From assembly GCA_947629365.1 (NCBI GenBank), contig CANRDM010000004.1:1-35395 (forward strand): a stretch of 35,395 nucleotides of DNA, given 5' to 3'. Positions 1 through 35,395 of this stretch are shown piece after piece; positions within the stretch are counted from its first letter, which is position 1, and each line of letters opens with the position of its first letter. This stretch comes from an uncultured Bacilli bacterium. Its GTDB lineage: Bacteria; Bacillota_I; Bacilli_A; RF39; UBA660. The translations under genes and the position numbers were made by a program. The notes below the pieces were generated by a model. It saw only the letters and a program-made list of their open reading frames with translations, was not told the origin of the DNA and did not search any database.

Positions 1-61
1 TTAATTTTTATAAACAAGCAAAAATGGTTTTAGAAAAAGATCGAGATAAAGGAATTACTAT

Positions 62-850
62 TTAATTACTTAAATAATAAGAAATAATAAAACTTAATAT
101 AGCTATAATAATACTTATAATATTTATATTACCAGGATAGATAAATAAAATAGAGGAAATAATAAAACCAATAATGGCACTATAAGTATGACGGAAATGA
201 TTATTAAGTAAATAATTAATTAATTTTAAAATTAAATATCCACTAATGATAAATGTTATAATAAAGGGAATAAATATTATAATTGTGTGAATATTAATTG
301 CTAAAGGATTAGAAATAATACTAAGAAAATATTTATAAATGCCTAAAAACATTAATAAAGCAGCGCCACTAATACCAGGAACTATTTTACCAATGGCATA
401 AAATATACCCGCTATACTCATTTTTAGAATACTAGGACTACTAATTATTTCAGTAGTCTTTTTTTGAAATAAATATAAAAATAGACCAATAACTAACGTA
501 ATTATAAAAGATATTAAAGATATATTTTTATTAGTTTTACTTTTTATTTCTTTAATTAAATAGGGAATACAGCCTAATATTAAACCGATAAAAACATAAG
601 AAATAAACATTAAACGATTATCAAGTAAATATAATATTATTTTACTAAATAGTAAAATACTTATTAATATACCAATTATTATGGGAGTTAGATATAATAA
701 ATTATTTTTAAAATCTTTATTTATATTAAGTATTCTTTTCACAATTTCATCGTATATTCCTAGTATTGTAGCTAATACTCCACCAGATACTCCCGGAATA
801 ATAAAACCAAGACCAATTATTAAACCATATAAAAAGTTGTGTAAAATCAT
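62..850 (-). CDS. DUF368 family polytopic membrane protein (PopT-like undecaprenyl-phosphate translocase family)
   Basis: Intact ORF; N-terminal GLGFIIPGVSGGVLATILGIYDE and second half GKIVPGISGAALLMFLGIYK are typical duplicated DUF368 motifs; many TM segments. Confidence 0.85.
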   Translation of the reverse strand: MILHNFLYGLIIGLGFIIPGVSGGVLATILGIYDEIVKRILNINKDFKNNLLYLTPIIIGILISILLFSKIILYLLDNRLMFISYVFIGLILGCIPYLIKEIKSKTNKNISLISFIITLVIGLFLYLFQKKTTEIISSPSILKMSIAGIFYAIGKIVPGISGAALLMFLGIYKYFLSIISNPLAINIHTIIIFIPFIITFIISGYLILKLINYLLNNHFRHTYSAIIGFIISSILFIYPGNINIISIIIAILSFIISYYLSN

Positions 851-916
851 TTAATATCCCTCTTATTAATATTTATTATTAATTTAAATATGTTATACTT
901 GTATAAGAGGTTAGAT

Positions 917-1495
917 ATGAAAAAATTAAAAATATTTATGATTATTTGTTTAATAATTTTACTTATTCCCGTTATTATTAATGCTATTGTTATCTTTAGT
1001 GTAAATAAACAAATAAAAAAAGTAGATGAAATAAAAGATATTTATGATATAGGGATGGTTCTTGGCTGTGGTATTAAAAATAATGAACCTAGTTTAATGC
1101 TAAGAGATCGTTTAGATAAGGGAGTTGAATTGTATCAAAAAGGCATTATAAAAAGTATTTTAATAACAGGTGATCATAAAGAAAATTATAGTGAAGTAAA
1201 TGTTATGGAGAAGTATTTAAAAGAAAATAATATTCCTGATAATGATATTATTAAAGATTATCAAGGTTATAATACTAGTTTAAGTATTAAAAATTATAAT
1301 GCAAATTATAAAGATAAAAGTTTAATTGTTATTACGCAAAAATACCATATTTATCGTTCTTTATATATTGCTAATTATTATAATTTAAATGGTATTGGCA
1401 CAATTGCTTTAAATAAAAGATATAAAGGACAATTTATAAGAGATATAAGAGAAGTATTAGCTAGATGTAAAGATTTTCTTCAATTTCTTAACTAA
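917..1495 (+). CDS. DUF218 / SanA-ElyC-YdcF-like membrane-anchored protein
   Basis: N-terminal TM followed by VLGCGIKNNEPSLMLRDRLDKGVELYQKGIIKSILITGD; start placed at ATG 917 after AAGAGG rather than 890. Confidence 0.8.
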   Translation: MKKLKIFMIICLIILLIPVIINAIVIFSVNKQIKKVDEIKDIYDIGMVLGCGIKNNEPSLMLRDRLDKGVELYQKGIIKSILITGDHKENYSEVNVMEKYLKENNIPDNDIIKDYQGYNTSLSIKNYNANYKDKSLIVITQKYHIYRSLYIANYYNLNGIGTIALNKRYKGQFIRDIREVLARCKDFLQFLN

Positions 1496-1520
1496 AAAAT
1501 AGGCTTTAATGCCTATTTTT
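1495..1520. terminator. Bidirectional intrinsic terminator between convergent genes
   Basis: AAAAATAGGC-tttaat-GCCTATTTTT perfect inverted repeat. Confidence 0.8.
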
Positions 1521-2481
1521 CGCCTTCTTCTAACATTTTAGTTATAAATAATCCATATCCTTTAGTGGGATTATCTACAATAACGTGGGTAACAACCCCA
1601 ACAATTTTACCATTTTGCATAATTGGTGAACCACTCATTCCTTGAACAACCCCACCAGTTTTATTAAGTAGTTCTTCATCAGTTATTTCAAATGTTATAT
1701 TTTTAGTATCACTTGTTTCATTTATTTTGGTTATTCTAATAGTAAATTCTTCAACTTTTTCACCATTTAAAACCGTGTATAATTGAGCATTCCCAATTTT
1801 AATATCAGCTTTGTCACCAACAGGAACGAGTTTTAAATTATCTAATCCTTTATCATAAGTACCAAAGATACCATAATTAGTATTTTTATCTATATTACCA
1901 TAGAGAGTATTATAATAATATTTGGCATTTTTACTACCAGCTTCCCCAACTTTTGATTTATCAATTGAGGTAATTACATTTTTAAATATTAAGCCCGATT
2001 TAATTTCTACCATTCTTTTAGTGTTACTTTCAATTACTTCGTGTCCTAAAGCCCCATAAATATTGGTTCCAGGATCTATATACGTAAGTGTACCAATACC
2101 TGTTATACTATCTTTAACATATAAGCCAGTTTTATATATTCCATCATCATAAACTAAAGATAACTTAGTTTGATATTCTTTATTATTTCTTTTATAAGTA
2201 ATATTAACACTCTTTGCAGATGTATATTTTTCAATTTCATCCGTTAAATCTGATAAAGTATTTACTTCATTACCATTAACTTTAGTTATATAATCGCCCT
2301 TAGCTAAATTAGGATTACCTTTATTATATTTACCATCAATTTCATAAAATCCTACCACTAAGATGCCATCACAATCAAGTTCAATTCCTAAAGTATTACC
2401 ACCTAAATAGATTTCTTTAGAGTATGCTAGTACTTCTAAAGGCATAAATAATACCCATAATATTAATAAAACTTTTTTCAT
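1513..2481 (-). CDS. spoIVB: SpoIVB-like PDZ / S55 serine peptidase
   Basis: PDZ-like NPNLAKGDYITKVNG; S55 motifs GIGTLTYIDPGTNIYGALGHEV (His) and GGVVQGMSGSPIMQNGKIVGVVTHV (Ser). Confidence 0.85.
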   Translation of the reverse strand: MKKVLLILWVLFMPLEVLAYSKEIYLGGNTLGIELDCDGILVVGFYEIDGKYNKGNPNLAKGDYITKVNGNEVNTLSDLTDEIEKYTSAKSVNITYKRNNKEYQTKLSLVYDDGIYKTGLYVKDSITGIGTLTYIDPGTNIYGALGHEVIESNTKRMVEIKSGLIFKNVITSIDKSKVGEAGSKNAKYYYNTLYGNIDKNTNYGIFGTYDKGLDNLKLVPVGDKADIKIGNAQLYTVLNGEKVEEFTIRITKINETSDTKNITFEITDEELLNKTGGVVQGMSGSPIMQNGKIVGVVTHVIVDNPTKGYGLFITKMLEEGEK

Positions 2482-2545
2482 TTTTTATCACCTTACAATT
2501 ATATTATGGTTATTATTTATCAAAATAAAAAGCCAATATATGGCA

Positions 2546-2830
2546 TTATTTTTTCTTAATTAAATAATCATTTATTTTATTAATTCTTACTTTTATACTT
2601 CCATAAATAAAGATAGCTGCAGCAATTAAAAGGGAAGAACCACTTAAAATATCCCAAATACTTGTATTAGTTATAATTAAAAATAAACCAAAGACAATAG
2701 ACATTATTCCTATTATAAAAACTCTATCTAATCTTTTTTTAATCATTTTTCCATAATCTGTTTGATAAAATTCTTTAGTTAATTTTTCTTTTTCTTCCTT
2801 TGTTAAAGAATAATATTTTAATTTATACAT
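2546..2830 (-). CDS. Small two-TM hypothetical membrane protein
   Basis: Intact 94-aa ORF, two hydrophobic segments, followed on the minus strand by a GCCA/TGGC hairpin and T-run. Confidence 0.6.
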   Translation of the reverse strand: MYKLKYYSLTKEEKEKLTKEFYQTDYGKMIKKRLDRVFIIGIMSIVFGLFLIITNTSIWDILSGSSLLIAAAIFIYGSIKVRINKINDYLIKKK

Positions 2831-2925
2831 TTAACTTCACCAATTAAATTATAACCGAGAATTTATTTGAAGTAAATATTTTCATTTTTTAATTCTTTTG
2901 GTATAATTTTACTGGTGATTGATTT

Positions 2926-3408
2926 ATGTTAATTAAATTAAATGAATTAAATTATCAAAAAGAAATAAATATAGATTATGAAGTATTTAAAAATGATGAT
3001 TTAGATAAAAGAATAATTGATTTAAAAAATAGTAGAGTAGTTGGACGCATCTATTTAAATAGTAATAATGATATTAATATTGAATTAAACTTTAGAGGAA
3101 CAATGATTATTAAAGATTCTATTACTTTAGAAGATATTCCTTATGACTTTTCTATAAATATAGAGGAAAATTTAGAAAGTATTGAAGAAAATTATGATAA
3201 TTGTTATGAAAATATTCAAAATATACTTGATTTAAAACAACTTTTATGGCAAAATATTGTATTAGAGGTTCCCATTAGTTATTCTATAAATGGTGATGCA
3301 AATTTAAAAGGTAATGGTTGGGAATTAGTTAATGAAGATAATAAGACTGTGGATAGTATTGATCCAAGGCTTAAAAAATTAGAAGATTTATTGAAAGGTG
3401 ATGATTAG
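2926..3408 (+). CDS. YceD / DUF177 family protein
   Basis: Position directly upstream of rpmF, size, and [22 protein letters not shown]...[12 protein letters not shown]. Confidence 0.8.
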
Positions 3409-3410
3409 TT

Positions 3411-3596
3411 ATGGCAGTTCCTTTTAGAAGAACAAGTAAAACTAAAAAAAGAATGAGAAGAACTCATTTGAAAAAAGAAGTTGGAGCAGTTACTACTTGT
3501 CCTAAATGTGGGGCAGCATTAAGACCTCACAGAGCTTGTACAAAATGTGGTAATTACAAAGGCGATAATGTTTTAAAAATTGAAGAAAAAAAATAA
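3411..3596 (+). CDS. rpmF: 50S ribosomal protein L32 (zinc-ribbon form)
   Basis: [19 protein letters not shown]...[22 protein letters not shown]. Confidence 0.97.
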
Positions 3597-3610
3597 TTCT
3601 TTTACAATAC

Positions 3611-3632
3611 AAGAGTAGTAATACTCTTTTTT
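3611..3632 (+). terminator. Intrinsic terminator after rpmF
   Basis: AAGAGTA-gtaa-TACTCTT then T-run. Confidence 0.75.
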
Positions 3633-3696
3633 GTTGTCTCCCTAATATTAACGCCAATATTGGACTTTAAGTTTTATTATGCATATAATGTAGCGA

Positions 3697-3832
3697 ATTC
3701 GAATTGTTATCACAGATGCCCAGGCTTGATTCACATTAAACATGATGATTGTTCAAATTCGAGTACCTATGGATGGACAATGCAGCGTTATGGTAATGAT
3801 AAAGTAATATTGAAAAAGATATTACTTTTTCT
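3697..3832 (+). ncRNA. Candidate structured small RNA between rpmF and mraZ
   Basis: TATAAT at 3684-3689; start of ATTCGAATT (3697-3705), complementary to AATTCGAGT (3756-3764, one G-U), lies 8 nt after the -10; perfect 10-bp terminator AAAGTAATAT/ATATTACTTT (3801-3828) then TTT; isolated from rpmF by a terminator and from mraZ by its own promoter. Confidence 0.5.
3801..3832 (+). terminator. Intrinsic terminator upstream of the mraZ promoter
   Basis: AAAGTAATAT-tgaaaaag-ATATTACTTT followed by TTCTTT. Confidence 0.8.
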
Positions 3833-3884
3833 TTACAAAAAAATGTCAAGAGAAAAAATTAAGACAAATATTTGGGAATATTTA

Positions 3885-3913
3885 TTTACAATTTGGAATT
3901 ATTAAAGTATAAT
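3885..3913 (+). promoter_or_regulatory. Sigma-A type promoter of mraZ
   Basis: TTTACA (3885-3890), 17-nt spacer, TATAAT (3908-3913). Confidence 0.85.
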
Positions 3914-3914
3914 A

Positions 3915-3950
3915 GTGGTAGACAGTGGATATCTGTGGCAGAAAGTGGGG
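3915..3950 (+). promoter_or_regulatory. MraZ operator: four direct GTGG repeats at exact 10-nt period
   Basis: GTGG at 3915, 3925, 3935, 3945; the last copy merges with the GGGGG ribosome-binding region. Confidence 0.85.
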
Positions 3951-3957
3951 GATGTAA

Positions 3958-4398
3958 ATGTTTATTGGTGAGTATCATCATAATATTGATGAAAAAGGGC
4001 GGATTGTTCTACCTGGAAAATTTAGAAATAATGATATGACAAAAATCGTTGTAACGCGTGGACTAGAAAAGTGCCTTTATTTGTACACCGTTGAAGATTG
4101 GGAAAAAGTTGTTTCTAAATTAAATACTTTACCTTTTACTAAAAAGGATGCCAGAACATTTATGAGATCATTTTTTGCCGGAGCCTCTGTATGCGAATTC
4201 GACAAAATGGGTCGAATCAATATTACCTCCCCGCTGGTTAGCTACGCCAATCTAACAAAAGAATGTGTTGTGATTGGCGTAAATGACCGCATTGAAATCT
4301 GGAACGAGGAAGAATATAACAATTATATGAATGAAAATTCATCTAAATTAGAAGAAATTGCTGAACACTTATTTGAGGTATCTAATGAAACATTATAG
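3958..4398 (+). CDS. mraZ: Transcriptional regulator MraZ
   Basis: MFIGEYHHNIDEKGRIVLPGKFR... two SpoVT/AbrB-like repeats. Confidence 0.97.
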   Translation: MFIGEYHHNIDEKGRIVLPGKFRNNDMTKIVVTRGLEKCLYLYTVEDWEKVVSKLNTLPFTKKDARTFMRSFFAGASVCEFDKMGRINITSPLVSYANLTKECVVIGVNDRIEIWNEEEYNNYMNENSSKLEEIAEHLFEVSNETL

Positions 4399-5311
4399 TG
4401 TAATGAAAAATGAAGTTATTGATAACTTAAATATTAAAGCTAATGGAATCTATGTTGATGCTACCCTTGGGTACGCTGGGATGAGTCTAGAAATTTTAAA
4501 AAGACTTAACAAAGATGGTTTACTTATAGGTATAGATCAAGATGAAGAAGCAAGAAGTTATTCTAAAATTATCCTAGATGAGGTAGGGAGTAATTATCAA
4601 ATATTACCAATTAATTTTAAAGATATGCAAAAATATTTAAAAGAAATGGGTATAGAAAAAGTTGATGGTGTAATATTTGATTTAGGGTTTTCATCACCAC
4701 AAGTGGATGATGGAAAACGAGGATTTTCTTTTATGATTGATGCACCACTTGATATGCGTATGAACTTAGATAATAAATTAACAGCAAGAGATATTGTTAA
4801 TAGTTATAGTGAAGAAGAATTAACTAAATACTTTTATCAATATGGAGAAGAAAAGTTATCAAAAGTTATAAGTAGAGAAATAGTAAAGAAAAGAAAAGAA
4901 AAAAAGATTGAAACAACATTAGAATTGGTTGAAATTATTAAAAGTTCTGTTGGAGCTAATTACTTTTTTAAAAATCATCCTGAAAGAAAAATATTTCAAG
5001 CCTTAAGAATATTAGTAAATGATGAACTAAATGTATTAGAAAGTGTTTTACCAGATGCTATTAATATGCTTAATAAAGGTGGAAGAATATGTGTTATAAC
5101 ATTCCATTCTTTAGAAGATAGGATAGTTAAAAATATTTTTAAAAAATATAGTGAATTACCAGAAATAGTAAAAGGACTTCCTAGTATTCCGGAAGAATAT
5201 AAACCAATTATTAAATTAATAAATAAAAAACCAATAATAGCTAGTGATAAAGAATTAAGTGAAAATAGTCGAAGCCATAGTGCTAAACTTCGCGTTATAG
5301 AAAGGATATAG
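4385..5311 (+). CDS. rsmH: 16S rRNA (cytosine1402-N4)-methyltransferase RsmH
   Basis: IDQDEEA, DLGFSSPQVDDGKRGFSF, CVITFHSLEDRIVK; start at ATG 4385 after GAGGT, overlapping mraZ. Confidence 0.97.
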   Translation: MKHYSVMKNEVIDNLNIKANGIYVDATLGYAGMSLEILKRLNKDGLLIGIDQDEEARSYSKIILDEVGSNYQILPINFKDMQKYLKEMGIEKVDGVIFDLGFSSPQVDDGKRGFSFMIDAPLDMRMNLDNKLTARDIVNSYSEEELTKYFYQYGEEKLSKVISREIVKKRKEKKIETTLELVEIIKSSVGANYFFKNHPERKIFQALRILVNDELNVLESVLPDAINMLNKGGRICVITFHSLEDRIVKNIFKKYSELPEIVKGLPSIPEEYKPIIKLINKKPIIASDKELSENSRSHSAKLRVIERI

Positions 5312-5313
5312 TT

Positions 5314-5634
5314 ATGAGTAATAAGAAAAAAATTCATTATAGATATTTAAAAGGGGAAAAATTTATGTATTTTTTAGTTGTATTATTAATTATAGCCATT
5401 CCTACAGTTAATATTTTTACCAAGGCGTTATTATCTAAAACTATCATTGAAACTGAAAATATTCAAGATAAAATAAATAAACAAGAAAATATAAATGAAG
5501 GTTTATCTATGCAAAAAGATGAACTTGTTAGTATGGAAAATATTCAAAAAGTAGCGTCAGAATATGGGCTTTCTTATCGTAGTGATAATATAGTTAAGGT
5601 TACTTATGACGAAGAAATAAATAGTGAAAACTAG
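5314..5634 (+). CDS. ftsL: FtsL-like septum protein
   Basis: Small single-TM plus coiled-coil protein between rsmH and a class B PBP. Confidence 0.75.
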   Translation: MSNKKKIHYRYLKGEKFMYFLVVLLIIAIPTVNIFTKALLSKTIIETENIQDKINKQENINEGLSMQKDELVSMENIQKVASEYGLSYRSDNIVKVTYDEEINSEN

Positions 5635-5644
5635 GAGGTAAATA

Positions 5645-7777
5645 ATGAGAAAAGTTACAGTAAAAATTCCCAGAATTCTTATTTTTATTGTGACTTTTCT
5701 TTTTATTGCCATCATAATTAAATTATCTTATGTTGCTCTAAGTCCTAATATTGATGGTATTAATTTAAAAGAATTTGCTAGTAATAGAAATACTAAAGAA
5801 GAAGCTATTTATGCTAAAAGAGGAGCTATATATTCAAATGATGGTAAAGTTTTAGCTTCAATGGTTAATTCTTATACTTTAATTGCTTATCTAGAACCGT
5901 CAAGAACTACTGATAAAAATGATCCCCAACACGTAGTTGATAAAGAAAAAACCGCTAAAGTTTTAAGTGAAAAGTTGGATTTATCCTATGATTACATATT
6001 AGAAAGACTAAATACTAAAGCTTATCAAGTAGAGTTTATTGGGGCTAAAAATATATCAGAGTCAAAGAAAAATGAAATTGAAGCCTTAAATTTACCTGGA
6101 ATAGATTTTCTTGTTAGTCAAAAAAGAAATTATCCAATGGGTTCATTTGCGTCATATATCTTAGGCTATGCTAAAAAAGATGAAGATGGAGAAATTATTG
6201 GTGAATTAGGAATAGAAAATGCTTATAATGATATTTTAAAAGGAAAAGATGGTAAACTAACTTATGAAACAGATGCTTATGGTTATCGTCTTCCTAGTGC
6301 TAATGTGCAAAAAGAAGAAGCCGTTGAAGGTGATGAAATATATTTAACTATTGATAGTAAGATTCAATTATTTGCCGAGAATGTAACTGATAATTTAGCT
6401 AAAACCCTTACAGATGAAGTAACTAAAAAAGTTAAAATGGATTGGATGATTTTTACCGTAATGGATGCTAAAACGGGAGCAATTGTGGCTAGTAGTACTT
6501 ATCCTGATTTTAATCCTAATGATTTAAATAGTTTAAAAAATTATGTTAATCCTTTAGTAAGTTATCCTTATGAACCAGGAAGTGTTATGAAAGTATTTAC
6601 TTGGGCATCAGCAATTGAAAATGGTGTTTATGATGGTTCTACTGAATATTTATCTGGTAAAATTAAAGTAGGGGATTATACTATCAAAGATCACGTTGGT
6701 GAACAAGGATGGGGAACAATAACTTATGATAAAGGTTTTGCCAATTCTTCCAATGTGGCAGCGACCTTAATATCAAGAGGTCTTGGCGCAAATAATTTAA
6801 AAAATTATTTATCAGAACTTGGTTTTGGCAAAAGAACTGGTATTGAATTATTTAATAAAAGTGATAAAGATGATGAACCAGCTGGAACGATTGATTTTCG
6901 AGGTGAGGTAGGTCTTGCGACTGCTTCATTTGGTCAAGGTATTATGGTAACTCCTATTCAAATTTTACAAGGACTTACGGCAATTACTAATGATGGAACA
7001 GTTATTAAACCTTATATTGTTGATAAAATAGTTAATGGTAATAATGAAGTAATCTATCAAGGGGGAAGAGAAGAGTTAAATAAAGTTTATTCTAAAGAAA
7101 CAGTTGAGCAAATGAAGAATTTAATGTATGAAGTAGTTTATAATGGTTCATCTGGTGGTATTTGGAAATCTAAAAAAACAACCATTATTGGTAAAACCGG
7201 AACAGCACAGATCGGTAGTGCTAATGGTTATCTTACTGGTCATTATGACTATATTCAAAGTTTTGCAGGTATCTTCCCTAAAGAAGATCCTCAATATATT
7301 TTCTATGTAGCTGCTGAAAAAGCGCAAACTAATGCGGGAACGATAGCTAAAGAAGTTATTAAAGCCGTTGATAATATTGTTTCCTATATGGGACTTGAAG
7401 AAAAAGAAGATGATGTATCTAATTTAACCTTTAAGTTAGATAATTATATAAGTAATGATGTAACTACTACTAAAGAAGAGTTAAAAAATAAAAAATTACA
7501 AGTTTATGTTTTAGGAAGTGGTAAATATATTACTAATCAATATCCTTTAAAAGATATGAAAGTTTTAGAGGGTAGTAAAGTATTTTTAACTACTAATTCG
7601 GATGATTATAAATTAGAAGATTTAACCAATTGGAGTTTAAATGAAGTTAAAACTTATGCTAACTTATTAGGAATAAACTTAGAAGTTGAAGGATCAGGAA
7701 AAGTAATTAGTCAAACCATTGCTAAAAATACTTTAGTAAATAAAAATACAACTTTAAAAGTTGTACTTAGTAAATAA
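5645..7777 (+). CDS. Class B penicillin-binding protein with C-terminal PASTA domains (FtsI/PBP2B/SpoVD family)
   Basis: YEPGSVMKVF (SxxK), SSN, GKTGTAQ (KTG); two C-terminal PASTA-like repeats. Confidence 0.93.
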   Translation: MRKVTVKIPRILIFIVTFLFIAIIIKLSYVALSPNIDGINLKEFASNRNTKEEAIYAKRGAIYSNDGKVLASMVNSYTLIAYLEPSRTTDKNDPQHVVDKEKTAKVLSEKLDLSYDYILERLNTKAYQVEFIGAKNISESKKNEIEALNLPGIDFLVSQKRNYPMGSFASYILGYAKKDEDGEIIGELGIENAYNDILKGKDGKLTYETDAYGYRLPSANVQKEEAVEGDEIYLTIDSKIQLFAENVTDNLAKTLTDEVTKKVKMDWMIFTVMDAKTGAIVASSTYPDFNPNDLNSLKNYVNPLVSYPYEPGSVMKVFTWASAIENGVYDGSTEYLSGKIKVGDYTIKDHVGEQGWGTITYDKGFANSSNVAATLISRGLGANNLKNYLSELGFGKRTGIELFNKSDKDDEPAGTIDFRGEVGLATASFGQGIMVTPIQILQGLTAITNDGTVIKPYIVDKIVNGNNEVIYQGGREELNKVYSKETVEQMKNLMYEVVYNGSSGGIWKSKKTTIIGKTGTAQIGSANGYLTGHYDYIQSFAGIFPKEDPQYIFYVAAEKAQTNAGTIAKEVIKAVDNIVSYMGLEEKEDDVSNLTFKLDNYISNDVTTTKEELKNKKLQVYVLGSGKYITNQYPLKDMKVLEGSKVFLTTNSDDYKLEDLTNWSLNEVKTYANLLGINLEVEGSGKVISQTIAKNTLVNKNTTLKVVLSK

Positions 7778-7778
7778 C

Positions 7779-8279
7779 TTAAAAACGTTTTAATTTAGGA
7801 CTATTTTGTTCTTTATTTAAGTAATTAAATAATTGGACAAAATAGTTCATTTCATTTTTATAGTAATCTAATTCTTGATTATTTAAATCTGAACAAAAAT
7901 AAACTTTTTTGACATAAGCTATATTATTATCTACTTTTAAATTTTTAGATATCCAATCTAGAAATTTAAACTCAAAATTAAAATCTTTGATAAAGATAAG
8001 TAAATCCGAACATTCACCATTTTCAAAACAATTTTTAATAAAATTAATTAATTTATTTATATCAAATGATGTTATTGAGTAATCTAGACAGACATTACAA
8101 AATAAACGTAAGAAATCATAAACTGACCAATTATTATATTTAAACTTGCTCGCTAATGATTTTATATAATTAGCTTGTCTTTGATATTCTTCATCAGATA
8201 TATTTCTTCTTTCAATACTTTTCTTTGGTTCTTCTTCTATTAAACCCTCTAAACGGGAACTTATAGCTAATCTTTTCAT
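7779..8279 (-). CDS. Hypothetical protein
   Basis: Intact 166-aa ORF convergent with the upstream PBP; no family recognised. Confidence 0.5.
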   Translation of the reverse strand: MKRLAISSRLEGLIEEEPKKSIERRNISDEEYQRQANYIKSLASKFKYNNWSVYDFLRLFCNVCLDYSITSFDINKLINFIKNCFENGECSDLLIFIKDFNFEFKFLDWISKNLKVDNNIAYVKKVYFCSDLNNQELDYYKNEMNYFVQLFNYLNKEQNSPKLKRF

Positions 8280-8338
8280 AAATACCTCATTTCTTTCTCA
8301 TTATTATATAATAAATAAAAGATATTTAAAAGTTTAAA

Positions 8339-9421
8339 TTAACTATTTTTACTGATATTTAGTAATATCCCAATTGAGGCCATACTAACAAGCAAACTTG
8401 ATCCCCCATAAGATAAGAAGGGAAGAGTAACACCAGTTACGGGAATAAGGCCAACGACAACCATTAAATTCAAAACAGCTTGAATAATAAGGCCAAAAGA
8501 CAAACCAAAGGCTAAAAATTTACCAAATAAATCTTTGCTTTTTAAAGAAATCATCATCCCACGATAGAAGATAATAAAAAATAAACTACTCACAATTAAG
8601 ATACCTAAGAACCCTAACTCTTCACTAATAATAGAAAAAATAAAATCTGTTTGGGGTTCTGGTAAATAAAAATATTTTTGCCTTGATTTTAAAAAACCTT
8701 GTCCTAACAAGCCACCTGGACCAATTGCATACAAACTTTGAAGTATTTGGTAGCCGCTTCCTAAAGGGTCACTCCAAGGATTTAGAAAACTTACGATTCT
8801 TTTCATTCGGTAAGGAGCAGCGATAATGATACCTACAATCCCAAGTAAACCGAGAAGCCCCATTTTAACAAAGAAAGATATATTAACACCACTAGTAAAA
8901 ATTAACACAACTAAAGTGATGACAATAACCATTGCGGTTCCAAAATCTGGTTCCAGCATAATGATAAGGAAGAAAAAAGCAATAACTCCTAAAATAGGTA
9001 AAACACCCTTGGTAATACTTTTCATTGTTTTTTTATTATTAGTTAAATATTTGGAAACATAAATAATCAGTCCAATTTTTGCAAATTCACTTGGCTGAAT
9101 TCCTAAAGAACCAATACCAAACCAACTTCTAGAACCATTTCTAATACTACCTATACCAGGAATTAAAACAAGTATTAATAAAGTAGCGCAGATAATTAAG
9201 ATGATATTTGCGTATTTATAATAGATATGATAATCTAATTTAGTTAAGAAATACATTAAAACTAAACCGATTAAAAAGAAAATTGTTTGCATTTTAACAA
9301 ATTTATATGGATCTTGAAATTTATATTCTGCCCAAACAAAACTAGCTGAATAAATCATTACAAGTCCAAATATTGCTATTAAAAGACAAACAATTAACAA
9401 AGGTTTATCAATCTTTTTCAA
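8339..9421 (-). CDS. ftsW: FtsW/RodA/SpoVE SEDS family glycosyltransferase
   Basis: GIQPSEFAKIGLI, LPEPQTDFIFSIISEELGFLG, GVTLPFLSYGGSSLL. Confidence 0.93.
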   Translation of the reverse strand: MKKIDKPLLIVCLLIAIFGLVMIYSASFVWAEYKFQDPYKFVKMQTIFFLIGLVLMYFLTKLDYHIYYKYANIILIICATLLILVLIPGIGSIRNGSRSWFGIGSLGIQPSEFAKIGLIIYVSKYLTNNKKTMKSITKGVLPILGVIAFFFLIIMLEPDFGTAMVIVITLVVLIFTSGVNISFFVKMGLLGLLGIVGIIIAAPYRMKRIVSFLNPWSDPLGSGYQILQSLYAIGPGGLLGQGFLKSRQKYFYLPEPQTDFIFSIISEELGFLGILIVSSLFFIIFYRGMMISLKSKDLFGKFLAFGLSFGLIIQAVLNLMVVVGLIPVTGVTLPFLSYGGSSLLVSMASIGILLNISKNS

Positions 9422-9444
9422 AACCCCAACCCCCTAAATATATT

Positions 9445-10437
9445 TTATAACCAAACTCCGTAAGTAATCGCTGCCATTGCGAGTAATAAACCAACCACAT
9501 AGAATAATTTTATAATATCACTTTCATTCCATTTTAATTCTTCAAAATGGTGATGCAGTGGAGCTTTTAAAAATACTTTTTTATGAAATTCTCTAATACC
9601 AATAATTTGAATAAAACTACTTAATGTTTCAATAACAAAGACTCCCCCAATAATTGCTAAAGATAATTCGTGTCTTGTTAGAATAGCAATAGTTGCTAGA
9701 GCTCCTCCTAAGGAAAGTGAACCTAAATCGCCCATAAACACTTTAGCTGGATGTGAATTAAAGACTAAAAAGCCAAGAAGAGCACCCACAATTAAGAAAC
9801 AAAAGATAGCTATTTCTTGATATCCTTCAAGCCAACCACAATTCCAAGAAATAATTCCATAAGCAAGAAAAGCAATGGCGGAAAGCCCAGCACATAGTCC
9901 ATCAAGACCATCCGTAATATTAACAGCATTAGTTGTACCTACTAATAAGAAGAGAATAAATAAACCAAAGGTCCAACCTAAAGGAATAACTAAATTTAAA
10001 GCTGTAAATTCAATTGTTGATGAACCACCACTTCGCATAAAGAAGTAGAAGAATATTAAAGCAATAATTACTTGAATTAAAAACTTAGTAACTAAACTTA
10101 AACCAGCATTATTTTTATATTTAACTTTTAAAAAGTCGTCAACTCCCCCTAAAATAGCATAGGCAAGAAAAACAAAAATTAAAATAAAGATATTAAAACT
10201 AGGCTCAATACTCCCATTTATGTAGAGGAGTATTAAAGAAAGAATAACGGGAATGATAAAAATAATTCCTCCCATTGTTGGGGTTCCTTCTTTTTTTAAA
10301 TGTCTTTTATTAATATCGCGACTAACACTTTGACCAATATGAAATTTTTTTAAAATAGGAATAAATATTAGTCCACAAGATATAGCTAGGGTAAAACCTA
10401 ACATCATTGCCATCGCAGCTTTTGCAAGAATTAACAT
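9445..10437 (-). CDS. mraY: Phospho-N-acetylmuramoyl-pentapeptide transferase
   Basis: GTPTMGG, NAVNITDGLDGLCAGL, HPAKVFMGDLGSLSLG, APLHHHFE. Confidence 0.97.
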   Translation of the reverse strand: MLILAKAAMAMMLGFTLAISCGLIFIPILKKFHIGQSVSRDINKRHLKKEGTPTMGGIIFIIPVILSLILLYINGSIEPSFNIFILIFVFLAYAILGGVDDFLKVKYKNNAGLSLVTKFLIQVIIALIFFYFFMRSGGSSTIEFTALNLVIPLGWTFGLFILFLLVGTTNAVNITDGLDGLCAGLSAIAFLAYGIISWNCGWLEGYQEIAIFCFLIVGALLGFLVFNSHPAKVFMGDLGSLSLGGALATIAILTRHELSLAIIGGVFVIETLSSFIQIIGIREFHKKVFLKAPLHHHFEELKWNESDIIKLFYVVGLLLAMAAITYGVWL

Positions 10438-10515
10438 ATATCCACCTCTTTTTAATTATACAACATCGTTATAGTATTTATTAAAATCGATAATAATTAT
10501 TTACATAAATTTGAC

Positions 10516-12417
10516 TTAATTTAATAGTAAAGTTATAGTGGTATCAACGCTTTGGAAAGTATTGGCTGCTGGAGACATATAAACAACTTTATCACCATTA
10601 CCACTATATTTTACTTTAAAATCTTTTAAAGCTTTAGTTGCTTCACTCTTACTCATTCCCACAACATCTGGGACAACTAAATATTTAACATCTAAATATG
10701 AATATTCTTTAAGCATTCCGCCACTTTGTTCTTTAATTCCTAATGTTTCTATCGCGCTAATTAGAATACTTCTCGCAATTGGGGCTGAGACAGTTCCGCC
10801 ATATTGAGTTACACCTTTAGGATTATCGATAGCGACATAGACTATTACCTCAGGATCATTCGCCGGTAAAAAACCAATAAAAGAAAGGGTGTAATTACCA
10901 ACCATATATTTGCCATCTTTAACTTTTTGCGCTGTTCCAGTTTTACCGCCAACACGGTAATTTTCAATGTAAGCATTTTTACCTGTCCCATTAGCTACAA
11001 CACTTTCAAGAGCAAAGCGAGCAGTAGCAGAAGTTTCGGGGGAAATAACTCTTCTTTTTTCTTTAGGTTTGTTTTCAAAGACAATGGTTTTACTTACTTC
11101 ATCAGTGGTATTCATTACTACATAAGGAGTATATAAAATACCACCATTAATAACAGCCGATACAGCAGTTATTTGTTGAATTGGTGTGACACTTATACCT
11201 TGACCAAAAGCGGTAGTGGCAAGTTCAAGTGGTCCCATTTTTTCTTCTTTAAATAGGATACCATTTCCTTCACCATTTAAATCAATACCCGTTTTACTGC
11301 CAAAACCAAAGTTTTTGATATAACTCATTAATTTTTCTACACCTAGTTTATTACCTAAAGAAACAAATCCTGGGTTACAAGAATTTTCAACTACTTCTAA
11401 GTAAGTTTGGGCACCGTGCCCACCTCTTTTCCAACAATGAAGAGTACCTCCATCAACAGATATGGCACCACTATCTGTAAAAGTATCTTTAAATAAATCA
11501 ACTGTTCCTTCTTCAATGGAAGATGCTAAAGTAATTATTTTAAAAGTACTACCAGGTTCAAAAGTCATCCAAATAGGTAAGTTTCGATTAATAACTTCTT
11601 CTGAATAATCTTGATATTTAGATGGATTAAAAGAAGGCAGGCTTCCCATTGCTAGTATTTCCCCCGTTTTAGGTTTCATTACAATACTAAGGGCGGCATC
11701 AGCATTATATTTGTCGGTAGCGTTTTTAAGTTCATTATCAACGGCTTTAACTAGTTCAATATCAAGCGTTAATTTTAAAGTCATCCCTTTAGTCGGAGCG
11801 ACATAACTATCCGGTATTTCTAATTTATTACCTTTACCATCACTATAATATTTAAGTTCTCCATTTGTCCCTTTTAAATATTCATCATAAGTAAGTTCAA
11901 GACCTGATAATCCTTGATTATCACTTCCAACAAAACCAATAATATGGGCTAAAGTTTCTCCGTAAGGATAATATCTTTTGGAATCAACTACTAAATAAAC
12001 TCCATCATATCCTAAAGCTTCAATTTTATCAGCAACTTCGCTATCTAAATCCATTCCTTTACGAATAATTTCCATACTAGAATGTTTGGAAACATATTTA
12101 TATACATCATCATAAGAACAATTTAATACATCGGCAATATCTTGGGAAACTTTTTCTTTATCTTTAATTTGATTAGGTACTACATAAATGGTTGTTGTAA
12201 CTATACTAGTAGCTAAAATATTCCCATTCCTATCAACTATATCACCCCTTGGAGCATTAATAGTCATTTTTCTACTCCACAAATCTTCAGTAATCTTGGA
12301 TAATTTATTATAAGATATTACTTGAATATAAAATACTTTGCCAATAATTAATAAAAGAGCAATCGATATAACAATTACAACAAATCTAATTCTTATATGG
12401 ATCTCGTTAAAAAACAT
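10516..12417 (-). CDS. Second class B PBP with C-terminal PASTA domain (SpoVD/FtsI family)
   Basis: EPGSTFKI (SxxK), VENSCNP (SxN), GGKTGTAQ (KTG), VVPDVVGMSKSEATKAL PASTA; start at ATG 12417 preferred over GTG 12429. Confidence 0.93.
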   Translation of the reverse strand: MFFNEIHIRIRFVVIVISIALLLIIGKVFYIQVISYNKLSKITEDLWSRKMTINAPRGDIVDRNGNILATSIVTTTIYVVPNQIKDKEKVSQDIADVLNCSYDDVYKYVSKHSSMEIIRKGMDLDSEVADKIEALGYDGVYLVVDSKRYYPYGETLAHIIGFVGSDNQGLSGLELTYDEYLKGTNGELKYYSDGKGNKLEIPDSYVAPTKGMTLKLTLDIELVKAVDNELKNATDKYNADAALSIVMKPKTGEILAMGSLPSFNPSKYQDYSEEVINRNLPIWMTFEPGSTFKIITLASSIEEGTVDLFKDTFTDSGAISVDGGTLHCWKRGGHGAQTYLEVVENSCNPGFVSLGNKLGVEKLMSYIKNFGFGSKTGIDLNGEGNGILFKEEKMGPLELATTAFGQGISVTPIQQITAVSAVINGGILYTPYVVMNTTDEVSKTIVFENKPKEKRRVISPETSATARFALESVVANGTGKNAYIENYRVGGKTGTAQKVKDGKYMVGNYTLSFIGFLPANDPEVIVYVAIDNPKGVTQYGGTVSAPIARSILISAIETLGIKEQSGGMLKEYSYLDVKYLVVPDVVGMSKSEATKALKDFKVKYSGNGDKVVYMSPAANTFQSVDTTITLLLN

Positions 12418-12547
12418 ATTATTCACCACTAAATAATATGTTTTAAAATTATTTATTATTAACTTCGAAAATTTACATATAATTTATTATAAATAAATTG
12501 AAAAATAAAGTTAGGTGTGATATTATTTTTCTATAAGGAGGATAAAA

Positions 12548-13099
12548 ATGCATTGGTGGATAATTTTAATTATTGTGGCTGTTTTAATTATTTTATATGT
12601 AATAAGTGTTTATAATAGTCTTGTTAGTTTAAAAAACAAAGTAGACGATCAAAAAAGTCAAATTGATGTAGAACTTAAAAGAAGATTTGATTTAGTACCT
12701 AATTTAGTTGAAACAGTTAAAGGTTATACTAAACACGAGAAAGAAACTTTAGAGGATGTTGTTAAAGCTAGAAATGCTTATGCAACTGCAAATAGCACCG
12801 AAGAATCTTTAAAAGCTGATGGTGAATTAACTAAAGCTATTAACAAATTATTTGCTTTATCAGAAAGTTATCCTGATTTAAAGGCTAATCAAAACTTTAT
12901 TGATTTACAAAATGAGCTTTCTGAAATTGAACAAAAAATTGTTTATGCTAGAGGTTTCTATAATGACTCTATCTTAAAATATAATAATAAAGTTCAAATG
13001 TTTCCATCTAATATAATTGCTAAAATATTTGGCTTTACTAAAGGTGCTTTCTTTGAAGCTAGTAGTGAAGAAAGAGAAAATGTTAAAGTTAAATTCTAA
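12548..13099 (+). CDS. lemA: LemA family protein
   Basis: YNSLVSLKNKVDDQKSQIDVELKRRFDLVPNLVETVKGYTKHEKETLEDVVKARNAY. Confidence 0.95.
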   Translation: MHWWIILIIVAVLIILYVISVYNSLVSLKNKVDDQKSQIDVELKRRFDLVPNLVETVKGYTKHEKETLEDVVKARNAYATANSTEESLKADGELTKAINKLFALSESYPDLKANQNFIDLQNELSEIEQKIVYARGFYNDSILKYNNKVQMFPSNIIAKIFGFTKGAFFEASSEERENVKVKF

Positions 13100-13124
13100 A
13101 GGCATTGTTAATGCCTTTTAATTT
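13098..13124 (+). terminator. Intrinsic terminator/attenuator between lemA and the DUF2207 gene
   Basis: AAAGGCATT-gtt-AATGCCTTT then TAATTTTT. Confidence 0.6.
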
Positions 13125-13136
13125 TTGAGGTGACTT

Positions 13137-14810
13137 ATGATAAAAAAATTATCTTATATAATAATATTATTAATAACTTTATTTATAAGTAGTGAAGTAT
13201 ACGCAAATGATATAAAAAAAATAACTATGGATATTTATGTTAATAATAATGGTGATGCTTTAGTTACGGAAGAATGGACGGCTGATTTAGATAGAGGAAC
13301 AGAAGGGTATAAGCCATACTATAATTTAGGTGAAAGTGAAATTAAAGACTTTAAAGTATATTTAAATAATTATGAATATGAAACATTATCTAGTTGGAAC
13401 GTTGATGCCTCATTTAATGAAAAAGCTTACAAAGCAGGATTAAACGAGATAAATAATGGCTATGAATTATGCTTTGGCATTAGTAAATATGGCCTTAATA
13501 CCTACAGAATGGTTTATACAATTACTAATTTTGTTTCCAGTGTTAGTGATGCTGATATGATTTATTGGCAATTAGTGCCTTATGATTTATCGGATAAACC
13601 TGATTATGTTTATATTAAAATCCATAGTGATTTTGCTTATGCTAATGACTTGCCTGTATGGGGATATGGTAACTACGGAGGATATGCTTATGTTTATGAT
13701 GGATATATCGAAATGCTAAAAGAAGATGGTCTTGATAGCGATGAATATATGACTATCTTAGTTAAATTTCCCAAAGGAACTTTTAATACTTCTTCAAAAT
13801 TAAATAAAGATTTTGCTTATTATTTAGATATGGCTAACGATGGCGCTAAAACATATTCTGATAAGCTCAGTTGGTGGCAAGTTATTTTAACGATTATAGG
13901 TATAGTCATTGCCTTTATTTTAAACTTTTTACCTTATATAATTATTCTTTTTGTTATTTATAAAATATTTAGTCAAAGCAAATATGGTACCAAAAAATTA
14001 AAATTTGGCAAAATTGGTAAAAAAGTAAAAAATTCACCATATTTTAGAGATATTCCTTTAAATAAAGATATATTTAAAGCTTATTGGGTAGCTTGTGAAT
14101 ATAATTTAATTAAAAAACAAACCGATTTTTTAGGAGCAATTCTTTTAAAATGGTTAAAAAATAATAATATTGAAAATGTAACTATGGAAGGTAAGGATAA
14201 AGCTCTTAAACTTATTAGTGGTGATAATCTATCGGTAAGAGAAAAAGAATTATTTGATATGATGTTAAAAGCCTCAGTTGATGGGGTATTAGAAAGTAAT
14301 GAATTTACTAATTGGTGTAAAAATAATTATAATAAGATATTATCTTGGTTTAATAATGTTATTGATGATCAAACAATTAATTTTGTTAATGAAGGTTTAA
14401 TTAGAGAAGAAAAAGGGAAATTTACTACAACTTATTATGTTGATGATAAAATGATGGAATATGCTATTCAAATGGATGGATTAAAAAATTTCTTAAATGA
14501 TTTTTCGAATATTAAAGACAGAGAAGCAATTGAAGTTAAAATCTGGGAATACTATTTAATGTATGCTCAAATATTTGGTATAGCTGAAAAGGTAGCCAAA
14601 GAATTTAAAAGATTATACCCTGATATTTTAACAGATGATTATTATAATGATGTAATATTTATTCATACAATATCAGCTAAAGGAGTAAGCGCTGCAAGCA
14701 CAGCTAAAAGTAGAGCCGAGAGTTATTCATCGGGTGGAGGAGGATTCTCATCTGGTGGAGGTGGCGGTGGTTCCTTCGGTGGCGGAGGCGGCGGAGGCGG
14801 TTTCCGTTAA
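13137..14810 (+). CDS. DUF2207 family membrane protein with glycine-rich C-terminus
   Basis: Signal peptide, beta-rich ectodomain, TM segments, GGGGFSSGGGGGGSFGGGGGGGGFR tail; follows lemA. Confidence 0.85.
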   Translation: MIKKLSYIIILLITLFISSEVYANDIKKITMDIYVNNNGDALVTEEWTADLDRGTEGYKPYYNLGESEIKDFKVYLNNYEYETLSSWNVDASFNEKAYKAGLNEINNGYELCFGISKYGLNTYRMVYTITNFVSSVSDADMIYWQLVPYDLSDKPDYVYIKIHSDFAYANDLPVWGYGNYGGYAYVYDGYIEMLKEDGLDSDEYMTILVKFPKGTFNTSSKLNKDFAYYLDMANDGAKTYSDKLSWWQVILTIIGIVIAFILNFLPYIIILFVIYKIFSQSKYGTKKLKFGKIGKKVKNSPYFRDIPLNKDIFKAYWVACEYNLIKKQTDFLGAILLKWLKNNNIENVTMEGKDKALKLISGDNLSVREKELFDMMLKASVDGVLESNEFTNWCKNNYNKILSWFNNVIDDQTINFVNEGLIREEKGKFTTTYYVDDKMMEYAIQMDGLKNFLNDFSNIKDREAIEVKIWEYYLMYAQIFGIAEKVAKEFKRLYPDILTDDYYNDVIFIHTISAKGVSAASTAKSRAESYSSGGGGFSSGGGGGGSFGGGGGGGGFR

Positions 14811-14861
14811 CCCAAAGATTTAAAAGGAAAGTTTTTGCTTTTCTTTTTTTTGCCATAATAA

Positions 14862-14883
14862 AACTAGTCAATAAAGACTAGTT
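14862..14883 (-). terminator. Intrinsic terminator for lexA
   Basis: AACTAGTC/GACTAGTT stem with 6-nt loop; minus-strand read-out continues TTTATTATGG. Confidence 0.65.
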
Positions 14884-14894
14884 ATAAAAGTTAA

Positions 14895-15518
14895 TTAAAA
14901 TTTACGATATAAGCCAATAGCAACTCCTAAAATGGTACAATTACTTAATATAATTGGTTCCATTGTATCATTTTCTGGCTGTAATCTGATATGACCATTC
15001 TCTTTATAAAATCTTTTTAGTGTTGCTTCATTTTCCATAGTCATTGCGACAACTATATCGCCATTTTTGGCATTGCTTTGCTTTTTAACAATAACATAAT
15101 CACCATCAAAGATACCAGCATTAATCATACTTTCACCACTGACGTGAAGAGTAAATACTTCTTCTTTAGCGGGGATTAAAGATGCCGGTAAATCAAAAAA
15201 TTCATTAGGTTGTTCAATGGCAGTAATAGGGCTACCGGCTGTTATTTTACCAAGAAGAGGAACTTTAACAACATCTTCATTAGTTTTTAAATATTCATTT
15301 TCACATAATATTTCAATTGTTCTAAATTTGTTACTTGTTGTTTTAATGTAACCTAATTGTTCAAGATTTTTTAAATGAACAAAAACTGTTGCGGGACTTG
15401 ATAATCCAACACCTTTACATATTTCTCTAATTGCAGGGGGATATCCGTGTTCAGCCGTATATTTTTTGACAAAATCTAAAATATCATTTTGTCTTTTAGT
15501 TAATTCTTTAGTATTCAT
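14895..15518 (-). CDS. lexA: SOS repressor LexA
   Basis: N-terminal wHTH LTKRQNDILDFVKKYTAEHGYPPAIREI; GKITAGSP cleavage region; GESMINAGIFDGDYVIVKKQ. Confidence 0.97.
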   Translation of the reverse strand: MNTKELTKRQNDILDFVKKYTAEHGYPPAIREICKGVGLSSPATVFVHLKNLEQLGYIKTTSNKFRTIEILCENEYLKTNEDVVKVPLLGKITAGSPITAIEQPNEFFDLPASLIPAKEEVFTLHVSGESMINAGIFDGDYVIVKKQSNAKNGDIVVAMTMENEATLKRFYKENGHIRLQPENDTMEPIILSNCTILGVAIGLYRKF

Positions 15519-15562
15519 TTCATCACTCCTAAATTCATTTTACACTAAATATTGTTAAATGT

Positions 15563-15577
15563 CAAACAATTGTTTAA
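15563..15577. promoter_or_regulatory. LexA/SOS box overlapping the lexA -35
   Basis: CAAACAATTGTTTAA; minus strand shows TTGACA-N17-TAAAAT beginning within the box edge. Confidence 0.75.
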
Positions 15578-15602
15578 TTTTAAGAAAATTTTCAAAAAAA
15601 GC

Positions 15603-15632
15603 TTGAAACGAACAATTGTTTTTTGATAAGAT
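15603..15632 (+). promoter_or_regulatory. LexA-controlled divergent promoter; SOS box 15609-15622 inside it
   Basis: TTGAAA (15603-15608), CGAACAATTGTTTT box, -10-like GATAAGAT. Confidence 0.75.
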
Positions 15633-15657
15633 GATAGGGAAAGAAGGAGTGATAATT

Positions 15658-15795
15658 ATGAAAAAAACATTAATTGATTTAGGAGGGATTATATTATTTT
15701 ATTTAATATTAATTTTTGGCGTAATTATCCTGAACAATCGATTTACCGAACTAAATAAAAATATTAATGCTGGTTTAATAGTAAGTACTCATTGA
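15658..15795 (+). CDS. 45-aa single-TM membrane protein under LexA control (candidate SOS division inhibitor, yneA position)
   Basis: MKKTLIDLGGIILFYLILIFGVIILNNRFTELNKNINAGLIVSTH*; AAGGAG RBS 8 nt upstream; SOS-box promoter; below the ORF-track size cut-off. Confidence 0.75.
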   Translation: MKKTLIDLGGIILFYLILIFGVIILNNRFTELNKNINAGLIVSTH

Positions 15796-15812
15796 CATAA
15801 GTACTTTTTTTC
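15783..15812 (+). terminator. Intrinsic terminator overlapping the stop codon of the 45-aa ORF
   Basis: AAGTACT-cattgacata-AGTACTT then T-run. Confidence 0.75.
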
Positions 15813-15849
15813 TTTAAAATATCATTTTGATAGTGAAAAGAGGAATATA

Positions 15850-16641
15850 ATGGAAATAACTTCAATCGATAAAATAAAGAAAGCTTATTCTTTTAGTAAT
15901 GAAAATTTAACTGCCTATCAAAACATTATTGATTTTAAAGATAAAAATGTTTTATCAGTTGTGGGAAGTGGCGACCAATACTTTTCTTTTCTTCTTTTTG
16001 GGGCAAAAGAAATAGACTTGTTTGATAACAATTTGGTGGCATTGTATTATTTTTATTTAAAATATTATGCAATTATGTTATTAAACTATAAAGAATTTAT
16101 TGATAGTTTTTATTATTATAAAAATACTCAGAAAAATTATAGTAAAATTAGAGATTGCCTCCCAGATGAAATAAAAACTTTTTTTGATGAGTTTTTAAAA
16201 AATAAGGGCTTAAACTCGTTATTATATAAGCCTATTCCTTTATCAATTCATACTGATAATGTTGATAGAACAATTCCTTATTTAAAAGGTAAACGTTATT
16301 ATGAATTAAAAGAATTACTTAAAAGCACATCTTTTCCCAATGTGTTTTTATATGATTTACGCGATTTATATGCATCATTAGATAGAAATTATGATATTAT
16401 GATATTTTCTAATATATATGCTTATTTAAATATGGAAGTTAAAGAATATCGTCAATTTTTAAAAAAATATGAAAAATTTTTAAATGATGGTGGTGTTATT
16501 GAAGCTAACTATGAATGGATATCCTTTGAACGCGATTTTAAAAAGTATGGTTTTAAAAAACATTATGTTGATTCTGCCAATGACAAAATGCTGGCTTTAA
16601 ATGATAAAGATAATATCATAACTTTAAAAAAACACTTTTAA
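15850..16641 (+). CDS. SAM-dependent methyltransferase-like / DUF3419 (BtaA-like) protein
   Basis: NVLSVVGSGDQYFSFLLFGAKEIDLFDNNLVALYYFYLKYYAI resembles the DUF3419 SAM-binding region; C-terminal YDIMIFSNIYAYLNMEVKEY. Confidence 0.5.
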   Translation: MEITSIDKIKKAYSFSNENLTAYQNIIDFKDKNVLSVVGSGDQYFSFLLFGAKEIDLFDNNLVALYYFYLKYYAIMLLNYKEFIDSFYYYKNTQKNYSKIRDCLPDEIKTFFDEFLKNKGLNSLLYKPIPLSIHTDNVDRTIPYLKGKRYYELKELLKSTSFPNVFLYDLRDLYASLDRNYDIMIFSNIYAYLNMEVKEYRQFLKKYEKFLNDGGVIEANYEWISFERDFKKYGFKKHYVDSANDKMLALNDKDNIITLKKHF

Positions 16642-16796
16642 AAATTTTTAAAATGTTGCAAAATAACGCAAAAAATTAAAAAAATAAGTTAGATTGCAAC
16701 AAATTAAGCCAAAACATAATAATATATTAAGATAAAATAAATATTAATTAATTGTTTTATTTATAAATTAAGTTTATAATTATTATGAGGGATGAT

Positions 16797-17924
16797 ATGA
16801 AAAAGAAAATATTAGTGTTGTATGCAAGATATGGTTCAGGGCATAAAGCCATTGCGGAATATGTAGCCTCATACATAGCTACTCATAACGATTATGATGT
16901 AAAAGTAATTGATATAACTGATTATGGTAATAAAATTGCTAAATTTACTATTAAACTAATGGATTTTGTTTTGAATCATCATCAAGAATTTTTATTTAAT
17001 GTTGGTTATGAACTCGCTGATAATCGCATATCATCATTTGGCAATAATAAGTTAGTTAAGGGTTGCTATGATAATAAACACTTAAGAGAAGAAATCATTA
17101 ACTTTAACCCAGATATTACTATTTCTAGTCATTTTTATTGTAGTAATTTAATAACTTATTATAATAAATCTGGTTTAATTAAAAGTAAATTATTAACGAT
17201 TATTACTGATTATTGTGCTCACGAATTTTGGATTAGAAATAAAAATAGTGAAGATGGTTATATAGTTGGTAATAAAATAGTTAAAGAAGAATTAATAAAA
17301 AGAGGGGTAGATCATAAAAAAGTATATCCTTATGGTTTACCTTTAAATATTACTAAAATAAATAATTTAGATAAAGAAGAAGTTATATATAAAAGATATA
17401 ATATTAAAAATAATCAAAAAGTTTATTTATTTTTTGGTGGTTCCTCTGGTGGTAGTATGTATTACTTGAATTATTTTAAAGCAATATGTAAGTTAAATTT
17501 AAATAAAAATATCATTTTTATAAGTGGCAAGAATAATAAATTAAAAAATGCTTGTGAAAAATATGTTAAGAAAAATAATATTAAGAATATTAAAGTATTA
17601 GGATATTCAACTGATGTTTTAAATTTAATGAAAATAAGTGATTTAGTAATTAGTAAACCGGGCGGCGCTACCGTAACAGAGTGTTTAGAAATGAAAGTAC
17701 CAATGCTTTTAGTGCCAGGAATTGGTGGTCAAGAAAAATATAATGCTAGGTTTATTGCAAGAAAAAAATATGGTATTAAAGTAAGAGGAATCTTTTCTTT
17801 TAAAAGAAACTTAAAAAGATTAGAAAATAATCCTTCTTTAATCAGAAAAATGGAAGAAAGACTAAATACTTTAGATAATAATGATTCAATTGTTAAAATA
17901 AATAATTTAATTAAAAGGTTGTAG
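16797..17924 (+). CDS. MGDG synthase/UgtP-type diacylglycerol glycosyltransferase (GT28-like)
   Basis: LVLYARYGSGHKAIAEYV N-terminus; ISKPGGATVTECLEMKVPMLLVPGIGGQEKYNARF; start at ATG 16797 after GAGGGATG. Confidence 0.85.
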   Translation: MKKKILVLYARYGSGHKAIAEYVASYIATHNDYDVKVIDITDYGNKIAKFTIKLMDFVLNHHQEFLFNVGYELADNRISSFGNNKLVKGCYDNKHLREEIINFNPDITISSHFYCSNLITYYNKSGLIKSKLLTIITDYCAHEFWIRNKNSEDGYIVGNKIVKEELIKRGVDHKKVYPYGLPLNITKINNLDKEEVIYKRYNIKNNQKVYLFFGGSSGGSMYYLNYFKAICKLNLNKNIIFISGKNNKLKNACEKYVKKNNIKNIKVLGYSTDVLNLMKISDLVISKPGGATVTECLEMKVPMLLVPGIGGQEKYNARFIARKKYGIKVRGIFSFKRNLKRLENNPSLIRKMEERLNTLDNNDSIVKINNLIKRL

Positions 17925-17932
17925 GTGGTATT

Positions 17933-19894
17933 ATGAGTAAAATAGATGAAAAAATAATTAATAATATTAAAATGCTTAGTTTAGATATGGTTTATAAAAG
18001 TGGCAGTGGAGATGCTGGCGTTATTTTTTCTTGTGCTAATGTTTTTTATAGTCTATTTATGAATCATTTAATATTTGATCCTAATAATAGGGATTTTATT
18101 AATAGAGATCGTGTAATAGTAACTAATAGATTATTACCTCTTTTTTATAGTTGTCAATATTTATTCTATAAGGATATGGTAATTGATGATTTAAAAGATT
18201 ATAAATTATTTAAATCACCTCTTAGTGGTAATGGAAAAAAATCTTTACTTAATCAAGTAGGAAGTTTGATAAACAGCGATGTTGTCTCATCATCTGTGGG
18301 AGTATCTTTAGGAAGAGAATATTTAAATGGTTTACTTAATATTGAAGATAATAAAAATAAATTAGTTAATTATAAAACGTATTCTTTAATTACTTTAGAT
18401 GAATTAATGAGTGGCAGTGCTTATGAAGCAATGAGTTTTGCCAGTGTGGAAAATTTAAATAATTTAATATTTATTGTAATTAAAGATGAAGTAGGAAAAG
18501 ATAGTAGTAATAAAGAAACTTTTAATGAAGATTTAACTGATCGTTTTATTGCTCTTAATTTTAATGTCATCGAAGTAAATGATAATTTAAATTCAATTGA
18601 TGGCGCTATTAGTGATGCTAAAAATAGTAAAAAACCATCAATCATTATTGTTAAAAGTCTTTATGGTAAATCATCAAAAATTGAAAATAGCAATAGATTA
18701 TATAACAAACCATTAAGTGAAAGTGAAATGGATGAATTAAGAGGCAAATATGGTCTTGCTAATCCTTTTTATGTGGCTGATGAAGTAATTAAAGAAATAA
18801 GAAAAAATACGAGTAAAAGATTAAGTAAATATTTAATTAATTATCAAACTTCATTACAAGAAGGAATTAAAGATTTAAAAATAAAAGAAATAATTGATTT
18901 TTTAACTAGTCAAAAAGTAAATATAGAAATTAATCCTGATAATATTAAGATTAATGATAATTATGAAGAAGAATTATTAAAAAGTAATAGTAAGATTTTA
19001 AATTTAGTAGCTAGTAAAAGCCCTTTTATAATTTGTGCCAGTGATGATAATTTCTTATATACTTTAGCAAGTATTAAAAAATCAGGAATTATGAATAAAG
19101 AAAATAGAACGGGTAGAAATATTTTATTTGGAAATCGAACTTTGGGAATGGGCGGTATTTGTCTAGGTCTTGCTAGTCTTGGTTTTAAAGTGTTTGTAAG
19201 TACGCCTTTAATTAATGAAAGTTTACTTAAAAACACTATTAGAGTTGCGGCTTTAAATAATATTGATCTTAATTTTATCTTTACCCAAGATAGTTTTACT
19301 AATTCTTATTTAGATAATGAATTTCATCCCGATAATGAAATAAATGATTTAAGAAGTATTAATAATTTAGTTGTATATCGTCCTTGTGATATTAATGAAG
19401 TAGTTGGAGTATATAATGCTTTAACTAAATTAAATAAACCATCATCTATTATTATCGGTAGTGATATTGTTGGTAAGTTAAAAGGCACTAATGAAAAATA
19501 TGTTTTAGCGGGGGCTTATCGGGTTAAAAAAGAAAATGATGGTTTAATTGATGCTATTATTGTATCAAGTGGTAGTGAAGTTTTAAAAGCTTTAAAAATA
19601 ATTGAAGAATTAAAGCAATATGATTTAAATATTCGGCTTGTTTCCCTTGTTTCTACAACACTTTTTAAAATGCAAAGCGAAAAATATCAAAATATGTTAT
19701 TACCTAAAGATATTAAAACATTTACTTTAGAATTTGGTAGTCCTACTTATTTAGAAAAATACGCCACTAATAAAGAATATGCTTTGGGGGTTAGTGAATT
19801 TTTTGTTGGTGGTAATAAAGAAGAAAAATTAAATTATTATAATCTTAATGATGATGCCATTAAAGCTAAAATTTTAGAATTATTAAAAAAATAA
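17933..19894 (+). CDS. Transketolase-fold protein with degenerate active-site motifs
   Basis: Full-length colinearity with transketolase (INRDRVIVTN, NLVVYRPCDINEVVGVYNAL, IIVSSGSEVLKALKI) but ThDP/catalytic motifs replaced. Confidence 0.8.
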   Translation: MSKIDEKIINNIKMLSLDMVYKSGSGDAGVIFSCANVFYSLFMNHLIFDPNNRDFINRDRVIVTNRLLPLFYSCQYLFYKDMVIDDLKDYKLFKSPLSGNGKKSLLNQVGSLINSDVVSSSVGVSLGREYLNGLLNIEDNKNKLVNYKTYSLITLDELMSGSAYEAMSFASVENLNNLIFIVIKDEVGKDSSNKETFNEDLTDRFIALNFNVIEVNDNLNSIDGAISDAKNSKKPSIIIVKSLYGKSSKIENSNRLYNKPLSESEMDELRGKYGLANPFYVADEVIKEIRKNTSKRLSKYLINYQTSLQEGIKDLKIKEIIDFLTSQKVNIEINPDNIKINDNYEEELLKSNSKILNLVASKSPFIICASDDNFLYTLASIKKSGIMNKENRTGRNILFGNRTLGMGGICLGLASLGFKVFVSTPLINESLLKNTIRVAALNNIDLNFIFTQDSFTNSYLDNEFHPDNEINDLRSINNLVVYRPCDINEVVGVYNALTKLNKPSSIIIGSDIVGKLKGTNEKYVLAGAYRVKKENDGLIDAIIVSSGSEVLKALKIIEELKQYDLNIRLVSLVSTTLFKMQSEKYQNMLLPKDIKTFTLEFGSPTYLEKYATNKEYALGVSEFFVGGNKEEKLNYYNLNDDAIKAKILELLKK

Positions 19895-19959
19895 AATATC
19901 CGACATAAACTGACATTTATTTTAACTAAGTTTTTATATAATATCTTTAAGGTGATATT

Positions 19960-20376
19960 ATGCGAAGCTTTTATGTTTTTAAAATAAAAAGAGAAATAAG
20001 TATTTTAACAAGAGAAATACCTTACAATTTATATAAAACAATTGATAATTTATATTATTTAGATACTAATAGTATGGATATATCATTTCAAGTTTATAAA
20101 GATTTATTTGATACTTTTGATATTAATTATATGAATAAAAGAATATATAATTTATTTAAAAGCAATAGATATTATACTTATGAAAATAATATTCATAAAA
20201 TAGAAAATAAATATCGTCCTGAAAAAACAATTTTAAAAGTTTACAAATCACATTTATATATTAAAAGTGACGCAATAGATCCAACTCTTTTAGTTAATTA
20301 TTTAATGAGTGATAATCTTTTTGTTTGTGATTTTAAAAATAAAGATTATTTTTGGTTAAATGAATTTGTGCGCTAA
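19960..20376 (+). CDS. sirA: SirA-like (YneE) sporulation inhibitor of replication family
   Basis: C-terminal LFVCDFKNKDYFWLNEFVR resembles Bacillus SirA C-terminus; small size; directly downstream of the transketolase-like gene as in Bacillus. Confidence 0.65.
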   Translation: MRSFYVFKIKREISILTREIPYNLYKTIDNLYYLDTNSMDISFQVYKDLFDTFDINYMNKRIYNLFKSNRYYTYENNIHKIENKYRPEKTILKVYKSHLYIKSDAIDPTLLVNYLMSDNLFVCDFKNKDYFWLNEFVR

Positions 20377-20398
20377 ATAATTATAAACTGGAAAACTA

Positions 20399-20426
20399 TT
20401 GACATTTGCCAGATTTTGTGTATAAT
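20399..20426 (+). promoter_or_regulatory. Sigma-A type promoter
   Basis: TTGACA-N16-TATAAT. Confidence 0.8.
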
Positions 20427-20459
20427 AAAAAACAGTTTTTTTAAGAGGGGGATTTTATT

Positions 20460-21509
20460 ATGATTGAAAAAACAAAAATTAAATTAAAGCAAGGTGTTGC
20501 TTGTCTTTTAGCAGCCTTACAAGTTAGTGTAGTAGCGGGTTGTTCTTCAAAAACTTATAAAGAAGAATATAGTGACGCTGTTGCAACTATTGAACAATTA
20601 GAAAAAGAAATAGAAAGTTTACAAAATAATTTAGATAAGAATAGTATTTATGAAGATAGATACAATGAAGCCTTAACTAAAATTAAACAATTAGAAGATG
20701 AAAAAAATGCTTTACTTGATGAATTAAATCAAAAAGATGACAAAGAAGATAGCGAAGAAAATATTCCAAATAATGATAAAGAAAACAATAACTTAACTAA
20801 TGACTTAACTGCAAAATTGGGCATAGATGAAAGCATTTTGGCTAACTCTGATATTAAAAATGCTCTTAAAAAATTGGCTGATTATTTAGATAAACAACCT
20901 AATTTAAAGGCTGATAATTTTGCAGATACGCATCAAATCTTCTTCTACAGTGATGGTTCTTTAAAAGGACAAATTCATTTCTCTGATACTACTAGAAGTT
21001 TTGTTGTTACCTTATATTATGAAGGCTATTCTGAATCAACCGAGATAAATCTTTACGGTAATGATTATCCTAGTTTTCTTAATGAAACTAATTATATTAT
21101 GAATAGTAAAGTCTGGGACTTTGAAAATAACACATATATTTTGAGCGAAAAAATTAATAATGAAGGTCAAATTTATCGAAGAGAAATAGAAAAAGACGTA
21201 GAAGATAAAACAACAGATATTATTTTATCTAAAGCTGCTGGAATGTATAATATAGCTGTTTTAAAATATAATTGGTCTGATAATCAAATTACGGATAGGG
21301 AATTTTGGAGGTATACTTTTAGTGATGAAGATTATCAAACATTAAGTGATTTAATAGATAATTATAAAAATGGTAATGAATTAGGGGATGCCATAGATTA
21401 TATTAAAGATGCATTACTAAATGCTTTAGAAAAATGGATTACCGAAGATGAATATACAGAACTAAAAAATATTTTAGATAACGAAAAAGTTTTAGTACGT
21501 GATAAATAA
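20460..21509 (+). CDS. Putative lipoprotein with N-terminal coiled coil
   Basis: Signal region ending VSVVAGC (lipobox) followed by coiled coil EQLEKEIESLQNNLDK... Confidence 0.7.
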   Translation: MIEKTKIKLKQGVACLLAALQVSVVAGCSSKTYKEEYSDAVATIEQLEKEIESLQNNLDKNSIYEDRYNEALTKIKQLEDEKNALLDELNQKDDKEDSEENIPNNDKENNNLTNDLTAKLGIDESILANSDIKNALKKLADYLDKQPNLKADNFADTHQIFFYSDGSLKGQIHFSDTTRSFVVTLYYEGYSESTEINLYGNDYPSFLNETNYIMNSKVWDFENNTYILSEKINNEGQIYRREIEKDVEDKTTDIILSKAAGMYNIAVLKYNWSDNQITDREFWRYTFSDEDYQTLSDLIDNYKNGNELGDAIDYIKDALLNALEKWITEDEYTELKNILDNEKVLVRDK

Positions 21510-21514
21510 TTAGT

Positions 21515-21549
21515 AAAACACTGAAATTTAAGATTCAGTGTTTTATTTT
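21515..21549 (+). terminator. Intrinsic terminator
   Basis: AAAACACTGAA-atttaaga-TTCAGTGTTTT. Confidence 0.8.
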
Positions 21550-21616
21550 GCCTTTAAAAGTTACTTATCATATAGCAATAATCTTTATTTTATGTTAGAA
21601 TTAAGAAGTGGTAAAG

Positions 21617-22249
21617 ATGAAATTTAAATTAAATGATTATATAATTGAATATGATATAGTTAGAAAAGATAATAAAAATCTTTATTTTCGTTTTGATGAA
21701 AATTGTCATCTTATTATTACGGCTCCGAAATTTATTACTGATTTAGAAGTAAAAAATTTAATAACAAAAAATTCTAAAGCTATTTTAAAAATGTATGAAG
21801 ATGCAATAATGCGCAGTGATCGAGATGGTTTATTTAAATATTTAGGTAAAAAATATAAAGTTGTTTTTGATAACCGTGTTAAAGACATTTGTTTTGAAGA
21901 TGATACTATAACTTGCTTTAGTGAAGAAGAATTAGATAAGTTTTATCATAGCGAATGTGAAAGAGTATTTAATGAAGAAATTGCTATATGCAGAAAATGT
22001 TTTAATAATTTACCAGAATTTAAACTAAGGATTAGAAAGATGAAAACAAGATGGGGAGTATGTAATACTAAAGATAAGATAATTACTTTGAATAGTGATT
22101 TATTAAAAAAAGATATTGCTTTAATTGATTATGTAGTGGTTCACGAAATGGCTCACTTCTATGAGGGAAATCATAGTAAGAATTTTTGGAAAATAGTTGA
22201 AGCAGTCCTACCTGATTATAAAGAAAGACGTAAAAAATTAAAATACTAA
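21617..22249 (+). CDS. YgjP/WLM-like (DUF45) zinc metallopeptidase
   Basis: KTRWGVCNTKDKIITLNSDL...DYVVVHEMAHFYEGNHSKNFWKIVEAVLPDYKERRKKLK. Confidence 0.9.
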   Translation: MKFKLNDYIIEYDIVRKDNKNLYFRFDENCHLIITAPKFITDLEVKNLITKNSKAILKMYEDAIMRSDRDGLFKYLGKKYKVVFDNRVKDICFEDDTITCFSEEELDKFYHSECERVFNEEIAICRKCFNNLPEFKLRIRKMKTRWGVCNTKDKIITLNSDLLKKDIALIDYVVVHEMAHFYEGNHSKNFWKIVEAVLPDYKERRKKLKY

Positions 22250-22302
22250 CGTCTTTTTCTTTTCATTAGTTTGTTTTTTTGCTATTATATTAATAGTAGG
22301 TT

Positions 22303-23604
22303 ATGGATATGTACGAAGAATATATAAAAGATGTTTTTGATAATGCTTATGAAGTGGCATTACCATTAGTAGAAAAAATTAATACAGTTAATGTATGTCC
22401 CCATTGTGGTGGAACTTATATAGATACCTATTGCAAGTATTGCCAGCAAGAAAATAAAGATTTAGAAGAAGGTGTCGTTGCTTTAAAAACTCTTTTATCA
22501 CGTCTTCAAGAAATGCTTGCAAATATTCCGGCAACCAAAACTAAATATCATCCATTTTTAACTCTTTTAGCTAAACTTAAAAATGTAGATCTTCCCGAAG
22601 TAGAAGAATTATTTTTAAAATTTAATTATAATGAGGTTTTAGAAAAAATCTATTTAGATATTAAAAATAAAGGAATGAATGATGTGCCTTTAAACAAATC
22701 AGAAATTGATGTTAGTGAGGCTCTCATTTATCGTAATTTAGATCGTAAAAAACGTAATAATAATCAAGTTTTAGATTTAGTTAGTTTGTATTTAAGAAAA
22801 ATAATTATTAATTCTATAAAAGATGAGAAAGAATTAATAATAAGTTATGAGGCTTTTCAAACTCTAATAAAAGAATTTACTGAAGTAGAAATTGGTTACT
22901 TTTATAAACAAGGTAAATGTCAAATTTTTGAAGGACCTATTTTCGAAAGAGATAATAGTGTTGTTTTAGGCTTGGCTGATTATAACTCTGTTTCTTTATC
23001 GGATATTGATATTAAAGCCTTTTATTATGATGGTAATAATTCATTACTAGAAACGATTTTTCACGAAATAAATCACGTAAGACAACAAGCTATAACTTAT
23101 AAACAAAAAGCAGTTTCAGAATTTGAACTATTACAAATAAAAGACCGTGTAATAGGACGTTATTTAAAAAATTATATTAATGAAAATTATGCAAATCTTT
23201 CTTATGAAGTTGAAGCTTATTATTGTGGCCTAAGAGATCAAAGATTAGCTTTAAATAGTATTGGAATTAATTTTAATCAAGAAACTAATTTGCGAGTGGA
23301 GAGAAATTTAGAAGAATTAGCTAAAAAAATGCTTAATAAAGAAAGAACTTTAAATGGTAGGAGTATTGATATTGATCAAGAATTTACCAAAATACTATCT
23401 ACGCGTCCTCAACTCTTAAATGAATATCCTTGTTTAAAAAGATTATATAAATCGGAAAATAATGGTGTTGTAAGAAAAAGTGATGAAGAATTAACAAATG
23501 AATTAAAAGATATTTTAGCCAGTGATATAAGTGAAGAAGAAAAACAAAATTATGTGACAATGTATGGAATTTATGGTATAAATGTGCTTGATTTTAAAAG
23601 ATAA
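22303..23604 (+). CDS. Hypothetical protein with N-terminal zinc ribbon and HExxH motif
   Basis: CPHCGGTYIDTYCKYC and LLETIFHEINHVRQQ. Confidence 0.6.
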   Translation: MDMYEEYIKDVFDNAYEVALPLVEKINTVNVCPHCGGTYIDTYCKYCQQENKDLEEGVVALKTLLSRLQEMLANIPATKTKYHPFLTLLAKLKNVDLPEVEELFLKFNYNEVLEKIYLDIKNKGMNDVPLNKSEIDVSEALIYRNLDRKKRNNNQVLDLVSLYLRKIIINSIKDEKELIISYEAFQTLIKEFTEVEIGYFYKQGKCQIFEGPIFERDNSVVLGLADYNSVSLSDIDIKAFYYDGNNSLLETIFHEINHVRQQAITYKQKAVSEFELLQIKDRVIGRYLKNYINENYANLSYEVEAYYCGLRDQRLALNSIGINFNQETNLRVERNLEELAKKMLNKERTLNGRSIDIDQEFTKILSTRPQLLNEYPCLKRLYKSENNGVVRKSDEELTNELKDILASDISEEEKQNYVTMYGIYGINVLDFKR

Positions 23605-23622
23605 AAATAGTATATTAAAAAT

Positions 23623-23711
23623 ACATAAGAAATTATGTAAAAAAAGCGGTGATTCCAGCCATAAATGGGAAACGAAAAAAGTTGATTAGAGACTAAACTC
23701 TAATCATTTTT
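23623..23711 (+). ncRNA. Candidate compact small RNA (three hairpins) upstream of the trmH-like gene
   Basis: TTGATT-N17-TATATT (23588-23616); ACATAA-GAAA-TTATGT hairpin at predicted 5' end; TTC(CAG)CCA-TAAA-TGGGAA middle hairpin; 9-bp terminator TGATTAGAG/CTCTAATCA + TTTTT; separate promoter follows (23732-23760). Confidence 0.5.
23683..23711 (+). terminator. Intrinsic terminator
   Basis: TGATTAGAG-actaaa-CTCTAATCA-TTTTT, perfect 9-bp stem. Confidence 0.85.
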
Positions 23712-23787
23712 GCATTTCATAGATAATTTAGTTGCTAAAATATGAGGATTTTAGTAAAATATAGGTAGTTATAAGGCGTGTGGTAAT

Positions 23788-24507
23788 ATGTTTTTGACAA
23801 GTATTAATAATGATAAAGTTAAATTTTGGGAAAAATTACATAATAAGAAATTTCGCGATATAAATCAGCTATTTTTAATTGAAGATGAACATTTAATTAA
23901 AGAAGCTTTGAAATACAATATAGTTAAAGAAATAATTACAACTGATGAAACTAAAACATATGCTATCCCAACATATTATGTTAATGATAAGATAATGAAA
24001 AAAATATCAAATCAAGAAAGTGGCGCTACAGAAATTGCTGTAACAGAGTTTTTAAAAACAAGAGAAATTTTAGGCAATATATTAGTCTTAGATAATTTAC
24101 AAGATCCTGGTAATTTAGGAACAATTATTAGAAGTGCTGTTGCCTTTAATTTTGACTCAATTATTTTAAGTGATAATTCTGTTGATTTATATAATCCTAA
24201 AGTTGTAAGGGCTAGTGAAGGAATGTTATTTCATATAAATATTGTAAGATGTAATATCATTGAGTTTTTAAAAAAATTAGATGAAGATTATAAAATAATT
24301 GGTACTGATGTTTTAAAGGGTAAAAATATAAAAGATATTAAGTTTAATAAATGTGCTATATGTATCGGTAATGAAGGTAATGGCTTAAGTAAAGAAGTTA
24401 AAGAATTATGTAATGATTTTGCTTATATTAAAATGAATGATAAATGTGAAAGCTTAAATGCTGGTGTTTCAGCAAGTATTTTAATGTATGAGGTAGCCAA
24501 TGAATAA
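23788..24507 (+). CDS. TrmH/SpoU family RNA 2'-O-methyltransferase
   Basis: ILVLDNLQDPGNLGTIIRSAVAF, CIGNEGNGLSKEV, NAGVSASILMYE. Confidence 0.93.
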   Translation: MFLTSINNDKVKFWEKLHNKKFRDINQLFLIEDEHLIKEALKYNIVKEIITTDETKTYAIPTYYVNDKIMKKISNQESGATEIAVTEFLKTREILGNILVLDNLQDPGNLGTIIRSAVAFNFDSIILSDNSVDLYNPKVVRASEGMLFHINIVRCNIIEFLKKLDEDYKIIGTDVLKGKNIKDIKFNKCAICIGNEGNGLSKEVKELCNDFAYIKMNDKCESLNAGVSASILMYEVANE

Positions 24508-24991
24508 TTATTTATTAGTGGGGAAAATTATTAATACTTTTGGTATTAAAGGAGAAGTTAAAGTATTATCAGATTTTGAATATAAAGAAAGAATATTTAA
24601 AAATGGTTTTAGTATTTATATTGGAGAAGATTATAATAAAGAAGTTATAAATACTTATCGCGTTCATAAAAATTATGATTTATTAACATTTATGGGTTAC
24701 ACTAACATTAATGAAATATTAAAATATAAAGGTTTAAATATCTATATTAATAAAGATGATTTAAAGTTACAAGATAATGAATACTTACTTAGTGATTTGA
24801 TTGGCTTAGAAGTCTATGATAATACCTCTTTAATTGGGGTAGTTATAGATTATGAATTAAATAATACAGTGTTATTAAAAATCAAAGGTGAAAAAAATTT
24901 TTATGTTCCTTTAGTAGATGAATATATTAAAAAAGTTGATTTAAAGAATAGAAAAATAATAACGAATGGAGGAAGTAATTTAATATTATGA
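24500..24991 (+). CDS. rimM: Ribosome maturation factor RimM
   Basis: LVGKIINTFGIKGEVKV...; PRC-like C-terminus; overlaps trmD. Confidence 0.93.
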   Translation: MNNYLLVGKIINTFGIKGEVKVLSDFEYKERIFKNGFSIYIGEDYNKEVINTYRVHKNYDLLTFMGYTNINEILKYKGLNIYINKDDLKLQDNEYLLSDLIGLEVYDNTSLIGVVIDYELNNTVLLKIKGEKNFYVPLVDEYIKKVDLKNRKIITNGGSNLIL

Positions 24992-25662
24992 AAATTGATA
25001 TTTTAACTCTTTTTCCTAATATGTTTCAGGGGTTTTTAACTGAATCAATTATTAAAAGAGCAATTCAAAAAGATTTAGTAGAAATTAATATAATTGATTT
25101 TCGTGACTATTCTTTGGATAAACATAAAAAAGTTGATGATACTCCTTATGGGGGAGGAGCAGGAATGGTCTTAATGTGTGAACCAGTTGTTAGGGCAATT
25201 GAAGATTTACGGGGTGATGATTCCCTTGTGATTCTTACTTGTCCACAAGGAAAAACCTTTAATGAAGGCGTTGCCACTAAATTAAAAGAATATCATCATT
25301 TAATTATTGTCTGTGGTCATTATGAAGGTTATGATGAGCGCATTAGAAATTTTGTTGATATGGAAATAAGTATTGGAGATTATGTTTTAACTGGGGGTGA
25401 AATACCCGCAATGGCCATTACTGATTCAGTGGTAAGATTATTAGATGGGGTAATTAATACGGAATCATCTACTTTTGATTCTTATACTGATAATTTGCTT
25501 GATTATCCAACTTATACTAAACCCGAGAATTTTAGAGGGTTAAAAGTTCCCGAAATTCTTCTTAGTGGTAATCACGAAAAAATTAAGGAATATCGTAAAT
25601 TAGAACAAATAAAAAATACGCAAAAAAGAAGACCAGATCTTTTGGAGAAGAAAAATGATTAA
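24988..25662 (+). CDS. trmD: tRNA (guanine37-N1)-methyltransferase TrmD
   Basis: MKIDILTLFPNMF, DDTPYGGGAGMVL, CGHYEGYDERI, SIGDYVLTGGE. Confidence 0.97.
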   Translation: MKIDILTLFPNMFQGFLTESIIKRAIQKDLVEINIIDFRDYSLDKHKKVDDTPYGGGAGMVLMCEPVVRAIEDLRGDDSLVILTCPQGKTFNEGVATKLKEYHHLIIVCGHYEGYDERIRNFVDMEISIGDYVLTGGEIPAMAITDSVVRLLDGVINTESSTFDSYTDNLLDYPTYTKPENFRGLKVPEILLSGNHEKIKEYRKLEQIKNTQKRRPDLLEKKND

Positions 25663-26020
25663 ATTAGAAGAAGTTAGTTGTAATTTTGAAATAGTGGAAA
25701 TGCCTAATTTGGAAGGAATTACTTTAAATAAAAATAATGCTAAAATTACTATTTATGATAAAGAGATTATTGAAAAAGTAATTGATGAAAATTTTAATAA
25801 AAAATATCGGACTTTACTATATTTAATTATGAGTTTAAATGATAGTGAAGATACCACCGAAACAGATACTGAATTAGCTTTTTTAAAAATTGATGATTTA
25901 AAAAATCATTTACTTAAATATTATAAATTTATTAGTAAAGATTTATTAGATAAGTATTTAAGTATGTTGATGATTTTAGGGGAAAAAATCCCTTATGTTG
26001 AAAAAAATCGCGGAAGATAA
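25655..26020 (+). CDS. Hypothetical protein overlapping trmD
   Basis: 121-aa ORF overlapping trmD by 8 nt; no family recognised. Confidence 0.6.
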   Translation: MIKLEEVSCNFEIVEMPNLEGITLNKNNAKITIYDKEIIEKVIDENFNKKYRTLLYLIMSLNDSEDTTETDTELAFLKIDDLKNHLLKYYKFISKDLLDKYLSMLMILGEKIPYVEKNRGR

Positions 26021-26095
26021 GTAAAAAAGATTGAATCTCCACCTAAAAATTTATATAATTATATTGGATATAGATTAAAGGTAGGGGATTTTTAT

Positions 26096-26956
26096 ATGAA
26101 AAAAAATAAGTTGGTTGGCACTATTTTAGGCCTTTGGGTTTTTGTTATTGCTCTTTTAGTATGTAAAGTAATATATGATGATGTTAAAAAGGTTAATAAT
26201 CCTGCCTCAGTTGATAAAAGTATTCCTTTTAATGCGGTGGTAGGTAATATTGATGAAAAAAATGAAAAAGAAGAAGAGGATAAGGTAGATAACAAAACAC
26301 AAAATAAAGAGGCATTAAATAATGAAAAAGTTGATAATGAAGAAAGTAAAATAGATAATGAAATAGCTTTAGCAAATCCAAAAGATGTAAATGATAATAG
26401 TGAGAAAGTATTAGTTAAAGAAATATATGGAACGAAGATTTATGATGAAATAACTTATACTATTAAAAATGGTGAAAAAGTTAAAACGAGTTCGAAGAGA
26501 ATAGTGGATGCTTCTAATTACAATGCTTCATTAAATGATTTAGTTAATGAGGCTTTAATTTTAATTAATAATAATGAATCTATTTATAAAGAGGTTTTAG
26601 ATTATACAAATCTTTATCGTAATGAAGTAAATGTTTCTAAACTTACTATTGACTCAAAGCTAAATATCCTAGCTACAATTAGAGCTTTAGAAATGGCTTA
26701 TAGCAATAATTTTAGTCATACCCGTCTTGATGGAACTAACTGTACTAAGCTTGCAAAAGAGTTAGGCATATCTTTTAAAGTAATGGGTGAAAATATTGCT
26801 TATGGTTATAAAAATAGTTTAAGTGTTTCCAAGGGTTGGAAAAATAGTAAAGGACATTACGCTAATATGATAAATGCAAGTTATAATAAGATAGGAATTG
26901 GTTTATTTAACTTTAATGGTAATATTTATTGGGTTCAAATATTTAGTGGTGATTAA
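26096..26956 (+). CDS. CAP/SCP-domain (YkwD-like) secreted protein
   Basis: N-terminal TM; LDYTNLYRNEVNVSKLTIDSKLNILATIRALEMAYSNNFSHTR...GENIAYG...GWKNSKGHYANMINASYNKIGIG. Confidence 0.88.
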   Translation: MKKNKLVGTILGLWVFVIALLVCKVIYDDVKKVNNPASVDKSIPFNAVVGNIDEKNEKEEEDKVDNKTQNKEALNNEKVDNEESKIDNEIALANPKDVNDNSEKVLVKEIYGTKIYDEITYTIKNGEKVKTSSKRIVDASNYNASLNDLVNEALILINNNESIYKEVLDYTNLYRNEVNVSKLTIDSKLNILATIRALEMAYSNNFSHTRLDGTNCTKLAKELGISFKVMGENIAYGYKNSLSVSKGWKNSKGHYANMINASYNKIGIGLFNFNGNIYWVQIFSGD

Positions 26957-26963
26957 AATTTTC

Positions 26964-26991
26964 TTGACAATAGATTAAATAGTGCTATAAT
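26964..26991 (+). promoter_or_regulatory. Sigma-A type promoter
   Basis: TTGACA-N16-TATAAT. Confidence 0.8.
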
Positions 26992-27016
26992 ATTTCCTAA
27001 CTTTAGGGGGAATATT

Positions 27017-27844
27017 ATGAAAATTTACCGAGTTGTTCCAAATGGTTTTGCTACTAGAGGAAGACTTAACAATGAAAGAGCTTGTGCGGAAGAAATATAT
27101 TATCAAATGGGTTATGCCAGTACCCCAAGAAAAAATTTTCACAAATTCAATAATTTAGACTGTGAAGGCAAAATAGGAAAATATTTTTTCTTATTTGTTG
27201 AAGATGCTGTAGCTATTGGTAATAGTTTTCTAGGTAACTTTCACCATTTAAGTAATAGTACTTGTACAATTCTTGAATATGATGTGCCAGAAGATTTAAT
27301 TTTCAAACATATTGGTTGTGGGGATTATAAAAATGATATATTTCCTTTGGATTTAGCTGAAACTTTTATTGAAAAAGAAGATTTAGGAGATAATCCTATA
27401 AACTCTTATGATATTGCGGATATCGAAAAAGAAAAACATTTTTTACAAGCCTTTGAAAGATTTTTAAAATTAATGATTAACTATGATAGATATTTAGATG
27501 ATGATATATATTTTTATCTTAATCATTTTTGGATAGGTGATTTATCCGATGTATTAAATAATATGGATGAATATAAAAGCTCATTACTTAAAACTCCTTT
27601 ATTTAATGCGTTTTTAAATGATTTTCGAAAATTAATTCCTTGCCATTTTATTACTGGTAAAGTTTTATTAGCAAATAACTATTTATTAACGCATACCAAT
27701 GGTGAATATTTAGGCATCAATCTTGATTACTCAAAAGAACAACGTGAATTTAAAAAAGAAATTATTAATAATCTTTATAATAATCCCGAATCAAAAGATA
27801 TAGAAAATGTTAGAAGATTATTAAAAGAAAGAAAATACTTATAA
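27017..27844 (+). CDS. Hypothetical protein (possible ADP-ribosyltransferase-like fold, weak)
   Basis: Intact 275-aa ORF with promoter and RBS; MKIYRVV ... KYFFLFVEDAVAIG ... TILEYDVPEDLIFKHIG. Confidence 0.5.
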   Translation: MKIYRVVPNGFATRGRLNNERACAEEIYYQMGYASTPRKNFHKFNNLDCEGKIGKYFFLFVEDAVAIGNSFLGNFHHLSNSTCTILEYDVPEDLIFKHIGCGDYKNDIFPLDLAETFIEKEDLGDNPINSYDIADIEKEKHFLQAFERFLKLMINYDRYLDDDIYFYLNHFWIGDLSDVLNNMDEYKSSLLKTPLFNAFLNDFRKLIPCHFITGKVLLANNYLLTHTNGEYLGINLDYSKEQREFKKEIINNLYNNPESKDIENVRRLLKERKYL

Positions 27845-27863
27845 TAAATTTCTGATTATTGAT

Positions 27864-27921
27864 ATAATATTAAGTAAGCATTTAAAAATTATAATAATAT
27901 TAAGTAAGCATTTAAAAATTA
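27864..27921. repeat. Direct repeat, two 28-nt identical copies at 30-nt period
   Basis: ATAATATTAAGTAAGCATTTAAAAATTA at 27864-27891 and 27894-27921. Confidence 0.9.
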
Positions 27922-27922
27922 G

Positions 27923-27951
27923 TTGAAACCCACAGTAAGTTGTGCTATAAT
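27923..27951 (+). promoter_or_regulatory. rplS promoter
   Basis: TTGAAA-N17-TATAAT. Confidence 0.8.
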
Positions 27952-27956
27952 GTTTA

Positions 27957-28038
27957 GTGCCCAAAGGTATGTAATCCGCTTAAAGAATTTATTTTAATGA
28001 TTACAGGTAATTTTATTTATAAGAAAGGAGTGTATCTG
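27957..28038 (+). promoter_or_regulatory. rplS 5' leader with TGTAATC/GATTACA hairpin (possible L19 autoregulatory leader)
   Basis: About 80-nt leader; 7-bp perfect stem; AAGGAG RBS. Confidence 0.4.
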
Positions 28039-28380
28039 ATGGCTAATTTAGTTGATAAAATAAATGAACGTCAAATACGTAAAGACATTCCTGAATTTCG
28101 TGTTGGTGACACAGTTCGTGTCGATGTATGGGTAAAAGAAGGGAAAAAAGAAAGAATCCAAGCTTTTGAAGGATTAGTAATTGCTAAAAAAGGTGGCAGT
28201 GTATCTGAAACTTTTTCGGTTCGTAAAACTTCATCAGGTGTTGGTGTAACAAGAATTTTTCCAGTCAATGCTCCCACTATTGATAAAATAGTTGTTATCA
28301 AAAAAGGAATGGTTAGAAGAAGTAAACTTAACTTTATTAAGAAAATGCGTAAAGGCTATAAGGTTAAAGAAAGAAATTAA
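28039..28380 (+). CDS. rplS: 50S ribosomal protein L19
   Basis: PEFRVGDTVRVDVWVKEGKKERIQAFEGLVIAKKGG...SETFSVRKTSSGVGVTRIFP; start at ATG 28039. Confidence 0.97.
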   Translation: MANLVDKINERQIRKDIPEFRVGDTVRVDVWVKEGKKERIQAFEGLVIAKKGGSVSETFSVRKTSSGVGVTRIFPVNAPTIDKIVVIKKGMVRRSKLNFIKKMRKGYKVKERN

Positions 28381-28403
28381 GGTAATTAACCTTAATTTCT
28401 TTT
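28372..28403 (+). terminator. Hairpin between rplS and lepB (terminator/attenuator)
   Basis: AGAAATTAAGGT-aatta-ACCTTAATTTCT perfect 12-bp stem then TTT. Confidence 0.6.
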
Positions 28404-28422
28404 GTTTGAAAAGGAGACTAGG

Positions 28423-28908
28423 ATGAAAATAATTAAAAGTTTAATACCATATTTAGTGATAATAATTGTGGTAATGATTATTAGAACGTTTATTGTAACT
28501 CCGATAATTGTGCAAGGCGGAAGTATGCAACCAACTTTATCTGGTAATGAGTTAATGATTTTAAAAAAATATGATACTAATTATAAAAGATTTGATATTG
28601 TGGTTGTTAATAAAAGCGTTGAAGGTGATAATTTAATTAAAAGAGTTATTGGTCTACCGGGAGAAACAATTAGATATGATAACGAAAAATTATATATCAA
28701 TGATGAAGCTTTTGAAGATCCATATGCAAGTGGAGTCACTGGTACTTTTCAAAGTATAACTTTAGGTGAAGATGAATACTTTGTGATGGGTGATAACAGA
28801 ACTATATCTCTTGATAGTAGGGTACTTGGTCCAATTAAAAGGGCGGAAATTGAGGGAACAGTTAATTTTATTATCTATCCTTTTAAAGAATTCGGTAACG
28901 TAAACTAA
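28423..28908 (+). CDS. lepB: Signal peptidase I
   Basis: IVQGGSMQPTL (Ser), NLIKRVIGLPGE (Lys), FVMGDNRTISLDSRVLG; start at ATG 28423 after AAGGAG. Confidence 0.95.
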   Translation: MKIIKSLIPYLVIIIVVMIIRTFIVTPIIVQGGSMQPTLSGNELMILKKYDTNYKRFDIVVVNKSVEGDNLIKRVIGLPGETIRYDNEKLYINDEAFEDPYASGVTGTFQSITLGEDEYFVMGDNRTISLDSRVLGPIKRAEIEGTVNFIIYPFKEFGNVN

Positions 28909-28961
28909 GTATAAAAATGCTTAGTTTTTATATATGATAGCAAGTATGAGGTGTAGTATTA

Positions 28962-29630
28962 ATGGAAATAGCGGATTTAAAAAAAGAATATGATAAAATG
29001 CAAATTAAGTATGGTGCTAAAGAATTAGATTCAATCTATAATGGTGGCTGTGAAGAAAATCCCGATATATGTTTTGTCTTTATGAATCCAACCGGTAGAA
29101 ATATTGCCAGTGATAAATCGTGGAAAGGTAGAAAGTCTCCTTGGATAGGAACAAAAAATATTTGGAAACTATTTTATAAAGTTAATTTATTAAGTGAAGA
29201 TACATTTAAACAAATTCAAGAAAAGAAACCTAAAGATTGGGATTATGAATTTAGTGATAAAGTTTATGGAGAAATAGCTAGTAATAAAATATTTATTACA
29301 AATTTAGGTAAATGTACCCAAATAGATGCTAGACCTTTAACTAATGAAGTATTAAAAAAATATTTGACTTTGTTATTTAAAGAAATAGATATCATAAAAC
29401 CTAAAGTAATTATTACCTTTGGTAATCAAGTAAGCTCTATTATTTTAAATAGAAATATTTCTGTATCGGAAAATAGAAAAAATTATTATGAAATTAATGT
29501 TAATAATAATATCTATAAAGTATATCCGGTTTATTATCCTGTTGGTAATGGGATATTTAATATAGATAAAGCAATTGAAGATATCAATTGGATAATGGAT
29601 AACGAAATAAAAAATAAAGTAACAATGTAA
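28962..29630 (+). CDS. Uracil-DNA glycosylase superfamily protein
   Basis: DICFVFMNPTGRNIASDKSWKGRKSPWIG...KIFITNLGKC...PKVIITFGNQVSSIIL. Confidence 0.75.
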   Translation: MEIADLKKEYDKMQIKYGAKELDSIYNGGCEENPDICFVFMNPTGRNIASDKSWKGRKSPWIGTKNIWKLFYKVNLLSEDTFKQIQEKKPKDWDYEFSDKVYGEIASNKIFITNLGKCTQIDARPLTNEVLKKYLTLLFKEIDIIKPKVIITFGNQVSSIILNRNISVSENRKNYYEINVNNNIYKVYPVYYPVGNGIFNIDKAIEDINWIMDNEIKNKVTM

Positions 29631-29645
29631 AGGTATTTTTGAGTT

Positions 29646-30065
29646 ATGAAAAAAAATAGCAATGTTTTTATTTTAAATGATAATAATTTAGAAATAGGTA
29701 AAATTGTCTTAGATAACGCTGATTTAAAAATTTTTGATAAATCTTTTAAATATTGTTTTCGGGTTGTTTTATTTTATAATTGGCAAGATATTCTTAATGT
29801 TAAAATGGGAGAAAAGAAACAAATTGATTTTAATGAATATATTTTATCAGAAAATGATGAACCAGCCTTAATTATACCATCCGAAAGTTATGTAGAAAAA
29901 ATAAATGATAAAGAATTATGTTTTTATTTTAATTTTAAAAAGAAAGCCCAAAATATTTGTTATATGAATGAGAGAAATAGATTTGATATTATGCTAAATT
30001 CTCTTGAAGCTAGGGTATTTATAGATTTTAAAGACGCTAAAGATGGTTTTATTATATATGATTAG
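29646..30065 (+). CDS. Hypothetical protein
   Basis: Intact 139-aa ORF closely following the UDG-like gene. Confidence 0.5.
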   Translation: MKKNSNVFILNDNNLEIGKIVLDNADLKIFDKSFKYCFRVVLFYNWQDILNVKMGEKKQIDFNEYILSENDEPALIIPSESYVEKINDKELCFYFNFKKKAQNICYMNERNRFDIMLNSLEARVFIDFKDAKDGFIIYD

Positions 30066-30099
30066 ATTAGGGGCAGAATATAATCTAAAATGTTTTTAA

Positions 30100-30129
30100 A
30101 AATATGAGAATCATTTCTCGTATTTTTTT
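30100..30129 (+). terminator. Intrinsic terminator at the edge of the accessory region
   Basis: AAATATGAGAA-tcat-TTCTCGTATTT, T-run. Confidence 0.75.
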
Positions 30130-30392
30130 GTGTAAGATTTTTATCTTTTAACAGAAAAAAATATTTACAAACATACGTTTTGATAATAAAATATTATTGA
30201 ATTGCAAGAAATGGGGGTTAAATTAAAAAAAGAATTTATAAAAGTAAAAAAGAAACAAGTGAGATGCACTATAATATTAATTAAAAATTTAGTATAATAG
30301 TAGATAAGAACATCTATAAAGTTCTAAAATGAATATTTAAAGAAAGGCATTAATTAGCAAAAAATAAATAAAAAAATTAATGAAAAATAGAA

Positions 30393-30800
30393 ATGAATGT
30401 TAAAAAAATGAAAGTATTAACAATTAAACAACCGTGGGCAACGTTAATAGCTAAAGGTTATAAAGAATATGAATTTAGAACTTGGAAAACTAAATATCGG
30501 GGAGATATATTAATTCACGCTGGTAAAGGGATTGATAAAGAAGCTATGAAGCATTTTAAACACTTAAATTTAGAATATCCCGCTGGTAAAATAATTGCTC
30601 GGGCAACTATTACAGATTGTATATATGTTGATAAAAGTTTTGCCGAAAAATTGGTTAAAAAAGATCCACTTGTATATAAAAATTTAATAAATGAAAAAAA
30701 TTGGGAGGGATATGGTTTTAAATTAGAAAATGTTGTGGAAATAAAACCCATTCAAGTAAAGGGTAAATTAAGTCTATGGGACTATGAATATAAAAGTTAG
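30393..30800 (+). CDS. ASCH-domain protein
   Basis: MKVLTIKQPWATLIAKGYKEYEFRTWKTKYRGDILIHAGKG. Confidence 0.88.
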   Translation: MNVKKMKVLTIKQPWATLIAKGYKEYEFRTWKTKYRGDILIHAGKGIDKEAMKHFKHLNLEYPAGKIIARATITDCIYVDKSFAEKLVKKDPLVYKNLINEKNWEGYGFKLENVVEIKPIQVKGKLSLWDYEYKS

Positions 30801-30822
30801 GTTAAAATTTACGGAGGCAAAT

Positions 30823-31170
30823 ATGAAATATAATATGAATTTAAATAATGATGTTTTTAATTTAATAAAGGCTGGAACTAAGACAATAGAAATGAGATTA
30901 AATGATGAAAAAAGACAATTATTAAAAGAAAACGATTTGATTGAATTTACTAATAGAACTACTTTAGAGGTAATCTTGACAAAGGTAGTAAGATTGTATA
31001 AATTTCCAAGTTTTTCTGAATTATATAAACATTTTGATAAGGTATCACTAGGTTATGATAAAAATGATGTTGCAAACCCTGAAGATATGGGAAAATACTA
31101 TTCAAAAGAAGAGCAAGATAAATATGGGGTTATAGGAATAGAAGTAAGAGTAATTGATTCACAAAAATAA
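30823..31170 (+). CDS. Second ASCH-domain protein
   Basis: MNLNNDVFNLIKAGTKTIEMRLNDEKRQLLKENDLIEFTNR; ATG 30823 preceded by GGAGG. Confidence 0.85.
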   Translation: MKYNMNLNNDVFNLIKAGTKTIEMRLNDEKRQLLKENDLIEFTNRTTLEVILTKVVRLYKFPSFSELYKHFDKVSLGYDKNDVANPEDMGKYYSKEEQDKYGVIGIEVRVIDSQK

Positions 31171-31209
31171 ACGTTATAATTGATAAAAATTTAGATTAGA
31201 GATGATAAA

Positions 31210-31551
31210 ATGAATAAAATAGAAGAACAAAATAATTTGTTAATATATAAAAATAAAGATGGTAATGTAGTTGTTGATGCCATTTATAAAGATAAAACTT
31301 TATGGCTTACACAAAAGGGAATGGCTAAAGTTTTTGATTGTTCTACCGATAATATTTCGTTACATTTAAAAAATATTTTTAAAGATAATGAACTTGATGA
31401 AAAATCAGTTGTTGAGTATTCCTCGGTAACTACTTCTGATGGAAAAAACTATAAAACTAAAATTTATAATTTAGATGCTATAATTGCCGTTGGTTATTGA
31501 GTCAATTCTAAAAAAGCAACTGAATTTAGAATATGGGCCTTACTAATTTGA
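31210..31551 (+). pseudogene. Truncated RhuM-family N-terminus
   Basis: GNVVVDAIYKDKTLWLTQKGMAKVFDCSTDNISLHLKNIFKDNELDEKSVVEYSSVTTSDGKNYKTKIYNLDAIIAVGY*VNSKKATEFRIWA: in-frame TGA at the expected Arg, homology resumes, then ends. Confidence 0.85.
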
Positions 31552-31661
31552 AAAATAGCCCTGATGGGTTAATTTATAAGTATATATTTCAATAGCCAAA
31601 AACTATTGGACACAAAATAATGACTATGAAAGATTTAATATAAAAATAAGGGAGCAAAATT

Positions 31662-32252
31662 ATGGAAAAAATATTTTTAGAAATTCCTACAATAAATAGA
31701 AAACAGGAAGCACTAGACTATTTAAAAGAAAATATTGAATATAATTCAGATTTAAATGGTATAGGTAATATGGATATGTGCCTTTATGGAGTAACTTATG
31801 AAGAATGGTTGTTAGAACTTAAAAAAAGAGAAGATATAGAATATTTAAAGCAAATAAATCGCTGCCAATCAAAAACGTTTTTTGTAGTAAGAGACAGTGA
31901 TGATAAAATAGTTGGTATGATAAATGTAAGATATAATATTTCAGAAGATAAATTAAAAACTTGGGCATCACATATTGGCTATGGCATAAGACCTACTGAA
32001 AGACGAAAAGGATACGCTAAAATAGCTCTATATTTGGGATTGTTAGAAGAAAGAAAGTTAGGAGAAGAAAAAGTATTATTAAATTGCGCTGTTGATAATG
32101 TTGGCTCAAATAAAACAATCTTGTCTTTAGGGGGAGAATTAGAAAAAACAAAATTTGATGAATATGATAAAACAATGACAAATTATTATTGGATAAATGT
32201 TAATGATTCGATTGAAAAAAATTATGACAATTATAAAAATTATATAAAGTAG
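31662..32252 (+). CDS. GNAT family N-acetyltransferase
   Basis: FFVVRDSDDKIVGMINVRYNI...HIGYGIRPTERRKGYAKIALYLGL...VLLNCAVDNVGSNKTILSLGG. Confidence 0.92.
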   Translation: MEKIFLEIPTINRKQEALDYLKENIEYNSDLNGIGNMDMCLYGVTYEEWLLELKKREDIEYLKQINRCQSKTFFVVRDSDDKIVGMINVRYNISEDKLKTWASHIGYGIRPTERRKGYAKIALYLGLLEERKLGEEKVLLNCAVDNVGSNKTILSLGGELEKTKFDEYDKTMTNYYWINVNDSIEKNYDNYKNYIK

Positions 32253-32285
32253 CCTCTAAAATAAAAAGGTATATGTGTTAAGTAA

Positions 32286-32820
32286 ATGAGCTTTAGGGCA
32301 AACTTACTTTGCTATTCAAACGAGAAAACAGAAAATTACAGAACAGTATATGATTCACTATCAGATGATGAGAAAAGATTTTATCAAAGAAAGTTAACTA
32401 GGCAAGGTAATTATACACTTCAAAAAGTTGCTTCATCTGCTGGTGTTAAAAATATGGCAGAATTTCATAATGCAGGTTATAGAGGGTTGTATAATGGCGA
32501 AACAGCTGATGATATTTTTAAAAGAAAGAAATTACGCTATAGAGAAGATATATTAGACAATATGAGCGAAGATGAATTAGTGGCTAATCTGTTTAGAATA
32601 AATCAAAAAAACAAAAATTAATACGTGATAATGTAAAAGGTGAGAATAATGCCAGGAATGTTCATTATAAAGTTGGTAAAAAGGTACGAAAAGCTATTCA
32701 AGATATTGGTGGAATGATGGCGGATATATGCCAACACCTAAGAAAAGTTTAAAAGAACTTGAAAGAGAAAAGAAACAACTCGAAAATGGAAAACCAGAAA
32801 AATTTATGGAAACACTTTAA
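32286..32820 (+). pseudogene. DinD (DNA-damage-inducible protein D)-like remnant, N-terminally truncated and frameshifted
   Basis: YDSLSDDEKRFYQRKLTR...FHNAGYRGLYNGETADDIFKRKK...NLFRINQK then frameshift to LIRDNVKGENNARNVHYKVGKKVRKAIQDIGG then frameshift to MPTPKKSLKELEREKKQLENGKPEKFMETL*. Confidence 0.8.
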
Positions 32821-32840
32821 CAAGACCTTATAAATAAAGG
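32801..32840 (+). repeat. Repeat core copy A (overlaps end of dinD remnant)
   Basis: ATTTATGGAAACAC...CAAGACCTTATAAATAAAGG; about 32 of 39 positions match copy B. Confidence 0.65.
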
Positions 32841-32921
32841 AAATTGTCAAAAAAGTTTTTACATTTTTGAGAAAAAAAGTTTTATTTGAAATATGTTTGA
32901 TTAAAATTAGGAGGTGAATAT

Positions 32922-33779
32922 ATGTCTAATAAAATATTAGAAGTTCAAAACATAAAAGTTAATGTTACAAAGCTAAACGATAATGATTATATTTGTATTT
33001 CTGATTTTGGTAAATATAAAGAAGGGAATTCAAAATCTGATGATATAATACGCAATTGGTTAAGAAATCGGATAACTTTAGAGTTTTTAGGCACTTGGGA
33101 ATCAATTTATAATCCAGATTTTAATTCCGTCGAATTCGACGGATTTAGAAAAAATGCTGGTCTTCATACCTTTACACTTAGTGTAACTGAATGGTGTGAA
33201 AAAACTAATGCTATTGGTATTTATTCTAAACGAGGAAAATATGGTGGAACTTATGCCCATAAAGATATTGCCTTTGAATTTGCATCTGCTATAAGTCCAG
33301 TATTTAAATTATATTTAATAAAAGAATTTGAAAGGTTAAAAGAAATAGAAAATCAAAATAGAGAATGGGATGTAAAAAGAATACTTACAAAGAATAATTA
33401 TTTAATTCATACGGATGCTATAAAAAGATATATATTACCAGATAATGATTATTTTAAAAATAGAGAATGGCTAAAATATGCTGAAGAAGCTGATATTTTA
33501 AATGTTGTATTATTTCATACGACAGCAAAAACATGGAGAGAACTTAATCCTAATTTAGCAAAAAACTCTAATATTAGAGACTATGCTTCCATTAATGAAT
33601 TAACAGTATTATCAAATCTTGAGTCACATAATGCAGAATTAATTAAAGAAGGGAAAAGCAAAGAAGAGAGATTTGATATATTAAGTGTCATTGCGAAATA
33701 TCAATTAGGTATACTTAATAATGCTGAAGAAATTAAATTATTAAAAGAAACTAAAGAGAGTAGTGATAAAAATGAATGA
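32922..33779 (+). CDS. KilA-N domain protein
   Basis: YICISDFGKYK...IIRNWLRNRITLEFLGTWE...EWCEKTNAIGIYSKRGKYGGTYAHKDIAFEFASAISPVFKLYLIKEFERLK. Confidence 0.93.
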   Translation: MSNKILEVQNIKVNVTKLNDNDYICISDFGKYKEGNSKSDDIIRNWLRNRITLEFLGTWESIYNPDFNSVEFDGFRKNAGLHTFTLSVTEWCEKTNAIGIYSKRGKYGGTYAHKDIAFEFASAISPVFKLYLIKEFERLKEIENQNREWDVKRILTKNNYLIHTDAIKRYILPDNDYFKNREWLKYAEEADILNVVLFHTTAKTWRELNPNLAKNSNIRDYASINELTVLSNLESHNAELIKEGKSKEERFDILSVIAKYQLGILNNAEEIKLLKETKESSDKNE

Positions 33780-33990
33780 AAATAAAACAAACATCAATTG
33801 TGAGGTACGGATTTATGGAAACACCATCCCAAGCCATTATAAATAAAGACTTTTCGTTAAATTTAATCTTACACATTTTCATTAAAATTTGGTGAAAATC
33901 ATTAAAAATTGATAAAAATATAATAAATTTAGTATAAATTATGTTAGGAATTAGAGAGGTGATTACGGAATTGTAACCCTTAATAAAAAA
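33762..33990 (+). repeat. Intergenic repeat module copy B
   Basis: Gapless alignment to copy D at constant offset 1340 nt; 33762-33800 matches 35102-35140 at 37 of 39 positions. Confidence 0.85.
33772..33846 (+). CDS. Putative 24-aa micro-ORF in repeat B overlapping the KilA-N stop codon
   Basis: MNENKTNINCEVRIYGNTIPSHYK*; resembles copy C peptide. Confidence 0.25.
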   Translation: MNENKTNINCEVRIYGNTIPSHYK

Positions 33991-34006
33991 GAAAGTAGGT
34001 GGAATT

Positions 34007-34768
34007 TTGAATAATAAATTAGAAACAATTTCAAATCTTTTTGATGGTAAAGAAATAAGAAGTATTTGGGATAGTGAAAAAGAAGAATATTACTTTAGTG
34101 TTGTTGATGTTATAGGTGCATTAACTGATAGTAAAATACCAAAAAGATATTGGACTGATTTAAAAAGAAAATTAGAAAGTGAAGGAAGTCAGTTGTACGA
34201 AAATATCGTACAACTAAAAATGAAATCTTTAAAAGACGGAAAATTTTATAGTACAGATATGTTAGAAACAAAAAATGTATTCAGGTTAATTGAGTCAATT
34301 CCTAGTCCCAAAGCGGAGCCTTTTAAAATGTGGTTGGCAAATTTAGGAAGTGAAAGAATTGATGAGGTCTTTGATCCTGAAATTGCAGTTAATAGAGCAG
34401 TAGAATATTATCGAAAAAAAGGATATAATGATGAATGGATAAAGGCAAGGTTAAATGGAATTGTAGATCGATTTAAACTTACCGATGTATGGAAAGAAGG
34501 GGGAATTACTAAACCATTAGAATATGCTCTTTTAACTAATGAAATATATAAAGGTTGGTCAAATATGACTGCTTCTGAATATAAAAAATTAAAAGGTCTT
34601 CGAAAAGAATCGTTGAGAGATAATATGACTGACATTGAAGTGGCTCTAACAAATATTGGTGAAATAGCAGCAAGGGATATTGCAAGAGAAGAATATCCAA
34701 AAGGATTAAAAGAAAATCTAAATGTAGCAAATGAAACAAAGAAAATAGAAGAAAAAGTGAGTGATTAA
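34007..34768 (+). CDS. BRO/Ant-like phage antirepressor family protein (TTG start)
   Basis: IRSIWDSEKEEYYFSVVDVIGALTDSKIPKRYWTDLKRKL...SIPSPKAEPFKMWLANLG...LRDNMTDIEVALTNIGEIAAR. Confidence 0.9.
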   Translation: MNNKLETISNLFDGKEIRSIWDSEKEEYYFSVVDVIGALTDSKIPKRYWTDLKRKLESEGSQLYENIVQLKMKSLKDGKFYSTDMLETKNVFRLIESIPSPKAEPFKMWLANLGSERIDEVFDPEIAVNRAVEYYRKKGYNDEWIKARLNGIVDRFKLTDVWKEGGITKPLEYALLTNEIYKGWSNMTASEYKKLKGLRKESLRDNMTDIEVALTNIGEIAARDIAREEYPKGLKENLNVANETKKIEEKVSD

Positions 34769-34769
34769 A

Positions 34770-34865
34770 ATGAGTAATAATAGTGGAGAACAGGGGTTGC
34801 ATAAAAGCGTAATCAACTGTGCGATACGGAGTTATGGAAACACCTTAACAACCCCCTATAAATAA
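34770..34865 (+). CDS. Putative 31-aa micro-ORF in repeat C starting 1 nt after the BRO-like stop
   Basis: MSNNSGEQGLHKSVINCAIRSYGNTLTTPYK*. Confidence 0.25.
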   Translation: MSNNSGEQGLHKSVINCAIRSYGNTLTTPYK

Positions 34866-34867
34866 AG
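34812..34867 (+). repeat. Intergenic repeat core copy C
   Basis: ATCAACTGTGCGATACGGAGTTATGGAAACACC...TATAAATAAAG; 46 of 56 positions match copy B gaplessly. Confidence 0.8.
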
Positions 34868-34891
34868 AAAGTCGGCAAAAAAAGTAATGCA

Positions 34892-35119
34892 ATGACAATG
34901 AATAATTGGATAGAAAAGCTTAATGCCTTCTTACAATTTAATGGAAGGGAAATATTACATAAATCTGGAAAAATTTCTCATAAGGTGGCGCAAGAACTTG
35001 CATATAAGGAATATGATAAATTTAGGAAAAAACAAGACGTATTATTAATTTCAGATTTTGATAAATTTCTTGAAAATGATAAAATATTAAAAGAAATTGG
35101 AAGTGATAAGAATGAATGA
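34892..35119 (+). pseudogene. RhuM-family C-terminal fragment
   Basis: WIEKLNAFLQFNGREILHKSGKISHKVAQELAYKEYDKFRKKQDVLLISDFDKFL matches the typical RhuM C-terminus without the N-terminal domain. Confidence 0.75.
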
Positions 35120-35330
35120 AAATAAAACAAACATCAACTGGTTGATTACGATTTATTTAACCCCCTAGTGAAGCCCTTATAAATAAAGGGTTTTCGTGAA
35201 AAACAATCTTACACATTTTTATTAAAAAAAGGCTAAAATTACTAAAAATTGATAAAAATACTTTAAAATTCGTTAAATTTATGTGAGGAATTGAAAAGGT
35301 GATTACGACCATTTAACACTGAATATATTA
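35102..35330 (+). repeat. Intergenic repeat module copy D
   Basis: Gapless alignment to copy B (offset 1340): shared TATAAATAAAG, AATCTTACACATTTT, TAAAAATTGATAAAAATA, GGTGATTACG. Confidence 0.85.
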
Positions 35331-35356
35331 TAAATTAAAAGGAAGGTGATTATTGA

Positions 35357-35395
35357 ATGGATAAGAAAAATGAAATGATAGTAAATAATGAAAAT
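35357..35395 (+). CDS. Start of another ORF, truncated by the window edge
   Basis: RBS AGGAAGGTG then ATGGATAAGAAAAATGAAATG; open to the end; same position after repeat D as the BRO-like gene after repeat B. Confidence 0.45.
   Translation, partial: MDKKNEMIVNNEN

Follow-up and report, generated by a model that had tools for sequence, protein, structure and literature searches.

A probable pseudo-transketolase retained as the only transketolase found in a genus of uncultured RF39 Bacilli

Introduction

Transketolase (TK) is a textbook housekeeping enzyme, and to our knowledge no pseudoenzyme has been described for the bacterial TK, nor is one known as a repeated event within one bacterial family. 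Activity has been debated for human transketolase-like 1 (TKTL1): its delta-38 TKT model was reported to be inactive (PMC3485151), while a contrary argument holds the proteins to be bona fide TKs (PMC6334435). Our search of the openly licensed literature returned neither a bacterial pseudo-TK nor any paper on the TK of RF39-like Bacilli.

Here we consider a TK homologue encoded in a 35,395-nucleotide stretch of DNA (hereafter the window) from an uncultured member of the Bacilli (RF39, UBA660; assembly GCA_947629365.1, contig CANRDM010000004.1). A preliminary description of this DNA, made from its letters alone, proposed a maintained TK with a nonenzymatic or re-purposed role. The absence of a second TK, purifying dN/dS values, and 36 intact frames all support such a role, and the re-purposing is supported as a genus-wide and repeated phenomenon. 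The reading that we favor, with a probability of roughly 0.6, is that the vertically inherited tkt of this lineage became a pseudoenzyme, its catalysis having been made dispensable by phosphoketolase, and that the protein is kept for a noncatalytic role of its linker and C-terminal domain.

A full-length transketolase homologue

The pseudo-TK gene (17933..19894, forward strand; open reading frame call, profile search, and alignment) has an ATG start and 653 codons with no stop inside, and a ribosome-binding-like AGGTGG lies shortly 5' of the start. The intact frame and the TK-like length and colinear blocks first described for it thus hold: the TK profile TIGR00232 matches residues 7-651 (E 3e-97). 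The score of 326.5 bits falls below the 682-bit equivalog cut-off of that profile. Profile searches also recovered Transketolase_N (PF00456, E 9e-45) and the TK C-terminal domain (E 3e-18), with the Transket_pyr score slightly below its cut-off. Solved TKs match as well (8r3r at E 2e-65), and the colinear end-to-end alignment with TKs (140 sequences) establishes homology. An AlphaFold model from a 9-sequence alignment has a pLDDT of 50 and is informative for fold class only; every Foldseek match to this low-confidence model was a TK.

A divergent lexA lies upstream (14895..15518, reverse strand) and a SirA-like gene follows directly 3' (19960..20376, forward strand), with a YgjP-like metallopeptidase gene, conserved in the genus, further 3' (21608..22249, forward strand), all three placed by profile search and synteny. 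The lexA-...-TK-sirA arrangement is common to the pseudo-TK and the canonical TKs of the family, and the pseudo-TK gene is the vertically inherited tkt of its lineage; B. subtilis has a similar gene order. The sirA-like gene is the conserved immediate 3' neighbor of canonical and degraded family TKs and the commonest neighbor of family TKs, dead or alive. By adjacency, its product is the first candidate partner of the pseudo-TK.

Other parts of the window deserve brief mention. A DUF3419-like open reading frame (15850-16641) between lexA and the glycosyltransferase gene discussed below was found at that place by tblastn only in the window and in three other loci (L035, L043, and L044). Two PASTA-domain penicillin-binding proteins and an FtsW/RodA family protein are encoded in a cluster (5645-7777, 8339-9421, and 10516-12429), so peptidoglycan synthesis is probably retained. 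Near the window end, KilA-N and Bro-N domain proteins are encoded (32922-33779 and 34007-34768), a kind typical of phage or mobile-element regulators.

The adjacent glycosyltransferase

A link to the glycolipid glycosyltransferase encoded just upstream formed part of the preliminary description. This gene (16785..17924, forward strand; profile search) resembles MGDG/diglucosyl-diacylglycerol synthases. Conceivably, the pseudo-TK is its dedicated partner in a membrane-lipid complex: the pseudo-TK gene starts 8 nt past the end of the glycosyltransferase frame and has a ribosome-binding-like site of its own, no terminator separates the two genes, and the pair occurs in 34 of the 35 genus loci with upstream DNA. 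The wider distribution argues otherwise, because the glycosyltransferase is a neighbor in the genus that is not specific to degraded TKs. One genus member (G206) has a pseudo-TK with the glycosyltransferase missing at the locus; the same glycosyltransferase also lies 5' of three canonical TKs (L003, L022, and L077) and is absent beside the degraded TKs L007-L011. Nor do the two proteins change together, since the most diverged genus pseudo-TKs share 32-36% identity with the window protein, where their glycosyltransferases share 67-68%. The gene pairing is tight in the genus, but the functional link is only weak, and the glycosyltransferase is probably not an obligate partner; we regard a dedicated lipid complex as quite unlikely.

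Loss of the active site

Retention of TK chemistry was scored over 21 catalytic, cofactor, and substrate positions in E. coli numbering. The window protein retains 1 of the 21. In the 140-sequence alignment all the motif replacements listed at the outset proved correct, and with colinearity from end to end the motifs are not preserved elsewhere in the protein. Along the forward strand, SGHPG is replaced by SGDAG (18005..18019; H26 lost), SAGHGS by TNRLLP (18122..18139; H66 lost), GPLGQG by GSLINSD, the ThDP/Mg motif GDGDLMEG by TLDELMSG (18392..18415), xxSNDISLDG by IKDEVGKDSS, and REFxMG by RTLGMG (19136..19153), in which the catalytic Glu has become Thr. At the substrate phosphate/ThDP site, THDSIxxGEDGPTHxP is replaced by TQDSFTNSYLDNEFHP (19283..19330), a loop that is missing altogether in short genus forms.

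These losses extend through the genus. With TLDELMSG in the GDG region and N185 changed to D, the window protein has no GDG...N motif; G156 is retained in 0 of 36 genus sequences and N185 in 4, and the catalytic Glu of REFxMG in none. Nine substrate-site residues (H26, H66, H100, H261, R358, H461, D469, H473, and R520) are likewise all gone from the window protein, each persisting in at most 4 of the 36. Among columns that are invariant in canonical family TKs, loss in the genus is concentrated on catalytic positions (14 of 16, compared with 21 of 65 others; Fisher p 1e-4). In the four shortest members of the genus (552-554 aa) the core is kept, but residues 19-27, 95-113, 188-194, 247-264, and 455-464, among others, have been deleted. 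In a working TK these loops contain SGHPG, GHPE/GPLGQG, SLDG, H261, and GEDGPTH. From the alignment, it looks as if a disused active site had been cut out and the scaffold left in place.

Single copy throughout the genus

An orthologue was found in 36 of the 38 genomes of the window's genus, always as one copy with no internal stop. These 36 sequences retain 0-4 of the 21 sites, compared with 17-21 in about 95 canonical family TKs and 5-14 in a small group discussed below. Eight orthologues in public genomes (49-65% identity) are all from metagenome-assembled genomes (MAGs) of one sample series labeled Lapin. Assembly error, sequencing artifact, or a single oddity is ruled out by the 36 genus orthologues, with the same losses in the eight public MAG records.

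A search for a second canonical tkt, suggested when the gene was first described, found no other PF00456 or Transket_pyr (PF02779) domain in the window's genome, a MAG of 1.14 Mb that is 88% complete; a canonical or split TK elsewhere in that genome was rejected on these grounds. More generally, the pseudo-TK is the only TK found in the genus genomes that carry it, all absences from MAGs being soft. The two TK-free genus genomes (G088 and G219) were considered as evidence that the gene is dispensable and were dropped. Their tkt region may simply be unassembled, because lexA is missing from both, as is the neighboring glycosyltransferase (no orthologue in either; a weak partial match in G088 only).

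Purifying selection and shifted constraint

Selection was gauged by Nei-Gojobori dN/dS, a gene-wide average that is silent on which function is selected. Across orthologues, a comparison also proposed at the start, the values are strongly purifying: 0.03-0.14 in twelve close genus pairs, for which the neighboring glycosyltransferase gives nearly identical values, and 0.11-0.16 in canonical family TK pairs. Between the window protein and its nearest relative the ratio is 0.29 at a dS of 0.78 (glycosyltransferase, 0.21). Given the low close-pair values, the pseudo-TK is under strong purifying selection, yet on longer time scales it evolves more quickly than its neighbors: its identities within the genus are mostly 46-69%, and those of SirA and the glycosyltransferase are 62-81%.

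That faster change invites the explanation of slow decay, in which a dispensable gene has been caught before its loss and is not selectively maintained; consistent with this, 50 of 193 family genomes (MAGs, in which absences are soft) have no detectable TK, and most of these have phosphoketolase. Neither frame disruption nor relaxed selection, the marks of a pseudogene, is seen, however. Although the genome is AT-rich and the proteins differ at up to about 65% of their amino acids, frames are intact in 36 of 36 genus orthologues, with none of the frequent disruption that would have spoken against maintenance; dN/dS is low, and conservation has been redistributed instead of uniformly relaxed. 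Of the alternatives, slow decay is the one that we find hardest to credit. Catalytic residues that are lost under continued purifying selection are the hallmark of a pseudoenzyme, and both are found here.

The redistribution is evident when domains are compared at matched overall identity (45-60%). Mean identities for the PP, linker, Pyr, and C-terminal domains are 0.48, 0.43, 0.55, and 0.57 in the genus and 0.59, 0.27, 0.57, and 0.41 in canonical TKs; constraint has moved away from the ThDP (PP) domain to the linker and the C-terminal domain (residues 516-653; 19478..19894, forward strand; delimited by alignment). Residues that are near-invariant and genus specific occur in the linker (K295, L297, K316, I320, F323, N337, and I338), in the Pyr domain (K362, F418, K419, and Y494), and in the C-terminal domain (N520, K522, Y523, A526, L589, and F597), where N520-K522-Y523-A526-G527 form a block. 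We know of no settled explanation for the role of the TK C-terminal domain.

A further possibility is that the cavity has been rebuilt for a new ThDP-independent reaction or for metabolite sensing, making the protein a neofunctionalized enzyme or ligand sensor as opposed to a scaffold. Replacements are indeed fairly uniform among the 36 genus sequences: H26 to D in 22, E160 to S in 24, N185 to D in 23, E411 to T in 20, and H66 to R in 17. But no active-site replacement is invariant in the genus, whereas many linker and C-terminal residues are; the strongest constraint lies in those two regions, and the short forms delete active-site loops outright. A rebuilt cavity thus seems unlikely.

Phosphoketolase and pentose phosphate metabolism

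The window's genome encodes a phosphoketolase (contig 71) whose ThDP motif reads intact (IGDGEAETG ... LHLNG), and it retains Rpe and RpiB; with these, pentose phosphates should be manageable without TK. Phosphoketolase is present in 17 of 18 genus genomes tested and, family-wide, in 45 of 50 TK-less genomes, 11 of 14 with degraded TKs, and 55 of 129 others. The association has Fisher p values of 4e-9 (TK absent versus present, in a first tally) and 0.012 (degraded versus other); over independent lineage pairs it runs in the same direction and is not significant, in a test of low power (7 pairs; median sign-test p 0.375). Phosphoketolase occurs in at least one member of every one of the seven degraded lineages described below. 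Phosphoketolase is likely the reason that TK catalysis could be lost.

Transaldolase (PF00923) is absent from all 25 genomes tested, including the window's genome and carriers of canonical TK. Likewise, thiamine pyrophosphokinase (PF04263) was not found in 42 genomes tested, canonical-TK carriers among them, despite their ThDP enzymes; the cofactor presumably comes from import or from an unrecognized enzyme. Loss of ThDP supply was rejected as the cause of TK degradation: the lack of PF04263 is uninformative, being shared by genomes with canonical TKs, and the window's genome keeps an apparently intact phosphoketolase.

Phosphoketolase has the general ThDP-enzyme domain architecture that is common to TK, and it co-occurs with degraded TKs. 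The pseudo-TK might accordingly be imagined as a dead subunit of a hetero-oligomer, a regulatory or structural partner of a sugar-phosphate enzyme such as phosphoketolase or Rpe. Against this, phosphoketolase works without a pseudo-TK, since it is present in nearly all TK-less genomes, and the genes are unlinked in the window's genome (contig 71 versus contig 4); we give such a complex little credence.

Repeated degradation in the family

Partly degraded TKs that retain 5-14 of the 21 sites occur in other genera of the family (L006, L007, L008, L009, L010, L011, L028, L030, L095, L189, L195, and L203). A mixture-model tree computed with active-site columns removed has degraded TKs at seven separate positions: the genus together with its sister L203, L006 with L011, L007-L010, L030 with L095, and L028, L195, and L189 each alone. 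Parsimony on this tree requires seven changes, several degraded TKs are nested beside canonical sisters with starred support, and a single origin is rejected (AU p 3e-5; the group tested was drawn up once the motif scores were known). Degradation has arisen in at least six further lineages outside the genus. These TKs too are single copy with open frames (L203 is cut by a contig end), and the two pairs measured have dN/dS values of 0.125 and 0.158. The TK-less family genomes indicate that a second TK role would not be universal in the family.

Three additional sequences stand apart. A very diverged TK-like protein of about 580 aa (G100 contig 67; L162 4800-6557, also labeled L148) is encoded away from the lexA-sirA locus, just 5' of a ribosomal-protein-like operon; this copy was left out of the mixture-model tree. 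TK copies in two genomes (L193 in G101 and L199 in G186) contain one in-frame TAA each. L199 is split into two frames, and in L193 two active-site residues are substituted as well. Both may be recent pseudogenes or the result of assembly errors. Viral contigs searched for further sequences yielded no pseudo-TK and one TK fragment only.

A proposed noncatalytic role

We propose that phosphoketolase would move pentose phosphates onward while RpiB would supply ribose-5-phosphate, such that TK chemistry may no longer be needed and the active site and its loops could decay. Lost need alone predicts that the gene disappears, as it has from many family members. Selection has instead preserved this protein while constraint shifted to the linker and C-terminal domain, which suggests that a folded, probably still dimeric protein is maintained for a role in binding or regulation that would rest mainly on its linker/C-domain surface. 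Partly dead TKs persist as intact single copies in at least six related lineages; for that reason the second role is probably older than the loss of catalysis and would be a moonlighting role of TK in the family.

A broader proposition is more tentative, and we hold it with somewhat less than even confidence: that an unrecognized noncatalytic role of TK across this family of genome-reduced gut Bacilli has repeatedly outlived catalysis. After phosphoketolase takeover, at least seven lineages would have shed catalysis to varying degrees while keeping the protein, with one genus losing the whole active site and constraint refocusing on the linker and C-terminal domain.

Comparison with known systems

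A clade that has the protein but has discarded its chemistry separates any second function of TK from catalysis, and the graded series found here (canonical, partly degraded, fully dead, and loop-deleted) makes it possible to ask which surfaces remain selected. There is also a practical consequence: automatic annotation may assign to these gut bacteria a step of the pentose phosphate pathway that they are unable to carry out.

With bacterial TKs (TIGR00232/PRK05899; B. anthracis 3m49 and S. pneumoniae 8r3r), the window protein has in common a full-length colinear sequence and the three-domain architecture, and its gene shares the tkt-sirA/lexA locus of canonical family TKs. It differs in the absence of the ThDP/Mg motif, the catalytic Glu, and the substrate-site His, Arg, and Asp residues, in its distance from the equivalog cut-off (326 versus 682 bits), and in the move of constraint to the linker and C-terminal domain. 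Phosphoketolase (XFP, PF09364), a ThDP enzyme that acts on xylulose-5-phosphate and that these genomes also encode in apparently intact form, is a separate gene and family. With pseudoenzymes and moonlighting metabolic enzymes generally, the pseudo-TK would share an enzyme scaffold kept under selection without catalysis. TKTL1, like the window protein, is a TK homologue with disputed or absent activity; it is, however, an extra paralogue beside an active TKT and is distinguished mainly by a 38-residue deletion, whereas here the genome's only TK appears from its sequence to be dead, with essentially all of its motifs replaced.
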